From: Flavobacterium lindanitolerans
GTDB taxonomy: Bacteria > Bacteroidota > Bacteroidia > Flavobacteriales > Flavobacteriaceae
Length of the DNA: 64,000 bases
Direction of reading: 5' to 3'
Assembly (NCBI RefSeq): GCF_002846575.1
Contig: NZ_PJND01000007.1
Location: 1-64,000 of the forward strand
Of the stretch, positions 1 through 64,000 are shown piece by piece. The notes beneath the pieces are model-generated. The model had not been told where the DNA came from, did not search any database, and saw nothing but the letters and a program-made list of their open reading frames with translations. The first letter of the stretch is position 1; each line of letters starts with the position of its first letter. Made by a program: the position numbers and the translations under genes.

Positions 1-13
1 CGCGGAGCGGCTG

Positions 14-350
14 CAAAGGTAACACTCTTTTCGAGTCCCGCAAGCCTTTTCGGAAAAAAAATTTTATTTTTTTTGCCGGAGGCCTTACCGTTTTTGCGGA
101 CGGCAAAGATATGGACCTTTTCCGTTTCTCGCAAGCTTTTCGGAATTTTTTTTTCCTGAAAGCCGGTATCGCATTTCTTCTATGAACGTTGCCCTGATTG
201 CGGGTGCAAAAGTAAAAACCTTTTTTGAAACTCGCAAATTTATTTTTGGAAAATTTTATTCCTTTTTTAAATCTGCTTCCTGCCAGTATTTACCTATGAA
301 CTTCGCCTTTATTGCGGGTGCAAAAGTAGCACCTTTTTCCGCTTCCGCAA
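14..350 (-). promoter_or_regulatory. Array of four tandem strong Bacteroidota promoters firing leftwards
   Basis: Read on the minus strand, four evenly spaced units each carry a -7 box TAnnTTTG and an upstream TTG. The -7 boxes are at 14-21 (TACCTTTG), 104-111 (TATCTTTG), 207-214 (TACTTTTG) and 321-328 (TACTTTTG). The TTG elements are at 41-43, 132-134, 235-237 and 348-350. Spacers are 19, 20, 20 and 19 nt, and the units repeat every 90-114 bp. The flanks are similar too (GCCCTGATTGCGGG and GCCTTTATTGCGGG). This matches the known primary sigma factor consensus of Bacteroidota. Stacked strong promoters of this sort are typical of rRNA operons, so I infer that a stable-RNA or ribosomal operon lies left of position 1. 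The rest up to about 600 holds only AT-rich sequence and a weak hairpin (515-533) after the gene at 600. Confidence 0.72.
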
Positions 351-599
351 GCTTTATCGTGACTTTTTTTCAAACTTTTTTGCAAGGCGCTGGAAAACAG
401 AAGTCTATAGACGAACTTTTTTTAAGATTTTTGACACCAAAATTCGACAAACCATCTAAAACAAGGGAAGCGGACTGTAAAGTATATTAAATGACGGGTA
501 AAACATCCTGAAAAAATGCCTGAAAAAAGCATTATTTAAGGACATAAGAGAGAAAATCTTTCAGAAATCTTCCAAAAGACACTTTCTTCTTATATAAAC

Positions 600-1853
600 C
601 TATTCAAAACGGATCGCTTTTACCGGAGAAATTTTCGTTATTATATAGGAAGGAATCAAAAGAACAGCCAGACAGATGATCAATGTCCCTACATTTAGCA
701 GTAAAATATACAACCAATCCAAATGGGCAGGTGCGACATTCACATAATAACTGTCCGGATTTAGTTTTATAATACCGAATTGCTGCTGAATAATAATAAG
801 ACCTGTTCCAATACAGTTGCCCCAAAGCAGACCACGGACAATTAAATAAAAGGCATTGTACAAAAATATCTTGCGTACTGACCAATTGTTTGCTCCTATT
901 GCTTTGAGTATTCCGATCATCTGGGTTCTTTCCAATATAAGAACCAGCAATGCAACTACCATATTAATAGTCGCTACAATAATCATTATTACTATAATGA
1001 CAATTATATTAAAGTCAAATAGCTGCAGCCACTCAAATATATTATAGTACTTTTCAGAAATTGTCTGTGTATCGAGTGTTTTGGATGCATCTTCTTTATT
1101 TTGGGTATTGTCATAAACCTGCTGCCCTTTTTGCTCAATCTTATTAAAGTCGTCAATAAAAACTTCAAAAGCACCCACCTGATCCGGTTTCCATTTATTG
1201 ATTCGTTGCAAATGACGAATGTCACCTATTATATAGGTAGCATCAAATTCCTGAAATCCGGAATTGTAAATCCCTGCCACTACAAATACTCTCAGGTTAG
1301 GCAGCTGATTACTGTTTTCTTTCATGAAAAAAGTATTGAACTTATCGCCTACTTTTAAATTGAGCCTGTCAGCAAGATATTTTGATATTAAAACATCCGG
1401 TGTCAATTTATGCATTACATCCGGCAATTTACCCTGAATAAGATATTCCTCCAGATTCTTCCATTGGTAATCTTTCCCTACTCCTTTATATATAATACCT
1501 TCAAAAGAAGTTTCTGTCCTGATGATTCCTGCTTTTGTAGCAACAGCCTGGATATGGTTGATTCCATCTACGCTTTTAAACTTCGGATAAAAATCCTGAT
1601 GGGTAGAAATAGGACTGATGCTTACCTGCGATTGGTTATCGTCATAATTGGTAATAATGATATGTCCGTTAAAAGCCGCAACCTTTTCACGTATTTTTTG
1701 CTGCAATCCAATTCCTGTTGCCACAGACACGATCATCATGATCATACCTATTGCAATAGCGGCAATCGCAATTTTTATAATTGGTGCAGATATACTACTT
1801 TTATGATTTTTAGCAGCAATCAGTCTTTTGGCTATAAAATATTCTAAATTCAA
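600..1853 (-). CDS. LolC/LolE-like ABC transporter permease (FtsX family)
   Basis: Probable inner-membrane permease of a lipoprotein-releasing (LolCDE-type) or MacB-like ABC system. It has one N-terminal membrane helix (about residues 22-46), a large periplasmic domain, and three C-terminal helices (about 280-305, 325-350 and 375-400) in the FtsX pattern. At 417 aa it has the usual family length. The frame opens with TTG at 1853-1851 and has no in-frame ATG before an upstream stop; the opening MNLEYFIAKRL is typical of Bacteroidota LolE-like proteins, so I accept the TTG start. The start lies 6 bp from the divergent gene at 1860. The cognate ATPase is not in the window. The family call is secure; the exact substrate is inferred. 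Confidence 0.8.
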   Translation of the reverse strand: MNLEYFIAKRLIAAKNHKSSISAPIIKIAIAAIAIGMIMMIVSVATGIGLQQKIREKVAAFNGHIIITNYDDNQSQVSISPISTHQDFYPKFKSVDGINHIQAVATKAGIIRTETSFEGIIYKGVGKDYQWKNLEEYLIQGKLPDVMHKLTPDVLISKYLADRLNLKVGDKFNTFFMKENSNQLPNLRVFVVAGIYNSGFQEFDATYIIGDIRHLQRINKWKPDQVGAFEVFIDDFNKIEQKGQQVYDNTQNKEDASKTLDTQTISEKYYNIFEWLQLFDFNIIVIIVIMIIVATINMVVALLVLILERTQMIGILKAIGANNWSVRKIFLYNAFYLIVRGLLWGNCIGTGLIIIQQQFGIIKLNPDSYYVNVAPAHLDWLYILLLNVGTLIICLAVLLIPSYIITKISPVKAIRFE

Positions 1854-1859
1854 TTTTGT

Positions 1860-3146
1860 ATGATATCAAATATGGTTTTCAAAAATACAGCTTTATTCTT
1901 GGTTTTGTCAATTCTTTCCTGCGGAAATTCATTTAACACAAAAGCAAGAAGTGAAAAACCAAAAGCTCAGGATACAATCAAAAGTTCCAAATCTTCTACT
2001 GCAATTGCTGAAATAAAAACCGGTGCTGACGACTGGATAACTTACCTCCCCGTTTTAAAAAAACACAAGAGCATTGGTATTGTTGCAAACCAAACCAGCA
2101 TTGTTAATTATAATCCTAATGCAAAAAACAGAGACGAGCTTCGCACCGAATCTGCAACAAAATCTATGCACCTGGTCGATTGGCTGGTTGAAAACAAAAT
2201 AAATGTGACCAAAATTTATGCTCCCGAACACGGATTTAGAGGCACAGCTGATGCAGGAGAATTAATAAAAGATGGAAAAGACACCAAAACCGGAATTCCA
2301 ATAATTTCCCTTTATGGTGATAATAAAAAACCAAAGCCGGAACAATTGGCAGGAATAGACATTCTGGTTTTTGACCTTCAGGATGTGGGCGCCCGTTTTT
2401 ATACTTATATCTCTTCCTTACATTATATAATGGAGGCTTGTGCCGAAAATAAAATAAAACTATTGATTTTAGACCGTCCAAATCCAAACGGCAATACCGT
2501 TGATGGCCCCGTTCTCGAAAAAGAGAACTCGAGTTTTATAGGAATGCACACGATTCCGGTACTTCACGGCATGACTATAGGAGAATATGGAAAAATGATA
2601 AATGGTGAAAAATGGCTTAAAAATGGAATTCAATGCGAATTGAGCGTGGTTCCGTGTGTAAATTATACTAAGGATATGAGCTACTCGCTCCCAGTGAGGC
2701 CTTCTCCAAACTTACCAAACGACCAATCCATTAACCTGTATGCCAGCTTATGCTTTTTTGAAGGCACGAATGTAAGCCTGGGAAGAGGAACAGAGAAGCA
2801 ATTCCAGATATACGGCTCTCCTTTTCTTCCAAAAACTGACTTTAGTTTTATTCCCAAACCTAATTTAGGTTCAAAAGATCCGTTACATAATGGTAAAGTG
2901 TGTTATGGTGAAGATTTGTCGAATGCCCCAAAAGTAAAGGGTATTGAACTAAAATGGCTTTTGAAAGCCTATGCTACCACAGCTGATAAATCGAAGTTTT
3001 TTATTCCTTTCTTTACCAAATTAGCCGGAACCAAAAAGCTACAGGAACAGATTGAGGCCGGAATGACAGAAGCCGATATCAAAAAAAGCTGGGAAAAAGG
3101 AATTGAAGATTTCAAAAAAATAAGAAAAAAATATGAAATTTATTGA
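1860..3146 (+). CDS. Exo-beta-N-acetylmuramidase NamZ family lipoprotein (DUF1343, GH171)
   Basis: DUF1343 protein related to Bacillus YbbC/NamZ, an exo-lytic muramidase that releases terminal MurNAc from peptidoglycan fragments. After a hydrophobic leader ending in a lipobox-like ILSC (Cys about residue 21) the protein shows the family blocks VANQTS, APEHGFRG, DLQDVGARFYTYI, LDRPNP and RPSPNLPN. The length (428 aa) is normal. An in-frame ATG at 1872 gives a tighter lipoprotein signal (MVFKNTALFLVLSILSC). A promoter-like CAATTTTG at 1851-1858 lies so close that 1872 may be the true start. The protein is probably anchored in the outer or inner membrane facing the periplasm and used in wall recycling. 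The family is clear; activity is inferred. Confidence 0.85.
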   Translation: MISNMVFKNTALFLVLSILSCGNSFNTKARSEKPKAQDTIKSSKSSTAIAEIKTGADDWITYLPVLKKHKSIGIVANQTSIVNYNPNAKNRDELRTESATKSMHLVDWLVENKINVTKIYAPEHGFRGTADAGELIKDGKDTKTGIPIISLYGDNKKPKPEQLAGIDILVFDLQDVGARFYTYISSLHYIMEACAENKIKLLILDRPNPNGNTVDGPVLEKENSSFIGMHTIPVLHGMTIGEYGKMINGEKWLKNGIQCELSVVPCVNYTKDMSYSLPVRPSPNLPNDQSINLYASLCFFEGTNVSLGRGTEKQFQIYGSPFLPKTDFSFIPKPNLGSKDPLHNGKVCYGEDLSNAPKVKGIELKWLLKAYATTADKSKFFIPFFTKLAGTKKLQEQIEAGMTEADIKKSWEKGIEDFKKIRKKYEIY

Positions 3147-3228
3147 TTGGAATCTTCCTGAAAATATGTATTTTTAGGTGCGGCTATTTTTAACGGTCGC
3201 ATTTAAATCTTAATAAAATAGCTATAAA

Positions 3229-3453
3229 ATGAATACATCGCAACTACTTTTGGATTATATGGACAAACTGCAGGAATTTTTCGAATGGATTGATTCTTAT
3301 GTAGACAAAGCCATTGAATTATTCCATAACGCAAAGGAATGGGTCGAGAAAATATTAGAATATATCAAAAGAGGGATCGATTATGTTGTTGACGCCATAG
3401 GTGGCCGATTTGACGAATCAATCGAACTTCCCGAAGATTATATCTTTGTCTAA
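3229..3453 (+). CDS. Small acidic helical protein of unknown function
   Basis: A 74-residue frame that I do not recognise. It has no signal peptide or membrane segment. Residues 1-55 look like two or three amphipathic helices rich in Ile, Trp, Glu and Lys, followed by an acidic tail. Support for it being a gene: ATG start, a non-coding stretch upstream, codon use like its neighbours, and a good intrinsic terminator directly after the stop (3459-3485). Function is unknown. Confidence 0.6.
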   Translation: MNTSQLLLDYMDKLQEFFEWIDSYVDKAIELFHNAKEWVEKILEYIKRGIDYVVDAIGGRFDESIELPEDYIFV

Positions 3454-3458
3454 TAAAC

Positions 3459-3485
3459 GGCCTTACTTTGTAAGGTCTTTTTTTT
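3459..3485 (+). terminator. Intrinsic terminator after the small helical protein
   Basis: An 8-bp-class stem GGCCTTAC / GTAAGGTC around a TTT loop is followed by eight T on the plus strand. It overlaps the last codons and stop of the convergent gene at 3463-3699. Confidence 0.75.
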
Positions 3486-3699
3486 GCTTTCTGGCAATCC
3501 TGTTCGCACCTGATTTTGCAATAAACATCAAAAAGTAAAGTACTATCAAAACGATATATATCAGGGCTGTCATAATAACAGCCTCCATAATTTTATCGAA
3601 AAGACCTCTAACTACAACATCCTGGTTGACAAAAACCAATAAAACTGAAATAATGGCTGAAGCCAAAAAGATGTAAAATAAATTTCTTTTGTGTTTCAT
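3463..3699 (-). CDS. Small two-helix membrane protein, unknown function
   Basis: A 78-residue protein with a basic N terminus, a first membrane helix at about 8-26, a polar linker, a second helix at about 38-60 and a Lys/Arg-rich C-terminal tail. The arrangement suggests both ends in the cytoplasm. It lies 13 bp downstream of the YkgJ gene on the same strand and is probably cotranscribed. I do not recognise a family. Confidence 0.6.
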   Translation of the reverse strand: MKHKRNLFYIFLASAIISVLLVFVNQDVVVRGLFDKIMEAVIMTALIYIVLIVLYFLMFIAKSGANRIARKQKKDLTK

Positions 3700-3712
3700 A
3701 CAGCAATTGTTT

Positions 3713-4207
3713 TTACAAAGGCATTCTTTTTTTCATTTCTTCTACAATATTATAAGCAGCCGGACAAATTGCTACGTTCTGCAATGTCAGGTTAGAAATC
3801 TGCTGGAATTTTTTTCTATCCGTATGCGGATATTCTCTGCAAGCTTTGGGCCTGACGTCATAAATCATACAGTAATTTTCAGCATCCAGAAAAGTGCACG
3901 GCACACTTTGAAGTACGTAATCATTCTCTTCATCAATCCGAAGATACTGATCGATGAATTGTTGTGGCTTCTGCCGAAAATGTTTGGAAATCCTCTCAAT
4001 ATCTGCAAGAGTAAAAAGCGGTCCGGTTGTTTTGCAACAATTGGCACATTTCAGGCAATCTGTTTTTTTAAATTCCTGATCGTGCAATTCCTGCATGATA
4101 TAATCAATATTCTTCGGCGCTTTCTTTTTAAGCTTATCGAAATACTTCTTGTTTTCGTTATGCTTATCTTTGGCCAGTTTTGGAAGATTTTTAATTACTT
4201 GTTCCAA
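3713..4207 (-). CDS. YkgJ-family cysteine cluster protein
   Basis: Matches the YkgJ/CxxCxxCC family of putative zinc- or iron-chelating proteins. The cluster CLKCANCC sits at about residues 51-58, and later cysteines (VPCTF, NYCMIYDVRPKACREYP, ICPAA) complete the conserved set. The 164-residue frame opens with TTG at 4207. An in-frame ATG does not occur until about residue 38, and a perfect -7 box TAACTTTG lies just upstream at 4225-4232, so the TTG start is plausible. Biochemical function in this family is not well established. Probably cotranscribed with the small membrane protein that follows. Confidence 0.8.
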   Translation of the reverse strand: MEQVIKNLPKLAKDKHNENKKYFDKLKKKAPKNIDYIMQELHDQEFKKTDCLKCANCCKTTGPLFTLADIERISKHFRQKPQQFIDQYLRIDEENDYVLQSVPCTFLDAENYCMIYDVRPKACREYPHTDRKKFQQISNLTLQNVAICPAAYNIVEEMKKRMPL

Positions 4208-4270
4208 CTTCGTTTATTTGCGGACAAAGTTACACTTTCTTCCTTATCTTTTTAAACTATACTATAAATC

Positions 4271-4990
4271 ATGAAAGACCTTTTTGGAAAAGCCATATTA
4301 GATTATCAGACAAACAACTCTCCGGAAAACCTGATTACTGAAACTTCAATTTCTGAAGCCGATGAAATGAGCGTTGCCTATTTGTTCCGAAATTATTCTA
4401 CTATGCCAAAAATTGAAAAAAAAGCAATGAATCTGGCAAAGGGAAAAGTACTGGATGTAGGTTGTGGAGCCGGAAGTCATAGTTTATACCTTCGGGATAT
4501 AAAAAAAATGGAGGTTCTTCCTATTGATATTTCTGACAATGCAATTCAAGCCTGTCGATTAAGAGGTCTTGACAATGCAAAAGTTCAGGATGTGATGCAG
4601 TTGGATTCCAATAATTCAGAAAACAAGTTTGACACCATACTGCTTCTGATGAATGGTACAGGAATTTGTGGGAGGTTAAATAATATGTCTGGCTTTCTGC
4701 AACAGCTGAAATCTTTATTGACACCAACAGGGCAAATTCTTATCGACTCTTCTGACATCATTTATATGTTTGACGAAGATGAAGACGGTGGAAAATGGAT
4801 TCCGACTGAAAGAGACTATTATGGTGAAATTACTTTTACCATCTATTATAAGAAGGAAGAAGAGAAACCGTTTGATTGGCTGTATGTTGACTATAATACA
4901 TTACAAAATGCTGCACTTGCCAATGGTTTGCAATGCGAACTGGTTCTTGAAGGCGACCATTATGACTATCTCGCCAGGCTGACTCTTTAA
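4271..4990 (+). CDS. Class I SAM-dependent methyltransferase
   Basis: A cytosolic Rossmann-fold methyltransferase. Motif I is KVLDVGCGAGSHSLYL (about residues 60-75). An acidic residue ending the second strand (LPIDIS, about 94-99) binds the SAM ribose, and motif IV lies at about 120-130 (FDTILLLMNG). The acceptor substrate cannot be read from sequence. The 239-aa length is typical. The stop codon shares TTAA with the stop of the convergent aminotransferase gene, so the two 3' ends overlap by 4 bp. Confidence 0.8.
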   Translation: MKDLFGKAILDYQTNNSPENLITETSISEADEMSVAYLFRNYSTMPKIEKKAMNLAKGKVLDVGCGAGSHSLYLRDIKKMEVLPIDISDNAIQACRLRGLDNAKVQDVMQLDSNNSENKFDTILLLMNGTGICGRLNNMSGFLQQLKSLLTPTGQILIDSSDIIYMFDEDEDGGKWIPTERDYYGEITFTIYYKKEEEKPFDWLYVDYNTLQNAALANGLQCELVLEGDHYDYLARLTL

Positions 4991-6144
4991 GTTTTTACTA
5001 AATTGGTTGTTTCTATGATTTCTTGTAAGACTTCATAAAGCCTGTCTAAATCCTCCTGTGAATTATAGGCATTTATTGAATATCGTATATAAAAATCCCC
5101 ATTTAGTGGCATAACCGGTATTTCGATTTGGTATTTTTCAAAAAGCAGTTCTTTTAGCTTTTGAGGTTCGTCGGTGCTGACCGGAATACTTGCCATTTGT
5201 CCTAAAAATTCTTTTGTAATAGGACATATTGGGGTTGTATTTAGCAAATCGCAAAAACGCTGGTAGTTATTCAAAACTATTTCTTTGCAATTTTCTGCTA
5301 CTTCGTTCCAATTATTTATTTCGAGAAAATCAACAACTACCGGCGTACATAAAAAAGAAGAGATATCTCTAGTGCCCTGGTATTCATGATAATCCAGAAA
5401 TTGTGTCCCGGCTATTGTTTCGTTATTATAGCCCCAACTCACCACCAACGGATCCAAATCGTCCTGAAATTCTTTTTTTACATACAAAAACGAACTCCCT
5501 TTTGGTGCCAGCATCCATTTGTGTAATGTTCCTGTATAAAAATCAGCATCTATCTCTTCAATATTTAAAGGAATATGCCCCGGAACATGTGCCCCATCAA
5601 CAATAGTTATCAATCCCAATTCCTGGGCTTTCTTACAAATTTCCCTGACCGGAAAAATGAGCGCCGTTGCACTGGAAATCTGATTTATAAAAACAACTTT
5701 AGTATTGGAATTATAGCCTTTCCAAAAATCTTCCAATAGTTGTTCTTTTGAAACTATTGGCAGGGAAATAGGTTGGCGTACATATTTTGCACCTGTTTTT
5801 TTACAAAAATATGCCCATGTTTTATCCATTGCCCCATATTCATGATTTGTAGCAAGGATTTCATCACCCGGCTGAAGGTTCAGGCTTCTCATAACTGTAT
5901 TAATGGCAACAGTTGGATTGGGTGTAAAAAAGAAATCCTCGGGTTGGCAGCCTATATATCCTGACAGTTTTTCTTTTGCTTTTTTCAAATATGTCTCCGC
6001 TTTTTTCTGGATGAAATAAACGGGTTCATTTTCCAATTCCAATTGGAATCTTTGATATTCCTCAAATATCGGTTTTGGGCAGGCGCCAAACGAACCGTGA
6101 TTTAAAAAAGTGATGGATGGATCAAGTAGGAAAAGCTGTTTCAT
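4987..6144 (-). CDS. Class V aminotransferase (isopenicillin-N epimerase-like PLP enzyme)
   Basis: A 385-aa fold-type I PLP enzyme. The N terminus has FLNHGSFGACP, typical of the isopenicillin-N epimerase/CefD-like branch. The PLP-binding stretch IVDGAHVPGHIPLNI (Asp contacting the pyridine N) is followed by the Schiff-base lysine in TGTLHKWMLAPKGSSFL. Members act as aminotransferases, epimerases or desulfurases, so the substrate is open. It is a stand-alone gene downstream of the DUF2059 terminator. Confidence 0.8.
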   Translation of the reverse strand: MKQLFLLDPSITFLNHGSFGACPKPIFEEYQRFQLELENEPVYFIQKKAETYLKKAKEKLSGYIGCQPEDFFFTPNPTVAINTVMRSLNLQPGDEILATNHEYGAMDKTWAYFCKKTGAKYVRQPISLPIVSKEQLLEDFWKGYNSNTKVVFINQISSATALIFPVREICKKAQELGLITIVDGAHVPGHIPLNIEEIDADFYTGTLHKWMLAPKGSSFLYVKKEFQDDLDPLVVSWGYNNETIAGTQFLDYHEYQGTRDISSFLCTPVVVDFLEINNWNEVAENCKEIVLNNYQRFCDLLNTTPICPITKEFLGQMASIPVSTDEPQKLKELLFEKYQIEIPVMPLNGDFYIRYSINAYNSQEDLDRLYEVLQEIIETTNLVKT

Positions 6145-6157
6145 GGGTAAAAAGGTA

Positions 6158-6187
6158 TAAAAAAACCCAAATATAAATTTGGGTTTT
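6158..6187 (-). terminator. Intrinsic terminator after the DUF2059 gene
   Basis: An 11-bp stem AAAACCCAAAT / ATTTGGGTTTT (6162-6172 and 6177-6187) with a 4-nt loop. On the minus strand it runs into a T tract and separates the DUF2059 gene from the aminotransferase gene. Confidence 0.75.
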
Positions 6188-6206
6188 GTATATAAAATAT
6201 AATGTA

Positions 6207-6611
6207 TTACTGCATGTATTTCATCATGATGCTTTGCAATTCTACACCCCAGGCCTGAGCCGCTTCCATAGTTTTTTCAGTCAGGACTCCTGCTTTGGAA
6301 GTTATTTTTTTTCCTAGTGGAGTTTCATAGAATTTAATCATTTCTTTAATCTCTGCATGTGTATATTCTTTCATATAAACATCAGCAACTTTATCAAAAT
6401 AAGATGGCATTGTTGCATCAAAATCTTTTAAGAATGCTGCCTGTTTTGCTTCAGGAATCATTCCCAGGATTTGTTTTTTTGCCACATCAATCTGAGCAGA
6501 TGCGCCTGTCATCTCAATAACTTTTTTTACATCATTTTTAAAAGCTGCATCTTGTGCAAACCCAATTTGAGTTGCCAATACAAATGCAAATGTTACTACT
6601 AACTTTTTCAT
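6207..6611 (-). CDS. Secreted DUF2059 protein
   Basis: A 134-aa protein with an N-terminal signal peptide (MKKLVVTFAFVLATQIGFAQ, cleavage near residue 19) and a helical DUF2059 domain. The family hallmark is the C-terminal stretch YTHAEIKEMIKFYETPLGKKI (quoted in part), about residues 80-102. It is probably periplasmic; the role of the family is unknown. It follows the TonB-CTD gene by 24 bp and is likely the last gene of the queE transcript. Confidence 0.82.
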   Translation of the reverse strand: MKKLVVTFAFVLATQIGFAQDAAFKNDVKKVIEMTGASAQIDVAKKQILGMIPEAKQAAFLKDFDATMPSYFDKVADVYMKEYTHAEIKEMIKFYETPLGKKITSKAGVLTEKTMEAAQAWGVELQSIMMKYMQ

Positions 6612-6635
6612 TTTATTTGTTTTAATGGTTGTTAT

Positions 6636-7037
6636 TTATCTGTGAGATGTAAATACGATTGGAATTTTCATCTCTACACTAATCGCTTTTCCGTTTTTCA
6701 TTGCCGGCTTCCACTTGGGTGACATTTTCAACACCCTTATGATTTCTTCTCCGGTTTCGATATCTGAAAATTGCAAAAGCTTAATTTTTTTTATACTCCC
6801 ATCTGGTTCTACATTAAACGAAACCAGATTCTTACTTTCTGTTTTTGAATTCTGAGCTTTAAATTCTTTATTGAAGAAGTTGAAAAACTCTTCCATCCCT
6901 CCCGGAAATTCGGGATATTGTGAAATTTCCGCTCCGTATACATCTTCCGTATCCATTAATAATTCCTGTGAACGGACATCAGATGATAAAAATAATAAAA
7001 CTAAAAGAATAAATACTTGTTTTACCCAATTATCCAT
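6636..7037 (-). CDS. Secreted protein with TonB C-terminal domain
   Basis: A 133-aa protein with a signal peptide or anchor (about residues 7-23) directly followed by a TonB_C-like domain. The typical opening is YPEFPGGMEEFFNFFNKEF, and the end has MSPKWKPAMKNGKAISVEM. It lacks the proline-rich spacer of classical TonB, so it may be a periplasmic TonB-CTD protein and not a true energy transducer. It starts 5 bp after queE, which suggests translational coupling. Confidence 0.78.
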   Translation of the reverse strand: MDNWVKQVFILLVLLFLSSDVRSQELLMDTEDVYGAEISQYPEFPGGMEEFFNFFNKEFKAQNSKTESKNLVSFNVEPDGSIKKIKLLQFSDIETGEEIIRVLKMSPKWKPAMKNGKAISVEMKIPIVFTSHR

Positions 7038-7042
7038 AACTC

Positions 7043-7678
7043 CTAAGGAATATTCAAATATTTATGCGTTTGAAGCGACACTCTCCATTTTGGATTATTC
7101 ATTACATAGTCAACAATCAAAGGTGTCATTGCTTCTTTCTTGCTCCATTCCGGCTGTAGAAACAGTATGGCATCTTTATTAACCTTTTCTGCCTGTTCCT
7201 CTGCAAAAATAAAATCGTGTTTGTTGTGGACAATTACTTTTAATTCGCTTGCATTGTCATAGACTGTTTGGGTAGGGAGTTTATTTTTTTTGGGAGAAAG
7301 CGTAATCCAATCCCAGGTTCCGGAAAGCGGATAGGCTCCCGAAGTTTCAATATGTACTTTTAAATCTTTTTCTTTCAGTTTTTGTGTCAACGGTCCCATA
7401 TCCCAGGTCAGGGGTTCGCCACCTGTCACGACAACAGTATTTGCATATTTTTTTGCGTTCTCTACTATTGCTTCAATTGCTGTTGGCGGGTGCAATTCTG
7501 CATTCCAGCTTTCCTTAACATCACACCAATGACATCCTACATCACATCCGCCAACACGGATAAAATAAGCTGCCGTTCCTGTGTGATATCCTTCGCCCTG
7601 AATGGTATAAAATTCTTCCATCAAAGGAAGCATTACCCCTTTTTCAACAGCGATTTGTAATTCTTTCTTCAACATCAT
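7043..7678 (-). CDS. queE: 7-carboxy-7-deazaguanine synthase
   Basis: A radical SAM enzyme converting 6-carboxy-tetrahydropterin to 7-carboxy-7-deazaguanine for queuosine. The 4Fe-4S motif C-x3-C-x2-C is visible in GGCDVGCHWCDVKESW (about residues 43-58), after FYTIQGEGYHTG, and VVTGGEP (about 93-99) binds SAM. At 211 aa it is the compact QueE form. QueA, a later step of the same pathway, is encoded at 30155-31204. Either of the first two Met codons could be the start. Confidence 0.9.
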   Translation of the reverse strand: MMLKKELQIAVEKGVMLPLMEEFYTIQGEGYHTGTAAYFIRVGGCDVGCHWCDVKESWNAELHPPTAIEAIVENAKKYANTVVVTGGEPLTWDMGPLTQKLKEKDLKVHIETSGAYPLSGTWDWITLSPKKNKLPTQTVYDNASELKVIVHNKHDFIFAEEQAEKVNKDAILFLQPEWSKKEAMTPLIVDYVMNNPKWRVSLQTHKYLNIP

Positions 7679-7774
7679 CTTTAAAAATAGTCTGCAAAGA
7701 TACGGATTTGATTTTGGATTGCAGTTTTTAAAAATAAGCCTTTAAACAAAAGTTTATGATAATTCCAAACAGGT

Positions 7775-7805
7775 ATAAAAAAAACCGGCATGTGTGCCGG
7801 TTTTT
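7775..7805 (-). terminator. Intrinsic terminator of the TonB/ExbBD-TPR operon
   Basis: A 10-bp stem AAAACCGGCA / TGCCGGTTTT (7781-7790 and 7795-7804) with loop TGTG and, on the minus strand, a run of T. It sits 16 bp after the TPR gene stop. Confidence 0.82.
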
Positions 7806-7820
7806 AAAACAATTGTTTTA

Positions 7821-9524
7821 TTATTTTTTCAATACGTCCAGAGATTCTTTGATATATTGGCTGGTTGGATCTAACGCCAAAGCCTTTTCAAAATATTCTC
7901 TTGCTTTTACCTTATCAGATATTGCGTAGTGTGAACCAATATAAGAATAAGCTCCAATCAAACCTGATTTCACGTTTTCTTTGGCTAATTCTGCTTCGCC
8001 TTTCGCATGTACTACTTCAATATATTTTTGGTACGCAGCAACAGCAGCTTCTTTAGCTTCCGGACCAAGAATAAATCTGTTGATTTTTGCTTTGTTCAGA
8101 TGTGCATCCTGAGTTGTTGGCGAACCTGCAACTACAGCTGCATAGGCTGTATCTGCTTTTTTAAGCAATTCCTGTATTTCCGGTTTGTTTCTTTCTGCAT
8201 CGGTTTTCAAGTCGTTTGCCACATAAAACAAAACTGCGTTTCCAAGGTAGAAATTGTCAAGAAGCGCATTTTTAGAATTTGGTGCTTTTGTAGCCGCTTC
8301 AAAAACTTTAGTGGATTCCAGATATAGTTTTTGCTTGTATAATGACACTCCTAAATCACTAAATTCAGAACCAATAGCCGGGTCAATGTCAGTTGCTTTT
8401 GTTAAGTCAGCCATTGCACTGTCAAACTGAGCTTTATCTGTGATAGCACCTTCAGCAGAAATTGCTTTACCTAATTTTGCTTTTGCCAGGAAAAGGTAAT
8501 CTCTTGCACTGATTCTTTTTGGGTCAACTTTCGCCAGAAAGTCATTCAATGCTTTGATACTTTCATCATAGTTTTTGTTTTCATAAGCTGCATAACCTAA
8601 ATATCTGTAGATTCTAGGGTTTACCTTATCCAGCTGTTGCATTGCCTGCGCTTCTTTCTGCAAAGCTTCATAATCTTTAGCAAGAATCAGGAAGTCAGCA
8701 TGACGCATTCTTGAGTCAAGAGAATAATCCGTAAGGCTCATGTATTTTTCATAATACTCTAATGCCTTTTTGATGTATTCCGCACGTTTTGACGTGTCGC
8801 TGGTACTCCAGAAATAATAGGTCTCGGCTAACTCACGGTAAACAGGACCATAGTTTGCATTTAATTTGATTACTTCGTTAAAAGCTGCTATTGCTTCCGG
8901 GAAAGCCTTGGCATTTTTTGTAATAACACCTAATTGCATTTTAGCACGCAATAATGAATTATCCAAATCATAGGCAGTTCTGTAGGAACTGTAGGCACTG
9001 TTAACATCAGCATCACCAAATTGAGCATCGCCCAGACTCAAGAAAGCCTGTGCATATTTAGGGTCAACAGCAATTGCTTTCTTTAAAGAAGTTATTGCTT
9101 TTTTATAATCATGCTTTTCAGAATTTATATAGGCTCTACCTATGTATAGAAATTCTTCCACATCTTTCTTTTTCAAATTGGCGATTGCTTTATTGAAATT
9201 AGCTTCTGCTTCTGATACGTTTCCGTTATCCAAACTGATTTCTCCTAAGCCGATATAATTGAAATTGCCATTATCTTTGGCAACGATTCCTTTGTCAAAA
9301 TAAATCTTTGCAGAATCTGCATTATCCAGAGCAAGGTAAACTTCTCCTAAATGAAAATAATTTTTCCCTTTATCAGGACTAGATGCGATTAGTGATTTAA
9401 GGATTGTTTTGGCTTTTTGATATTGTTCCGCGTCGATTGCTTTTTTGGCCTGCTCTAAATCCTGAGCAAAAACAGCAGTTCCGAAAAACAATAACGACAA
9501 ACTGATAAACTTAATTTTTTTCAT
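7821..9524 (-). CDS. Secreted tetratricopeptide repeat protein
   Basis: A 567-aa protein with a signal peptide (about residues 1-20, ending AQ), then back-to-back TPR helices. Recognisable repeats include AEANFNKAIANL, KKAITSLKKAIAVDPKYAQAFLSLGD, FPEAIAAFNEVIKLN and REYFEKALALDP. It is probably a periplasmic scaffold. It is the last gene of the ExbB-ExbD-ExbD-TonB-PstS-like series and is followed by a strong terminator. A role in the TonB machinery is inferred from position only. Confidence 0.85.
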   Translation of the reverse strand: MKKIKFISLSLLFFGTAVFAQDLEQAKKAIDAEQYQKAKTILKSLIASSPDKGKNYFHLGEVYLALDNADSAKIYFDKGIVAKDNGNFNYIGLGEISLDNGNVSEAEANFNKAIANLKKKDVEEFLYIGRAYINSEKHDYKKAITSLKKAIAVDPKYAQAFLSLGDAQFGDADVNSAYSSYRTAYDLDNSLLRAKMQLGVITKNAKAFPEAIAAFNEVIKLNANYGPVYRELAETYYFWSTSDTSKRAEYIKKALEYYEKYMSLTDYSLDSRMRHADFLILAKDYEALQKEAQAMQQLDKVNPRIYRYLGYAAYENKNYDESIKALNDFLAKVDPKRISARDYLFLAKAKLGKAISAEGAITDKAQFDSAMADLTKATDIDPAIGSEFSDLGVSLYKQKLYLESTKVFEAATKAPNSKNALLDNFYLGNAVLFYVANDLKTDAERNKPEIQELLKKADTAYAAVVAGSPTTQDAHLNKAKINRFILGPEAKEAAVAAYQKYIEVVHAKGEAELAKENVKSGLIGAYSYIGSHYAISDKVKAREYFEKALALDPTSQYIKESLDVLKK

Positions 9525-9544
9525 TTCTTCGTTCTTTATAATTT

Positions 9545-10462
9545 TTATTTATTTTCGATGTCTTTTCTAACTTTTACTTCCCGTAAAGCCAGCCTGACAG
9601 GAGCCAGTCCGGATTTTAAAACGATCCTCTGTCCTACGTCTCCTGCTACAAAAGTTGCAAAACCCATACCCAAACCAACAGAACCTTCATAATTTAACAT
9701 ATAGATTTTGCGTGTCAGAGGATATAATCCCTCTGCCAGATTGGTTTGACTAGGTTTGTAATAGGCTGATGAATTAGGTTCACTTTTAACATTTTTGACT
9801 GCCAAAACCTTAACATTGGTTGTGGAATTCAACATGTCCGGCATAGGCTGTGTCATCCAATTCACCCCAATAACACCAATATAGCCTTCATTTTCACTGA
9901 TGTATTTGATAACATCATTATTTGATTTTAAAGCAAAGATATTTTTGCTATCTACTTTAGTCACCGACGCTTTCCTGCTTAGAAAGTCAATAGTGCTTGA
10001 GTTGGCATTATCGAAAACCAGCCCCTTGATAGAAGCAACCGGTTTTCCATTCATAAAATCGATAACGTTTTGCAAATCGATAACCGAATCTTTTGCTTTA
10101 TTATTGGCAATGAGAGCAACACCGTCAATTGCAATTTGGGTTATTCTCGGAACAATGCCTTTATCTGTAAATCTTTTCTCTTCGCTTTTTGACAAAACTC
10201 TTGACATTACTACCAGCTTTGTTGTATCATTTTTTAAAAGGTCAAGAATGGCTCCTTCTGTTTTGGGAACCAGATTTATCTTTTCTGTTCTTTCACTTTG
10301 AAAAACGGCAAGCTGGTCATCCATCATTGGCATGACGGTTTCATCAACATAAAACGTAGCCGTCTGATCTTCTTTTTTCTTCTTGTCTGCACAAGAATCA
10401 ATAAAGAAAATTGTCATTATAAATCCAAAAGAATAGAATAGAAATCTTAGATATTTTGGCAT
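9545..10462 (-). CDS. PstS-like phosphate-binding lipoprotein
   Basis: A 305-aa PBP-like (PstS family) periplasmic binding protein. Its lipoprotein signal ends at about IDSCADKKKK. Blocks such as ITQIAIDGVALIAN, LVFDNANSSTIDFL and GYIGVIGVNW resemble the ligand-binding loops of PstS. No pstCAB genes are adjacent; the gene sits inside a TonB/ExbBD operon 20 bp upstream of the TPR gene. A role as a surface or periplasmic phosphate-binding partner of a TonB-dependent receptor is possible but inferred. Confidence 0.75.
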   Translation of the reverse strand: MPKYLRFLFYSFGFIMTIFFIDSCADKKKKEDQTATFYVDETVMPMMDDQLAVFQSERTEKINLVPKTEGAILDLLKNDTTKLVVMSRVLSKSEEKRFTDKGIVPRITQIAIDGVALIANNKAKDSVIDLQNVIDFMNGKPVASIKGLVFDNANSSTIDFLSRKASVTKVDSKNIFALKSNNDVIKYISENEGYIGVIGVNWMTQPMPDMLNSTTNVKVLAVKNVKSEPNSSAYYKPSQTNLAEGLYPLTRKIYMLNYEGSVGLGMGFATFVAGDVGQRIVLKSGLAPVRLALREVKVRKDIENK

Positions 10463-10476
10463 TTGTACAATTGTTT

Positions 10477-10710
10477 TTATTGTTGGTCTTTTTTGATAAA
10501 ACGTATAAATCTAAAAAAAGAATATACGATTAGCAGTAATCCGAAAGCTATTCTGTAGGGTTTAGGCATTTCGATTGGTATGTCTTTCCAAAAAATAATA
10601 GCCATACCCATGACAAAATACATCAAAAAAAACAGCATTCCTAAAATAAGAAGAAATCGCCCGAGGAGCGATTTCTGATCTTTATTGGTCCTGTACTTAC
10701 TACCGTCCAT
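10477..10710 (-). CDS. Small two-helix membrane protein in the TonB operon
   Basis: A 77-aa protein with two predicted membrane helices (about residues 17-40 and 52-68) and charged ends. Its start codon overlaps the tonB stop by one base, which indicates translational coupling. I know no function for it; the position points to a minor component of the TonB complex. Confidence 0.65.
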   Translation of the reverse strand: MDGSKYRTNKDQKSLLGRFLLILGMLFFLMYFVMGMAIIFWKDIPIEMPKPYRIAFGLLLIVYSFFRFIRFIKKDQQ

Positions 10711-11528
10711 TAATTCGATTTGATCACTAATTTGATCGGAAGGTTGTATGAAACACGCACTGCTTTACCATTTTGGATACCAGGCTTCCATTTTGGAGCT
10801 GATTTCAACATTCTGATTGCTTCCTTACCTGTTCCGTAACCTAAGTCTCTTACAACTTTGATGTCTGTAAGGCTACCATCTTTTTCAACAACGAAGTTTA
10901 CGATTACGTTACCGCTTACATCGTCATCTACTTCAGGGATTCTGTAATTCTTTTTTACATAAGCATAGAAACCTGCAATACCTCCAGGGAATTCCGGTAA
11001 AACTTGTACGGATGTATAAATTTTGTTCGGATCTTCCTCAATTACTTCAGCATCTACTTTGATTTCACTTTGTGTACCATCAAGAACTACTTCCCCACCT
11101 TCTTTTGCCTTTACTGTTTCAGAGCCTGTTTTTTTAAGTTCTTCCACAACAGCAACTTCTTCTCTTACGACCTGTTTGTCTACAACAACCGGCGGTACGT
11201 ATTTTTGAATGTCTACATTACTCTGAGTCTGTTTTTGAACAACCGGCTCAACAATAATCTCTTCCTTCTTTATTGGCTCCTGCACATTAACCAAAACCAC
11301 CTGTTCGTCTAATACTTCCTCTTCTTTGGTCATATTTTCAGAAATGAATTTAGAAATGATTGGAATGCAAACCATGAACAAAAATATAACTGCACCAATA
11401 GCCAATGCTTTTAAGGTTCTCTTTCCGCTGTTGGTACGTAATTCATACGCACCGTAGCTTTTGTTTCTGCCTTCAAAAACATTTTCAATCCAGCTTTGTT
11501 CGAATAAGTCTAATTTTGAATTTGACAT
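10710..11528 (-). CDS. tonB: TonB energy transducer
   Basis: A 272-aa TonB of Bacteroidota type. The cytoplasmic N terminus has the motif NKSYGAYELRTNSGKRTLKA (about residues 23-42). One membrane helix follows (about 44-64), then a Val/Glu/Lys-rich spacer (about 75-165) and the TonB C-terminal domain, from LPEFPGGIAGFYAYV to VSYNLPIKLVI. It couples the proton motive force gathered by ExbB/ExbD to outer-membrane receptors. It lies 32 bp after the second exbD. Confidence 0.92.
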   Translation of the reverse strand: MSNSKLDLFEQSWIENVFEGRNKSYGAYELRTNSGKRTLKALAIGAVIFLFMVCIPIISKFISENMTKEEEVLDEQVVLVNVQEPIKKEEIIVEPVVQKQTQSNVDIQKYVPPVVVDKQVVREEVAVVEELKKTGSETVKAKEGGEVVLDGTQSEIKVDAEVIEEDPNKIYTSVQVLPEFPGGIAGFYAYVKKNYRIPEVDDDVSGNVIVNFVVEKDGSLTDIKVVRDLGYGTGKEAIRMLKSAPKWKPGIQNGKAVRVSYNLPIKLVIKSN

Positions 11529-11560
11529 ATTTTAATGTTTTTAGATTTTAATGAATCAGA

Positions 11561-12133
11561 CTAATAAATTTTATTGTCTTCCAAAAATTTAATGTCTGCA
11601 TCTGTTATGTCAACAATCGCATATTTTTTCACTTTTGTAATAGCCATCTCATCCAGAATATCAACCAAATTTTTATAATTTGATTTCTTACTTGGTTTTA
11701 TGATAATGGTAATACCACTTTTTTCAATATCAGCACCGTCTGCTTTGTTTTTTGCATCAACTGCTGCCTTTTTATTAAGGATCAAATCTCTTACTCCTGT
11801 TTTTCCATATCCGGTAGCAACAGGTCCATCCAAAGGCGGTCCGTCAAATCTACCACTATACCAAACCAATTTATCGTTAGAACCTAACACTAATGTCAGG
11901 GTTCTCCAGGCTGGTGTTTCTGGCGGAACCGGATCATCTTTTTTAGGCTCATCCGGCATTGCCAAATTCATTGATTGAGGCTTAGACAACGTAGTTGTTA
12001 ATATAAAGAAGGTAATCAATAAGAATGCCAAATCCACCATAGCCGTTAAGTCAACCGAAGGATTTGCTTTTTTACTTCTTACTTTGCCACCGCCTTTTTT
12101 ACCACCGCCGTCGCCAGTATTTAATTCTGCCAT
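11561..12133 (-). CDS. exbD: ExbD/TolR biopolymer transport protein (second copy)
   Basis: A 190-aa ExbD. A basic, Gly-rich N terminus is followed by one membrane helix that contains the conserved aspartate (VDLTAMVDLAFLLITFFILTT, quoted in part, Asp at about residue 34) and a periplasmic domain of about 130 residues. With ExbB it forms the proton channel that drives TonB. It differs clearly from the neighbouring exbD, so the motor may contain two kinds of ExbD. Confidence 0.9.
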   Translation of the reverse strand: MAELNTGDGGGKKGGGKVRSKKANPSVDLTAMVDLAFLLITFFILTTTLSKPQSMNLAMPDEPKKDDPVPPETPAWRTLTLVLGSNDKLVWYSGRFDGPPLDGPVATGYGKTGVRDLILNKKAAVDAKNKADGADIEKSGITIIIKPSKKSNYKNLVDILDEMAITKVKKYAIVDITDADIKFLEDNKIY

Positions 12134-12155
12134 TTCTTACGAATATATTATTTTA

Positions 12156-12770
12156 TTAAAAATCATCACTTCTTAGACCAGTAACCAGGAAAAAGTTATT
12201 CTTATTTTGCTTTTGCAGAATATCTAAAACTTTTTTTACTGTTGGGTATTCTTCTTTAGCATCACCTTTTATAGCGATATCCAAATCTTTACCATCCATA
12301 TCCTTAACTACTTCTCTTGCAGTTTTTACCCAGTCAGCTAATTGATTATTGAGCGAATCAAAAGGAATTCCAGGTTGCACCCCTTCTTTCATTCTTTGTT
12401 CGTTTTTCATATCAATCAACTGTTTCATCTGCCTGATATCAACTCCAAAACCGTCAATAAGTGCAAATTTCTTTTTATCTGTGTCTGAGAATTGGATATT
12501 GTATTTTTCTCCCATTCTTTTCAGAGTTTCCTCTCTGGTTGCTCTTCCGGTTACGCCAAAAAACACTTTCTCTTTACCAATTGTTAAGGTAGCTAGATTT
12601 TCTTCCGGCAATTTGGTCTGAACCGTTGAGGCCGGAGTATCTACTGGCAAAGCTTCAGGGACTTTTGCTGTAGCTGTCATAATGAAAAAGGACAGAAGAA
12701 GGAATGCCATGTCACACATCGCAGTCATGTCAATTCTGGAACTTTTCTTTGACAATTTTATTTTAGCCAT
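12156..12770 (-). CDS. exbD: ExbD/TolR biopolymer transport protein (first copy)
   Basis: An ExbD of about 204 aa. The start was moved to the ATG at 12770 (MAKIKLSKKSSRIDMTAMCD); the longer frame adds only seven residues from an earlier codon. The membrane helix carries the conserved Asp in RIDMTAMCDMAFLLLSFFIM (quoted whole, about residues 12-31). The periplasmic domain ends in a FFLVTGLR-like strand. It lies between exbB (78 bp upstream) and the second exbD (22 bp downstream). Confidence 0.9.
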   Translation of the reverse strand: MAKIKLSKKSSRIDMTAMCDMAFLLLSFFIMTATAKVPEALPVDTPASTVQTKLPEENLATLTIGKEKVFFGVTGRATREETLKRMGEKYNIQFSDTDKKKFALIDGFGVDIRQMKQLIDMKNEQRMKEGVQPGIPFDSLNNQLADWVKTAREVVKDMDGKDLDIAIKGDAKEEYPTVKKVLDILQKQNKNNFFLVTGLRSDDF

Positions 12771-12848
12771 TGTTTTTACTTTTTTAATCAAAGCCGAGAA
12801 GGAGAAACTTCCCTTCCCATAGCTTTAATATTATGAAACTTATTTTAA

Positions 12849-13679
12849 TTAGTCACGGTTTGTAGCTCTTCTGTAAGCCTGAGTGATAGTAAAACCAGCC
12901 TCATCAATAAAATAAGTCAATGTATCAATTTTAGAAGTAAAGTAGTTGTAAACCACAACCGCAAGAGCTGAAGTTGTAATACCTGTCAATGTGTTGATAA
13001 GTGCTTCAGAGATACCGTTTGCCAATTCTGCCTGGTCTGGAGTTCCAGAAGTTGCCAATCCGGCGAACGCTTTAATCATCCCCGATACCGTTCCCATCAA
13101 TCCTAATAATGTACCTAAAGATACCAATGTAGAAAGGATAGTCAAATTTTTCTCAAGCATTGGCATTTCTAATGAAGTAGCCTGCTCTATTTCTTTTTGG
13201 ATTACTTCAGATGCTTTTTCAGTATCGAAGTTCTCTCTTTTAACTTCCTGGTATTTAATCAAACCTGCTTTTACTACGTTTGCAACAGAACCTTGTTGCT
13301 TATCACAAGCATCTAATGCACCTTGGATATCTCCAGATGAAATCTGACCTTGAACGCTTTTTACAAATTTTTCAACATCACCTTTTCCTGCTGCCTTAGA
13401 GATCACAAAAAATCTTTCGAATGAGAATACGATTGTCATTAATAGTAATCCCATCAATACAGGAACGATATATCCTCCTTTGTAAACCATTCCTAAGTAA
13501 TCACCTTGTAATGGCTGTCCTGTGTTAACTCCTCCTTGGAAGTGAGAACCGTCTCCCATTATAAACTGCCATACTAGAAATCCAATTACAATACAAAATA
13601 AAATCGTCAATCCTGCAAATAAGTTAGAGCTTTTGCTTCCTCCATTGTTTTGAACCTTTGCGTTTGATGCCTGTGCCAT
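12849..13679 (-). CDS. exbB: ExbB/MotA/TolQ proton channel protein
   Basis: A 276-aa inner-membrane protein. It has helices at about residues 20-40 and 72-92, a cytoplasmic loop, and the signature pair of C-terminal helices (NLTILSTLVSLGTLLGLMGT, about 164-183, and GISEALINTLTGITTSALAV, about 208-227). It is the first gene of the TonB operon. A -7 box on the minus strand (TAAATTTG at 13766-13773) fits transcription from about 90 bp upstream. The stretch 13680-14131 holds only this and the promoter of the divergent gene. Confidence 0.92.
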   Translation of the reverse strand: MAQASNAKVQNNGGSKSSNLFAGLTILFCIVIGFLVWQFIMGDGSHFQGGVNTGQPLQGDYLGMVYKGGYIVPVLMGLLLMTIVFSFERFFVISKAAGKGDVEKFVKSVQGQISSGDIQGALDACDKQQGSVANVVKAGLIKYQEVKRENFDTEKASEVIQKEIEQATSLEMPMLEKNLTILSTLVSLGTLLGLMGTVSGMIKAFAGLATSGTPDQAELANGISEALINTLTGITTSALAVVVYNYFTSKIDTLTYFIDEAGFTITQAYRRATNRD

Positions 13680-13765
13680 TTTTTTTAATTTTAGTTTTTT
13701 AATTTTTAGAATTTAATTTTGGTAATAGATAAAATTATTTATCCCTAGATATTTTATAAGAACGA

Positions 13766-13773
13766 CAAATTTA
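13766..13773 (-). promoter_or_regulatory. Probable promoter -7 box of the exbB-tonB operon
   Basis: Perfect TAnnTTTG (TAAATTTG) read on the minus strand, 87 bp before exbB. The TTG element is not conserved (TTT in place), so this is a moderate call. Confidence 0.45.
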
Positions 13774-14079
13774 TATTTTTAGTGGATAAAAAAAAATAAA
13801 TTGCTGTTTTTTATTCCGTCTTAACTATATATTATTACAATCTTAACGAATAAATAATAAGAAATTTAAAATAATTAGTCTCAAAAAAAGAGATATTTCT
13901 CTGGTTTAAAACAACTTAAGTCAATTTTATCAAAAAAACAGCCTGTTTCAGCCCTAACAAACTCTATTTTATAGCGTTGAATTATAACTTCATAATAATA
14001 ATTTTATTACACTCCCTAATATTAAAATTATATGCCAATTATTTAAGGTATATTTTGTAGCAATAAATAAAAACAATCC

Positions 14080-14087
14080 TAAATTTG
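14080..14087 (+). promoter_or_regulatory. Probable promoter -7 box of the HerA-like ATPase gene
   Basis: TAAATTTG on the plus strand with TTG at 14055-14057, 22 nt upstream, which is slightly wide. It lies 45 bp before the ATG at 14132. Confidence 0.45.
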
Positions 14088-14131
14088 TAAATATTTGTTC
14101 ATTTCTATTCATCCTAAACATTTTTTTGCTC

Positions 14132-15655
14132 ATGGCTTCCAAAGAAGACTTCATCAGTCATATTAACACGGGTTATGCTACAAAAGGAGAAAGCATCACG
14201 TTAGGTGGCGCTATTTTTAACGGAGAAGCACTCCCGGATGCACACATTAAAATCCCTTTAAAAACCTTAAACCGCCACGGTCTTATTGCCGGAGCAACGG
14301 GAACAGGAAAAACAAAAACGATACAGGTCTTTTCTGAACAGCTTTCATTATTAGGCATACCGGTTCTGATGATGGACATCAAAGGAGATTTTAGCGGTAT
14401 AGCCAAACCAGGCATTGAACAGCCATTTATTACAGAACGTCATTCCAAAATAAATATTCCTTATCAGGTATCGGGATTTCCGGTGGAATTGCTGACACTG
14501 TCCAAACAAAATGGAGTTCGCTTGCGTGCCACCGTTTCGGAATTCGGACCGGTATTGTTTTCAAGAATACTAGACCTGAACGACACACAGGCAGGGGTCG
14601 TTGCCGTAATCTTTAAGTATTGTGACGACAACCAGATGCCATTGCTTGACCTGAAAGACATTAAAAAGGTAATCAATTATATTACTGAGGAAGGCAAAGC
14701 CGAGATTGAAGAGCATTACGGCAAGATTTCCACTTCAACTACCGGCACTATACTTAGAAAAATAATTGAGCTGGAGCAACAAGGCGCCGATATTTTCTTT
14801 GGTGAAGTATCATTTGATGTCAATGACCTGATGCGGATTGACGAAAACGGGAAAGGATATGTAAACATTATCCGCCTGACCGATATTCAGGACAAGCCAA
14901 AACTTTTCTCTACTTTTATGTTGAGTCTTCTGGCAGAAATCTACAATGTGATGCCGGAACAGGGCGATTCCGGACAGCCGGAACTGGTTATTTTTATTGA
15001 CGAGGCGCATTTAATTTTCAATCAGGCCAGCAAGGCTCTGCTTGACCAGATTGAAACCATCGTGAAACTGATTCGTTCCAAAGGAATTGGAATTTATTTT
15101 GTAACCCAGAATCCTATGGATGTTCCAAGTTCTGTTTTGGCGCAGTTGGGATTAAAAATCCAGCATGCTTTAAGAGCTTTTACCGCCAATGACAGAAAGG
15201 CTATTAAGATGACTTCTGAAAATTATCCTATTTCAGAGTATTATAAGACCGATGAATTATTGACTTCCCTGGGAACCGGAGAGGCTTTGGTTACGGCATT
15301 AAATGAAAAGGGAATCCCAACGCCGTTGGCCGCTACTATGATGCGGGCACCTATGAGCCGTATGGATGTTTTGACTGATGCCGAGATTGGGGAAATCAAC
15401 AACAGTTCCAAACTAACCCGGAAGTATAATGAAGTTATTGACAGGGAAAGCGCTTATGAGATGCTGACCAAGAAAATACAGGATATCCAACAGCAAGCTG
15501 CCGAAACCGCCCAAAAAGAACAGGAGGCAAAACAAGAAAAGAAAGCCGCAAACGAACCGATGAGCCAAACGACGAAAAGCATTATTAAGGTAGTCACAAG
15601 CGCTACTTTTATAAGAGGCTTTTTTGGGGTGCTCACTAAAATATTTAAAAAATAA
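14132..15655 (+). CDS. HerA-like P-loop ATPase, DUF853 family (YjgR-like)
   Basis: A 507-aa ATPase of the HerA/FtsK superfamily (DUF853). Walker A is GATGTGKT (about residues 54-61) and Walker B is LVIFIDEAHLIF (about 286-297). Arg-rich blocks such as VKLIRSKGIGIYFVTQNP lie between. A Gln/Glu/Lys-rich coiled coil precedes the C-terminal end. HerA relatives move DNA; the role of the DUF853 branch is not settled. The start was set at the ATG at 14132 (MASKEDF), since the TTG six bases earlier only extends the frame by two residues. The next gene starts on the following base. Confidence 0.85.
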   Translation: MASKEDFISHINTGYATKGESITLGGAIFNGEALPDAHIKIPLKTLNRHGLIAGATGTGKTKTIQVFSEQLSLLGIPVLMMDIKGDFSGIAKPGIEQPFITERHSKINIPYQVSGFPVELLTLSKQNGVRLRATVSEFGPVLFSRILDLNDTQAGVVAVIFKYCDDNQMPLLDLKDIKKVINYITEEGKAEIEEHYGKISTSTTGTILRKIIELEQQGADIFFGEVSFDVNDLMRIDENGKGYVNIIRLTDIQDKPKLFSTFMLSLLAEIYNVMPEQGDSGQPELVIFIDEAHLIFNQASKALLDQIETIVKLIRSKGIGIYFVTQNPMDVPSSVLAQLGLKIQHALRAFTANDRKAIKMTSENYPISEYYKTDELLTSLGTGEALVTALNEKGIPTPLAATMMRAPMSRMDVLTDAEIGEINNSSKLTRKYNEVIDRESAYEMLTKKIQDIQQQAAETAQKEQEAKQEKKAANEPMSQTTKSIIKVVTSATFIRGFFGVLTKIFKK

Positions 15656-16024
15656 ATGAAAAGCTTTATCACGATAGGACTTTTGGTGCTATCTAATATT
15701 TTTATGACCCTGGCCTGGTATGGTCATTTAAAATTTAAGGAATTGAAATGGTTCGAGAATGCCGGATTAATAACTATTGTTTTGATAAGCTGGGGGCTGG
15801 CTCTTTTCGAATATTGCTTTCAGGTTCCTGCCAACAAAATAGGTTTTAACGGAAATGGCGGTCCATTTTCTTTAATGCAGCTCAAGGTGATACAGGAAGT
15901 CATCACTTTAGTGATTTTTGTAATTTTCTCACTGCTGTTTTTCAAGAACGAGACTTTCAGATGGAATCATGCCGTAGGTTTTGTATTCCTTATTCTGGCG
16001 GTTTACTTTATATTTAAGAAATAA
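15656..16024 (+). CDS. DUF486 family membrane protein
   Basis: A 122-aa protein with four membrane helices (about residues 4-20, 32-52, 78-98 and 104-120), of the DUF486 family, which is distantly like DMT/small multidrug transporters. The block WGLALFEYCFQVPANKIGF (about 44-62) is characteristic. The start codon immediately follows the ATPase stop, and the stop overlaps the cupin start by one base. So the three genes look translationally coupled. Transport function is unproven. Confidence 0.82.
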   Translation: MKSFITIGLLVLSNIFMTLAWYGHLKFKELKWFENAGLITIVLISWGLALFEYCFQVPANKIGFNGNGGPFSLMQLKVIQEVITLVIFVIFSLLFFKNETFRWNHAVGFVFLILAVYFIFKK

Positions 16025-16386
16025 TGAAAAAATACACCCTGCAAAAAAGCCCTTTTGTTGTCCCTACAAACGACGGCAAACTAATCGAAGAGCATTTCGG
16101 GAATGCCACCAATAACAATTCAGATGTTTCTATTGCGCATATGGTTGCGCCTCCAAAATGGAGCGAACCATTTCAGGTTCCCGAATTTGATGAGTATACC
16201 TATATTATAAAAGGTAAAAAGCAGTTTATTATTGAAGGCGAAACTCTAATTTTGGAAGCTGGACAATCGATTAAGATTGAAAAAAATGCCAGAGTACAGT
16301 ATTCCAATCCGTTTGACGAACCTTGCGAATACCTGTCGGTCTGCCTGCCTGCTTTTTCTTTAGAAAAAGTTAATAGAGAAGACTAA
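16024..16386 (+). CDS. Cupin-domain protein
   Basis: A 120-aa single-domain cupin. The core strands are seen in the region PPKWSEPFQVPEFDEYTYIIKGKKQFIIEGETLILEAGQSI (about residues 41-81; quoted stretches PEFDEYTYIIKGKKQFI and LEAGQSIKIEKNA). The usual metal-binding histidines of motif 1 are replaced (E-F-D-E-Y), so metal binding is uncertain. It overlaps DUF486 by 1 bp and is cotranscribed. Function unknown. Confidence 0.75.
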   Translation: MKKYTLQKSPFVVPTNDGKLIEEHFGNATNNNSDVSIAHMVAPPKWSEPFQVPEFDEYTYIIKGKKQFIIEGETLILEAGQSIKIEKNARVQYSNPFDEPCEYLSVCLPAFSLEKVNRED

Positions 16387-16392
16387 CCCTTT

Positions 16393-16400
16393 TAAATTTG
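16393..16400 (+). promoter_or_regulatory. Probable promoter -7 box of the NADH dehydrogenase gene
   Basis: Perfect TAnnTTTG (TAAATTTG), 28 bp before the ATG at 16428. It supports that ATG over the TTG at 16398, which lies inside the box. No clear TTG element is seen 19-21 nt upstream. Confidence 0.5.
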
Positions 16401-16427
16401 GTAACTTTACATACAAATGAAACCTGT

Positions 16428-17696
16428 ATGGAAACCCAAAAAAGAATCATTATTGTAGGAGCCGGATTTGCAGGACTTACCCTTGCTGAAGACCTCGAAA
16501 ATACCGGCTATGAAGTATATTTAATTGACCGTAATAACTATCACCAATTCCAGCCGCTATTATATCAGGTGGCTACAGCAAGACTTGAACCGGCAAGTAT
16601 TTCTTTCCCGCTCCGAAAAGTTTTCCAGCGTTCCAAAAACGTAAAAATCAGAATTGCAGATGTTTTGTCTGTTGAGGCTGATAAAAAATGCCTTAAAACT
16701 TCAATCGGAGATTTTTCTTATGACTATCTGGTACTGGCTTACGGTTGCCGAACCAATTATTTTGGGAACAAGGATTTGGAACATTGTGCCTTTCCTATGA
16801 AATCGGTTCCGGAAGCAATTCAGCTTAGAAACCGCATACTTCAGACATTTGAAGATGCCGTCATTACAAAAAGTCCGGAAGAACTGCAATACATACTCAA
16901 TTTTGTAATTGTAGGCGGCGGACCAACCGGAGTAGAATTAGCCGGAGCTTTGGCAGAAATGAAGAAGAATATTTTGCCTAAGGATTATCCGGATAAGGAT
17001 TTTTCAAAACTTACGGTGTATCTACTGGAAGGTTCTCCTAATGTCTTAAATGCCATGAGCGACGATTCTAAAAAAGCATCCCGGAAATATCTGGAGCAGC
17101 TTGGAGTTATCGTTAAAACCGGCACTGTGGTTGAAAATTATGACGGGCGAACCGTCCGATTGAAAAACGGAGAAACGATAGAAGCCAAAAATGTTATCTG
17201 GGCGGCAGGCGTAACCGGCAATCAAATTGAAGGTATTCCGGAAACCGCCATTACACGAGGCAACCGACTTATTGTTAACCGTTTTAATGAAATAGAAAAC
17301 CTAAAAGATGTTTTTGCTATTGGAGACATTGCCTATATGACTACTCCCAAATATGTAAATGGTCATCCGCAATTGGCAGCAGTAGCAAACGAACAGGCAA
17401 AAGTTCTGGCTAAAAACTTTAAGCTTCTGGCAAAAAACAAGCCTTTAAAAGAATACGAATATCACGATAAAGGTTCCATGGCCACGATTGGAAAAAGGAA
17501 AGCGGTGGTTGACCTGCCAAGCTTTAGCTTTCAGGGACGATTTGCATGGTTTACCTGGATGTTTGTACACTTAATGCTCATTCTGAGTGTAAAAAACAAA
17601 CTTACTATTTTTGTGAATTGGGCTTTTAGCTATTTCAGCAACGACTCAACACTAAGGGTACTCATCAAGCCGGTTACTAAAAAAGTAGACAATTAG
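16428..17696 (+). CDS. ndh: Type II NADH dehydrogenase (NDH-2)
   Basis: A flavoprotein of 422 aa that passes electrons from NADH to quinone without proton pumping. The FAD-binding motif is IIIVGAGFAGLTLAEDL (about residues 7-23). The NAD-binding motif is FVIVGGGPTGVELAGALAEM (about 160-179), and the second FAD contact is FAIGDIAYM (about 301-309). The hydrophobic C-terminal stretch WFTWMFVHLMLILSVKNKLT anchors it to the membrane. The start was moved to ATG 16428. It is followed by a bidirectional terminator. Confidence 0.9.
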   Translation: METQKRIIIVGAGFAGLTLAEDLENTGYEVYLIDRNNYHQFQPLLYQVATARLEPASISFPLRKVFQRSKNVKIRIADVLSVEADKKCLKTSIGDFSYDYLVLAYGCRTNYFGNKDLEHCAFPMKSVPEAIQLRNRILQTFEDAVITKSPEELQYILNFVIVGGGPTGVELAGALAEMKKNILPKDYPDKDFSKLTVYLLEGSPNVLNAMSDDSKKASRKYLEQLGVIVKTGTVVENYDGRTVRLKNGETIEAKNVIWAAGVTGNQIEGIPETAITRGNRLIVNRFNEIENLKDVFAIGDIAYMTTPKYVNGHPQLAAVANEQAKVLAKNFKLLAKNKPLKEYEYHDKGSMATIGKRKAVVDLPSFSFQGRFAWFTWMFVHLMLILSVKNKLTIFVNWAFSYFSNDSTLRVLIKPVTKKVDN

Positions 17697-17713
17697 GAGT
17701 AAAATGTATTTAT

Positions 17714-17757
17714 AAAAAAACAGGGATTAATCATTACGATTTAATCCCTGTTTTTTT
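17714..17757. terminator. Bidirectional intrinsic terminator between ndh and kmo
   Basis: Stem CAGGGATTAA / TTAATCCCTG (17721-17730 and 17741-17750) flanked by seven A and seven T. It can stop both the plus-strand ndh and the minus-strand kmo transcripts. Confidence 0.85.
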
Positions 17758-17778
17758 ATTGGTACGTTGATTACGTAT

Positions 17779-19128
17779 TTATTTGGTTTTTCTGTTTAGC
17801 AGTTCCAAAATTCTTTCTTCTACTTCAGGACTGTCCCATTTTGCTTCGATATTGTCCATTTTCAAAACTTCTTCCATAAGCTGATTTTGGAAATCACCTA
17901 CTTCCAAAGCCTGAGAATAAGGATCCAGACTAAAAGTGACCCTGCTGTATAATGGCAACCATTTGTCAGGATATTTGTCTGAAAATCTTTTTTCTATTTT
18001 TTTCTGAAGCAGGAATTTTTCATCAGCCGTTTTAGAACTCATTTCCATGAAATTTCTATAGGACAATTCAGCTATTGCATCAGCATTTGGTTTTCTGCTT
18101 TGTTCATATTCTTTGAAAATACGTTCCCAATCGTTTCCGAATTGCTCCATAAAGTCATTCAATACGGTTATATCTTCAAAACCTGCATTCATCCCCTGTC
18201 CGTAAAATGGCACGATAGCATGACAGGCATCTCCAATCAGCGCTACCTTGTCACCATAAGTCCACGGATAGCATTTCATAGTTACCAAAGTACTGGTTGG
18301 ATTTTTGAAAAAGTCTTCGGCCAGATTTGGAATAACGTCAACGGTGTCCGGCAGGTTTTTTTCAAAAAAGCTTTCCACCTTTTCCCTGTCCGTAAGTGAT
18401 GCAAAAGAGTTCTCGCCTTCAAATGGCATGAAAAGCGTACAGGTAAAACTTCCGTCCAGATTAGGGAGTGCAATAAGCATATAATCTCCCCGCGGCCAAA
18501 TGTGAAATGAGTTTTTATCCAGCCTGTGCGTTCCATCAGGATTTGGCGGTATGTTTAATTCTTTGTATCCTGTTTGCAGAAATTCCTGGGAATAATCAAA
18601 CATGCTTTGTCGTTGCATTCTATGGCGGATTCTGGAGAAAGCGCCATCAGCACCAAAAACAACATCATATTTTACGGCTTCCCATTCGCCTCTTTCTGTT
18701 TCTCCAATATGCAGTGTGGCATCTGCCAGTGTAACGTCCCAGATTTTCTTTTCAAAGAAAAATTTTGTTCCCACTTCTTCAGCCAAATCAATCATTTTTC
18801 TGTTGAGGGTTCCTCTTGAAATGGAATAGATACTTTCACCTTCCTTGCCATAGGGCTGAAAATTGAGCTTATCCTTTAAATGAATTGCTCTTTTATCCAT
18901 TGGGATAGAAATTGCCCGTACTGCATCTCCTACTCCAACCCCATCAAGAGCTTTCCATCCCCTGTGTGACATGGCTAGATTTATCGAACGTCCGGAAAAT
19001 TGAATTTTTCTAATATCGGGGCTGCGGTCATATACATGAACAGAATGACCTGCTTTTCTAAGGTATATTGCCAAAAGCGAACCCACAAGACCAGAGCCTA
19101 CAATTGCAATATTTAAGGGATTTTGCAT
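17779..19128 (-). CDS. kmo: Kynurenine 3-monooxygenase
   Basis: A 449-aa FAD monooxygenase that hydroxylates kynurenine to 3-hydroxykynurenine in tryptophan degradation. It shows IAIVGSGLVGSLLAIYLRKAG (GxGxxG at about residues 11-16), the internal VVFGADGAFSRIR, and the FAD ribityl motif LIGDACHAIVPFYGQGMNAG (about 310-329). KMO family hallmarks include SGRSINLAMSHRG. Kynureninase, the next enzyme, is encoded at 28424-29704. A perfect -7 box TAAATTTG on the minus strand (19155-19162) lies 27 bp before the start. Confidence 0.92.
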   Translation of the reverse strand: MQNPLNIAIVGSGLVGSLLAIYLRKAGHSVHVYDRSPDIRKIQFSGRSINLAMSHRGWKALDGVGVGDAVRAISIPMDKRAIHLKDKLNFQPYGKEGESIYSISRGTLNRKMIDLAEEVGTKFFFEKKIWDVTLADATLHIGETERGEWEAVKYDVVFGADGAFSRIRHRMQRQSMFDYSQEFLQTGYKELNIPPNPDGTHRLDKNSFHIWPRGDYMLIALPNLDGSFTCTLFMPFEGENSFASLTDREKVESFFEKNLPDTVDVIPNLAEDFFKNPTSTLVTMKCYPWTYGDKVALIGDACHAIVPFYGQGMNAGFEDITVLNDFMEQFGNDWERIFKEYEQSRKPNADAIAELSYRNFMEMSSKTADEKFLLQKKIEKRFSDKYPDKWLPLYSRVTFSLDPYSQALEVGDFQNQLMEEVLKMDNIEAKWDSPEVEERILELLNRKTK

Positions 19129-19154
19129 TAAGTGTAGAATGTAATTAAAGATTT

Positions 19155-19162
19155 CAAATTTA
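19155..19162 (-). promoter_or_regulatory. Probable promoter -7 box of kmo
   Basis: Perfect TAAATTTG on the minus strand, about 27 bp upstream of the kmo ATG; the TTG element is weak. The rest of the 19129-19419 gap is AT-rich with no other gene. Confidence 0.45.
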
Positions 19163-19419
19163 AGGAAATAACATCATAATTATATAAAAACAGGTATTTA
19201 TTTACAATCGTTAAACAAAATAAGGTAAAAATGCAAAATTTAAATATTTAATTCACTTAATTAGTTAATTTACAATAAATTAATTTACCTTTACCTTAAT
19301 TTCCTGAAATAAATATTTAAATACAGAAAATACCACTATCTGTTCCAAATAAAATTTCCCCTATGAATTACAGAACCAATGCTGTAATGAGTTTTATTAT
19401 TAATTTAAATATTGTATCT

Positions 19420-20295
19420 ATGAAAACAAAACTACTTTTTTTCTTTTTGATGTCTTGCGGACTAGCTTCTGCCCAGACTTATTCTTTTAATACGGTAACA
19501 CCTATTCCTGATGGTGTTGGCACAAGCTGTGCTTCGGGCGCAACTAGTATTGGCAACGTAGTAACGACTATCAATGTCCCTCTTACGCCTGCCATTACCG
19601 ACCCTACAAAGGTTACAATCAACCTGGACCTGGTTCATACCTGGCTGGGCGATGTTGTTGCCAAATTAGGAACTCCAAGTGGTGCGTCCTGCGCTCTGAT
19701 TAAAAGGATGGGAGCCACATCTGACACCAGTTGTGGCGATAGTTCTGATTTTGCATCCGGCAATATCCTGAGCTTTAATGCGGCCAATACGACAACCATT
19801 AATGTTGCCACTCCTGGCTCAACCCAGAGTATCCCTGCAGGTTCCTATGCTCCAACAGCCGGCACATCTACGTTTCCTACAGACATTCCCTTATGCAACC
19901 TGAGCACCTTCTTAAATGGTGTGGTAGTAAACGGTAACTGGACAATGACTTTATATGACAATGGTGAAGAAGATACGGGAAGCCTGAACTCATGGCAGAT
20001 TATTTTCAGCACCGGTTTTGATTTGGACACTCAGGATTTCCTTTTCACTAAAAGAATTTCTGTATTAGGAAATCCGTTTACTGAAAATTTAAACCTAAAA
20101 CTGAATGAGCCTGGTGATACTGTATTGCGTATTTATTCTATTGACGGTAGAGAAGTTTTCACTAAATCCTATGCAGCTAATGATGTTTCTCAAAATATCA
20201 CTATCGATTCTTCATCATGGCAGCAAGGGATTTATCTTTTAGTTCCTGAAGTTGAAGGACGCAAGCTTAATGCAATCAAACTGGCAAAAAAATAA
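19420..20295 (+). CDS. T9SS cargo protein with proprotein-convertase P-like domain
   Basis: About 291 aa from the ATG at 19420, which gives a clean signal peptide (MKTKLLFFFLMSCGLASAQ). Residues about 25-205 form a P/homoB-like beta domain, with VTINLDLVHTWLGDVVAKL and NGNWTMTLYDNGEEDTGSL (a typical ending: GxWxLxxxDxxxxDxGxLxxW). The C-terminal 75 residues form a type A sorting domain (VLGNPFTENLNLKL to GIYLLVPE) that directs secretion by T9SS and attachment at the cell surface. There is no protease domain, so the P domain stands alone. Confidence 0.85.
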   Translation: MKTKLLFFFLMSCGLASAQTYSFNTVTPIPDGVGTSCASGATSIGNVVTTINVPLTPAITDPTKVTINLDLVHTWLGDVVAKLGTPSGASCALIKRMGATSDTSCGDSSDFASGNILSFNAANTTTINVATPGSTQSIPAGSYAPTAGTSTFPTDIPLCNLSTFLNGVVVNGNWTMTLYDNGEEDTGSLNSWQIIFSTGFDLDTQDFLFTKRISVLGNPFTENLNLKLNEPGDTVLRIYSIDGREVFTKSYAANDVSQNITIDSSSWQQGIYLLVPEVEGRKLNAIKLAKK

Positions 20296-20320
20296 TCCCT
20301 CCGTTTTTCCCAAAAAAAAG

Positions 20321-20360
20321 AAATCCTGTAGCAATTTATGCTGCAGGATTTTTATTTTTG
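20321..20360 (+). terminator. Intrinsic terminator after the P-domain protein
   Basis: A 13-bp stem AAATCCTGTAGCA / TGCTGCAGGATTT (20321-20333 and 20339-20351) with one wobble, loop ATTTA and a T tract. Confidence 0.8.
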
Positions 20361-20393
20361 ACTTCTGTATCTTCGGATTCGGCTGACCATTTT

Positions 20394-21890
20394 TTACTTT
20401 GTCTCAATATCTATAATCTTTTCTCCATATTTACCGAGATAGTATTTTACTAAGACTTCATAAAGATTGCCACCAACATCGGAATTGGTAAAAATCAGCA
20501 ACGCCTGTTTTGTTTTTGGCAGGATGAATGCCATTGTCCTAACCCCTAAATCAGCACCACCATGTGCCAGGGCATATTTTCCATTTTCCAAATCATAGAT
20601 TTCAAAACCCAATCCAAAGTGTTTGCTCTTTTCGCTTGCCGTTTGCGGAGTTACCATTTCATTAAAAACCGATTCTTTCACTAATTCACCATTCATTACA
20701 CCTGCCAGAAATTTACCGTAATCTTCAACAGTAGTCAGCAAATTATCTGCAGCATTGGGCGAATTGTGTTTTTCAATCGCATAGGATTTTAGTTCCATAT
20801 CATAACCTAAGGCATATCTTGATTCGTCCATATTTTTATTCCAAACATAACTCGTTTCATCCATTTTCAAAGGTTGGAAAATCAATTCAGATGCCAGCTG
20901 TTGCAGGCTTTTATGGAACTTATTTTCTAAAGCTCTACGCAAATATTCAAATCCCTCGCCGGAATATTGGTAACCGTTTCCGGGTTCAAACAGAAAACTT
21001 AGTTTTTTATCCGCATTCATCCATCGCCAATTCGGGAATCCGGTTTGATGGCTTAGGACATGCCGGGTTGTGATTTTTTTACTTTTCGGGTCTTTGGTTA
21101 TATCCGGGTCTGTCCAATAATTGTAAATGGGCTTATCTAAATCCCATTTTCCTAAACTGACCAATTTTAGCGCTACCATTGCGGTTACAGGCTTGGTTAG
21201 TGATGCTACGTTAAAAATGGTATTATAAGGCGCCGGAACTCCGGGTTTGATTTCTCCAAAAACCTTTAGCTGTTGCAGCTCCCCATTTTTGATTATCCCG
21301 AGACCTAATACTGGCACTTTGTTGTTTTTTAGCCATTTTTCAACAGCTATATCATCATCAAATACCGGGGTGGCTGCTGATTCCAATTGTTTTGTAACGT
21401 GTTCATAGCTGTAGGATTTTACGAGTTTCCATTCACCATTTTCCAAAAGCCAGAGGTGGCTGAATCGGGCCGAGCTACCAAATTTTTCTGGCTGCTCGGT
21501 TTCTTTTTCAAAAAACTGATGTATTCCTGTCTGGAGTGCACCATATAATTCCCCTCCATTTGACTTTTCATACAGTGCATAAATTTCTGTACTCACCGGA
21601 AGCAACTCTCTCCGCGCCTGATAATTTTTCGGATTGCGGCACAAACCGCCTTTAAAGTCTTTTAGAAATTTCTTTTTATCAGATATGCCATCAATGTCAT
21701 GAAAGAATTCTAATTTTTCACTCATCAGGTTTTCAAATTGCGAAACATCGCAGGTATTAAATCCTATGTTGAACAGCAGACTGTCTTTGGACATAATAGT
21801 TTTATATAACTCACTTGTCTTTTCAACCTGCGCCTTTCCTTGCAAAAGGGCAAAGAGTAAAAAGAATGTAAAATAGCCAGATTTATTCAT
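20394..21890 (-). CDS. Secreted class C beta-lactamase-fold serine hydrolase with N-terminal SnoaL/NTF2-like domain
   Basis: About 498 aa from ATG 21890; the longer frame starts at a TTG in front of the signal peptide (MNKSGYFTFFLLFALLQGKAQ, quoted in part). Residues about 25-160 look like a SnoaL/DUF4440 NTF2-like domain (FNTCDVSQFENLMSEKLEFFHD, WLLENGEWKLVKSYSYEH). The rest is a beta-lactamase-family hydrolase: the nucleophile is in ASLTKPVTAM (SxxK), the second motif is YSGEGFEYL and the third is HGGADLG. The protein is probably periplasmic or surface esterase/peptidase-like, not a resistance determinant. Confidence 0.82.
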   Translation of the reverse strand: MNKSGYFTFFLLFALLQGKAQVEKTSELYKTIMSKDSLLFNIGFNTCDVSQFENLMSEKLEFFHDIDGISDKKKFLKDFKGGLCRNPKNYQARRELLPVSTEIYALYEKSNGGELYGALQTGIHQFFEKETEQPEKFGSSARFSHLWLLENGEWKLVKSYSYEHVTKQLESAATPVFDDDIAVEKWLKNNKVPVLGLGIIKNGELQQLKVFGEIKPGVPAPYNTIFNVASLTKPVTAMVALKLVSLGKWDLDKPIYNYWTDPDITKDPKSKKITTRHVLSHQTGFPNWRWMNADKKLSFLFEPGNGYQYSGEGFEYLRRALENKFHKSLQQLASELIFQPLKMDETSYVWNKNMDESRYALGYDMELKSYAIEKHNSPNAADNLLTTVEDYGKFLAGVMNGELVKESVFNEMVTPQTASEKSKHFGLGFEIYDLENGKYALAHGGADLGVRTMAFILPKTKQALLIFTNSDVGGNLYEVLVKYYLGKYGEKIIDIETK

Positions 21891-21978
21891 TGCCGTAATT
21901 TTTCGCAAAGGTTGGGCATTATCGTTTTATATACCTAAAAATCAACCCGACAAAAACCCGACAATGTACCTGACAAGA

Positions 21979-22548
21979 TTATATTATATTGAATTTCAAC
22001 CGATAGTACAGCTTCTTTTTCTTATCTATTTCTGCCACATTACGCAGTATGATAAATACATTTGACAGCACAATTGCAATCATTAGTACCAAAGTGAATT
22101 TCCTTCCGAGTTTCAGAAATATGCCAAGCATAAAAACGACAGGCGCTAAAATGGTCCAAAGAATCTGGACGGAAACGATTTGTTTGACAAGCTGGTTTTT
22201 CTGTTTTAAAACGGCTGCCAGAATTAAAGGAGCAATAATATTCAAAGGAGGAAGCACCGCAAAAAGTAGGGAAGAAAGATTTATTAATTTGATTTTGGAG
22301 TAGTCAATAGCAGGTTCCTGAGAACTGATTATTTTTTCGCTTTCGACTGTTGTTTCAGTTTTTATGCTTTTATCCGATAAATCGCTTTCGCGCACATCTA
22401 AAACTTTTGCCAGCGTTTTGAGCGTATAACCTTTTGGTTGTGTTCCGGCTTCAATACGTTGTATGGTCCTGACAGAAATTCCCGATTTTTCAGAAAGTTC
22501 TTCCTGGGTTAGGTTTTGCTGTTCACGTAGGAGTTTTAGGTTTGGCAT
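21979..22548 (-). CDS. Membrane-anchored XRE-type transcriptional regulator
   Basis: About 189 aa from ATG 22548 (a TTG two codons earlier is also possible). Residues 1-60 are a Cro/C1 helix-turn-helix (LREQQNLTQEELSEKSGISVRTIQRIEAG, recognisable by TQEELSEKSGISVRTIQRIE). After a linker, three hydrophobic segments (about 95-115, 122-145 and 150-172) form a membrane domain. This architecture is common in Bacteroidota; the signal and targets are unknown. Confidence 0.8.
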   Translation of the reverse strand: MPNLKLLREQQNLTQEELSEKSGISVRTIQRIEAGTQPKGYTLKTLAKVLDVRESDLSDKSIKTETTVESEKIISSQEPAIDYSKIKLINLSSLLFAVLPPLNIIAPLILAAVLKQKNQLVKQIVSVQILWTILAPVVFMLGIFLKLGRKFTLVLMIAIVLSNVFIILRNVAEIDKKKKLYYRLKFNII

Positions 22549-22578
22549 TTCCAATTCTTTCTGTTTGCTTTCTCTAAA

Positions 22579-22998
22579 TTATATAGGTTTTAAATACATT
22601 TCAACACTTTGAACAAATCTACCCGCTTCTTCATCAATAACTGGCAGATAATGAACTTGCTTAGAATTGATAATTTTTGCAATTCCTATTAATTTGCCTT
22701 CCGAAAAAATTTTTATTTTCTTATTCTTGCTGTCATAACTCCATTTAAGTATACTTCCATCTTTTATGGAACCATCAATAAATGTATAATCTCTTTTAAA
22801 TTCTGCGTCAAAACTATTCGGATGAGTCTCCACTTTTTGTCCATTTACTAAAATTTGTTCCACAGTCCATTTTCGACATAAAAAATCCAGCAGTTTGTTA
22901 TCTTTCTGTACTTCTTGCGAATACAAAGTAAACTGACTAAGTATTATAATGCTCAAATAAAATCTAAAGCAACTATTTTTTACAATATTTATTTTCAT
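22579..22998 (-). CDS. Secreted lipocalin-like protein
   Basis: A 139-aa protein with a signal peptide (about residues 1-27, ending YSQ) and a small all-beta domain. LLDFLCRKWTVEQILVNGQKV followed by ILKWSYDSKNKKIKIF resembles the lipocalin-like/DUF5004 group of Bacteroidota exported proteins. It sits 24 bp upstream of the XRE regulator on the same strand and may be cotranscribed. The family assignment is tentative. Confidence 0.55.
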   Translation of the reverse strand: MKINIVKNSCFRFYLSIIILSQFTLYSQEVQKDNKLLDFLCRKWTVEQILVNGQKVETHPNSFDAEFKRDYTFIDGSIKDGSILKWSYDSKNKKIKIFSEGKLIGIAKIINSKQVHYLPVIDEEAGRFVQSVEMYLKPI

Positions 22999-23098
22999 TT
23001 TTGTCTAAAATTGATTTGATAAGATTGCATCTGTGTTATTTTAAACCTGATGCAATCTACATACCTTTTATGGTTTCTCATAAAAAAATAAAATCTTT

Positions 23099-23785
23099 CT
23101 ATCCAAATATCCTATCCTTACCCATCATGTCCCTCACATTTTCAATATGCTGCCATTGAACTTCCGGACTTTCTCCATTGTTCACGGCTTCCTGCAACAC
23201 TTTTACCACTTCATGCTTATTGGTGTATTGCGCGGGTTCGTTGTTTGCGATGATAATTCTCATGGCTTCAATTACCCGTTCCGGCTTTACTAAAAAAGTT
23301 CCTTTAGGTACAAAACTGACATCTTTTACTATACAGTCACCATAGAATACGATTATGGAATAAAAAGGTATGTTGTCAAATTGCTTGAGTGTTTTTCTTA
23401 AATCCGAAATATGCTTATTATTTTGCATGATGGGATTATCAAATTTGTATTTCTTTTGCCCGTTTGCTAATATCTGGAGCCATTGAGACTGGTAACCCGT
23501 ACCGAAAATCCAGCCATTGTAATCGTGTACTTCAAAGACAATTATTCCCACTTTGGTCGCCACTACCAAATCAATCTGAGAAAAATTCCCATTGTGTTTT
23601 TTCACATACAGGTCGTGAAAAATAGTCTGTTCCGGTATTCCGGAATGTTTGAGTATGGAAACTAAATTTCTTTCAGCTCTTGTCCCTCTTTTAGGTTCCG
23701 AACTGATTTCAAATGATTTTCTGTCTTTTTTTATAAAGGCTATAAAAAAGACTATGATGAAAAATATGACTATCCCAATTTCCAT
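23099..23785 (-). CDS. NERD-domain membrane protein
   Basis: About 228 aa from ATG 23785; an upstream ATG at 23812 is also possible. One N-terminal membrane helix (about residues 2-20) precedes a nuclease-related (NERD) domain. Its typical elements are RGTRAERNLVSIL, FHDLYVKKHNGNFSQIDLVV (with the QIDxVV core) and GIIVFEVHDYNGWIFG. In canonical NERD proteins the last block reads VEVKNYxGxI; here Lys is replaced by His (FEVHDY), so nuclease activity is doubtful. A perfect -7 box TATGTTTG lies at 23844-23851 on the minus strand. Confidence 0.8.
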   Translation of the reverse strand: MEIGIVIFFIIVFFIAFIKKDRKSFEISSEPKRGTRAERNLVSILKHSGIPEQTIFHDLYVKKHNGNFSQIDLVVATKVGIIVFEVHDYNGWIFGTGYQSQWLQILANGQKKYKFDNPIMQNNKHISDLRKTLKQFDNIPFYSIIVFYGDCIVKDVSFVPKGTFLVKPERVIEAMRIIIANNEPAQYTNKHEVVKVLQEAVNNGESPEVQWQHIENVRDMMGKDRIFG

Positions 23786-23843
23786 AAACAATTCATTTTC
23801 AACTACAAACATTTACAAACACTTGTAAATACTTGTTTCCAAA

Positions 23844-23851
23844 CAAACATA
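23844..23851 (-). promoter_or_regulatory. Probable promoter -7 box of the NERD protein gene
   Basis: TATGTTTG on the minus strand, 32 bp before the upstream ATG at 23812; the upstream element is only a 2/3 match to TTG. Confidence 0.4.
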
Positions 23852-23945
23852 TAAGGAATTGATTTTACTTCATTACGACTTTCCACAAAAGCGATTAAAT
23901 TTGGTAAGATATGTGCGTAAAAAGTCAATATCTAATTGTACTCAA

Positions 23946-23987
23946 TAAAAAAACCTCCCGAAGCTCAAAAATAGCTCCAGGAGGTTG
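23946..23987 (-). terminator. Intrinsic terminator after the META-domain protein
   Basis: Stem AACCTCC / GGAGGTT with an inner AGCT / AGCT pair and a small internal loop; on the minus strand it runs into seven T. Confidence 0.75.
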
Positions 23988-24013
23988 TTGTGCTTTGTTG
24001 CAAAAAGGATTTG

Positions 24014-24733
24014 TTATTCCAGTGGCGACATTCCAAACATCAATACCAATTTATCTCCCTGGTATAGGTTTAGGGTTTGGTCTGCAATGTCATATCTGAA
24101 AGTAGTATCGGTTAGCATTTTTAATAAAGTTCCTTCCAGTTTGTTTTTGTTTTCATCCGGGCACGCCATTAGTGTGCTGGCAATTTTTGAGAAAGAGATT
24201 TTGTCTTTTGTCAATTCAAAACCTCCGGAAATTCTGTTACATCCTGCAGAACCTCCCATTCTTTTACCATCGGCCTGGAAAACAAGGTAAGCAGAAGATG
24301 CCGGCGGTGTAACACCATTCATCTGAATCAGATTCCATTTGTGTTTAACGATAAAAGCCAGTTCGGTAGCTGCTTCATTTGTTATTTTTTCTTTTTTGAT
24401 GATTTTTTTCAATTTGTAGGTATAGGCACTGGCATCTGCCGGAATATTTTTTCTTTTGGTTCTCTTCACGTCAATTACATATCGGTAACCCGGAGTGTAC
24501 TCAAATCCTTCGATTTGGTCGTAAAAAAATTCCCAGTCTTTACTCTTTTTATATTTTACCTGATAGCAGTTTTGAGGAGCAACACCCGTGCATCTTGCCA
24601 ATTCTTCTTTGATTGTCATTCGTATTTTATCTGCTTTTGCCTGTGTTGAAAGCAAGGTAAAACCAAGCAATAGCAATAGCATTTTTAAAGAGAAAATCTG
24701 TTTCATTCTGTTTGAGCTTTTAAATGTTTTCAT
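24014..24733 (-). CDS. Exported DUF4377 plus META (HslJ-like) domain protein
   Basis: A 239-aa exported protein. The signal peptide is around residues 10-34 (a second ATG at 24706 gives a shorter, cleaner leader). DUF4377 covers about 35-120 (GVAPQNCYQVKYKKSKDWEFFYDQIEGF, seen in QNCYQVKY and WEFFYDQIEGFEYTPGYRY). A META domain covers about 128-238 (KWNLIQMNG, GGSAGCNRISGGFEL, ACPDENKNKLEGTLLKML). The META family includes heat-shock protein HslJ; the function is not established. Confidence 0.82.
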   Translation of the reverse strand: MKTFKSSNRMKQIFSLKMLLLLLGFTLLSTQAKADKIRMTIKEELARCTGVAPQNCYQVKYKKSKDWEFFYDQIEGFEYTPGYRYVIDVKRTKRKNIPADASAYTYKLKKIIKKEKITNEAATELAFIVKHKWNLIQMNGVTPPASSAYLVFQADGKRMGGSAGCNRISGGFELTKDKISFSKIASTLMACPDENKNKLEGTLLKMLTDTTFRYDIADQTLNLYQGDKLVLMFGMSPLE

Positions 24734-24855
24734 AACTGTTTATATTATTTTGCAACACATCAGACAAACTTCATGCCGTAATTTCACAATTAACAAAAAA
24801 TAATCACTTTAACTTTTTCTTATCAGTGCTTTATAACTTCTCTTAAAATCAAAAT

Positions 24856-25410
24856 TTAGAGTCCGGTAGTCTGTAAAACTCTTTGTGCCTGTTGGATATG
24901 TCTTTCATTATGATAAATAAGAAACCGGAATGTGTCACCTAATTTTAACTTAATCAAATTTGAGATACTGATACTGGTTTTGGTTTTGTTAAGGCTCACT
25001 TTTTCAGCATCTGCAAGCAAAGCAAGCAGTTTGTTTTGCTGACTTATGAATATTTGGAGTACGTTCCCATCTAATTTACTGTGAATAGGATTCATATTTT
25101 TAAAAGTCTTCATCCTGTTCAGCTTTACTTTCGGGAGCATGCTTTCTGCGAAATGATTCCCTAATAGCCCGCTTTTAAATTGTGGTTCTGGCCCGGAATG
25201 GGATGCATTGATTCGTTTTTCAATTTCAGGCAGGTAGAATTTGCCATATCGATTGAGGTGTTCGATACATTCAAGAACGCTCCAGCTATCTGGCGTTAGC
25301 CTGGCATTTAGTGATTTTTCCGATTGTTTTTCAAGTGATTCGGCATATTGTATATGTCTTTTTACCTGTGTAGTGAGTTGCTGCAGCAGTTGGGATGTTT
25401 CAATCTTCAT
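24856..25410 (-). CDS. DinB-superfamily protein
   Basis: A 184-aa four-helix-bundle protein. Conserved elements are WSVLECIEHLNRYGKFYLPEI (about residues 43-63) and the C-terminal FLIYHNERHIQQAQRVL, whose histidines would form the DinB/YfiT metal site together with the His of ECIEHL. Members act as metal-dependent thiol transferases or hydrolases; the substrate is unknown here. It lies 49 bp downstream of the Crp/Fnr-like gene. Confidence 0.78.
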   Translation of the reverse strand: MKIETSQLLQQLTTQVKRHIQYAESLEKQSEKSLNARLTPDSWSVLECIEHLNRYGKFYLPEIEKRINASHSGPEPQFKSGLLGNHFAESMLPKVKLNRMKTFKNMNPIHSKLDGNVLQIFISQQNKLLALLADAEKVSLNKTKTSISISNLIKLKLGDTFRFLIYHNERHIQQAQRVLQTTGL

Positions 25411-25459
25411 TTTTTAGGACAAAGTTCTTAGGTACCAGAAAAAAAATTCTTGATTGAAC

Positions 25460-25993
25460 TCAAGATTTTTTGAGCCTGGATAAGGTTTCGGCCGTCATAC
25501 GCAGGTAGTTCGCAATATGTTTGTTGGGGATTTCCTGAAACAATTGTGGGCTACGTTTAAGAACTCTTTCATAACGCTCCCGTGGTAATTGGACCAAAAG
25601 GTCTTTTTCTCTTTCAATTTGTTGCAGTACCAAATCTTCCAATATTTCAAGCCAAATCTTAAGATTTTCCGGATTACTGTTAATGAAAGTCATGAACTTT
25701 TCTTTTGAAATAACTTTGACTGTTGTTTTTTTGATTGCCTGTATATAAAAATCTGATGGTTTTTGTGTAAAGAATGAATCGAGTGCAACAACAATATTAT
25801 TTTGATATCCGAAACGAACAATACGTTCTTCTTCTCCATCCGTGATAAAAATCCTCAGGCTTCCGCTCTCTATAAAATAAATATGAGTATCTGTACTCCC
25901 ACCTTTTTTCAGAAATTGATTTCTTTCGACTGTCACCGTTTTTTCAAACAAGCTGCCTATATCAAACTTTTCTATGATTATTGCCTTACTCAT
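25460..25993 (-). CDS. Crp/Fnr-family transcriptional regulator
   Basis: A 177-aa protein with a cyclic-nucleotide-binding-like beta barrel (HIYFIESGSLRIFITDGEEE to IVRFGYQNNIV, about residues 36-78), a dimerisation helix, and a short winged-helix end (IPNKHIANYLRMTAETLSRLKK, recognisable by NYLRMTAETLSRLKK). The RxS residues that bind cAMP are not visible, so it probably responds to another signal or none. The small size is usual for Bacteroidota members. Confidence 0.85.
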   Translation of the reverse strand: MSKAIIIEKFDIGSLFEKTVTVERNQFLKKGGSTDTHIYFIESGSLRIFITDGEEERIVRFGYQNNIVVALDSFFTQKPSDFYIQAIKKTTVKVISKEKFMTFINSNPENLKIWLEILEDLVLQQIEREKDLLVQLPRERYERVLKRSPQLFQEIPNKHIANYLRMTAETLSRLKKS

Positions 25994-26016
25994 GTTATAG
26001 TACTAAAAACGGATTA

Positions 26017-26418
26017 CTATACAACTTTTAGAGCCATACCTCTGGAATGTGGCAGGGTGTCCTTAAAACCAAATTTTTCATACAAATGATTGGCATTACC
26101 ATCAGCCAATAAACTTACATAGCACGATTTTGGTAATTGAGTTTGTATGAAATTGGATATCTGTTCCATAATTAATTTTCCTATACCTTGCCCCTGGTAT
26201 TCCGGAAGTACACAAATATCTACAACCTGGCAGAAGCATCCTCCATCGCCAATAATCCGTCCCATGCCTACGATTGTTTCTTCTTTTTTTATCATGACGG
26301 AATAGACCGAATTTTGGAGTCCTATTGTTGCAGCTTCTATATCTTTACCTGAAAGCCCCGATTTTACACGAAGTTCCCGATAGATTTCTATCGGAATATT
26401 GTTTTCTATGATTTCCAT
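26017..26418 (-). CDS. GNAT-family N-acetyltransferase
   Basis: A 133-aa single GNAT domain. The acetyl-CoA-binding motif A is VCVLPEYQGQGIGKLIMEQI-like (read VLPEYQGQGIGKLIMEQI, about residues 72-89), preceded by the strand GCFCQVVDI. A late LYEKFGFK motif closes the fold. The acceptor substrate is unknown. It lies 23 bp upstream of the Crp/Fnr-like gene on the same strand. Confidence 0.82.
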   Translation of the reverse strand: MEIIENNIPIEIYRELRVKSGLSGKDIEAATIGLQNSVYSVMIKKEETIVGMGRIIGDGGCFCQVVDICVLPEYQGQGIGKLIMEQISNFIQTQLPKSCYVSLLADGNANHLYEKFGFKDTLPHSRGMALKVV

Positions 26419-26607
26419 TCTATTGAGTATTAAGGCAAAAGTTTTTAATTTGCTTGTATAAGTTATAACTACCTTCTACATTTGTCTTATTAAAATCTCT
26501 TTATAAAATATTGATTTTAGCGAGAGCTTATGCTTTTGCCGGCCTGTTTATCCAAAAGTGATAATTTCAGGCTAAGTTACTATTTTCAAAATTTTATAAA
26601 GAACAAA

Positions 26608-27255
26608 ATGAAACAAGATATAAAAATAGCCGTCATTGGCGGTACCGGAAAATCCGGCAAATACCTCGTCAGAGCATTAATCAATCAGGGCTATACTTTC
26701 AAGCTTCTGGTACGAAACCCAAAGAATTTTCAATCGGATTATCCCAATGTAGAAGTTATTATTGGTGATGCTTCTGATTATAATTCAATAGTCCACGTAA
26801 TAAAAGGTTGCAATGCCGTAATCAGCACTCTGGGATTAGGCATTCCTCCCAGTGAACCTACTTTATTTAGTAAAGCAACAGCCAACATTCTTGAGGCGAT
26901 GCAACATTGCAATATGCAACGTTATATTGTAACGACCGGATTGAATGTCAACACTCCGTTTGACAGAAAAGGACAAAAAGCAACATTTGCTACTAACTGG
27001 ATGTATGAAAACTTTCCGGTGTCAACAACAAACAAGCAATTGGAATATGAGCTTTTAGCCAAAAGTGAGCTAAACTGGACTTTAGTGCGACTTCCGCAAA
27101 TTGAGCTTGTTGATGAAAAAACTCCAATTGCGGTGAATCTTGAAGATTGTCCGGGTGATAAAATCAGTGCTGCAAGTCTGGCGGATTTTCTTATTGGACA
27201 GCTAAGTGATAAAACTTTCCTTAAAAAAGCACCTTTTATTGCGAATTTACCTTAA
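26608..27255 (+). CDS. NAD(P)-binding atypical short-chain dehydrogenase/reductase
   Basis: About 215 aa from ATG 26608, which follows an A-rich leader; the longer frame adds 26 unlikely residues. It has the N-terminal nucleotide motif IAVIGGTGKSGKYLVRALI (GxxGxxG at about residues 9-15), then VEVIIGDASDY and CNAVISTLGLG. The atypical SDR (NmrA/BVR-B-like) family includes NADPH sensors and reductases; no catalytic YxxxK is evident. Confidence 0.8.
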   Translation: MKQDIKIAVIGGTGKSGKYLVRALINQGYTFKLLVRNPKNFQSDYPNVEVIIGDASDYNSIVHVIKGCNAVISTLGLGIPPSEPTLFSKATANILEAMQHCNMQRYIVTTGLNVNTPFDRKGQKATFATNWMYENFPVSTTNKQLEYELLAKSELNWTLVRLPQIELVDEKTPIAVNLEDCPGDKISAASLADFLIGQLSDKTFLKKAPFIANLP

Positions 27256-27260
27256 ACAAA

Positions 27261-27283
27261 AAAGCGGGCTATTAGCCCGCTTT
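27261..27283. terminator. Bidirectional intrinsic terminator
   Basis: A 10-bp stem AAAGCGGGCT / AGCCCGCTTT with loop ATT, flanked by A and T runs. It serves the plus-strand SDR gene and the minus-strand ureohydrolase gene that end on either side. Confidence 0.88.
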
Positions 27284-27290
27284 TTAATTC

Positions 27291-28379
27291 TTATCTGTTG
27301 AATTTAATCTTTTGTCCTACCGGAAGTCCATTATTTTTGGCTAAAACACCACACATATGGAAAAGCATTCTGGCTCCAACGTTCCCGTCCCAATCATCAT
27401 CCCCCGGAGCTACTTCTACCAAATCAAACCCGATAATTTCCTTACCGCTTTCTCCCAGTTTGCTTAAAAGATAAGCGGCCTGTTCAAAAGAGAATCCGCC
27501 CGGAACCGGTGTTCCCGTATTTGGGCAATACCATGGATACATACCGTCAATATCAAAACTGATGGCTACTTTTTGCGGAAGCGCTGCAATAATAGCTTCG
27601 CACTGCTGTTCCCAGGTTTTGCCTGTAAACGTCTCCGCTTTTAAATCCATATCGGTATGAACCAACACACGATTTCCTTGTTCGAAAGCCGTTTCCACTT
27701 CCTGCTGGCAGAAATCGCGTATTCCTACCTGTACAATTTTGGTAATTTGTGGAATTTGTAAGGCATTGTACATAATTGAGGCATGAGAATAGGTAAAGCC
27801 TTCGTAGGCAATTCTCAAATCCATGTGGGCGTCCAGATGCAGTAAGCCAAAGTCATTATGTTGAGTGGCCAGTGCTTCGTAATAGCCTAATGGCGTAGAG
27901 TGGTCACCACCTAAAAGGGCTACTTTTTTGCCTTTTTTAGTCCAGTACAATACTCTTTCCTTTACTTCTTCTTTCAGATTTTTACAAACCTTGTTGATTT
28001 TATCCAAGTCTGACTGCAATCCCGGAAGGCTTTCGATAACCTCGCCACTTTCCAGAGCCTCGATTATAGGCTGTGCCAAACTTTTATACTTTTCGCTTTC
28101 CTTTGCCCATTTTTCTGTCTGCTCGGTTTGGTCAAGATAGATTCCCAGTTTCCACAATTCCGGAAATTCCTGATGGTGTAAATCTACCTGAAACGATGCA
28201 TCCAAAATGGCATCAGGACCTTCAGAAGCTCCGGCTCCATAACTCACCGTTACTTCCCAAGGCACAGGAATGATAATGATTTCACTGTCTTCGGCAGAAA
28301 ATGGAAGTCCAAAGATACTTGCATCTGCCAAGCCCGGCTGACTTGGGTCAAATTTTTTTATGATTTGTTCTTTTGTCAT
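27291..28379 (-). CDS. Ureohydrolase-fold (arginase/agmatinase family) enzyme
   Basis: A 362-aa member of the manganese-dependent arginase/agmatinase/formimidoylglutamase superfamily. All six metal ligands are seen: His160 in LLGGDHS, Asp183/His185/Asp187 in LDAHMD and Asp276/Asp278 in ISFDIDG. After the last pair the usual xxDP reads GMYPWYCPNTGTPVPGG, so the conserved Asp is Tyr. An extra helical stretch (about residues 82-148) enlarges the N-terminal half. It starts 44 bp after kynureninase and is almost certainly cotranscribed with it, ahead of a shared terminator. That context suggests a step in tryptophan breakdown instead of arginine, but the substrate is unknown. Confidence 0.85.
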   Translation of the reverse strand: MTKEQIIKKFDPSQPGLADASIFGLPFSAEDSEIIIIPVPWEVTVSYGAGASEGPDAILDASFQVDLHHQEFPELWKLGIYLDQTEQTEKWAKESEKYKSLAQPIIEALESGEVIESLPGLQSDLDKINKVCKNLKEEVKERVLYWTKKGKKVALLGGDHSTPLGYYEALATQHNDFGLLHLDAHMDLRIAYEGFTYSHASIMYNALQIPQITKIVQVGIRDFCQQEVETAFEQGNRVLVHTDMDLKAETFTGKTWEQQCEAIIAALPQKVAISFDIDGMYPWYCPNTGTPVPGGFSFEQAAYLLSKLGESGKEIIGFDLVEVAPGDDDWDGNVGARMLFHMCGVLAKNNGLPVGQKIKFNR

Positions 28380-28423
28380 GATTTATTTTTTTGAGAACCG
28401 AAACAAATCGGTTCTTAGCTTTT

Positions 28424-29704
28424 TTATTTGTGAGATAGTATTCCTTGCTTCAATATCTGTCCGAATTCATACATGTCTTCGAAAGAGCAATATAACGGAA
28501 CCGGCGCTAAACGGATTACGTTGGGTTCTCTCCAGTCTGTTATGACACCGTTTTTCATCAGATAGTCAAACAGGGTTCGTCCTTCGCCATGCAGAAACAC
28601 GGATAATTGGGAGGCTCTTTCTTCCTGATTTTCCGGAGTAATGATTTCAAATGTACTGTCGACTTCTTTGTCGATTTCATGCAGGATAAATTCCAAATAG
28701 GAAGTAATCTTATTTCTTTTTTCAATCAGGGCATCCATTCCTACTTCGGCAAACATTTCGACCGAAGCCAAATAAGGCGCTAAAGACAATATAGGAAGGT
28801 TGCTTATCTGCCAACCGTTTGCTCCGGTTTCAGGAGAAAATTTTGGCTCCATCAGGAAGCGCCTTTCTTTGTTGTGTCCCCACCATCCGGCAAAACGATT
28901 AAGTTCGTAGTTGTCGTGGTGCATTTCATGGACGAAACATCCTGAAGCATTTCCAGGACCTGAATTCATGTATTTATAACTGCACCAGGCTGCAAAATCT
29001 ACATCCCAGTCGTGCAATTCGAGTTTTATGTTTCCGGCAGCATGTGCCAAATCCCAGCCTACATAGGCTCCGACTTTGTGTCCGGCTTCTGTTATGGTCT
29101 TAATATCGAATACCTGTCCGGTATAATAGTTTACACCTCCGATCAATACCAAAGCTATTTCTTCTCCTAATTCTTCAATTTTGGCAAGTATATCTTCGAG
29201 ACGGATGTTGTGTTCTCCTTCTCTTCTTTGCAGTTCTACGATAGCGTCATCCGGATTGTAACCGTGAAAACGCACCTGGCTTTGCAACATGTATTGGTCA
29301 CTTGGAAAGGCTTTTGCCTCACAAAGTATTTTGTATTTCTTTTCAGTTGGGCGATAGAAAGATACCATCAGAAGGTGAAGGTTTACCGTCAGGGTATTCA
29401 TCACGGAAACTTCAGACGGAAGCGCTCCTACAATTTTGCTTAAAGGTGCCGCAAATCTTTCATGGTAATCCCACCACGGCTTTTCTGCATAGAAATGTCC
29501 CTCTACAGCCAGCTTTGCCCAATCATCCATAACTTCATCTACATAGGCTTTGGTTCTTTTAGGCTGCAATCCTAAAGAGTTTCCTGTAAAATAGATTACT
29601 TTCCTTCCATTTACCTGTGGAAAAAGAAACTCATTTCTGTAGTGGTGCAGTTTGTCTTGCGAATCCAGTTCTTGTGCAAATTCGCGGGTATTTTGAAAGG
29701 TCAT
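28424..29704 (-). CDS. kynU: Kynureninase
   Basis: A 426-aa PLP enzyme that cleaves (3-hydroxy)kynurenine to (3-hydroxy)anthranilate and alanine. Marks of the family are YFTGNSLGLQPKRTKAYV (about residues 38-55), VGWDLAHAAGN (about 214-224) and the PLP lysine in AWCSYKYMNSGPG (about 241-253). The substrate comes from Kmo, encoded at 17779-19128. No tryptophan dioxygenase or conventional formamidase is in the window. Confidence 0.93.
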   Translation of the reverse strand: MTFQNTREFAQELDSQDKLHHYRNEFLFPQVNGRKVIYFTGNSLGLQPKRTKAYVDEVMDDWAKLAVEGHFYAEKPWWDYHERFAAPLSKIVGALPSEVSVMNTLTVNLHLLMVSFYRPTEKKYKILCEAKAFPSDQYMLQSQVRFHGYNPDDAIVELQRREGEHNIRLEDILAKIEELGEEIALVLIGGVNYYTGQVFDIKTITEAGHKVGAYVGWDLAHAAGNIKLELHDWDVDFAAWCSYKYMNSGPGNASGCFVHEMHHDNYELNRFAGWWGHNKERRFLMEPKFSPETGANGWQISNLPILSLAPYLASVEMFAEVGMDALIEKRNKITSYLEFILHEIDKEVDSTFEIITPENQEERASQLSVFLHGEGRTLFDYLMKNGVITDWREPNVIRLAPVPLYCSFEDMYEFGQILKQGILSHK

Positions 29705-29840
29705 TGGTTGTTTTTTAGATGGGCGTAAAAATAGGAAAAAAGATTGATTTTGGAAAGATTTGAGTAGCTCGAAGGTTTGTTTTGAACTTAGATAAAAGGT
29801 AAATTTTGGATGTATATTGGAATGATTATACTGTTTTTGA

Positions 29841-30049
29841 ATAAAAGGCTGATTTGTTTGGACGCGGATTGAAACGGATTTCGCGGAGGGTCGCGGATTT
29901 TTGAGAGAACTTGTGCGGTAGTTTAATCAGGGAGCAGATTCTGCCGCAGATTGGGATGATAATGTTGTTTGGGATAAAAGGCTGATTTTGTTTGGACGCG
30001 GATTGAAACGGATTTCGCGGATTAACGCGGATTTTTGAGAGAACTTGTG
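29841..30049. repeat. Two direct copies of a 75-bp repeat with CGCGGATT motifs
   Basis: Copy 1 is 29841-29915 and copy 2 is 29974-30049. Both start ATAAAAGGCTGATT, continue with TTTGGACGCGGATTGAAACG and GATTTCGCGGA, and end TTTTTGAGAGAACTTGTG. They differ mainly at GGGTCGCGG versus TTAACGCGG. Similarity extends to GATTGGGATGAT after each copy, giving a unit of about 130 bp. The gap 29705-30154 otherwise holds no gene. Confidence 0.8.
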
Positions 30050-30100
30050 TGAAGCAATTTTTAGCCAGGGATTGGGATGATTAGTTGATTATATGAAAAT

Positions 30101-30130
30101 AAAAAATCTCGTCATTACTGACGAGATTTT
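30101..30130 (-). terminator. Intrinsic terminator after queA
   Basis: A 12-bp stem AAAATCTCGTCA / TGACGAGATTTT (30103-30114 and 30119-30130), loop TTAC, with T run on the minus strand, 24 bp beyond the queA stop. Confidence 0.85.
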
Positions 30131-30154
30131 GATTTTTTATAGTTAAAAATCTGA

Positions 30155-31204
30155 TTACAGAATTAGCATGGCATCACCATAAGAATAGAATCTGTATCCT
30201 TCTTTGATGGCTTCTTCGTATGCTTTTTTCATAAGGTCATGTCCTGTGAAAGCCGAAATCATCATTAAAAGAGTTGATTTTGGTGTGTGGAAGTTAGTAA
30301 TCATGCAGTCTGCAATACTAAAATCATGCGGAGGGAAAATAAATTTATTTGTCCAGCCATCGTATGGATTTAATGTTTTTGCAGAAGAAACCGAACTTTC
30401 AATTGCACGCATAGAAGTAGTTCCTACAGCGCATACTTTTTTCTTGTTTGCTTTTGCTTTATTAACGATATCGCAGGCTTCCTGAGTAATTTTCAATTCT
30501 TCAGAATCCATTTTGTGTTTGGAAAGGTCTTCTACCTCAACCGGGTTGAAAGTTCCTAATCCGACGTGCAACGTTACTTCAGCAAAATCAATTCCTTTGA
30601 TTTCCAACCTTTTCAATAAATGTTTTGAAAAGTGCAAACCTGCTGTTGGTGCAGCTACTGCTCCTTCTTCTTTGGCATAAATTGTCTGGTAACGTTCTGC
30701 ATCTTCCGGAGTTACTTCACGGTTGATGTATTTTGGGATTGGAGTTTCTCCAAGCTCTGTCAGCTTGTTTCTGAATTCTTCGTAAGAACCGTCGTAAAGA
30801 AAACGAAGTGTTCTTCCTCTTGAAGTCGTATTATCGATAACCTCTGCAACTAATGAGTCATCGTCTCCAAAATATAGTTTGTTACCAATTCTGATTTTAC
30901 GGGCCGGGTCAACCAAAACGTCCCAAAGTCTTTGCTCGGCATTTAATTCTCTCAACAAGAAAACTTCGATTCTGGCTCCTGTTTTTTCTTTATTTCCATA
31001 AAGTCTTGCAGGGAAAACCTTGGTATTGTTCAGTACCATTACGTCACCTTCTTCGAAATAATCGATTATGTCTTTGAACATCTTGTGTTCAATAGTTTTA
31101 GTTTTTCTGTTTACTACCATCAGACGGGATTCGTCTCTGTTTTCTGCCGGATATTCCGCCAAAAGTTCTTTCGGTAAATTGAAATTGAAGTGTGATAATT
31201 TCAT
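30155..31204 (-). CDS. queA: S-adenosylmethionine:tRNA ribosyltransferase-isomerase
   Basis: A 349-aa enzyme that transfers the ribosyl group of SAM to preQ1 in tRNA to form epoxyqueuosine. Typical sequence: [26 protein letters not shown] at the N terminus (seen as [16 protein letters not shown]), [15 protein letters not shown] (about residues 54-68), [13 protein letters not shown] (about 181-193) and [20 protein letters not shown] near the end. It has its own promoter (31268-31299) and a strong terminator. Partner of queE at 7043-7678. Confidence 0.95.
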
Positions 31205-31267
31205 AATAGGATTTTGATTTGAGGTATAAAACCGGCTTTCTGAAGGCCCTAAATTTTAAACCGGCTG

Positions 31268-31299
31268 CAAATATACGATGGTACGATAGGCGTTGTCAA
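31268..31299 (-). promoter_or_regulatory. Promoter of queA
   Basis: On the minus strand TTG (31297-31299), 21-nt spacer, TATATTTG (31268-31275), a full match to the Bacteroidota consensus, about 64 bp before the queA ATG. Confidence 0.65.
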
Positions 31300-31377
31300 G
31301 TGTTTTTGCTTTTATTTAGTCAGAAATTTTTATGTTGGTTACAGCGCAAAGTGTTGAAGCCTATAAACATTGGGATT

Positions 31378-32604
31378 TTAGATTTCACTCATCTGAAAAC
31401 CAATGCTCTTTATATCTTCCCAAAAATGAGGATAGGATTTTGAAACTACCCCGGCATCTTTTATGATTATTGGAACCTTTAATGCTAAAGGCGCAAAGGC
31501 CATCGCCATTCTGTGGTCATCATAGGTGGTTATTGAAACGCCTGATTTTATTTCTTCTGACTTGCCTAATTCTAAGGTGTCCTGGGTTACTTTTATTACA
31601 GCACCCAATTTTTCGAGTTCGGTTTTTAAAGCTTCCAGACGGTCTGTTTCTTTGATTTTTAGCGTATGCAATCCCGACAAATGACATGTTATTCCCAATC
31701 CGAAACAGGTCACGGCAATTGTCTGGGCAATATCCGGTGAGTCATTCAAATTCAGCTTCAGGGTTTCCGCAATCCTGGCCGTACTCTTTTTTAGGATAAT
31801 GGAGTTGCCCTCGTAAATTGTGTCTACTCCCAATTTTCTATAAATCTCTGCCAATACCGAATCGCCTTGAAGACTATGCTTCTTGTAGCTGGAGAGTTTT
31901 ATTTCTGTTCCTGTTTCAGACAAAGCGGCTATCGCATAAAAATAGGAAGCCGAACTCCAATCTGATTCTACCGTGAGTTGGCGTGCCTGAATTTCTTTTT
32001 TGGACTGAATTGTAATTGTATTCTCTTTAAAACTTGTTTCAACGCCAATTTCCTCCAACAGCGCCAAAGTCATTTTGATGTAAGGTACTGATGTAATTTT
32101 TCCTTCCAATTGAAGTTCCAACCCATTTTCAAGTTTAGGTGCGATTAACAGCAAAGCCGAAATATACTGGCTGCTGATATTGGCCGGAAGCGAAACCTTA
32201 TTTTTAGAAAGCTGCTGTCCTTTGATTTTAATTGGCGGAAAACCTTCTTTCTCTTCGTAGGTAATAGAAGCTCCAAGCTGGTTCAAGGCATCAACTAAAA
32301 TTTTAATGGGGCGTTCTTTCATTCTTGACGAGCCGGTCAGGATGACTTCCCTATTCTCCTGAGTTGCAAAATAGGCCGTCAGAAACCGCATTGCCGTTCC
32401 GGCATGATGTACGTCTATTACTGAATCTTTTGTATTGAGCGCTTTGGTCATCACTTCAGAATCATCAGAATTTGAAGTATTTTTTAGAACAATCGCAGGA
32501 TATAAAGCCTGTAGCAGTAGTAACCTGTTGGTTTCTGACTTGGATCCTGTTATCGAAATTTCAGATTTGACAGTGCAGGTTGCTGGCTTTAGACTTAGAT
32601 TCAT
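31378..32604 (-). CDS. aroA: 3-phosphoshikimate 1-carboxyvinyltransferase (EPSP synthase)
   Basis: A 408-aa EPSP synthase, sixth step of the shikimate pathway. The N-terminal active site reads ITGSKSETNRLLLLQAL (about residues 18-34), then HAGTAMRFLTAYFA (about 65-78). Later blocks are ESDWSSASYFYAIAAL and the C-terminal TYDDHRMAMAFAPLAL (about 360-375). The N-terminal loop has E in place of the usual S-N (KSETNR), as in many Bacteroidota. The gene is 14 bp after the MazG-like gene in the same operon. Confidence 0.92.
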   Translation of the reverse strand: MNLSLKPATCTVKSEISITGSKSETNRLLLLQALYPAIVLKNTSNSDDSEVMTKALNTKDSVIDVHHAGTAMRFLTAYFATQENREVILTGSSRMKERPIKILVDALNQLGASITYEEKEGFPPIKIKGQQLSKNKVSLPANISSQYISALLLIAPKLENGLELQLEGKITSVPYIKMTLALLEEIGVETSFKENTITIQSKKEIQARQLTVESDWSSASYFYAIAALSETGTEIKLSSYKKHSLQGDSVLAEIYRKLGVDTIYEGNSIILKKSTARIAETLKLNLNDSPDIAQTIAVTCFGLGITCHLSGLHTLKIKETDRLEALKTELEKLGAVIKVTQDTLELGKSEEIKSGVSITTYDDHRMAMAFAPLALKVPIIIKDAGVVSKSYPHFWEDIKSIGFQMSEI

Positions 32605-32618
32605 TTTATATTGATTTG

Positions 32619-32945
32619 CTATTTGAGTTTTTCGTTATTCTTGTGTCGGTCCTTATCTCTGTTGGATTTCAGTTCCATTTTTTTATCAAAAGCTTCCTGA
32701 AGATTGATTCCGGTTTGATTTGCCAGACACAAAACCACAAAAACCACATCAGCTAATTCTTCACCCAGGTCTTTGTTTTTATCTGATTCTTTTTCTGACT
32801 GTTCACCATAGCGACGGGCTATAATACGGGCTACTTCTCCAACTTCTTCAGTGAGTTGTGCCATATTTGTAAGTTCATTAAAATAACGAACTCCGTGTTC
32901 TTTTATCCAGTTGTCAACCTGAAGTTGTGCATTTTTTATTTCCAT
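32619..32945 (-). CDS. MazG-like nucleotide pyrophosphohydrolase
   Basis: A 108-aa all-alpha NTP pyrophosphohydrolase. The metal-binding motifs are LTEEVGEVARIIARR (ExxE, about residues 31-45) and GEELADVVFVVLCLANQ (ExxxD-like, about 62-78). It probably hydrolyses non-canonical nucleotides. Only 3 bp separate it from the upstream DUF3857 gene. Confidence 0.85.
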   Translation of the reverse strand: MEIKNAQLQVDNWIKEHGVRYFNELTNMAQLTEEVGEVARIIARRYGEQSEKESDKNKDLGEELADVVFVVLCLANQTGINLQEAFDKKMELKSNRDKDRHKNNEKLK

Positions 32946-32948
32946 AGG

Positions 32949-34898
32949 TTATACTTTTTTAAGTACTACTTTTTCATTTTGTTTTTCCAGCATTTTCTTA
33001 TAGAAATCTCTTAGCGTATGATAATAATCCGGCGGAATATTAGAATAATTCATATCCAATATTGTGGTGACCTGAACCTGATTTGCCGTTTTTATAATAT
33101 TATATTTGAAAGAACCTATGTTACTTTCCATATAGATTGCAATAGGCTCCGGCATCGACTCCACTTCATATCCTTTAGGAATTGTGATCGTATATGAGTA
33201 CTTATCCTGGTAAGGGAACATAAAATCTACCGGAAATTCTCTTACCTCATCCTTAAACGGATTTTCATGCCTGGCATAATGAAGCATTGGCGAGAAATAA
33301 ATTTTATTTCCGATACGGTCTGCCAAGTTATTATTGACAAAACTAAAGGTTTCTATAATAGGTTTTGATAAATCATTGTCGTTAGTTGTTGTATATTCTC
33401 CAACTTCAACCCCGCCATAACGCTTTTCCATTTCTTCGAGGTACTTGTCTTTCGAGGTTTTTAAATGAATTTCTCTAAAACCATAAGCATTGTAGTCAAA
33501 ATATTGCGCCCTGATTTTTCCTTCAACTTTACCTTCTTCATCAATTGCCGCTATCACGTTGACAACTTCTTTAGAGTTACTTTTAGGTGCAAGGTCTACT
33601 TCTATAGAGGTCTTGTCGTTTCTTATCATTCTTCCAAGCCAGTTTAATGCCCGAAATGGCAAAATATTAGGCAAGGCATTTTTTGATGTGGCGTCTAACA
33701 GTATTTGCTGATTATTGTCAAGCTCAACCCCGGCAATAACATAATTATAGGCTGACGGTGCAGGATATACCGCAATTCCATTTGAGCGTGTACTGATTAA
33801 TACCGGATTGGCCTTAAGTTCTGCATATCTCAACATTGCTACAAGCATCAGGTTAATTTCAGCCACATTTCCTACTTTCTCTGCATATGCTTTTTTCACC
33901 CCAACATTACAATAATAACTGTTCTTTTCATTCCAGTTCATTCTGGTCTTGACATAGTCGAAAATTAGTTTTATTTTTTCTTCTCTAGATGTAACGCCTT
34001 TTATGATTGGTTCAATATCTTTTTCAAAATAGGATTTATAGTTTAGTTCATCTCCAAAATCCTTATGTTCATAGATATTCTTGGTTACTGATGCCCAATC
34101 TGCCGCATAATTTTTCAGTCCCTGATTTGGAAAATCTGTAGAGGCCAGTTCAAATTGCAGCATAGATCTGTAATTATCAATATTATTGACATATGATTCT
34201 TCCTTTAATGCTTTTACATTCTCAATGTTATAAACCGTTACCAGTTCATTAAATTTTTGGGCTGCTGCTGATGCCACTACCGAAGGTTTTTTGTTAACCT
34301 TGAGATAGCCTTTCATAAAAACGCTATAATTAAAGTATTGCGGTATGGCAATTCTATATTCTACATAATCTGCCGGAATAGGATATTGAAAATACCAATC
34401 GTTAAGAGAAGTCAGATAGGGTGTTCTCATTGTATATTTATACTCTATGACACTCCCTTCCTTCACGTTAGGCATTGTTATTTTTTTTAAGCTGTATATT
34501 TCATTGACTTTTTCTGTAAATTCTCCATCGCTCTTCAGCTTTGTTTTTTCAACCTTATCGCCAACCAGGTTATAGGTTACGGCATCGTCAAAAAACAATT
34601 TTATTTGCTTTCCGCCTGTATAATAAGGTATTTGTTCGTTAGCAAACTCATAACCTTCTTTTTTATATATCTTAATTTTTGTTGCGACTTCCGTAACAGC
34701 TACCCAATTTCCATCCATATCATAATCAAGATAGGTATTTCCTTTTTTAAACAGGATTGCCGCTACTGCTGATGTATCTTTAGGATGTACTTTCTCTTTT
34801 AATTCTTCCACAGTTACTTTTCCCAGTTCGTATTTTTTCTGTGCAAACAGGTTTAAAGCAAACAGGACGAAACAAATTGTAAAAATGTTTTTTTTCAT
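32949..34898 (-). CDS. Exported DUF3857/transglutaminase-like protein (copy 2)
   Basis: A 649-aa protein with a signal peptide (about residues 1-19, ending FAQ). DUF3857 covers about 55-220 (KITMPNVKEGSVIEYKYTM, PYLTSLNDWYFQYPIPADYVEY). A transglutaminase-like domain covers about 290-400 (KIKLIFDYVKTRMNWNEKN). Where transglutaminases have the catalytic Cys, this protein reads KAYAEKVGNVAEINLMLVAML, so the Cys is replaced (GNVAEI for GDCKDI) and the domain is likely inactive. It follows a paralogue by 12 bp. Confidence 0.82.
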   Translation of the reverse strand: MKKNIFTICFVLFALNLFAQKKYELGKVTVEELKEKVHPKDTSAVAAILFKKGNTYLDYDMDGNWVAVTEVATKIKIYKKEGYEFANEQIPYYTGGKQIKLFFDDAVTYNLVGDKVEKTKLKSDGEFTEKVNEIYSLKKITMPNVKEGSVIEYKYTMRTPYLTSLNDWYFQYPIPADYVEYRIAIPQYFNYSVFMKGYLKVNKKPSVVASAAAQKFNELVTVYNIENVKALKEESYVNNIDNYRSMLQFELASTDFPNQGLKNYAADWASVTKNIYEHKDFGDELNYKSYFEKDIEPIIKGVTSREEKIKLIFDYVKTRMNWNEKNSYYCNVGVKKAYAEKVGNVAEINLMLVAMLRYAELKANPVLISTRSNGIAVYPAPSAYNYVIAGVELDNNQQILLDATSKNALPNILPFRALNWLGRMIRNDKTSIEVDLAPKSNSKEVVNVIAAIDEEGKVEGKIRAQYFDYNAYGFREIHLKTSKDKYLEEMEKRYGGVEVGEYTTTNDNDLSKPIIETFSFVNNNLADRIGNKIYFSPMLHYARHENPFKDEVREFPVDFMFPYQDKYSYTITIPKGYEVESMPEPIAIYMESNIGSFKYNIIKTANQVQVTTILDMNYSNIPPDYYHTLRDFYKKMLEKQNEKVVLKKV

Positions 34899-34910
34899 GG
34901 TGTCGGTCTA

Positions 34911-36818
34911 TTAGTTTTTAACTAGTACTATTTTTGCGTTATCATTTTTGGCAATCTGCTCTCTGAATTTTCGGAAATTTTCGTAGTCTTTTTTGTCGTA
35001 CAAACCTGGATTTGACTGGAATGTTCTCTTATAAACAATCTGACTTTCATTAATTACAACCAATTCTGTTTTATATTCGCCAAATTCACTTTTAATGTTT
35101 ACATTATCCGGTTTTGCTTCAATGCCAGCCCCTTTAGGAAGGTCAATTGTAATTTCGTCATAATCATAATACCCTCTTTCCATTTCAATTGAGCTGGTGC
35201 GTTGACGGTAGCGTTGCGGCACATTGGAAAGCTGATTGTACGCATTTATCACAAATATCATCTTGCCATTATTTATCTTGCCATAATCTGCAGCTTCTAA
35301 CGCAATATCCTCAGAAAATTCAATATCTTCTTTATTATTAAGCAGATTCATTTTCTTCATTTTGAGGTTGCCGATATTCCAAAAATATTTCTTGTAGAAT
35401 TTGGTCAAATCGTCATTGGAGCTATTCTCATACATAAACTTATTGTCATATTGCGTTCCTTTTGACTTTATCAGAATATTTCCTGAAATATTTCCGTTTT
35501 CATCAATGGTGTAGTTCCCTTTTGATATTTGTGTATTTTCCTGTGTAGGATATTCTTTGGTTCTTATAATTTCCCCACCTTCCGGTTTTATGACAAGCGC
35601 CAGTCGGTTATCCGTAAAATCACCCTGAAAACCAAAAGGCGACTTCTGACTTGTACATTCAAGCCAATGCATCTTATTGTCCACAGGCACTACCAGAATG
35701 ACATGGTTTCCTTGTATGGAAACGAAATCCTGAATCAGATCCTTTTTCTGTGTGTCACCATAAATTATTGTGTAATAGGAAGGCACGTTCACAACTTCTA
35801 ATAATGCTCTTGTGTAATTAGTCAACGCCTTACAATCTCCGTAACCTAAGCGGTCAACGTCTTTTGCCAGCATCGGTTTCCAACCTCCTATACCTAACTG
35901 AATACTAATGTATCTGGTTTTATCCTGAACGTATTTGTAGACAATCCTTGCTTTTTTCAAAGGATCTTTTTCATCTCCTACCAAAGCCTTTATTTTATTT
36001 TGTGTTTCCAACGGAATTTCATCGGTTCCTTTTAAAAGATTGGAATAGACCCAGGCGCCAAAATCTTTCCAATTGGTTGCAACGCCATCAACTCCTTCCA
36101 AATGAAAATAATCCAATCCCATAATTACATTTGGAGCATAAGAATTAAATGCTGGCGCATAATCTTCCCTTTTATATGCTGTCAGATTAGTTGCTGTAAA
36201 TGAAACACCATCTGCCTTGACTTCTTTTGTTATATTTGAGTTGTCTGGGATATTAAATTCCTTGTATTTGAAGCCTAAATCAGCCGCTACTTTTGCATTT
36301 AAATTTGCCTTTTCTATGCTTACAAAATACCCCGGAACCGGATACCACCTTGGAATAAAGGCCGTATTAGACGTTTCTGTCTCACTTGAAAAAACTACCG
36401 TGAAAGGGTATTCAGTAGGAGTATAATCATAATGCAACAACTTATTGTCTGTTATGATTGAACCTTCAGAAACTGAATTTTCTTTAAAGTCTTTTCTTTT
36501 TACTTTTTTTATTTCTTTCCCAAATGCATTATAGAATTGTGCCTCAATAGATTTGACACGCTCTCTACCTGAAAAATATTCATAAAGCCCCATATAGGAC
36601 AATCCGTTTTCATTAAGGACGGTTACTATTCTTTTATTAGTCATTATCATTGACTTTCTGGAAGAAATAACAATATTTTTTTGGTCCAAACGAATAACAG
36701 CGTTCGCGTTTTCTTTAAGTTCTGCAGGAATGTTGGCAACTGTATACCCAAGGTCCTGTGCAACAGCTATTGTTGTGAAAAATAAAACAATAGTGAGGGG
36801 GAAAAGTAAATTTTTCAT
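34911..36818 (-). CDS. Exported DUF3857/transglutaminase-like protein (copy 1)
   Basis: A 635-aa protein with a signal peptide (about residues 1-20). DUF3857 covers about 50-215 (IEAQFYNAFGKEIKKVKRKD, EYPFTVVFSSETETSNTAFIPRWYP). The transglutaminase core covers about 285-390: KARIVYKYVQDKTRYISIQLG and LGYGDCKALTNYTRALLEVV, with the catalytic Cys in GDCKA. Unlike its downstream paralogue it keeps the nucleophile. The substrate is unknown. A -7-like box (TATTTTTG, 36836-36843 on the minus strand) lies just upstream. Confidence 0.85.
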   Translation of the reverse strand: MKNLLFPLTIVLFFTTIAVAQDLGYTVANIPAELKENANAVIRLDQKNIVISSRKSMIMTNKRIVTVLNENGLSYMGLYEYFSGRERVKSIEAQFYNAFGKEIKKVKRKDFKENSVSEGSIITDNKLLHYDYTPTEYPFTVVFSSETETSNTAFIPRWYPVPGYFVSIEKANLNAKVAADLGFKYKEFNIPDNSNITKEVKADGVSFTATNLTAYKREDYAPAFNSYAPNVIMGLDYFHLEGVDGVATNWKDFGAWVYSNLLKGTDEIPLETQNKIKALVGDEKDPLKKARIVYKYVQDKTRYISIQLGIGGWKPMLAKDVDRLGYGDCKALTNYTRALLEVVNVPSYYTIIYGDTQKKDLIQDFVSIQGNHVILVVPVDNKMHWLECTSQKSPFGFQGDFTDNRLALVIKPEGGEIIRTKEYPTQENTQISKGNYTIDENGNISGNILIKSKGTQYDNKFMYENSSNDDLTKFYKKYFWNIGNLKMKKMNLLNNKEDIEFSEDIALEAADYGKINNGKMIFVINAYNQLSNVPQRYRQRTSSIEMERGYYDYDEITIDLPKGAGIEAKPDNVNIKSEFGEYKTELVVINESQIVYKRTFQSNPGLYDKKDYENFRKFREQIAKNDNAKIVLVKN

Positions 36819-36835
36819 TAAATGTTAAATTTTTT

Positions 36836-36843
36836 CAAAAATA
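36836..36843 (-). promoter_or_regulatory. Probable promoter -7 box of the DUF3857 operon
   Basis: TATTTTTG on the minus strand, 18 bp before the first DUF3857 gene. No TTG is seen at the usual distance, so the call is weak. Confidence 0.35.
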
Positions 36844-36867
36844 AAATAATAAAACTGATTTCCTAGC

Positions 36868-37320
36868 CTATTCTTTATTTTTTGTATCGATTATGATGGT
36901 AACCGGACCATCGTTAAGTAATGCTACTTTCATATCGGCGCCAAACCTTCCTGTCTGAACTTTCTTACCCAAATCTGCTTCCATCTGACTGACAAAGTTC
37001 TCATACAGAGGAATGGCCACATTCGGTTTTGACGCTTTTATATAAGACGGGCGGTTTCCTTTTTTAGTAGCGGCATGCAATGTGAACTGGCTTACAATAA
37101 TAATATCCCCGCGAATATCTTTAATGGATAAGTTCATGACATCGTCCTCATCACCAAAAATGCGAAGGTTGGCAATTTTTGCCGAAAGCCACTGAATGTC
37201 TTCTTGGGTATCAGAATCTTCAAATCCAACCAGAACCAACAGTCCTGATTGTATTTCGCTTACTTTTTCTCCTTCTATGGTTACCGAGGCATGGGAAACT
37301 CTTTGAATAACGGCTTTCAT
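36868..37320 (-). CDS. dtd: D-aminoacyl-tRNA deacylase
   Basis: A 150-aa DTD that removes D-amino acids (and Gly from tRNA-Ala) from tRNA. It carries MKAVIQRVSHASVTIEGEKV at the N terminus, the catalytic SQFTLHAATKKGNRPSY (about residues 77-93) and the cross-subunit Gly-cisPro motif in NDGPVTIIID (about 136-145). The length is standard. Confidence 0.95.
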   Translation of the reverse strand: MKAVIQRVSHASVTIEGEKVSEIQSGLLVLVGFEDSDTQEDIQWLSAKIANLRIFGDEDDVMNLSIKDIRGDIIIVSQFTLHAATKKGNRPSYIKASKPNVAIPLYENFVSQMEADLGKKVQTGRFGADMKVALLNDGPVTIIIDTKNKE

Positions 37321-37476
37321 TTAGTTGATAGTTTATAGTGGATAATGGATAGTTGACAGTGGGTAGTTGATAGTGGGTAGTTACTCTATGACATTTGTCT
37401 TTTGACCTTTTGACTTGCGCCTTTTGACATATCTACTTCATAACTATCGACTATAGATTATCAACTATCCACTAAT
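37321..37476. repeat. Low-complexity inverted repeat of GATAGTT-like words between dtd and rsgA
   Basis: The left half is rich in GATAGTTGA/TAGTGG words (TTAGTTGATAGTTTATAGTG, GGATAGTTGACAGTGGG). The right half ends in their reverse complements (CTATCGACTATAG, ATTATCAACTATCCACTAA). The whole gap is therefore an imperfect palindrome with internal tandem repeats. No gene is present. Confidence 0.65.
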
Positions 37477-38439
37477 CTAGTTTCCTGCTTTCTCGTCGGC
37501 GTAGTCGTCAGTACGATAATGTTCTTCGTCGCCTTCCAGTATTTGCAGATAGCTTCTGTAGCGTGACCAGGCAATTTCGTCCTTTTCTAATGCTTCTTTA
37601 ACGGCACAATGCGGTTCTTCTTTGTGAAGGCAATTGTTGAATTTGCATTGGTCCTGCAAAGCAAAAAACTCAGGGAAATAACCGCTGACTTCCGATTTTT
37701 CCATATCTACAATCCCAAAGCCTTTGATTCCCGGTGTGTCAATAATTCTTGCTCCAAATGACAAATCATACATTTCTGCAAAGGTAGTAGTATGTTGTCC
37801 TTGTCTGCTTTGTTCCGAAATTACGGAGGTCTTAAGATGCAGTGTCGGTTCTAAGGCATTGGCAAGAGTTGATTTCCCAACACCCGAATGACCGGAAAAC
37901 ATTGAAACCTTACCTATCATCATTTCTTTCAGCTTTTCCACTCCTTTTCCTTCTGTTGAAGAAACTCTCAGGCATTGATATCCTATATTGGAATATACAT
38001 ATTGCAGGTAAAGCTGCTCGTCAAGCATTGCCTCATCATAGGTATCTATTTTATTAAAAACCAAAATAGTTTCTATGCCATAGGCTTCGGCAGTAACCAG
38101 AAAACGGTCAATAAAACTGGTTGTTGTGGGCGGATTATTTATCGTAACCAACAAAAAGACCCGGTCAATATTGGATGCAATAATGTGAACCTGCTTTGAA
38201 AGGTTAACCGACTTACGGACTATATAATTTTTGCGGTCGTGGATATTATGAATCGTTCCCGTGATTTTATCGGAACTCTTATCGAGTTCATAATCGACTA
38301 TATCGCCTACTGCAATAGGATTGGTACTTTTGATTCCTTTCATTCGGAATTTGCCTTTAATCCTGCATTCGATAAAGTCTCCGCTTTCGGATTTCACGGT
38401 ATACCAGCTTCCGGTAGATTTATAAACGGTTCCTGTCAT
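37477..38439 (-). CDS. rsgA: Ribosome small subunit-dependent GTPase A
   Basis: A 320-aa circularly permuted GTPase in 30S maturation. An N-terminal OB fold (about residues 1-70) is followed by G4 (VFNKID, about 130-135), G1 (GHSGVGKSTLANAL, about 182-195) and G3 (DTPGIKGF, about 232-239). The C-terminal zinc knuckle is CKFNNCLHKEEPHC. A perfect -7 box TAATTTTG (38477-38484, minus) lies 37 bp upstream. Confidence 0.95.
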   Translation of the reverse strand: MTGTVYKSTGSWYTVKSESGDFIECRIKGKFRMKGIKSTNPIAVGDIVDYELDKSSDKITGTIHNIHDRKNYIVRKSVNLSKQVHIIASNIDRVFLLVTINNPPTTTSFIDRFLVTAEAYGIETILVFNKIDTYDEAMLDEQLYLQYVYSNIGYQCLRVSSTEGKGVEKLKEMMIGKVSMFSGHSGVGKSTLANALEPTLHLKTSVISEQSRQGQHTTTFAEMYDLSFGARIIDTPGIKGFGIVDMEKSEVSGYFPEFFALQDQCKFNNCLHKEEPHCAVKEALEKDEIAWSRYRSYLQILEGDEEHYRTDDYADEKAGN

Positions 38440-38476
38440 TCACTTCAGTTTTCCTGATTTTATTAAATTTAAACGA

Positions 38477-38484
38477 CAAAATTA
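38477..38484 (-). promoter_or_regulatory. Probable promoter -7 box of rsgA
   Basis: TAATTTTG on the minus strand. TTG-like elements upstream are at a shorter than usual spacing (16 nt), so confidence is moderate. Confidence 0.4.
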
Positions 38485-38536
38485 CTGTTTTACAACGGAA
38501 CAATGTAATTTCATCATTTAAATTTAGAACTCACTT

Positions 38537-39619
38537 TTATCCGTTAATAATTTTTTCCTGGTGACTGATACTTTCCTGATGGATTGCTTTGAATATCTTT
38601 AAAATAAACTCTTCACTCAAACCTTTTTCTTCGCCCTCCAATATCATTTTGCCCAAAATCTCATTCCATCTTTTGTTTTGAAGGACGGCTACGTTTTTTT
38701 CTTTTTTTAAGGCTCCAATCTTATCGGCAACCTTCATTCTTTTTCCTAAAATCTCAAGGATTTTTGCATCATACTCGTCTATATCCAAACGGAGCCTGTC
38801 CAGCCTCTGATTATAGTCTGAACCGTCTTCTGTTTCTTTCCTTACTTTCAGATTTTTGAAAATTTCTTTTAATTTTTCCGGAGTGACCTGCTGTTCGGCA
38901 TCGCTCCATGCATTATCCGGGTCATTATGGGTTTCAATTATTAGTCCGTCATAATTCAAGTCTAAAGCCTGTTGCGAAACTTCCTGAATCATTTCACGTT
39001 TGCCGGTAATGTGTGAGGGGTCACAAATTATAGGCAAATCCGGAAAACGGTTCTGCAATTCTATTGCCAATTGCCATTCCGGTATGTTTCTGTATTTTGT
39101 TTTTTCATAAGTGGAAAAACCTCTGTGGATGACCCCAAGTTTTTTAATTCCTGCATTGTAAAGACGCTCAATCCCTCCAAGCCACAAAGCCAAATCAGGG
39201 TTTACAGGGTTTTTTACTAAAACAATTTTGTCTGTATTTTTTAAAGCATCTGCAATTTCCTGTACCGCAAAAGGGTTTACAGTAGTTCTTGCCCCTATCC
39301 ATAAAACATCTATATCATGTTCCAAAGCCTGTTGAACGTGAGCTACGTTGGCTACTTCTGTTGCCATTAAAAGACCCGTTTCTGCTTTGGCTTTCTGTAG
39401 CCATTTTAAACCTACCGCTCCTACACCTTCAAAACTTCCCGGTCGGGTTCTGGGTTTCCAGATTCCAGCCCTGTAAATACTAACATCAGAATCTTTCAAT
39501 TCATGAGCTATTTTTACTACCTGTTCTTCCGTTTCCGCACTGCAAGGTCCTGCAATTATTAATGGATGTGACAATTTGAAATCGTCCAGCCACGTTCTTA
39601 ATTCTTTTGAATTTTTCAT
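38537..39619 (-). CDS. Bifunctional DAHP synthase/chorismate mutase
   Basis: About 360 aa from ATG 39619 (MKNSKELRTW); an in-frame ATG at 39643 would add eight residues. Residues about 10-255 form a type I-beta (KDO8P-synthase-like) DAHP synthase with LIIAGPCSAE, YRAGIWKPRTRPGSFEG and PIICDPSHITGKRE. The C-terminal 90 residues form an AroQ chorismate mutase (RLDIDEYDAKILEILGKRMK). The fusion joins the first shikimate step with the branch towards prephenate, so prephenate could inhibit the first step. It lies 56 bp after the aminotransferase in the pheA operon. Confidence 0.93.
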   Translation of the reverse strand: MKNSKELRTWLDDFKLSHPLIIAGPCSAETEEQVVKIAHELKDSDVSIYRAGIWKPRTRPGSFEGVGAVGLKWLQKAKAETGLLMATEVANVAHVQQALEHDIDVLWIGARTTVNPFAVQEIADALKNTDKIVLVKNPVNPDLALWLGGIERLYNAGIKKLGVIHRGFSTYEKTKYRNIPEWQLAIELQNRFPDLPIICDPSHITGKREMIQEVSQQALDLNYDGLIIETHNDPDNAWSDAEQQVTPEKLKEIFKNLKVRKETEDGSDYNQRLDRLRLDIDEYDAKILEILGKRMKVADKIGALKKEKNVAVLQNKRWNEILGKMILEGEEKGLSEEFILKIFKAIHQESISHQEKIING

Positions 39620-39675
39620 TTTATCTTGAGTTTTTCGGCTCATGCCAAAATTAGTTATTTTATTTTTCAGGCTTA

Positions 39676-40860
39676 TCAGTCCAGCCTATCAATTGCTTCC
39701 TGAATTTTTTCTTCACGGATACATAACGAAAAACGGATGTATCCCTCACCATTCTTTCCAAAAATGGTTCCCGGTGTAAGGAAAATGTTTTTTTCAATTA
39801 AAAATGTATCGATAAATGTTTCAGAAGACCGATTCCCAAAAGGTAATTTTGCCCATACAAACATGCCAACAGCTTCTTTATTAAAGGTACAGCCTAGTTT
39901 TTCTGCCAATTGAAAAATTAATTTTCTTCTTCTTTTATATATCTTGTTTTGGGAATCAAACCATTCGCTTCCCAATTTCAAAGCTTCGATTGCTCCTTTT
40001 TGGATACCGTAAAACATGCCGCTGTCCATATTGCTTTTTATTTTCAGGATGGCATCGATGAACTCCTGCTTTCCGGATACCATTCCTATTCGCCAACCGG
40101 ACATATTAAAAGTTTTGCTCAAAGAATTTAATTCCAAAGCAACTTCTTTGGCTTCCTCAATCTGAAAAATCGAAATCGGATTATCATTCAGTACAAAACT
40201 GTATGGATTATCGTTGACCAAAACAACCTGATGTCTTTTTGCAAAAGCAACCAGTCTTTTGAAAAGTTCAAGACTACCACCAGTTCCGGTTGGCATATGC
40301 GGATAATTAATCCACATCAACTTGACTTTTGATAAATCTCTACTTTCCAGAGCTTCCAAATCCGGCATCCAGTTGTTCTGTTCTTTCAAATCATAAAAAA
40401 CAGATTTTGCTCCGACAAGGTTTGTGACAGATGAGTAGGTTGGATATCCCGGGTCTGGTATCAGCACCTCATCTCCTTCATTCAAAAAGGCTAATGAAAT
40501 ATGCATTATTCCTTCTTTGGAGCCCATTAAGGGTAAAATTTCAATATTGGGGTCTAATGCCACATCAAATTGAGATTTGTAAAAATCGGCTATTCCTTTT
40601 CTCAATTCCGGCAATCCCTGATAGCTTTGATATTCATGTGCTTTTTCATCTCCAAGAGCCTTAACCATCGCTTCTATTGCTTTTGGGGGTGGTGTTAAAT
40701 CGGGGCTGCCTATCCCCATATTCAGCACGGGCTTTCCTTCAGAAATCATTTGGCGGACTTGTCGCAGTTTTGTAGAAAAATAATACTCTTCAACCGTTTC
40801 CAATCGTTTAGCAAATCCTTTATTTTCTATTTTTTCTACCGTTAAAATATCCTCTGTCAT
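39676..40860 (-). CDS. Class I/II aminotransferase, probably for aromatic amino acids
   Basis: A 394-aa fold-type I PLP enzyme. Motifs: NMGIGSPDLTPPPKAIEAM (about residues 47-65), VLVNDNPYSFVL and the PLP lysine in LNSLSKTFNMSGWRIGM (about 243-259), with a C-terminal IRFSLC (substrate carboxylate Arg). Its place between pheA and the DAHP synthase/chorismate mutase gene suggests that it makes phenylalanine or tyrosine from the keto acids. Substrate preference is inferred. It starts 11 bp after pheA. Confidence 0.88.
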   Translation of the reverse strand: MTEDILTVEKIENKGFAKRLETVEEYYFSTKLRQVRQMISEGKPVLNMGIGSPDLTPPPKAIEAMVKALGDEKAHEYQSYQGLPELRKGIADFYKSQFDVALDPNIEILPLMGSKEGIMHISLAFLNEGDEVLIPDPGYPTYSSVTNLVGAKSVFYDLKEQNNWMPDLEALESRDLSKVKLMWINYPHMPTGTGGSLELFKRLVAFAKRHQVVLVNDNPYSFVLNDNPISIFQIEEAKEVALELNSLSKTFNMSGWRIGMVSGKQEFIDAILKIKSNMDSGMFYGIQKGAIEALKLGSEWFDSQNKIYKRRRKLIFQLAEKLGCTFNKEAVGMFVWAKLPFGNRSSETFIDTFLIEKNIFLTPGTIFGKNGEGYIRFSLCIREEKIQEAIDRLD

Positions 40861-40871
40861 CTTTTCGCGAT

Positions 40872-41702
40872 TTAAATTGTATCTCCTTTTCTGTATTCTC
40901 CTAAAACTTTAAAATGCGTGGTCATCAATTCTACTATTGATTTTGCCTTTTCATAATGTTTGTACTTTTCAAAAGTCACATCCACAAAAAAGGAATATTG
41001 AAAGGGTGTTTCAATAATGGGCATCGACTGGATTTTTGTCAGGTTTAATTTGCAATTGTTCATAACATTTAAAATTGTAGCCAGGCTGCCGGGTGTGTCG
41101 TCCAATTCAAATTTTATGGAGGCTTTATTGATTTCCGATTTTGGCAAAACCTTGTTCTGCGTCTTTAAGATTACAAACCGCGTCTTATTACTTTTTATGG
41201 TATGGATTCCGGAAGCCAGAATATCCAGACCAAACATTTCAGCAGCAATCGGACTTGCGACAGCAGCAATCTTCTTCAATTGGTTTTCCTTAATCCGATG
41301 TGCCGTTTCGGCCGTATCGCCACTTTCAACTAATTTTATATGGGGATATTTTTTAAAAAACTCTCCACATTGCAGCAAGGCGATTGGATGCGAATGAACT
41401 TCTTTTATGTCTTCTATTTTTTGGCCTTTCAATACCATCAGGTTCATATTGATATTCAGATAATGCTCTCCAATAATGTGAAGGTTATTCCTGTCTATCA
41501 ATGCATAATTAGGTATGATGGAACCTGCAATCGAATTCTCCAAAGCCATTACGGCATGCTGTGTTTTGTTTTCGACCAGACTGTTAACTAAAGCATCAAA
41601 CGACATGCATTCATCCAACTCCATGTTTTCACCAAAATATTCTTTAGCAACCTGATGATGAAACGAGCCTCTAATTCCCTGAATTGCAATTTTTGTTTCC
41701 AT
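40872..41702 (-). CDS. pheA: Prephenate dehydratase
   Basis: A 276-aa enzyme from ATG 41702 (METKIAIQGI); the longer frame starts at a TTG inside the T tract of the upstream terminator. The dehydratase domain (about 1-180) carries AIQGIRGSFHHQVAKEYFG, MALENSIAGSI and the catalytic TRF in NKTRFVIL. The C-terminal ACT domain (about 190-275) begins FELDDTPGSLATILNVM. The Phe-binding ESRP motif of other PheA proteins reads QSMP here, so feedback control may differ. Expression is probably governed by the attenuator immediately upstream (41713-41847). Confidence 0.93.
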   Translation of the reverse strand: METKIAIQGIRGSFHHQVAKEYFGENMELDECMSFDALVNSLVENKTQHAVMALENSIAGSIIPNYALIDRNNLHIIGEHYLNINMNLMVLKGQKIEDIKEVHSHPIALLQCGEFFKKYPHIKLVESGDTAETAHRIKENQLKKIAAVASPIAAEMFGLDILASGIHTIKSNKTRFVILKTQNKVLPKSEINKASIKFELDDTPGSLATILNVMNNCKLNLTKIQSMPIIETPFQYSFFVDVTFEKYKHYEKAKSIVELMTTHFKVLGEYRKGDTI

Positions 41703-41712
41703 AAGTTTAGGC

Positions 41713-41741
41713 AAAAAAAAATCCCGATTTGCATCGGGATT
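41713..41741 (-). terminator. Attenuator terminator directly before pheA
   Basis: On the minus strand a 9-bp stem AATCCCGAT / ATCGGGATT (41733-41741 and 41720-41728) with a 4-nt loop is followed by a run of T that ends 10 nt before the pheA ATG. No minus-strand gene lies upstream for it to terminate, since gldA diverges, so it must act on the pheA leader. A six-base GGGATT inside the leader ORF (41787-41792) can pair with AATCCC of the stem as an antiterminator. Confidence 0.85.
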
Positions 41742-41769
41742 ACTATTATTGATTTTAAATAATTTCTAT

Positions 41770-41847
41770 TTAGATAACAACACGACAATCCCTTTCCTGT
41801 TTCCAGAAGTAAAAAGAGTTGCTAAAATAAAAACGGTTGTTTTGCAT
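41770..41847 (-). CDS. pheA leader peptide (attenuator)
   Basis: A 25-codon ORF from ATG 41847 to TAA 41770, after an A-rich run. Residues 6-15 read FYFSNSFYFW: four Phe, two Tyr and one Trp in ten codons. It lies directly upstream of the terminator that abuts pheA. Ribosomes stalling at the Phe/Tyr codons would leave the antiterminator segment (codons 19-21) free to open the terminator. This is the classical amino-acid attenuation layout. I read it directly from the sequence; regulation is inferred. Confidence 0.85.
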   Translation of the reverse strand: MQNNRFYFSNSFYFWKQERDCRVVI

Positions 41848-41867
41848 TTTTTTGTCTTGCTATTCGG

Positions 41868-41900
41868 CTAAAGTAGAAATTTTTGTTTTACGTTTTACAA
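41868..41900 (-). promoter_or_regulatory. Probable promoter of the pheA leader and operon
   Basis: TTG (41898-41900), 22-nt spacer, TACTTTAG (41868-41875, 7 of 8 matches) on the minus strand, about 20 bp before the leader ATG. The spacer is slightly wide. Confidence 0.5.
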
Positions 41901-42019
41901 ATTGAAACTTTTTTTAAGAAAAATTTTAGCTATAACGTTTGAGTAATGGTTCAAAAGGAGTTTAATTTTCCCGCTATGCAATTCAACGAACATATACACG
42001 TTTTAATTATCCAATTTAT

Positions 42020-42027
42020 TACTTTTG
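42020..42027 (+). promoter_or_regulatory. Probable promoter -7 box of gldA
   Basis: Perfect TACTTTTG, 16 bp before the gldA ATG; no TTG at the usual distance. The short leader leaves little room for other signals. Confidence 0.5.
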
Positions 42028-42043
42028 TTCAAAATCAAGAATC

Positions 42044-42940
42044 ATGTCAATCGAAGTCACTTCCATTTCAAAAAATTACGGAGAGCAAAAAGCTTTGGAT
42101 ACTATTTCCTTTTCTATCCAAAAAGGTGAAATCGTGGGCTTTCTGGGGCCAAATGGTGCCGGAAAATCAACGTTGATGAAAATCCTTACTACCTTTATTA
42201 CTGCTGATGAAGGACAGGCTTCTGTAAATGGATTTGACGTTTCAACGGCACAAAAGGAAGTACAAAAATCTGTTGGTTATCTGCCTGAACACAATCCTTT
42301 GTATCTTGATTTATATGTGCGTGAATATCTGGCTTTCAATGCCGATGTGTATAAGGTTGCCAAATCAAGAATTGAGGAAGTAATTACGATGACCGGCCTG
42401 ACTCCTGAAAGCCATAAGAAAATAGGGCAATTGTCTAAAGGTTACCGCCAGCGTGTTGGTCTGGCAACAGCCCTGCTTCACAATCCGGATGTTTTGATTT
42501 TAGACGAACCTACAACGGGTCTTGACCCAAACCAATTGGTAGAAATCAGAGATTTGATTAAAAATATCGGAAAAGACAAAACCGTTTTCTTATCTACGCA
42601 TATTATGCAGGAAGTAGAAGCTATCTGCGACCGTGTCATTATTATTAATCATGGAAAGATTGTTACCGATAAAAAACTGACTAATCTTAAAAATGAAGAG
42701 GAGCAGGTTATTGAGGTTGAATTTGACCATACTGTAGAGGAGCAACTATTAAGGTCGTTACCAAACCTGGTTACTTTGACCAATACCCATGATATGACCT
42801 GGGAGCTGACCTTTTCAACTTCAAAAGATATGCGTCCTGCAATTTTTGATTTCGCCCACGACAACGGACTTAAAACGTTACAGCTTAATCTGAAGAGCAA
42901 GAATCTGGAAGCTATTTTCAGAGATGTTACTAAGAAATAA
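42044..42940 (+). CDS. gldA: Gliding motility ABC transporter ATP-binding protein GldA
   Basis: A 298-aa ABC ATPase, the length of the Flavobacterium johnsoniae GldA, which it closely resembles. Walker A is GPNGAGKST (about residues 36-44), signature LSKGYRQRVGLA (about 135-146), Walker B VLILDEPTTGLDP (about 155-167) and the switch His in STHIMQE. The C-terminal extension (about 215-298) is typical of GldA. In F. johnsoniae it works with GldF and GldG, which are not in this window, and is needed for gliding. Confidence 0.9.
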   Translation: MSIEVTSISKNYGEQKALDTISFSIQKGEIVGFLGPNGAGKSTLMKILTTFITADEGQASVNGFDVSTAQKEVQKSVGYLPEHNPLYLDLYVREYLAFNADVYKVAKSRIEEVITMTGLTPESHKKIGQLSKGYRQRVGLATALLHNPDVLILDEPTTGLDPNQLVEIRDLIKNIGKDKTVFLSTHIMQEVEAICDRVIIINHGKIVTDKKLTNLKNEEEQVIEVEFDHTVEEQLLRSLPNLVTLTNTHDMTWELTFSTSKDMRPAIFDFAHDNGLKTLQLNLKSKNLEAIFRDVTKK

Positions 42941-42946
42941 TACTTC

Positions 42947-43699
42947 TTACGGATATACCAAACGTCCCTGGTAAAGCTGCGTAACCTCGATTACAGGCGG
43001 CACGTTTTTTAAAACAACATTGCCTGTACTGTAAATGGTTCCAGAAATTTTATCTATTGGCTTTACAATGATGTCGTTTGAGCTTCTGTGGAAAACATGA
43101 ACTTCTTTTGCGGTCAAATCAGAACCGTCAAATCTGGCATTACCATTATAAAAACCAATATATAAAGCCTGAGTAGTACCTGAAACCGCAAAATAAGAAT
43201 CCTTATTATCTTCTATTGTTAGTTGATTACAATTTACCTCCACTTCAAAAGTTCCGGAAGCTGTATCGCTAAACATTCCTGATTGCAGGCTAAGGGATGG
43301 AAAACCCAAAACACCATCGGATTTTACTCCAAATTGTGAAGACGAATATACGTTTATTAGTGTTGGAGTTGTTACATAAACCTGAGTCGTATTGTAATCG
43401 CGAACCCAATTGCAACCATTGGAATTCCTGAGAAAAAGTTCTTCATTCTGAACTTCAGCTGTAATTCCGCCAAGCAAATTTTCTCCTGTTTTTACAACTA
43501 CTTTTTTTTCAGGACCTTGTTTTATAATCAATTCAATCCCTTCTCCTATATTGATTTTCTTAAAATCGTTAACCACAAATTCTCTTGTAATTGGAGTCCC
43601 TGAAGTTTGAAAGCAATCATTTGCATTTTCCGAATCGCATGACAAAAAAGCTATCGAAAACAGGACAATTATTCTTGTGGTTATTTTGGCTTTCATCAT
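42947..43699 (-). CDS. GIN-domain (DUF2807) lipoprotein
   Basis: About 250 aa from the ATG pair at 43699-43694; an ATG at 43711 is also possible. The lipoprotein signal ends at LFSIAFLSCDSEN. The rest is a right-handed beta-helix-like head GIN domain (INIGEGIELIIKQGPEKKVVV, YSSSQFGVKSDGVLGFPSL, and the DLTAKEVHV strand). It is probably an outer-membrane lipoprotein of unknown role. It is the last gene of a series with the two PagL-like genes. Confidence 0.82.
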   Translation of the reverse strand: MMKAKITTRIIVLFSIAFLSCDSENANDCFQTSGTPITREFVVNDFKKINIGEGIELIIKQGPEKKVVVKTGENLLGGITAEVQNEELFLRNSNGCNWVRDYNTTQVYVTTPTLINVYSSSQFGVKSDGVLGFPSLSLQSGMFSDTASGTFEVEVNCNQLTIEDNKDSYFAVSGTTQALYIGFYNGNARFDGSDLTAKEVHVFHRSSNDIIVKPIDKISGTIYSTGNVVLKNVPPVIEVTQLYQGRLVYP

Positions 43700-43717
43700 A
43701 CTTCTATACATTACTTT

Positions 43718-44830
43718 TTATAAACGAACTCCTAGTGCAAATTCTAATGCTTCTGCCTTTGCGGCATGGGTCTTTAAAGCGACACCCATAAAAATTTCAT
43801 CTGCCAAATAATATTTAAGCCCCAATCTCTGATAAATTGGAGGCAGATAATCCAACGGAGCATAGGCATAATATCCGAATTGTGTTTCAAGAGAAAGCCT
43901 ATTAATAAAAAGCTCATGACCAACAAATATCCCGCCTTTCCGATAATCTGTATCAGGACTGACGTTTAAATTCGGATCTGCAGCAATTCTTTTTACGGTT
44001 TCTTTTAAATATTTATAGATAAAGAAATCTGCTCCAATATGGATGGCACTTTTACGGCTCAATCTCTTATCTGCATAGGCAGAAAACACATAAAAAGGAA
44101 ATTGGCCGCTGCCAACCAAATCGCTTTCATTAAATCCGGTTCTGAAAACCAGATTGTAGCGTATGGGCTCTGTATATCTGACAGAATCTTTATGTTCAAT
44201 ATACTGAAGCGGTTCTTTACTTTCAAAATCATATACCGCTCCTATATTAAGCGCCAGAGTATTTGTACTCTTATTGGGTGTTCTCAAATTCGCATTGGAA
44301 TGGTGGAAAAAAGACAATCCGGCCTGAACACCTAATCCGTTCCAGATTTTTTCTTTTTTATAGTTTAGCATAAAATAGGTAGCTGGCATCCAATGTGTTC
44401 CATAAGCCTGATTTTCAGGATTGGTTACGGCATCATAGGGATTGGTATTATAGGCAACTCCTTGCGCAATCCTGAACATCAGGTTTCTTTGAAAGAAATA
44501 AAAATTATAATGCCCGTACAAGCCATAAAAATGCCCTAAAGCTTCATAATTCATATTTTGATATTGGAACGAGAGACCATAATCCGGATAGTTATATCTT
44601 GACTGCCATGGTTTTTCACCGTAAGTTTTCCTGTTAAGGCTTATCAGTATTCCTTCCTGTCTTTTATTTGTGAGCTGTGAGATTTCCTCGGTATGCTTTA
44701 AAATTTTTCCATAAAAATTATTGATATCAAGAGTGTATTTGCTGTTTCCCTCTTGAGAAAAGCACAGTACAGGCAACAGATATAACAGGTAAAAAAAATT
44801 GTTCGTCATGTGTTTGTAAAAATGTGTCAT
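43718..44830 (-). CDS. PagL-like outer-membrane acyl hydrolase (copy 2)
   Basis: A 370-aa beta-barrel protein; a signal peptide starts at the second Met (44809: MTNNFFYLLYLLPVLCFSQ). It belongs to the PagL/acyloxyacyl-hydrolase group, which trims lipid A acyl chains. The catalytic His-x-Ser motif is seen in SFFHHSNANL (about residues 175-184). Amphipathic strands run to a C-terminal LGVRL. Its ATG overlaps the TGA of the upstream paralogue (ATGA), which suggests coupling and a tandem duplication. Confidence 0.78.
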   Translation of the reverse strand: MTHFYKHMTNNFFYLLYLLPVLCFSQEGNSKYTLDINNFYGKILKHTEEISQLTNKRQEGILISLNRKTYGEKPWQSRYNYPDYGLSFQYQNMNYEALGHFYGLYGHYNFYFFQRNLMFRIAQGVAYNTNPYDAVTNPENQAYGTHWMPATYFMLNYKKEKIWNGLGVQAGLSFFHHSNANLRTPNKSTNTLALNIGAVYDFESKEPLQYIEHKDSVRYTEPIRYNLVFRTGFNESDLVGSGQFPFYVFSAYADKRLSRKSAIHIGADFFIYKYLKETVKRIAADPNLNVSPDTDYRKGGIFVGHELFINRLSLETQFGYYAYAPLDYLPPIYQRLGLKYYLADEIFMGVALKTHAAKAEALEFALGVRL

Positions 44831-45927
44831 AGCCTAATCCCAACTCCTATTTCCATGGCTTCTGCTTTTGCAGCATGCGTTTTCAGCGTTAGTGCTGCAA
44901 AAATAGTATCACTAAAATAATATTTTAAACCTATTCTTTGATAAAATGGCCCTAAATAACCAAATGGAGCATATACATAATATCCTGCCTGTGCTTCAAT
45001 TGAGAGTCTATTGATAAAAAGTTCATGCCCTACAAAAACTCCTATCCTACGATAATCCGTATCCGGGTCAAGATGGTAATCCGGATAGGCAGCAGATTTA
45101 TATCTGATGTATTCTTCCAGATATTTCATCATAAAAAAATCAGCTCCAAACTGGATAGCGCTTTTTCTGGAAAGACGTTTGTCTGCATAGGCAGACAATA
45201 CGTAAAATGGAAATTTTCCACTCCCAATAATATCGCTTTCATTCCTTCCGGAACGGAATGAAATATTGAATCGAACCGGTTCTTTAAAATTTTGTATTGT
45301 ATCATACATTATAGTCGTCCGTTTCAGATTCTCACTTTTTTCAAAAGAATAATTAACCCCAAGATTTACAGCCAATGTGTTGGTACTGGTATTAGGCGAG
45401 GCCATATTGGAGTTGGAATGGTGAAAAAAACTAATACCCGCCTGCAAGCCTATGTTTTTATACAGATTTTCTTTGTGGTAATTCAGCATCATATAGGTTG
45501 ATGTCATCCACCGTGTTCCATAAGCCATATTCCTGAAATTGGTATCTTTATCGTAGGGATTAGTATTATACGAAATTCCTTCTCCAACACGAAACATCAG
45601 GCTTCTGTTTAAAAAATAAAAATTGTAGTGTGCATAAAGCCCGTACAAATCACCTAAAACGGGATTTTTGGTATTTTCATAATGAAAAGACGCACCATAA
45701 TCCGGGAAATTATATTCAGATTCCCATTCTTTATGGCCAAATGTTTTTCTGTTAAAACTTATCAGGACACCTTCCGGATGCTCCGTAATAAGGTGCTTAA
45801 TAGTACTATTGTGCGGTAAAATGTTTCCATAAAAATAATTGACATCAACTGTATATTTCCCATTTATTTCCTGGGAAAAAGCAGCTAATGGAATCAAAAA
45901 AATAAAAAAATATAATTTCTTAAGCAC
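44827..45927 (-). CDS. PagL-like outer-membrane acyl hydrolase (copy 1)
   Basis: A 366-aa paralogue of the next gene, with a signal peptide (about residues 1-18, ending FSQ). It shares SFFHHSNSNMASPNTSTNTL (catalytic His-x-Ser region), FPFYVLSAYADKRLSRKSAI and FVGHELFINRLS. It is much longer than proteobacterial PagL (about 170 aa), so homologous strands make up only part of the barrel. It starts one base from the RDD gene stop. Lipid A deacylation is inferred from family. Confidence 0.78.
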   Translation of the reverse strand: MLKKLYFFIFLIPLAAFSQEINGKYTVDVNYFYGNILPHNSTIKHLITEHPEGVLISFNRKTFGHKEWESEYNFPDYGASFHYENTKNPVLGDLYGLYAHYNFYFLNRSLMFRVGEGISYNTNPYDKDTNFRNMAYGTRWMTSTYMMLNYHKENLYKNIGLQAGISFFHHSNSNMASPNTSTNTLAVNLGVNYSFEKSENLKRTTIMYDTIQNFKEPVRFNISFRSGRNESDIIGSGKFPFYVLSAYADKRLSRKSAIQFGADFFMMKYLEEYIRYKSAAYPDYHLDPDTDYRRIGVFVGHELFINRLSIEAQAGYYVYAPFGYLGPFYQRIGLKYYFSDTIFAALTLKTHAAKAEAMEIGVGIRL

Positions 45928-47700
45928 TTATTTTGTCCTTTTAATTACGGCTTCCAATTCTTTTTCTTTTGATATTTCATAGGAAAATATTCTTCCTAAG
46001 GTATCTTTTATCGTAATCTGAAATTTATAATTTTCAGCCTGTGGAATCGTAATTACAGCCTGGGACTGTTTATATAAAGGTATTGGTGGTTGTCCGGAAT
46101 ACAATTGCGCATTGGAAATTTTTATCAGTTCTGCCTTCCAGCCTTCATTTGTCACTATGACATTTTTTATTTTATCGTTTGAATAATTATCAATGAGCGT
46201 TAGACGGGGCATAAAATAGGTTTCAATACTTTTTATCGAATATTTTTTACCATCGCCAATATTTAAGGCATTTTCCGTATCCTGATTTGAGTAACTGTAT
46301 CCTGCATTTAATTCGATTGCCTTTTCGAGCTGACCTTTGGAAATGGTCACTTTTTTGGCACTTTCTTTTTCAATAGCATAAATCTTTTCCAAAAAATCAG
46401 GCACAGAGTATTCGTTAAAATTTGGCCCCTTTGCCTCTGAATAATCTTTTTGAGCATCAAGAATCAAGAACACTATTCCGTCCGATTTTATTTCTTCTGT
46501 TTTTAAATAGATATCGGATTTGGCATAGTCCAGTGATTCCAGTTTTATAAAATCGTTTGTAGACAGATTCTTTAGTTTGTGGGCAAAAACTTCTTTATTC
46601 TGCTGAATAATAGCCTGTTCTTTCTTTTCGGCCTGCAAGGATTCATATTTATAAATTCCAAAAGCGATGAGCAATCCCACCACAATTGTAACCGGAACAA
46701 TTAAAAGATACCATGCTCCGCTAACTCCTGTTCTTTGTTCTTTAATTACATACGTTTCCGACCATTTGTCATGAAGTCCGGAAGGTGTAAAAAAGGTAAG
46801 GGCTTCAAATGGGACCAATCTTAAAAATGTTCTTTTTAGTATAGAACTTACGGGTGGTTTATTCCCTTCCTCATCTGTAACTCGGGTTTCCGTAAGCATT
46901 TTTGCGGCGGTTACTCCTAAAACGGATTCAAAAATGGCATAATAGAACACCCTGAAAAAGGCAAAAATTATAATAAAAGCTACTCTATCACCTAATCCAT
47001 TTTGTAAAGCAGATACAAAAGTCTGTAACTTCTCTGTTCTGATGAAGAATTCGAATGAGGCAGAAAATACAAGAATCATTATGAAGTCATCTATAATCAG
47101 ATGGAAAAATCTTCTCCAACGTCCGGCCTCAACCAGAGTAACACTGGTATGTGTTTCATAGGTTCTTTCAATGGTTTCGAATGTTTTTCCCATTTCAATG
47201 TACTTGAGTATTGAAAAAGCGAGGTAAGCATAGAAAGCCATAACAACGTAGTCCATGAACCATAATACATATAGGAAAACGCCCAAAGAATTCGTTGTAT
47301 TTTCCATTAAAACAATGGAAAAAAGACCCAAAATAAAAGAAGAGACTTTTGTTATGAATATTACAGAATAAACAAAGCGTAGTAATCTTGTTTCTTTGGC
47401 TTTACTTCGCAAATAGAACACCGCCCCTAAAATCAGCAAAACATAAAAAAATGCATTTAAAAGATTGTAATGCATATACATGCCGTCACCTGTTCCTAGC
47501 TTGAACGTATAAAAATCTTCCAGATTAAAAATGGTAAGATGAATTGACTGGAAAATGTATTTTATGAAGCCAATTGTATATACCATTTCTTTTGAAGCGG
47601 TATTGTAGTCAATCGTAAGCATGGGAATAAAAATTCCCAGAATGGCAATTACAATAGAAAACCAGGCGATTTTTTCTTGAGACAGGTATTTTTGCAGCAT
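45928..47700 (-). CDS. RDD-domain membrane protein
   Basis: About 590 aa from ATG 47700 (MLQKYLSQEK). The N-terminal half has four or five membrane helices. An RDD domain follows (RFFHLIIDDFIMILVF, about residues 195-210, and the loop GVTAAKMLTETRVTDEEGNK to LRLVPFEAL). After a last helix (about 330-350) comes a soluble domain of about 230 residues. RDD proteins are poorly defined; some act in transport. The gene is directly coupled to the PagL-like pair. Confidence 0.8.
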   Translation of the reverse strand: MLQKYLSQEKIAWFSIVIAILGIFIPMLTIDYNTASKEMVYTIGFIKYIFQSIHLTIFNLEDFYTFKLGTGDGMYMHYNLLNAFFYVLLILGAVFYLRSKAKETRLLRFVYSVIFITKVSSFILGLFSIVLMENTTNSLGVFLYVLWFMDYVVMAFYAYLAFSILKYIEMGKTFETIERTYETHTSVTLVEAGRWRRFFHLIIDDFIMILVFSASFEFFIRTEKLQTFVSALQNGLGDRVAFIIIFAFFRVFYYAIFESVLGVTAAKMLTETRVTDEEGNKPPVSSILKRTFLRLVPFEALTFFTPSGLHDKWSETYVIKEQRTGVSGAWYLLIVPVTIVVGLLIAFGIYKYESLQAEKKEQAIIQQNKEVFAHKLKNLSTNDFIKLESLDYAKSDIYLKTEEIKSDGIVFLILDAQKDYSEAKGPNFNEYSVPDFLEKIYAIEKESAKKVTISKGQLEKAIELNAGYSYSNQDTENALNIGDGKKYSIKSIETYFMPRLTLIDNYSNDKIKNVIVTNEGWKAELIKISNAQLYSGQPPIPLYKQSQAVITIPQAENYKFQITIKDTLGRIFSYEISKEKELEAVIKRTK

Positions 47701-47758
47701 ACAAAACTTTTTATAAGACTCAAAAATAACCAATTAAAACAATCTTGCAAGACCTAAT

Positions 47759-48715
47759 TTAGAATACCTCTCTGGCTATTGCCTTAATATTTTCCGACTT
47801 CCCCATCGAATAATAATGCAAAACGGGTATTCCCTCTTTAATCAACTCCTTACTTTGGTTAATGCACCATTCTATACCTATTTGCTTAACTGCATCCGCA
47901 TCCTTAGCCCGAACGATTGACATAATAAGCTCGTCAGGAATATCGACCTTAAACCGATGCGGTACCAGATTCAATTGTTTTTTGGTTGAAATGGGCTTCA
48001 ATCCCGGAATAATCGGAACCGTGATTCCCTCTTTTCTGCATTTGGCTACAAAATCAAAGAATTTTTTGTTATCAAAAAACATCTGAGTAATAATATAAGA
48101 AGCTCCATTTTTTATTTTCTGCTTTAGGAAATAAATATCGCTATCCAGACTTGGTGCCTCCATGTGTTTTTCAGGATAACCCGCCACGCCAATACAAAAA
48201 TTTGTGGCTGAAGAATTTTGCAATTCGTCATCCAGATAGATCCCGTTATTCAGATTGGCAATTTGCGTTACCAGCTCCGAAGCATAGTGGTTTCCTTCTT
48301 TTTCCGGCTTGAAATAGGTTTCATTTTTCACCGCATCACCACGCAAAGCCACTACATTTTGAATCCCAAGAAAATCCAAATCAATTAAGAAATTCTCCGT
48401 GTCTTCTTTCGTAAATCCGCCACAAAGGATATGGGGAATCGCATCTACCTGGTATTTGTTTTGTATGGCCGAACAGATACCTACCGTTCCGGGACGTTTT
48501 TTTACAATCTTTTTTTCCAACAGTCCGCTTGGCAATTCCTTGTATTCATATTCTTCACGATGGTAAGTCACATCAATAAAAGGCGGATTAAATTCCATTA
48601 ACGGGTCAATGCTATCAAAAATTGATTGGATATTTTGCCCTTTTAATGGCGGTAGTATTTCGAAAGAAAAAAGCGATTTGCCATTGGCTTTTTCTATATG
48701 TTCTGTTACTTTCAT
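47759..48715 (-). CDS. metF: 5,10-methylenetetrahydrofolate reductase
   Basis: A 318-aa FAD enzyme that makes 5-methyl-THF for methionine synthase. It has FSFEILPPLKG (Glu near residue 19 is the catalytic acid), the block VDAIPHILCGGFTKEDTEN-like region (seen as HILCGGFTKEDTENFL), VVALRGDAVKNE and ITQMFFDNKKFFDFV. It lies 123 bp downstream of the metH C-terminal gene, and the spacer is an 8-bp tandem repeat. Confidence 0.95.
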   Translation of the reverse strand: MKVTEHIEKANGKSLFSFEILPPLKGQNIQSIFDSIDPLMEFNPPFIDVTYHREEYEYKELPSGLLEKKIVKKRPGTVGICSAIQNKYQVDAIPHILCGGFTKEDTENFLIDLDFLGIQNVVALRGDAVKNETYFKPEKEGNHYASELVTQIANLNNGIYLDDELQNSSATNFCIGVAGYPEKHMEAPSLDSDIYFLKQKIKNGASYIITQMFFDNKKFFDFVAKCRKEGITVPIIPGLKPISTKKQLNLVPHRFKVDIPDELIMSIVRAKDADAVKQIGIEWCINQSKELIKEGIPVLHYYSMGKSENIKAIAREVF

Positions 48716-48752
48716 TTGTTTCTGATCTTAGATTTTTGATTTCGGATTTTTG

Positions 48753-48835
48753 GCTTGACGACTTGATGGCTTGACGACTTGACGACTTGATGGCTTGATG
48801 GCTTGACGACTTGATAACTTGACGACTTGATGACT
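48753..48835. repeat. Tandem 8-bp repeat between metH and metF
   Basis: Ten full copies of RCTTGAYR (GCTTGACG, ACTTGATG and close variants) plus 3 nt, in perfect 8-nt phase from 48753 to 48835, inside the metH-metF intergenic spacer. Confidence 0.9.
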
Positions 48836-48838
48836 AAT

Positions 48839-51523
48839 TTAATCCGCAATGTTTGGGTTTAGCCATTTTTCAGCATATTCATAGGAAACATTTCTGCGTT
48901 TTGCGTAGTCTTCGACCTGGTCTTTTTTAATTTTTCCGAGTCCGAAATACTTGCTTTCCGGATGTCCGAAATAATAACCTGAAACCGAAGAAGCAGGCCA
49001 CATTGCCATACTTTCTGTTAAGGTCACTCCTATATTTTGTTCTACATTTAACAGTTTCCAAATGGTTGGTTTTTCCAAGTGATCCGGACAAGCAGGATAT
49101 CCGGGTGCCGGACGTATTCCTTTATATTCTTCCTTAATCAGGGCTTCATTGCTCAATGTTTCGTCTGAGGCATATCCCCAGATTTCTTTCCTTATTTTTT
49201 CATGTAAGTATTCAGCAAAGGCTTCTGCAAATCGGTCACCTAATGCTTTGACCATAATGGAATTATAATCATCTAGATTTTTTTCGAATTCCGCTGCTTT
49301 TTCATCTACTCCAAAACCTGTCGTTACGCAAAACGCTCCCATATAATCTGTAATTCCGGAATCTTTCGGCGCTATAAAATCAGACAGGGCAATATTGGGC
49401 GCTCCTTTTGTTTTTGCAGACTGCTGTCTTAAAGTCAGGAAAGTTTGCAGAAGCTTTCCATTTTCATCCCGTAATTCAATATCATCATCATTGATTTGGT
49501 TGGCAGGAAATATTCCATACACGCCTTTTGCTTCTAACCAGTTTTCCTGTATAATCTGGCGCAACATTTCCTGAGCATCCGCAAACAACACTTTAGCTTG
49601 TTCGCCAACAATTTCATCTTTTAGTATTTCCGGAAATTTCCCATGCAGGTCCCATGTTCTAAAAAATGGTGTCCAATCGATATAATCGACCAATTCTCCT
49701 AATTTTACATCGATGACTTTTGTTCCTATAGTGTTTGGTTTTACCGGAGTGAAATTAGTCCAGTCCAATTGCAGCTTATTTTTTCTGGCTTCCTCTATGC
49801 TTAAGAAGTTTTTATCACGGCTCCGACTTAGGTAACCTTCACGAAGCTCATCATATTCCATACGCAGGCTCTTGAAATATTCCTGATTGGTATTCTTATT
49901 TATGAGATTTCCAGCCACAGTAACAGCACGCGAAGCATCGTTGACATGAACTACTGTTTCCCTATATTCCGGAGCAATCTTTACGGCTGTATGTGCTCTT
50001 GAAGTGGTTGCTCCACCAATCATTATTGGAATTTTGACATTCTGCCTGTCCATCTGTTTTGCCAGATAGACCATTTCATCCAGAGAAGGCGTGATTAATC
50101 CGCTTAGTCCTATTATATCTACTTTTTCCTCAATGGCTGTCTGAATAATTTTCTCGGGCGGTACCATGACACCAAGGTCAATGATTTCATAGTTATTACA
50201 AGCCAAAACCACCGCCACTATGTTTTTCCCTATGTCATGAACATCACCTTTTACGGTTGCCATCAAAACCTTTCCGGCTGAACTGGAACTTCCGTCTTTT
50301 TCTGCTTCAATATACGGCAACAGATAAGCAACCGCCTTTTTCATGACACGTGCTGACTTTACTACTTGCGGCAAAAACATTTTCCCGCTTCCGAATAAAT
50401 CTCCTACTACATTCATTCCTGTCATTAGATTGATTTCTATAACTTCAATAGGCCGTGTAGCCAATTGTCTGGCTTCTTCAATATCCGCATCAATAAATTC
50501 ATCAACTCCTCTCACCAAAGCGTGTGTCAACCTTTCCTGAAGTGGAAGCGAACGCCACTCCTGCGACTGCTTTTCAGAAACTTCTTTTGTATCTCCTTTT
50601 ATATTTTCTGCAAATGCCAAAAGTCTTTCTGTGGCATCATCTCTCCTGTCAAGCAAGACATCTTCAACATATTCCAGCACATCTTTGGGAATCTGGTCAT
50701 AGATTTCCAACATTTCCGGATTTACGATTCCCATAGTCATACCGTGATTGACAGCATGGTACAAAAACGCGGAATGCATTGCTTCACGTACCCTGTCGTT
50801 ACCGCGGAATGAGAATGAAACATTGCTCACACCACCGCTGACACTTGCATAGGGAAGATTTTCCTTAATCCATTTGGTAGCCCTGAAGAAATCTACTGCA
50901 TTCCGGCGGTGTTCTTCCATTCCGGTTGCAACGGGAAAAATATTCGGGTCAAAAATGATATCTTCAGCCGGAAAACCTACCTTATCAACCAAAACGTCAT
51001 AGGAACGTTTGCAGATTTCTATTCTTCTTTCATAGGTATCTGCCTGTCCTATCTCGTCAAAAGCCATAACAATGACTGCTGCACCATATTTTTTTATCAG
51101 TTTTGCCTGACGAATAAAATTTTCTTCTCCTTCTTTTAAACTGATAGAGTTGACAACACTTTTCCCCTGGGCTACTTTTAGTCCTGCTTCGATAATTTCC
51201 CATTTTGAACTGTCAATCATTATCGGAACGCGGGAAATATCTGGTTCAGAAGCTATCAGATTCAGGAAAATTGTCATAGCGCGAACACCGTCAAGCATTC
51301 CCTCATCCATATTAATGTCAATAATCTGTGCGCCTCCTTCTACCTGAGCCCTGGCAATATCCAATGCTTCTTCATATTTTTCTTCTTTTATCAGGCGTAA
51401 AAATTTTCGGGAACCGGTAACATTCGTACGTTCTCCTACATTTACAAAAATGCTTTCGGGTGTTATGATTAAAGGTTCGAGACCTGATAATCTTAAGTAT
51501 TTTTTACAATCGACATCTGCCAT
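48839..51523 (-). CDS. metH: Cobalamin-dependent methionine synthase, C-terminal part (folate, B12 and activation domains)
   Basis: An 894-aa protein with the later modules of MetH. A methyl-THF-binding domain opens with [19 protein letters not shown] (about residues 26-44). The B12-binding module has the lower-ligand histidine in [20 protein letters not shown] (about 425-444) plus VPPEKI and [13 protein letters not shown]. The activation (SAM-binding) domain ends with [13 protein letters not shown] (about 820-832) and [22 protein letters not shown] sequence ([20 protein letters not shown]). The homocysteine domain is a separate gene 21 bp upstream. Confidence 0.95.
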
Positions 51524-51544
51524 TTTCTTATTCTTTTCTACAGT

Positions 51545-52543
51545 CTAAACCGGTTCTACAATTCTGGGTGAATATTCTTTTGCTACTTCTGCAATCAGGC
51601 GGATATGTTCCGGGGTTGTTCCGCAACATCCTCCAATTATGTTAATGAGATTATCTTCGAGATATTCCCGAATCAAAACCTGCATAGCTTCCGGTGTCTG
51701 GTCATATTGCCCGAAAGCATTGGGCAAACCTGCATTGGGATGTGCCGAAACATTGAATGTGGTATTATGCGAAAGTCGTTGTAAATAAGGTTTTAACTGG
51801 TCTGCTCCTAAAGCACAATTAAATCCTACGCTCAATAGCGGAATGTGAGAAATGGAAATCAGGAATGCTTCTACGGTCTGGCCGGAGAGTGTTCTTCCTG
51901 AAGCATCTGTTATCGTGCCGGAAACCATGACCGGAATATCTATATTTCTTTCTTCTTTGACTTCTTCGATGGCAAAAAGTGCTGCTTTTGCATTCAGAGT
52001 ATCAAATATGGTTTCTACCAGCAGAATATCGGAACCTCCATCAATCAGGGCTTCGACCTGCTGTTTATAGGCGATGCGTAATTCATCAAAGGTCACGGCA
52101 CGGAAACCGGGGTCATTTACATCCGGAGACATGCTTGCCGTTCTGTTAGTGGGTCCTATAGAACCCGCTACGAAACGTGGTTTATCCGGATTTTTTGCCG
52201 TAAACTCATCTGCTATTTCTCTGGCCAGTCTTGCCGATTCATAGTTTAGCTCATAAACCAAATCTTCCAAATGATAGTCAGCCATACCTATGGTTGTTCC
52301 TGAAAAGGTATTAGTTTCTACGATGTCAGCACCGGCTTCAAAATATTGACGGTGGACTTCCTGTATTGCTTTTGGCTGGCTTAATGAAAGGAGGTCGTTA
52401 TTCCCTTTCAGCGGATGTGGAAATTCTTTGAATCTTTCACCACGGAAATCTTCTTCCGAAAAATTATACCGCTGGAGCATGGTTCCCATTGCTCCGTCAA
52501 GGATGAGAATTCTTTCTTTGATAGCTTTTTGTATGCCTGACAT
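51545..52543 (-). CDS. metH: Methionine synthase, homocysteine-binding part
   Basis: A 332-aa Hcy-binding module. ILDGAMGTMLQRYNF opens the barrel (about residues 14-28), GPTNRTASMSPDVNDPGF lies in the middle, and the zinc cysteines are in VGFNCALGADQL and GGCCGTTPEHI. It forms methionine with the 894-aa partner. Splitting MetH in this way is common in Flavobacteriia, so it is not a frameshift. An imperfect hairpin (TTTAGATTC / GAATCTTAAA, around 52565-52584) and the SAM-I riboswitch lie upstream. Confidence 0.93.
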   Translation of the reverse strand: MSGIQKAIKERILILDGAMGTMLQRYNFSEEDFRGERFKEFPHPLKGNNDLLSLSQPKAIQEVHRQYFEAGADIVETNTFSGTTIGMADYHLEDLVYELNYESARLAREIADEFTAKNPDKPRFVAGSIGPTNRTASMSPDVNDPGFRAVTFDELRIAYKQQVEALIDGGSDILLVETIFDTLNAKAALFAIEEVKEERNIDIPVMVSGTITDASGRTLSGQTVEAFLISISHIPLLSVGFNCALGADQLKPYLQRLSHNTTFNVSAHPNAGLPNAFGQYDQTPEAMQVLIREYLEDNLINIIGGCCGTTPEHIRLIAEVAKEYSPRIVEPV

Positions 52544-52707
52544 TTTTTACTATTATTAGATTATTTAAGATTCTGATGAATCTAAAAGTCCTAATGTATT
52601 TTTCAAAAATCGATGGCATAGAAAAAACAATCCCAAGCCATGAATGGTTGAAAAAAAGTATCGATATGTTGTCAGGAAAAGGGAGAAAAAAAGTAGATTT
52701 TTCGTGT

Positions 52708-52807
52708 GTTATCTATCCAATAATATGGTAGAATGTAGCACCTTCTTTAAAGCTTAAAGGGTTGCTAAGGCTTCATCGGGTCTAATCCCTCCGCCTTTCG
52801 TGATAAC
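52708..52807 (-). ncRNA. SAM-I (S-box) riboswitch upstream of metH-metF
   Basis: Read on the minus strand the stretch has the S-box core: CACGAAAGGCGGAGGGATTA, ACCCGATGAAGCCTTAGCAA and AAGGTGCTACATTCTACC. It is closed by P1 GTTATC (52802-52807) with GATAAC (52708-52713). Conserved kink-turn and SAM-pocket positions agree with the family. It represses sulfur/methionine genes when SAM is high. It lies about 165 nt before the homocysteine-domain gene, between that gene and the Rossmann-protein gene. No clear terminator follows, so control may act on translation through the hairpin near the start. Confidence 0.95.
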
Positions 52808-52830
52808 AATCAATATTTTTAAGAACACTG

Positions 52831-52861
52831 CAAAGTAATGCAATATGTTTGGTTTTTGCAA
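52831..52861 (-). promoter_or_regulatory. Promoter of the SAM-I riboswitch transcript
   Basis: On the minus strand TTG (52859-52861), 20-nt spacer, TTACTTTG (52831-52838, 7 of 8), with an expected start a few bases before the riboswitch. It gives the metH-metF operon its own promoter. Confidence 0.65.
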
Positions 52862-52874
52862 TAGTTTGCAGAAA

Positions 52875-53399
52875 TTATACCGCTATCCTAAAATTTTGTT
52901 TGGCTGCCATCTTTAGGATTTGTTCAAGCAGTTTTGGGGAAAGATGCTTCTCATTTGGGTTTACGAAGACAAAATCTTTTTCCGTTTTTTTAATACTATT
53001 GTTTAATGCCATTTTGAAATCTGCCGAAAATGCCTGCACCAATGGATTAGCGCTAATGATATCAAAATCATTCTGGAGCAGGTCGAAATAATCAGGAAGG
53101 ATGTCTTCTGTATTTGAGGTATCTACAGCAATAAGATTTTCGAGTTCGTTTTCCTGAACGAAATTAATTATATCTGCTATTTTGAAAGGAACTGCAAATT
53201 GGATAAAATTGGCTTCCCAGGAATTTCTTACTGTTGGTTTTTCAAAGAAGGCTACAGTGGAATTGGTTATTACGGGCAATCTTAAATCAAGATTGTTATT
53301 TTCAAGAAGTGATTCCTGATTGGAAAGCACCTCAGTTATGAGGGAACTCCCTGTCTCTTCTATTCCAAAGAGAATGATATTTATTTTTTTAACTGACAT
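52875..53399 (-). CDS. Short Rossmann-like protein resembling the NAD domain of homoserine dehydrogenase
   Basis: A 174-aa protein. It begins with a strand-loop-helix resembling the homoserine dehydrogenase NAD-binding domain (INIILFGIEETGSSLITEVLSN), but the GxGxxG is degenerate (GIEETG). A later VDTSNTEDILPDYFDLLQND resembles the VDxTxxxxxxxxY block of that enzyme. The substrate-binding and ACT regions of a normal enzyme (over 300 aa) are absent. It may be a degenerate or regulatory relic kept with methionine genes. The assignment is tentative; the ORF itself is convincing. Confidence 0.5.
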   Translation of the reverse strand: MSVKKINIILFGIEETGSSLITEVLSNQESLLENNNLDLRLPVITNSTVAFFEKPTVRNSWEANFIQFAVPFKIADIINFVQENELENLIAVDTSNTEDILPDYFDLLQNDFDIISANPLVQAFSADFKMALNNSIKKTEKDFVFVNPNEKHLSPKLLEQILKMAAKQNFRIAV

Positions 53400-53420
53400 G
53401 GTTCTGGAGATTTTTAGTTA

Positions 53421-53456
53421 AAAGAACTGCTTTTGACTGGCAATCAAAAGCAGTCT
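53421..53456 (-). terminator. Strong hairpin between OsmC and the Rossmann-like gene
   Basis: A stem of about 15 bp with one bulge (AAAGAACTGCTTTTGA / TCAAAAGCAGTCTTT) and, on the minus strand, a T-rich tail. It lies 22 bp before the next gene start, so it acts as an OsmC terminator or partial attenuator. Confidence 0.7.
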
Positions 53457-53504
53457 TTCAACAAACAAACAAATAAAACAAACTAAACAAATGCGATTTA
53501 TGCT

Positions 53505-53927
53505 TTATGCTGCATAATTATATTCTTTGTATAAAATCAGCTCGACCGGTGTTGAATTGACCAGGTTGTCATAAACCGGACTTTTTTGCTGTACTAATTT
53601 TAACCACTTCTGGAGTACCTGAAGCGAAGTATCTGTTGTTGGCTTTAGTACGATTTCGATTTTGCTGAAGCCTACTCTTTCTTCCTGACTTATAACTCCG
53701 GTTATTTCTACCTGTAACGACTTTAGGTTGATGCCTAACTCTGAAGCTACCTGCTGGCTCACCGCATTGACACATCCTGCGAATCCTGCAAGTATATATT
53801 CAAACGGGCTTGGCCCTTCCAGTTCCGGAAATTTTTCATTCCTGCTTATTCTGACATCAGAGTTTTGTGTCTTTACTACGAATTGCTCGTTATTTCTTGA
53901 GTATCCTAAAACATTTATTGCTTTCAT
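53505..53927 (-). CDS. OsmC-family protein
   Basis: A 140-aa OsmC/Ohr-fold protein. It has GPSPFEYILAGFAGCVNAVSQQVASELG-type helix (read PSPFEYILAGFAGCVNAVSQ, about residues 38-57) with one of the two redox cysteines (Cys at about 52). The second motif position reads KSPVYDNLVN (about 114-123): Cys is absent (usually CPV), so it lacks the peroxidatic pair. The peroxidase role is therefore doubtful. In Bacteroidota such OsmC genes often lie near methionine genes, which fits here. It is the first gene after the tandem leader region. Confidence 0.82.
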   Translation of the reverse strand: MKAINVLGYSRNNEQFVVKTQNSDVRISRNEKFPELEGPSPFEYILAGFAGCVNAVSQQVASELGINLKSLQVEITGVISQEERVGFSKIEIVLKPTTDTSLQVLQKWLKLVQQKSPVYDNLVNSTPVELILYKEYNYAA

Positions 53928-53962
53928 ATTTTTATTTTTTTTGAGATTTATAATTGAGACTT

Positions 53963-54002
53963 AAAACAAAAAGTCCTTTTGGACGGTTTACCAAAAGGAC
54001 TT
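53963..54002 (-). terminator. Attenuator terminator 2 before OsmC
   Basis: A 12-bp stem AAGTCCTTTTGG / CCAAAAGGACTT (53971-53982 and 53991-54002), 8-nt loop and a T-rich tail on the minus strand. A perfect 7-base antiterminator partner CCAAAAG lies inside leader ORF 2 (54037-54043). Confidence 0.82.
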
Positions 54003-54024
54003 CACACTTGAATATATAAAGAGA

Positions 54025-54111
54025 TTACGTCGTTCGCTTTTGGCAATGGAGTTTAAGGTGGCAATACATCCACATATGTTTTTTACAAATAATCGTTGTT
54101 ATCGGGTTCAT
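54025..54111 (-). CDS. Leader peptide 2 upstream of OsmC
   Basis: A 28-codon ORF from ATG 54111 to TAA 54025 after an A-rich run. Residues 4-9 read ITTIIC and residues 12-17 HMWMYC, with Cys also at 23. The ORF ends 23 nt before the terminator hairpin. Codons 23-25 contain CCAAAAG, which can pair with the terminator's CTTTTGG. That makes this a candidate attenuator responding to Thr/Ile or Met/Cys. The peptide is read directly; the regulatory role is inferred. Confidence 0.65.
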   Translation of the reverse strand: MNPITTIICKKHMWMYCHLKLHCQKRTT

Positions 54112-54143
54112 TTTTATTTTATTTTCTCAAAGAATTATTTTTC

Positions 54144-54176
54144 AAAAAAAAAGCCCCTGTAATTCAACAGAGGCTT
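54144..54176 (-). terminator. Attenuator terminator 1 in the OsmC leader region
   Basis: On the minus strand AAGCCTCTGT (54167-54176) pairs with ACAGGGGCTT (54151-54160) through a 6-nt loop, including one U-G pair, followed by nine T. It comes between leader ORFs 1 and 2. Confidence 0.8.
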
Positions 54177-54199
54177 TTTTGCTATATATTTTAAAAAAC

Positions 54200-54274
54200 T
54201 TAAAATTTGGCAATAGTACCTCCTGCGGAAATTTTCCACATCTTGCAGTACGTATGACAAATAATAGTTCTCAT
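54200..54274 (-). CDS. Leader peptide 1 upstream of OsmC
   Basis: A 24-codon ORF from ATG 54274 to TAA 54200, starting about 20 nt after a consensus promoter. Residues 3-6 read TIIC, residues 10-13 CKMW, and it ends GGTIAKF. It precedes terminator 1. The shared TIIC and Met-Trp/Cys elements suggest that it is related in function, or by descent, to leader peptide 2. Confidence 0.6.
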   Translation of the reverse strand: MRTIICHTYCKMWKISAGGTIAKF

Positions 54275-54295
54275 TTTTATTTCTTTTTGATGGTA

Positions 54296-54325
54296 CAAAC
54301 TTCAGAACTATTTTTGGATTGACAA
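54296..54325 (-). promoter_or_regulatory. Promoter of the tandem leader and OsmC transcript
   Basis: On the minus strand TTG (54323-54325), 19-nt spacer, GAAGTTTG (54296-54303, 7 of 8 matches). The start would lie about 15 nt before leader ORF 1. Confidence 0.65.
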
Positions 54326-54531
54326 TGCACAAAATAAAAATTTAACATTTATTTTATTTTCAAACAAAAAAACTGATGTTTTATAAAGAGAAGCGTACAA
54401 CAAAAAATTATACTAATAATCAGCATTTTAACTTTAAAATACTATTGCTGTATTAGTTAAGAAAACCATTTATCGTAATATTGTTTATATAGCCTTTTTA
54501 ATATTTGGTATCAAACCCATTAAGAAAAAAC

Positions 54532-54558
54532 AAAAAAGCCTACTTAAAAAAGCAGGCT
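54532..54558 (-). terminator. Terminator beyond the solitary copy of the T9SS-gene promoter region
   Basis: On the minus strand AGCCTGCTT (54550-54558) pairs with AAGTAGGCT (54537-54545), loop of four T, then a T-rich tail. Confidence 0.7.
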
Positions 54559-54559
54559 C

Positions 54560-54665
54560 TTTCGAAGTATAATTTTGATTAATAGCCTCTTGCAAGCAAA
54601 AGCATTCTCATAAAAAATTTAGTTAATACGTACCGAATATAACAAAAAAAGGAATTATTCCACAA
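54560..54665 (-). repeat. Solitary copy of the duplicated promoter-leader element (flank B)
   Basis: This stretch resembles 55795-55890, the 5' region of the nearby T9SS gene. It has TTG (54663-54665), a 21-nt spacer and TATATTCG (54634-54641), then a hairpin CTTTTG / CAAGAG (54587-54602), then ATTAATCAAAA. No matching gene follows; a terminator does. An 11-codon ORF with three Leu codons (MRMLLLARGY, 54579-54611) overlaps the hairpin but is not conserved in the other copy. Confidence 0.7.
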
Positions 54666-54733
54666 TTTCAATTTAGTTAAAAAATGATCGGCCTGATAAA
54701 AAACTACCCTTTTTATATATCCATTAAACAGTA

Positions 54734-55714
54734 TTAGTTCTTCACTACTTTTGTAGTACCCGTACCGGAATCAGTCTGTATGTTCAGGAAATAAACTCCG
54801 GAAGTCAATTCAGAAATATTAATTTGCGTTTCAGAAACACCATTTGCATTTATATTTCTTACCACTCTTCCATTCAAGTCTGTAAGCTGAATTGTATTAA
54901 TAGCCACATTATTTTTACCGGACAGGTTAACAATTCCTGTTGACGGGTTAGGATACATGCTAAAGTTGTTTGCAAAGAAATCATCTCTGCTCAACGCCCT
55001 GCTGACTTCAAAAGTATCAATCCCGATTAAGTCAGAATTATCGCCGCTAGGCCCACCGTTTGTTACAAAATACCTAAATCCAAACTTTACGGCTGTTGGA
55101 CCGGAAAGTCCGGAAACAGTAAAACTATATTTTGTCCAAACTTTAGGATATACAAAACCGGTAGCTAATGTCGGGTTGACAGTAACCCCAACCGTGGTAA
55201 AGGAACCTACATTGGTAGAACCTCCTGCCGGATTAGTGTGTGTGGCAGCCGTACTCATTCTGAGTTCCAAACGATCTGCAAAATCTAGTGTTGCTGAGGT
55301 TCCTTTTCTTGACCAGAAAGAAACAACATCTCCATTTTCTACTGTAACCACAGGGCTGATTAACCAGTTGCTGATATCTCCGGCTCCTGTAGTACTGGTA
55401 TAATTAACCAGGGCAAAGGAATTGGCTCCACCTGCTTGCCCATTAGGTACCGGGCTGACTTCGCCTGTGGCATATTCCCTGTCATTGAAAGGATTTCCCT
55501 GAACTGCCGGTGTCGCAGCCAGATTTACTGTAACCGGAGTGTAGCTGGCAATTGACCATAATGTAGCAGTTGATGGGGAACTTTGGTTGGTTCTTACCCA
55601 ACCGGCAGTCTCCATTTCTGTTGTTGTACCGCTAAAACCAAAATTGTAAACATTTTGAGCATTGGCAATTCCTGACACGGAAACCAATAAAGAAAGAAGT
55701 AGAGTTTTTTTCAT
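54734..55714 (-). CDS. T9SS cargo protein with choice-of-anchor-J-like domain (copy 1)
   Basis: About 326 aa from ATG 55714, which opens the signal peptide (MKKTLLLSLLVSVSGIANAQ). Residues about 22-235 form a jelly-roll adhesion domain of the choice-of-anchor J type (WLISPVVTVENGDVVSFWSR, VKFGFRYFVTNGGPSGDNSD). A type A sorting domain follows (FSMYPNPSTGIVNLSG to GVYFLNIQTDSGTGTTKVVK). It is secreted through T9SS and likely surface-attached. It is nearly identical to the gene at 55962-56942. It is transcribed from TTG (55888-55890), 21 nt, TATATTTG (55859-55866). Confidence 0.88.
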   Translation of the reverse strand: MKKTLLLSLLVSVSGIANAQNVYNFGFSGTTTEMETAGWVRTNQSSPSTATLWSIASYTPVTVNLAATPAVQGNPFNDREYATGEVSPVPNGQAGGANSFALVNYTSTTGAGDISNWLISPVVTVENGDVVSFWSRKGTSATLDFADRLELRMSTAATHTNPAGGSTNVGSFTTVGVTVNPTLATGFVYPKVWTKYSFTVSGLSGPTAVKFGFRYFVTNGGPSGDNSDLIGIDTFEVSRALSRDDFFANNFSMYPNPSTGIVNLSGKNNVAINTIQLTDLNGRVVRNINANGVSETQINISELTSGVYFLNIQTDSGTGTTKVVKN

Positions 55715-55794
55715 AAAAATATTAATTAAAATTAAATAAAGCATACTCAATCAAGAAACAAAAACCATTTGAAAAAAGCGGACTCTCCCAGTGT

Positions 55795-55890
55795 AGTTTT
55801 GATTAATGACCTCTTGTAAACAAGAGTATTCTTTATAAAAGTTTAGTTAATATTTATACAAATATAACAAAAAAAATAATTATGTCACAA
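55795..55890 (-). repeat. Duplicated promoter-leader element (flank A), 5' region of T9SS copy 1
   Basis: On the minus strand TTG (55888-55890), 21-nt spacer and a perfect TATATTTG (55859-55866). A 6-bp hairpin CTCTTG / CAAGAG (55811-55826) follows, then ATTAATCAAAA. The hairpin base pairs are kept in flank B with one G-C to G-U change. The terminator of flank B is degraded here, so the downstream gene can be read. Confidence 0.7.
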
Positions 55891-55902
55891 CTTTAACTTT
55901 TT

Positions 55903-55939
55903 ACAAAAAAAAGAGTCAGTTTTATCAAACCGACTCTTT
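55903..55939 (-). terminator. Intrinsic terminator after T9SS copy 2
   Basis: Stem GAGTCGGTTT / AAACTGACTC on the minus strand (one G-U pair), loop GATA, then a run of T; 22 bp after the stop of the gene at 55962. Confidence 0.8.
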
Positions 55940-55961
55940 TTAACATATTTAGTCTTACTGT

Positions 55962-56942
55962 TTAGTTCTTCACTATTTTTGTACTACCTGTACCGGAATC
56001 AGTCTGTATGTTCAGGAAATAAACCCCGGAAGTCAATTCAGAAATATTAATTTGCGTTTCAGAAACACCATTTGCATTTATATTTCTTACCACTCTTCCG
56101 TTCAGGTCTGTAAGCTGAATTGTATTAATAGCCACATTATTTTTACCGGACAGGTTAACAATTCCTGTTGACGGGTTAGGATACATGCTAAAGTTGTTTG
56201 CAAAGAAATCATCTCTGCTCAAAGCCCTGCTGACTTCAAAAGTATCAATTCCGATGATATCTGAATTAGCCCCGCTAGGTCCACCGTTTGTTACAAAATA
56301 TCTAAACCCAAACTTTACAGCAGTTGGACCGGTAAGTCCGGAAACAGTAAAACTGTATCTTGTCCAAACTTTAGGGTATACGAAACCGGTTGCTAATGTA
56401 GGGTTAACAGTAACTCCAACTGTGGTGAACGAGCCTACATTGGTAGAGCCACCCGTTGGATTGGTATGCGTAGTAGCCGTACTCATTCTGAGTTCCAAAC
56501 GATCTGCAAAATCTAGTGTTCCTGAAGTTCCTTTTCTTGACCAGAAAGAAACAACATCACCATTTTCTACTGTAACCACAGGACTGATTAACCAGTTACT
56601 GATATTTCCTGCTCCTGTAGTACTGGTAAAATTAACCAGGGCAAAGGAATTGGCACCACCCGCCTGCCCATTAGGTACCGGGCTGACTTCGCCTGTGGCA
56701 TATTCCCTGTCATTGAAAGGATTTCCCTGAACTGCCGGTGTCGCAGCCAGATTTACAGTAACCGGAGTGTAGCTGGCTACCGTCCATAATGTAGTAGTTG
56801 ATGGGGAACTTTGGTTGGTTCTTACCCAACCGGCAGTCTCCATTTCTGTTGTTGTACCGCTAAAACCAAAATTGTAAACATTTTGGGCATTAGCAAATCC
56901 TGAAGCTAAAACGAAAAAAAGAAAGGGTAAAGTTTTTTTCAT
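55962..56942 (-). CDS. T9SS cargo protein with choice-of-anchor-J-like domain (copy 2)
   Basis: A 326-aa paralogue of the previous gene. They share a signal peptide layout, the jelly-roll domain and an almost identical sorting domain; only scattered residues differ (for example SIASY/TVASY, AAG/PTG and DNSDL/ANSDI). The upstream -7 box TATATTTG (56985-56992, minus) suggests a separate promoter. Because the pair is so similar the duplication is recent or kept alike by gene conversion. The ligand is unknown. Confidence 0.88.
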   Translation of the reverse strand: MKKTLPFLFFVLASGFANAQNVYNFGFSGTTTEMETAGWVRTNQSSPSTTTLWTVASYTPVTVNLAATPAVQGNPFNDREYATGEVSPVPNGQAGGANSFALVNFTSTTGAGNISNWLISPVVTVENGDVVSFWSRKGTSGTLDFADRLELRMSTATTHTNPTGGSTNVGSFTTVGVTVNPTLATGFVYPKVWTRYSFTVSGLTGPTAVKFGFRYFVTNGGPSGANSDIIGIDTFEVSRALSRDDFFANNFSMYPNPSTGIVNLSGKNNVAINTIQLTDLNGRVVRNINANGVSETQINISELTSGVYFLNIQTDSGTGSTKIVKN

Positions 56943-56984
56943 AATTTTTTAATTAAAAAGTTAGACATATTTTAAAAAATAAAC

Positions 56985-56992
56985 CAAATATA
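56985..56992 (-). promoter_or_regulatory. Probable promoter -7 box of T9SS copy 2
   Basis: TATATTTG on the minus strand, 43 bp before the ATG; no TTG at 19-22 nt. Confidence 0.4.
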
Positions 56993-57050
56993 AGAATTAT
57001 TTACAAAGTTTAGAATACACAAAACCACTCTTGTTTCCTCGAGAACTATT

Positions 57051-57080
57051 TTGTCAATTAAATATGCTTTTATACCTTTG
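57051..57080 (+). promoter_or_regulatory. Promoter of the metK riboswitch transcript
   Basis: Perfect consensus: TTG (57051-57053), 19-nt spacer, TACCTTTG (57073-57080). The transcript would start a few bases later, leaving the SAM-II-like element at its 5' end. Confidence 0.85.
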
Positions 57081-57090
57081 CATTCAAAAT

Positions 57091-57180
57091 CGAGAAGAGG
57101 AAAAATTTGTACTGATTGCAACCTCTGATGCTGTCAAAACAGACATCATAAAAATGCTAAAGCAGAAACCCTTCTTTAGC
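57091..57180 (+). ncRNA. SAM-II-like riboswitch (long-loop type) upstream of metK
   Basis: P1 AGAGG (57096-57100) pairs with CCTCT (57122-57126) around a loop ending ACTGATTGCAA, close to the SAM-II loop ending GTATTGCAA. A 9-bp hairpin follows (TGATG-CTGT, loop CAAA, ACAG-A-CATCA, 57126-57148), then TAAAAATGCTAAAG, close to the conserved SAM-II GATAAATGTAGCTAAA. The inserted hairpin suggests the long-loop variant. GCTAAAG (57156-57162) can instead pair with CTTTAGC (57174-57180), a possible expression switch. I know the family from memory only; the class needs a covariance-model search. Confidence 0.65.
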
Positions 57181-57222
57181 CTTTCCCTGCAATTTTTCCG
57201 ATTCCTAAAAACATAAAAAAAT

Positions 57223-58473
57223 ATGGCTTATTTATTTACGTCAGAATCTGTGAGTGAGGGACATCCGGATAAAATTGCTGACCAAATTTCAGATGCACTA
57301 ATCGATAACTTTTTGGCTTTTGATGCCGATTCAAAAGTGGCATGCGAGACTTTGGTTACTACTGGACAGGTTATTCTGGCGGGAGAAGTTAAATCAAAAA
57401 CATACCTGGATGTACAGCAAATTGCCCGTGATGTCATCAAAAAAATAGGATATACAAAAAGCGAGTATATGTTTGAAGCAAATTCTTGCGGTGTATTATC
57501 TGCTATTCACGAGCAATCTCAGGACATCAACCAAGGTGTTGACCGTGCGAGTAAAGAAGACCAGGGTGCCGGTGACCAAGGAATGATGTTTGGTTATGCT
57601 ACAAATGAAACGGAAGATTTCATGCCCCTGGCACTGAATCTATCTCATAAACTATTACAGGAATTAGCTGTTTTGCGTCGCGAAAACAACGAAATCAAAT
57701 ACCTTCGTCCGGATGCCAAATCACAGGTTACTCTTGAATATGATGACAACAACAAACCGGTACGTATTGATGCTATTGTAATCTCTACACAGCATGATGA
57801 TTTTGACAATGAAGCGAACATGCTTGCTAAAATCAAAAAGGACCTGATTGAAATCCTGATTCCAAGAATCATCAAAAATAATCCGCAATATGCACACCTG
57901 TTCAACGATAAAATCCAATACCACATTAATCCTACAGGAAAATTTGTGATTGGAGGCCCACACGGCGATACAGGATTAACAGGAAGAAAAATTATTGTTG
58001 ACACCTATGGTGGAAAAGGTGCTCACGGTGGTGGAGCTTTTTCAGGGAAAGACCCTAGTAAGGTTGACCGAAGTGCAGCATACGCCACACGACATATTGC
58101 TAAAAACTTAGTAGCAGCCGGAGTAGCTGAAGAAATTTTAGTTCAGGTTTCTTATGCTATTGGTGTAGCCAAACCAATGGGTATTTACATCAACACTTAT
58201 GGTACTTCAAAAGTAAATCTTACCGATGGAGAGATTGCTAAAAAAGTAGAAGAGCTATTCGATATGAGACCTTATTTCATTGAGCAAAGGTTGAAATTGA
58301 GAAATCCTATTTATAGCGAAACTGCCGCTTACGGGCACATGGGAAGAAAACCAGAAACCGTAACCAAAACTTTCAAAACTCCAAACGGAGAAGAGAAAAC
58401 GGTTACAGTAGAGTTATTCACCTGGGAGAAGCTTGACTTTGTTGACAAAGTAAAAGCAGCCTTTGGATTATAA
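57223..58473 (+). CDS. metK: S-adenosylmethionine synthetase
   Basis: A 416-aa enzyme that makes SAM from ATP and methionine. It has [20 protein letters not shown] (about residues 8-27), the methionine loop [16 protein letters not shown] (about 117-132), the P loop-like [20 protein letters not shown] (about 263-282) and [13 protein letters not shown] near the end. It is transcribed from a perfect promoter through a SAM-II-like element, so the product probably represses its own gene. Confidence 0.96.
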
Positions 58474-58490
58474 TAATCCATTCAGATAAT

Positions 58491-58521
58491 AAAAAAACCA
58501 TCCTTTTCAGGATGGTTTTTT
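58491..58521. terminator. Bidirectional intrinsic terminator after metK
   Basis: Stem AACCATCCT / AGGATGGTT with loop TTTC, flanked by A and T runs, between convergent metK and the TPR gene. Confidence 0.87.
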
Positions 58522-58526
58522 TATTT

Positions 58527-60776
58527 TTAGTACGTTCCGTTTTTCATTTTTTCAAGAACAACTTCCAAATCAGCTTTGCTTTCCTCTTCCATTATATCTG
58601 AAAATTTCAGCGCCTGTTCCTGTGTGGCTATTGCTTTCTGCTTTTCGCCATTTTTGTAATAAAGCTGTGCCAGAGTATCTAAATAATACGGATTGTTTTT
58701 TTCTATTCTTAAGCTGGATTCCGACCATTGGATTGCTTTTTTAATTGATTCCGAATCCTTGCTTTTTTGAACCACAAACCACGCTGCATCGTTAGAGATA
58801 TTAGAAAAAGAATTTTTAAAAGACGCCCAATCATTATAAGAATAATCAATTTTATTCTGGGAGGTATATAAATCGTCTAAAATTTCTATTTCATTTTTGC
58901 CTCCTTTAAAAACTCCCTTAAAGAAAGCATCATATTCTGCTATAAACGGATTTTCTTTATTCTGGGCTTCTGCAATACCATGTAAAATTCTTAAGTATTC
59001 GATGTTTGTAGTATAATCCTGAGGTTTTTTTGCGATTACTTTCTTATAAACATCCATTATCCTGTTTCTATATTTCTCATCGGTATTTTCACCAATTTGA
59101 GAAATGCCACTGGAAATGGCCAATGGTAATTGGCTTTCTATGGTCGGGGTATAATCACCATAATAATCTATTGTATCTCCCTGTCCGGATATCTTTTTCT
59201 GCTCTTCGAGAATTGCATCATAATGCTTCAGCAAATAGTCAACAGCTTTAAAGTTAGTTTCATCTAATGGTCTTTCTTCATTAAAAATTTTATAATAAAA
59301 CCCTCTGTTTTGCACTTCGGCTAATGCAATTTTTACAAAATCCATATCTGGTGTTTTGTCTTTTGCATGGCTATTGACAATCCTGTCCCAGGCAGAAAGC
59401 AGCTTCTTTTTATCAAAATTTACTTTCGTATAGGCTGTCTGATTTTCATAATTCTGGTATTCCTGTATTGTATCCGACCCGACATCAGACGGGTCTGCAA
59501 CACCAACAGCTACTTTTATTGGCGGCTCAATAGACCAGCTATATAGATTCTCATCTGAAAGCGGCAACAGTTTCTTTACAATTTCAGAATCTTTCGCTTT
59601 TTTGGAATTCAAAACCTTGTTCAAATCTACCGTTGCTTTTACATACTTCAGCTTTTCCCCTATTGAACTATAATAAACATCAAACAAGCTGGCATTTTCC
59701 GGTAAATTCTTTTCAGTCTGGCTCAAGATATTTCCATCCGCATCCATGACTATGGTTGCAGATTTAAACATTACATTCTTCGTCGCCCAAGACTCGTCTT
59801 TTGCCGTTGCTAAATAATAATTATACTTGTCATAATCTGTATCTGACCCATAAGAACTATAATTTCCTATAGTGTATTGCTGGCTTTGGACAAATTCTTC
59901 AAAGGCAGTTTTTGCATTTTTATTGTCCGGGTCATAAGAAACTACCAAAAATTTCTGTGGCGTTTTTTTGGTTGCTTCAATGGCTTTCTGCAAATTGTCC
60001 TGCACCACCAGTTTAAAGTTTGACATAGGAGCAACTGCTGCGCTATCTACAACACCATAACCGTACATATCCGTTTTTCCAGGAAAGGTCCAGTCTTTTT
60101 TCTTTATTATTTCTATTGGCTTTTCCCTGATTTCAACCACTTTTGGTTTTTCATTTTCTTTTATGAAAGTCAGTGGATTTTTTTTATTTTCAGAAATTAC
60201 CAATTCGTTCTTTTCATTGTAATAGCCCTGAAGATTTACTTTTCCTAAATAATTAGGAGTATATTCGATTTGAATTTCGTTGGCATTTCTCGGTAAAGCA
60301 TATTTGTATAAAGATGTTTCTCCACTGTAATCTTCCTTTGCGAGATAAATATATTCTGCTTTATTGATTTCAAAATTAACCTCGGTGTCGTCATAATTCA
60401 GTTCGCCTGCCAAATCATATACTGATTTATAATCTGGTTCAGATTTACCGGATTGCGTTCCTATATATATTCCTGAATAATAACCTGAAACGCCTTTTAG
60501 AGTTACCTTGATTTTCCCCATTGCAGGATTGGCATCCGGAGAAAAAGCAACCGTAAAATCAGACTCTGTGGAATAATTGTTATTGAAAAACAATGTGTCA
60601 TTCTTTACTTCATAATCTCCATAAAATACTACGAGTTCGTATTTTTTATTATCATAAAGATTCAATTTGATGTCCTGACCCAGGGAATTGGAAACATAGA
60701 CCGTTTTTTCGGTTTTATTCTGTGCATAAGAAACCACAGAAAGGAACAGTAAAAATCCCAGAGAATAATTCTTCAT
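58527..60776 (-). CDS. Large exported protein with thioredoxin-like middle and C-terminal TPRs
   Basis: A 749-aa protein with a signal peptide (about residues 1-18, ending YAQ). Residues about 25-200 are beta-rich. About 235-400 resembles a thioredoxin-like region without a CxxC (NLQKAIEATKKTPQKFLVVS). The C terminus has TPR-like helices (NPYYLDTLAQLYYKNGEKQKAIATQEQAL, visible as YLDTLAQLYYKNGEKQKAI). I do not recognise a characterised homologue. It is a single gene ending at a shared terminator. Confidence 0.7.
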   Translation of the reverse strand: MKNYSLGFLLFLSVVSYAQNKTEKTVYVSNSLGQDIKLNLYDNKKYELVVFYGDYEVKNDTLFFNNNYSTESDFTVAFSPDANPAMGKIKVTLKGVSGYYSGIYIGTQSGKSEPDYKSVYDLAGELNYDDTEVNFEINKAEYIYLAKEDYSGETSLYKYALPRNANEIQIEYTPNYLGKVNLQGYYNEKNELVISENKKNPLTFIKENEKPKVVEIREKPIEIIKKKDWTFPGKTDMYGYGVVDSAAVAPMSNFKLVVQDNLQKAIEATKKTPQKFLVVSYDPDNKNAKTAFEEFVQSQQYTIGNYSSYGSDTDYDKYNYYLATAKDESWATKNVMFKSATIVMDADGNILSQTEKNLPENASLFDVYYSSIGEKLKYVKATVDLNKVLNSKKAKDSEIVKKLLPLSDENLYSWSIEPPIKVAVGVADPSDVGSDTIQEYQNYENQTAYTKVNFDKKKLLSAWDRIVNSHAKDKTPDMDFVKIALAEVQNRGFYYKIFNEERPLDETNFKAVDYLLKHYDAILEEQKKISGQGDTIDYYGDYTPTIESQLPLAISSGISQIGENTDEKYRNRIMDVYKKVIAKKPQDYTTNIEYLRILHGIAEAQNKENPFIAEYDAFFKGVFKGGKNEIEILDDLYTSQNKIDYSYNDWASFKNSFSNISNDAAWFVVQKSKDSESIKKAIQWSESSLRIEKNNPYYLDTLAQLYYKNGEKQKAIATQEQALKFSDIMEEESKADLEVVLEKMKNGTY

Positions 60777-60860
60777 ATTTTGGCTTTTTAAATGATTTGT
60801 CTTACAAATTTAATCGATTTTTTCAGCAAATCTAACTCTGATCCAAAATTGAAGATTATA

Positions 60861-60940
60861 TTTCAGTCGGGCTATATATCTGGCACAGGAGTAACTAACT
60901 CAAAACTCCCTACTGCCTTAAGCCTATAGCCTGACTGAAA
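60861..60940. repeat. 80-bp interrupted palindrome between the TPR and receptor-like genes
   Basis: A 16-bp inverted repeat TTTCAGTCGGGCTATA (60861-60876) / TATAGCCTGACTGAAA (60925-60940) has one mismatch that pairs as G-U in RNA. It encloses a 48-nt centre with further pairing (GGAGT / ACTCC and GGCA / TGCC). There is no T tract. It lies just beyond the stop of the gene at 60949. No gene is present in 60777-60948. Confidence 0.75.
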
Positions 60941-60948
60941 TTGTATTT

Positions 60949-63633
60949 TTATAAATTATATTTTAATGTCAATATAATATATCTTGGCTGAACCCTGTAT
61001 TGTGAAGTAGTTGTACGAAACTGATTAAAGCTGTCATCATTCAAGGTTCTGGTGTTCAATAAATTCGTAGCTCCGATTTTATATTCAAACTTGCTGTTTT
61101 TCTTTTGGTAAATCAGACTGGCATTTAAAAAATCATATTCGTTTTCTACGGTCTTACTGCTGTTATAGTAGTGATAGAATTCATATTCTGCCACAAAAGA
61201 AAAACTATCCAGGAAATAATAATCCAATTTGGCAAATGGCTTGTCAGTATAAAACTTTGAACCCGCATAATCGTTAACCACAAAATTATATCCAACCTCA
61301 AGGTTAGGCAAAGCTCTATAATTAGTGGAAGCTCTCAGGGTATAATTCTGCATAAAACTTTCCTGTGTAGTTACATTCCCGTTCTGGATGTTATTGAATT
61401 TTGACCAGTTTAATCCAATACCTGCCGATGCTTTATAAAATCTTAGAAAAGAACGTCCATAGGCACCATTAGCACTAATCGTTTCGTCAGCCAGATTGGA
61501 ATTGTATGGAGTCAAGGTTTGGTTTACATTATCGAAAACAATTCTGCTTTTCACAGCATCTGTCACTTTGCTGTATGAAATATTGGCAAAAATATTCTCC
61601 AGATTATACATGCTGTATTTGAAATATCTCAAAGAATGCAATTGTGTTGTTGAATTCTCAAGAAATCTGTTTCCATTGTAGAGACTGCTATATCCGGAAA
61701 GCACATTTCCCATTACCAGATTGTTGATATCTGTAAAATTATTATTCAGAGCAAAAGTATATGTTAATGTCTCTGATTTCTTTATTTGATACAAAGCATA
61801 GAAATCCGGCAGTATCTTAGAAAAGTTTTGTTTATAATTTGTTCCCAACTGTGCATTATCCATATTGTAATAGTGTGCACTGAATCCTGGAGTGAAAGTA
61901 AATTTCCCTGATAAAAATTTATAGTGCAGCCCAACAAAAACGTCATTAAAATCATAAGTCACCTTATTGTTATTCTCCGGCGCTACAAGATTATTCCTGT
62001 CACCATTGTCTAAAATCTGGAAAATACTTGAGTTAAAATTCTGATGCGAGTTGGTATTTCCTAATGTCACATTAATATTGCTTTTTGGCGTAAGCATATA
62101 GTAATAATCCAATTTGGCATCCAGTTTATTGGTTTTCACAAAACGGCTTTGGTTCAAATTATTTCTGTTCTGATTTTCTACATAACCAGACAAGGCAAAA
62201 GGCTGAGTCATTAAATTGGCATTATAAAAAGGATCCTCATCCTGATAAAGATGCTGCATTTCAAAAGCAAAAACATTTTTATCATTAGCCGTGTAATACA
62301 AGCTTGCATTTTGATTTATTGAAGTCGGATTCTGTTTTTTCTTTGTATAGATATCTTCTGCAGAAGTAACATCATTTACGATAAATTCCCTGAGCAAATT
62401 ATTGTTTTCATCCTGTTTTGACTGTTTCATCAGGACATCATAATCAAACTGCAGTTTTGTGTTGGGTTTATAACTCGAGCTAAATTTGAACAGTCCCAAA
62501 TTACTTTTCTGATGAGCAATTTCTTCATTTTTCTGTCTTACTCCTGTTTCAAGAATAGTACTTCTGGATCGGGTTTCCAAATCAGTTTCAGAAGAAGAAA
62601 GAATTGCAAAACCGCTTAGGCTCCATTTCTTGGTCACATTATATGAAAAGTTGGTTGCTCCGAATTTGGTTTCAATTTCTTTTGCCCTGTTATTTCTAAG
62701 CATAGCAATTCCTAAATCATTTGAAGAAACATTAAAAGAACTTCCTCCTTTTTGCATCATACCTCTAAAACCTCCTGTGAATTTAAAATAATCCTGTATG
62801 GTTAGTGGCAGTTCCCCTATATTATTGAAATTGGAAATAAGGTTAATGCTGTATTTTGGGTTATAATAAAACAGCTTAGGATTAACTATATAACGGCTGT
62901 CTTCATGCCCAACTCCTATTCCTGCACTCATGTCACCAAACCAGAAATTCTTTTTGCCATCTTTCAGCTTGATGTTCATCGCTACATTTTCCTCGTTATT
63001 TTCAAGGCCTTTCAATGCTCCTATCTCATTATAATTTCGTAAAACCTGAACCTTATCTATCGCATCCGCAGGAATGTTTTTCACTCCCAACTTTGTATCA
63101 CCATCAAAAAAGTCTTTCCCTTCCACCATCAGTTTCTGAACTTTCTTTCCTTCTACTTCAATCTGACCATCGGCATTTACCTCAACTCCGGGAAGCTTTT
63201 TCAAAACGTCTTCCAGCTTTCTTTCGGTTCCTGTTTTAAAAGAATCGGCATTGTAAACAATGGTATCACCTTTTATGGAAACCGGCATTTCCTGTACAAT
63301 CTCTACCTGATCCAAATCAACTCCTTGTTCCAGTACCAATGTCTGAACCATATTTTCAGCTTGTGTCTGGACATCAACTTCCTTTGCCTGATAACCAATG
63401 TAGCTCACCTTTATCTTGTAAGCTGTATTGGCTTTGAGCGACAATTGAAATCTTCCCTTATCGTCTGTAATTGCGTAGGAATCCATTGCCTTTGTAGACT
63501 GATTTACTGCCATGACATTGGCCATTTCCAAACCAACGGCATTTGCATCAGCTACAATACCTGAAAAACGTATGTTCTGGGAATATCCTGAAAAGGAAAG
63601 AAATAGAAATGTGAGGAATAATATTTTTTTCAT
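60949..63633 (-). CDS. TonB-dependent receptor-like outer-membrane barrel protein
   Basis: An 894-aa outer-membrane protein with a signal peptide (about residues 1-18). A carboxypeptidase-like regulatory domain follows (about 22-105: FSGIVADANAVGLEMANVMA, KIKVSYIGYQAKEVDV), then a plug-like domain (about 120-225: LEDVLKKLPGVEVNADGQIEVEG, seen as KLPGVEVNADGQIEVEGKKV). A large barrel (about 240-894) ends YIILTLKYNL. It is of the OMP_b-brl_3 type. The substrate is unknown. It lies 34 bp after the partial GLPGLI gene, and the two are probably one operon. Confidence 0.85.
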   Translation of the reverse strand: MKKILFLTFLFLSFSGYSQNIRFSGIVADANAVGLEMANVMAVNQSTKAMDSYAITDDKGRFQLSLKANTAYKIKVSYIGYQAKEVDVQTQAENMVQTLVLEQGVDLDQVEIVQEMPVSIKGDTIVYNADSFKTGTERKLEDVLKKLPGVEVNADGQIEVEGKKVQKLMVEGKDFFDGDTKLGVKNIPADAIDKVQVLRNYNEIGALKGLENNEENVAMNIKLKDGKKNFWFGDMSAGIGVGHEDSRYIVNPKLFYYNPKYSINLISNFNNIGELPLTIQDYFKFTGGFRGMMQKGGSSFNVSSNDLGIAMLRNNRAKEIETKFGATNFSYNVTKKWSLSGFAILSSSETDLETRSRSTILETGVRQKNEEIAHQKSNLGLFKFSSSYKPNTKLQFDYDVLMKQSKQDENNNLLREFIVNDVTSAEDIYTKKKQNPTSINQNASLYYTANDKNVFAFEMQHLYQDEDPFYNANLMTQPFALSGYVENQNRNNLNQSRFVKTNKLDAKLDYYYMLTPKSNINVTLGNTNSHQNFNSSIFQILDNGDRNNLVAPENNNKVTYDFNDVFVGLHYKFLSGKFTFTPGFSAHYYNMDNAQLGTNYKQNFSKILPDFYALYQIKKSETLTYTFALNNNFTDINNLVMGNVLSGYSSLYNGNRFLENSTTQLHSLRYFKYSMYNLENIFANISYSKVTDAVKSRIVFDNVNQTLTPYNSNLADETISANGAYGRSFLRFYKASAGIGLNWSKFNNIQNGNVTTQESFMQNYTLRASTNYRALPNLEVGYNFVVNDYAGSKFYTDKPFAKLDYYFLDSFSFVAEYEFYHYYNSSKTVENEYDFLNASLIYQKKNSKFEYKIGATNLLNTRTLNDDSFNQFRTTTSQYRVQPRYIILTLKYNL

Positions 63634-63667
63634 TTTGTAAGAGAAATTGGAAATGTAAAACTAATGA

Positions 63668-64000
63668 TTAATTACCTAAATTAATATGGATGTTGCCCTT
63701 CGAATCCTTCATGCTTTCCATCTGCTTTTCAATTAGTGCTTCATATTCCTTTTTTGTTACTTTTTTCCCTTTTTTTGGCATTTTGATAACCACCTTATCT
63801 TTTGGATTCAATACAATTTTAGAACATAGAATTACTGTTTTCGCATCATTTACTTCCATGATCAGACCTGGCAATCCCCAATATTCACCGGGACCATGGC
63901 TCACCGGAATTTCAGGTGTGTACCAAACCGTTATCGTTCTGTCTTTAGGTTCACTTGGTGTAAATAAGACTGTTTTACTTTCACTTTTCTTATTTTTCAT
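63668..64000 (-). CDS. GLPGLI-family protein (C-terminal part, cut by the window edge)
   Basis: Only the last 110 residues are in the window; the real start lies beyond 64000. The defining motif is seen as GPGEYWGLPGLIMEVND (about residues 36-52 of the visible part), followed by a Lys-rich tail. GLPGLI proteins are exported Bacteroidota proteins of unknown function, often encoded next to TonB-receptor-like genes, as here. Confidence 0.88.
   Translation of the reverse strand: MKNKKSESKTVLFTPSEPKDRTITVWYTPEIPVSHGPGEYWGLPGLIMEVNDAKTVILCSKIVLNPKDKVVIKMPKKGKKVTKKEYEALIEKQMESMKDSKGNIHINLGN

Follow-up and report, generated by a model that had tools for sequence, protein, structure and literature searches.

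Two probable leader-peptide attenuators in series in sulfur amino-acid operons of the Flavobacteriaceae

Background

Does a transcription unit of Flavobacterium lindanitolerans pass through two leader-peptide attenuators before its first structural gene, and which amino acids would they sense? The question is raised by the window analysed here, the whole stretch of 64,000 nucleotides, whose minus strand carries in series, between 54325 and 53963, a promoter-like site, leader ORF 1, terminator 1, leader ORF 2 and terminator 2, followed by a gene for an OsmC-like protein (Table 1). A preliminary description of the locus had claimed this order and had read it as a tandem peptide attenuator, undescribed in Bacteroidota, that combines different amino acids as a logical AND. 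Every part of the claimed order has been found on the minus strand. The comparative analysis presented here makes it highly probable that the locus holds two ribosome-mediated transcription attenuators in series, as part of a regulon of sulfur amino-acid operons of the Flavobacteriaceae, and leads to a different view of the signal.

Table 1. Features of the OsmC/metH locus in the window
Feature	Position	Strand	Basis
Promoter-like site: TTG 54325-54323, 19-base spacer, GAAGTTTG 54303-54296	54296..54325	-	consensus scan
Leader ORF 1, 24 codons, peptide MRTIICHTYCKMWKISAGGTIAKF	54200..54274	-	ORF
Unit 1 strand 1, TGTGGAA, inside codons Met12-Trp13-Lys14	54234..54240	-	fold, covariation
Unit 1 strand 2, TTCCGCA, partner of strand 1	54224..54230	-	fold, covariation
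Unit 1 antiterminator strand CCGCAGGAGG, partner of terminator 1 5' arm, one bulged base	54219..54228	-	pairing energy, covariation, fold
Intrinsic terminator 1	54144..54180	-	fold, covariation
Leader ORF 2, 28 codons, peptide MNPITTIICKKHMWMYCHLKLHCQKRTT	54025..54111	-	ORF
Unit 2 antiterminator strand TTGCCAAAAGCGA, partner of terminator 2 5' arm	54034..54046	-	pairing energy, fold
Intrinsic terminator 2	53963..54003	-	fold
OsmC-like protein, first structural gene, start 53927	53505..53927	-	Pfam PF02566, E 2.2e-16
174-aa protein	52875..53399	-	window protein without Pfam match
SAM-I riboswitch upstream of metH	52706..52809	-	RF00162, 81.8 bits, gathering 44.4
metH, two ORFs (51545-52543, 48839-51523)	48839..52543	-	Pfam
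Methylenetetrahydrofolate reductase (MTHFR)	47759..48715	-	PF02219

Results and discussion

Organization of the locus

The OsmC gene is followed by those of the 174-aa protein, metH (two ORFs) and MTHFR, with the SAM-I riboswitch ahead of metH. A SAM-I match was found in 13 of the 20 relatives' loci scanned, some of which stop short of metH, and Flavo-1 RNA matches lie near the SAM-I matches in L088, L121, L122 and L145. On the plus strand of the window, a SAM-II riboswitch (57091-57170) precedes an ORF that resembles SAM synthetase by eye; with SAM-I and the leader peptides it would make three kinds of sulfur sensor inside about 5 kb. A short form of the 174-aa protein (174-175 aa) is also present in L119-L123, and a form of 362-367 aa lies within the met cluster in L084, L093, L094 and L095. 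In the L145 counterpart, 119 residues match aspartate kinase/homoserine dehydrogenase models below cutoff, the resemblance being limited to the NAD-binding part of homoserine dehydrogenase. Between the OsmC and the 174-aa genes, a strong extra hairpin (53423-53457, minus strand), found also in L119-L122, is possibly a third, partial terminator. The OsmC of the window (53505-53927, minus strand) has QQKSPVYDN and that of relative L020 has KERCPIYDN; the second Cys typical of OsmC/Ohr proteins is seemingly Ser in the window. The same strand also encodes two tandem proteins, near-identical by eye (54734-55750 and 55962-56942), the former with a Por secretion tail at its end.

Promoter-like sites were searched for with the pattern TTG-N16-23-TAnnTTTG, one mismatch being allowed; TTG at -33 is a promoter element. 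The TAnnTTTG part is reported as the flavobacterial sigma-A consensus (PMC9723704), from which the site in the window differs at one position. Five such one-mismatch matches lie upstream of leader 1 in the window, the four others being slightly further upstream than 54296-54325. A similar site, TTG-19 or 20-[GC]AAGTTTG, is found in L119, L120, L121 and L123, and also in L122 when a longer stretch is scanned. As regards a start site for OsmC downstream of the second terminator, which the preliminary description had named as a point against its own reading, the one-mismatch scan gave no sigma-A-like consensus site between terminator 1 and OsmC in the window; L119 is an exception, with a one-mismatch match between terminator 1 and leader 2.

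Conservation in close relatives

The comparison upstream of OsmC that had been proposed as a check was favourable: both leader ORFs are conserved in other Flavobacteriaceae. The whole series is present in F. endophyticum, F. microcysteis, F. macacae, strain PS02334 and F. beibuense, whose OsmC proteins are 67-95% identical to that of the window. In the window and its four closest relatives the leaders, counted from the matching ATG, have 24 and 28 codons with zero indels, and the DNA around and between them has gained and lost bases in these same genomes. No overall purifying selection on the leader peptides was seen among these five genomes (window included), pairwise codon differences amounting to 15 synonymous and 54 nonsynonymous in leader 1 and to 22 and 83, respectively, in leader 2. 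Conservation thus appears to concern particular codons and the open frame, not the peptides as such. Residues kept in all five genomes are Ile4, Ile5, Cys6, His7, Tyr9, Cys10, Lys11 and Trp13 of leader 1, with Ile4-Ile5-Cys6-His7 identical throughout and Tyr9, Cys10 and Lys11 preserved through synonymous changes; Met12 is Ile in F. endophyticum. In leader 2 they include Ile7, Lys10, Lys11, Met13, Trp14, Tyr16 and Cys17.

Distribution of the two units

Covariance models of unit 1 (R1) and unit 2 (R2), each unit being a leader with its terminator, were built from 12 unit-1 and 9 unit-2 sequences of ten genomes. R1 begins 8 bases before the hairpin ATGTGG, with the front of the ORF outside the model, and R2 about 45 bases before the antiterminator strand. 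At E 1, a search of the window's minus strand gave no match of R1 to unit 2 or of R2 to unit 1, so that the units are different elements and not the product of a simple duplication.

A search at E 0.01 gave R1 matches in 155 and R2 matches in 136 of 199 Flavobacterium genomes, tallies that overstate the spread because the weak own-genome matches inspected (seven loci, E 0.003 and above) are plain-looking terminators without a Met/Cys leader. The matches used, among those listed, were 150 for unit 1 (120 genomes), at least one of which looks false (G115), and 133 of the 150 for unit 2 (113 genomes). The 17 unit-2 rows left aside, with E from 2.0e-4 to 7.7e-4, were excluded by hand and rows of this range near a unit 1 were retained, a choice that favours the tandem reading; the tandem count is unaffected, as no listed unit 1 adjoins any of the 17. 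Among the matches used, at least 80 tandems of unit 1 and unit 2 (less than 400 bases apart) occur in 71 of the 199 Flavobacterium genomes, and the reversed order, unit 2 then unit 1, was found in none of these 80 among the matches listed. Unit 2 lies outside a tandem in 53 of the 133 listed matches used, or in 70 of the 150 with the excluded rows.

In a family-wide sample of 199 genomes (E 1e-4), R1 was found in at least 20 and R2 in at least 12, both side by side in eight genomes, six of them outside Flavobacterium; tandems are present in six further genera of the Flavobacteriaceae, with the units 38-148 bases apart. R1 was also detected in at least 13 of 196 genomes of an order-wide sample (one from another family) and at least 8 of 198 of a phylum-wide sample (all Flavobacterium). 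These figures are lower bounds, since only the top-ranked candidates of each genome were scored.

The genes downstream of the units include metY, metX, metB-like, metH, cysH, cysE and OsmC, classes that were assigned by short motifs and checked in part: in NCBIfam one metY and one cysH scored above a curated cutoff and two cysE above that for EpsC, single metB-like, metX, TonB receptor and hom-like genes scored below the cutoffs, and metH and OsmC of the window were checked by Pfam. The system is not specific to OsmC and covers sulfur amino-acid operons of the Flavobacteriaceae.

In 24 genomes the nearest unit 1, among the matches listed, lies 3.0-3.4 kb upstream of unit 2. Three of these loci (L084-L086) were read through, and all three carry a gene for a 948-aa TonB receptor between the units, the order in one direction being unit 1, TonB receptor, unit 2, metY and a hom-like gene. 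A 207-aa gene separates the units in two genomes (L092, L093). In the cysH operon at L090:564-698, unit 1 precedes a second leader rich in Cys, MISNSIKYTVSTSVCCMCLLKKEP, whose terminator differs in sequence; this element is absent from the R2 matches listed and perhaps represents a third unit type.

Leader ORFs and RNA structures

Unit 1 shows the trp/his-type set of 1:2 hairpin, antiterminator and terminator, and unit 2 has an antiterminator and a terminator. An ORF spans the hairpin region in all 150 unit-1 matches among those listed, and in 149 of the 149 that were testable it starts upstream of the modelled core and ends before the terminator, the expectation from shuffled upstream DNA being 48.1. 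Of the 133 unit-2 matches, 97 lay in retrieved DNA stretches; the same start/stop criterion yields 75 of 97 against 28.2 expected after shuffling, and a mechanical rule finds a leader ORF in 79 and none in 18. This excess, together with the presence of the whole series in relatives, indicates more than chance. The stop codon lies closely behind the antiterminator strand, at a median of 9 bases in unit 1 (149 matches) and 4 bases in unit 2 (79 matches).

In unit 1, strand 2 and its neighbour (GCAGAGG; GCAGGAGG in the window) pair with the terminator 5' arm CCTCTGC. The window has the arm CCTCTGT and one bulged base, an antiterminator that is missing from the preliminary description. For terminator 2, the antiterminator partner that had been placed inside leader 2 is indeed there, although it is not limited to the seven bases given: TTGCCAAAAG plus GA of the leader pairs with TC plus CTTTTGGTAA, with one G-U and one bulge. 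Both units are conserved and each antiterminator strand is inside a leader ORF, in agreement with the idea of two leader-peptide attenuators in series.

Covariation was assessed in alignments of 111 matches from 100 chosen loci. In unit 1 (110 distinct sequences), 12 of the 15 pairs of hairpin and terminator show two-sided changes, and 91.3% of the cells are paired versus 84.8% in column-shuffled and 38-58% in slid alignments. The 1:2 hairpin contributes two-sided changes in 6 of 7 pairs (82% of cells paired), and terminator 1 is paired in 99.2% of cells. For the unit-1 antiterminator, 78.7% of the cells are paired versus 76.4% column-shuffled and 32-57% slid, in an alignment that was fitted to the hairpin and terminator structure and hence favours it over the antiterminator; two of five measures are reached by 15 and 26 of 500 column shuffles, the other three by none, and the signal is modest. 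A conserved 1:2 hairpin was not found in unit 2, where RNAalifold on the first 96 of 101 rows gave no consensus structure; several single folds have a hairpin over the control codons, without overlap with the antiterminator strand.

The pairing of the leader strand with its own terminator arm amounts to -12.5 kcal/mol in unit 1 (142 distinct sequences) and -11.4 kcal/mol in unit 2 (93 sequences), versus -5.8 and -6.2 after single-base shuffles. At most 5 of 100 shuffles equal the own-arm fit in 118 of 142 unit-1 and 67 of 93 unit-2 sequences. The own arm is better than the mean of foreign arms in 112 of 142 and 69 of 93 sequences, respectively; the mean share of foreign arms that pair better than the own one is 36% in unit 1 and 30% in unit 2. 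In the window, the antiterminators fold at -12.1 and -14.9 kcal/mol if the leader is masked and transcription has yet to reach the second terminator arm. Once unit 1 is complete, the terminator is favoured energetically whether or not the leader is masked, so that the switch must be kinetic, the choice being made during transcription. Among the members, translation runs through the conserved CCGCAGAGG in three different frames (Ser-Ala-Glu/Gly, Pro-Gln-Ser/Arg and Ser-Arg-Arg), which places its conservation at the RNA level, the ORF meanwhile being kept open.

Control codons

Met codons are concentrated in the frame of the leaders preceding metY: 16.6% in frame versus 1.6 and 0.9% in the other frames of unit 1 (46 distinct leaders, upstream of the modelled core), and 28.3% versus 0.3 and 0.6% in unit 2 (43 distinct leaders, part of the stretch counted lying inside model R2). 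Cys is not frame-specific in the unit-1 metY leaders (8.3% in frame versus 13.4 and 2.7%). Met-rich examples are MIFNTNTMMMAMMMMNMMMFTTPYCLKSTS, before metY, and MNFTMNNMSMMMWRFSAEDSIV, before a metB-like gene; MKFTCCNKCACMGIISAGVCCCI and MSNTITNKMFACCCKKCCKSARLSYYPIKKT, before cysH/cysE, are rich in Cys. The Cys:Met ratio of unit 1 is 40:21 before cysH/cysE (11 leaders) versus 128:267 before met genes (72 leaders; Fisher p 1.4e-6), and that of unit 2 is 16:5 (3 leaders) versus 159:305 (51 leaders; p 2.2e-4), pooled p-values that overstate the contrast because leaders are related by descent. The cleaner test is within genomes, and there Cys is relatively more abundant before cysH/cysE in nine of nine comparisons from eight genomes. 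At the level of the regulon, the putative control codons match the product of the downstream pathway.

Across the 68 tandems in which both leaders could be identified, the Met content of one correlates with that of the other (rho 0.83), and so does the Cys content (rho 0.67), values inflated by shared descent, and Met of one leader is uncorrelated with Cys of the other. Both gates thus seem to read the same signal. Judged by the codon content of these tandems, a different signal for each unit, as in Salmonella mgtCBR, was not found, and the tandem resembles a double gate with one and the same signal, sulfur amino acids, and not an AND of Thr/Ile with Met/Cys.

The OsmC class departs from this picture. 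Its unit-1 leaders (11), ahead of the hairpin, have 1.9% Met in frame versus 1.9 and 2.1% and 7.7% Cys versus 1.9 and 4.3%, and its unit-2 leaders (9) have 7.9% Met and 9.3% Cys in frame. Since the OsmC-type copy of the window is poor in Met/Cys, its own signal is less certain, Met/Cys being the likely one. Aligned by eye, ICHTYCKMW of the window corresponds to ICNMCCMMW of metY leaders, as if Met/Cys codons had been worn down.

Alternative readings

That the two attenuators sense different amino acids and act as a logical AND was suggested by the TII(C) present in both window leaders; Salmonella mgtCBR offers a precedent with two different signals, and all five close genomes compared retain Ile4-Ile5 in leader 1. 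We nevertheless rejected Thr/Ile sensing and hold the AND to be very unlikely, given that the TTII stretch of leader 2 varies in close relatives (TTMMICC in L119, TTIIIIS in L121), that in neither leader is the motif near the hairpin and that the tandems agree in Met and Cys. The codons Ile4-His7 of leader 1 end 14-20 bases before strand 1, and a ribosome stalled on the Ile codons would likely be too far away to break the hairpin; several other OsmC-type leaders are without these Ile-Ile-Cys-His codons. A shade less probable again is a riboswitch or protein-binding terminator with incidental short ORFs. The unit-1 antiterminator nucleotides, conserved in more than one reading frame, would fit it, but Met enrichment is confined to one frame, the Met/Cys balance follows the downstream pathway, and ORFs are about threefold over the shuffled expectation. 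In addition, no Rfam family reaches its gathering score in 53900-54400. The best sub-threshold scores, MicC (26.3 bits, gathering 90) and Thr_leader (26.1 bits, gathering 55), together with Phe_leader and others, are far below cutoff; they were read as a shared terminator shape, and a known riboswitch or Rfam leader was rejected. As for ordinary terminators accompanied by chance short ORFs in AT-rich intergenic DNA, which is what the weaker own-genome matches look like at seven loci, the conservation, covariation and codon content across many genomes leave this reading next to no credit.

A better contender, if still an improbable one, concerns the OsmC class only: its leaders may have been retuned from Met/Cys to another signal (e.g. 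His, Tyr or Trp) or to a weak general brake. Among the named classes, their combined Met and Cys content ranks last in unit 1 and near the bottom in unit 2. The patterns they have in common include ICHTYCKMW, CQYRHSMW and KRYMCNFMW, and Trp-Met is recurrent in the second leaders. His, Tyr and Trp (the last in unit 2 only) are commoner than in metY leaders, partly in other frames too; His reaches 6.7% in frame versus 3.8 and 2.1% in unit 1, and Trp 5.1% versus 0 and 0% in unit 2. Against retuning, His, Tyr and Cys of unit 2, and Tyr of unit 1, are about equally frequent in at least one other frame, Trp may be imposed by hairpin pairing, and three Met/Cys residues (Cys10 in leader 1, Met13 and Cys17 in leader 2) are invariant across the five genomes compared.

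Proposed mechanism and significance

The model of two attenuators in series is drawn from ORFs, terminators, antiterminator complementarity, covariation and a codon content that tracks the downstream pathway, all of them seen in the sequences. In each unit, a ribosome would trail the RNA polymerase into the short ORF and translate it. When charged tRNA-Met or tRNA-Cys is scarce, it would stall on the Met/Cys codons that immediately precede the antiterminator strand; the stall would, in unit 1, break the 1:2 hairpin, strand 2 would pair with the terminator 5' arm, and the polymerase would read on. With plentiful amino acids, the ribosome would reach the stop codon and should cover the antiterminator strand, and the terminator would form and end transcription in vivo. 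This direction of response, as well as Met/Cys sensing by the window copy, is what the model predicts. OsmC would be reached only if the polymerase passes both terminators.

Since the leaders of a tandem resemble each other in Met/Cys content, the two gates should multiply a single signal and not combine two, and a series of this kind would leak less and respond more steeply. Theory on the sensitivity of single attenuators predicts a sharper response with more control codons (PMC1183508); multiplication by two attenuators in series is our extension. Genes between the gates would pass one terminator and those after both would pass two. In its fullest form, the proposal is a regulon-wide double gate of two unrelated units, 1 then 2, that carry the same codons and multiply one starvation signal, in which a gene between the gates (e.g. 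the TonB receptor) would be under one gate only, and OsmC copies, with fewer Met/Cys codons, would be retuned to a higher threshold; we give this complete version even chances.

If correct, the metY, metX, metB-like, metH, cysH, cysE and OsmC operons would be under peptide attenuation in a large environmental group of bacteria whose gene control is poorly known. The natural series from a single to a same-signal double gate, and from Met to Cys codons, would provide a test of why two attenuators stand in a row, and models R1 and R2 make the element searchable.

Comparison with known systems

A comparative study by Lopatovskaya et al. (2010) is cited in this literature. Among the top-ranked results of our searches of the open-access literature, there was no description of Met/Cys or tandem leader peptides in Bacteroidota, in line with the claim that such a tandem is undescribed there, nor of methionine-sensing leader peptides before methionine genes. 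Within the same genus, strong clues for a mechanism of this kind, leader-peptide attenuation, have been reported before amino-acid operons of F. psychrophilum, with pheA and hisG among the genes with structured 5' elements (PMC9723704, which lists 64 structured 5' regions); the main text of that paper is without the word methionine and, as far as that text goes, names no tandem units. In Bacteroides thetaiotaomicron, also a member of the Bacteroidota, long 5' UTRs hold short ORFs reminiscent of attenuating leader peptides (PMC7366714), the example in that account being a hypothetical protein, with no amino acid or tandem attenuator named.

Cys codons in a short ORF before cysteine genes are shared with the cysteine leader ORFs of Actinobacteria, of which the mycobacterial ones are without conserved terminator hairpins (PMC1262725), and with uORFC-8-2 before cysS in Rhodobacterales, described as one unit (PMC8632094); neither system is described as sensing Met or as having two attenuators in series. 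The S-box (SAM-I) and SAM-II riboswitches, both present in the window, serve the same pathway and bind SAM via an aptamer, whereas the leader region is without an Rfam match. A second terminator in tandem has been described in some rimP leaders (PMC2965389).

The units resemble the trp/his-type attenuators of enterobacteria in the short ORF with control codons, in the hairpin, antiterminator and terminator of unit 1 and in the stop codon just past the antiterminator strand, and differ from them in the two same-signal units in series and in the Met/Cys control codons. The host differs too, in that translation initiation in these bacteria is reported not to rely on Shine-Dalgarno sites (PMC9723704). 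A parallel in organization is Salmonella mgtCBR (PMC3641672), whose leader RNA likewise contains a pair of short ORFs, each with its attenuator; the effects of ATP, through mgtM, and of proline, through mgtP, are additive. Here, in contrast, the control codons of the two units are similar, and the units are found throughout a regulon and in several genera. Attenuation by leader peptides and tandem attenuators are thus already known, and what appears to be new is the same-signal Met/Cys tandem of the Flavobacteriaceae.
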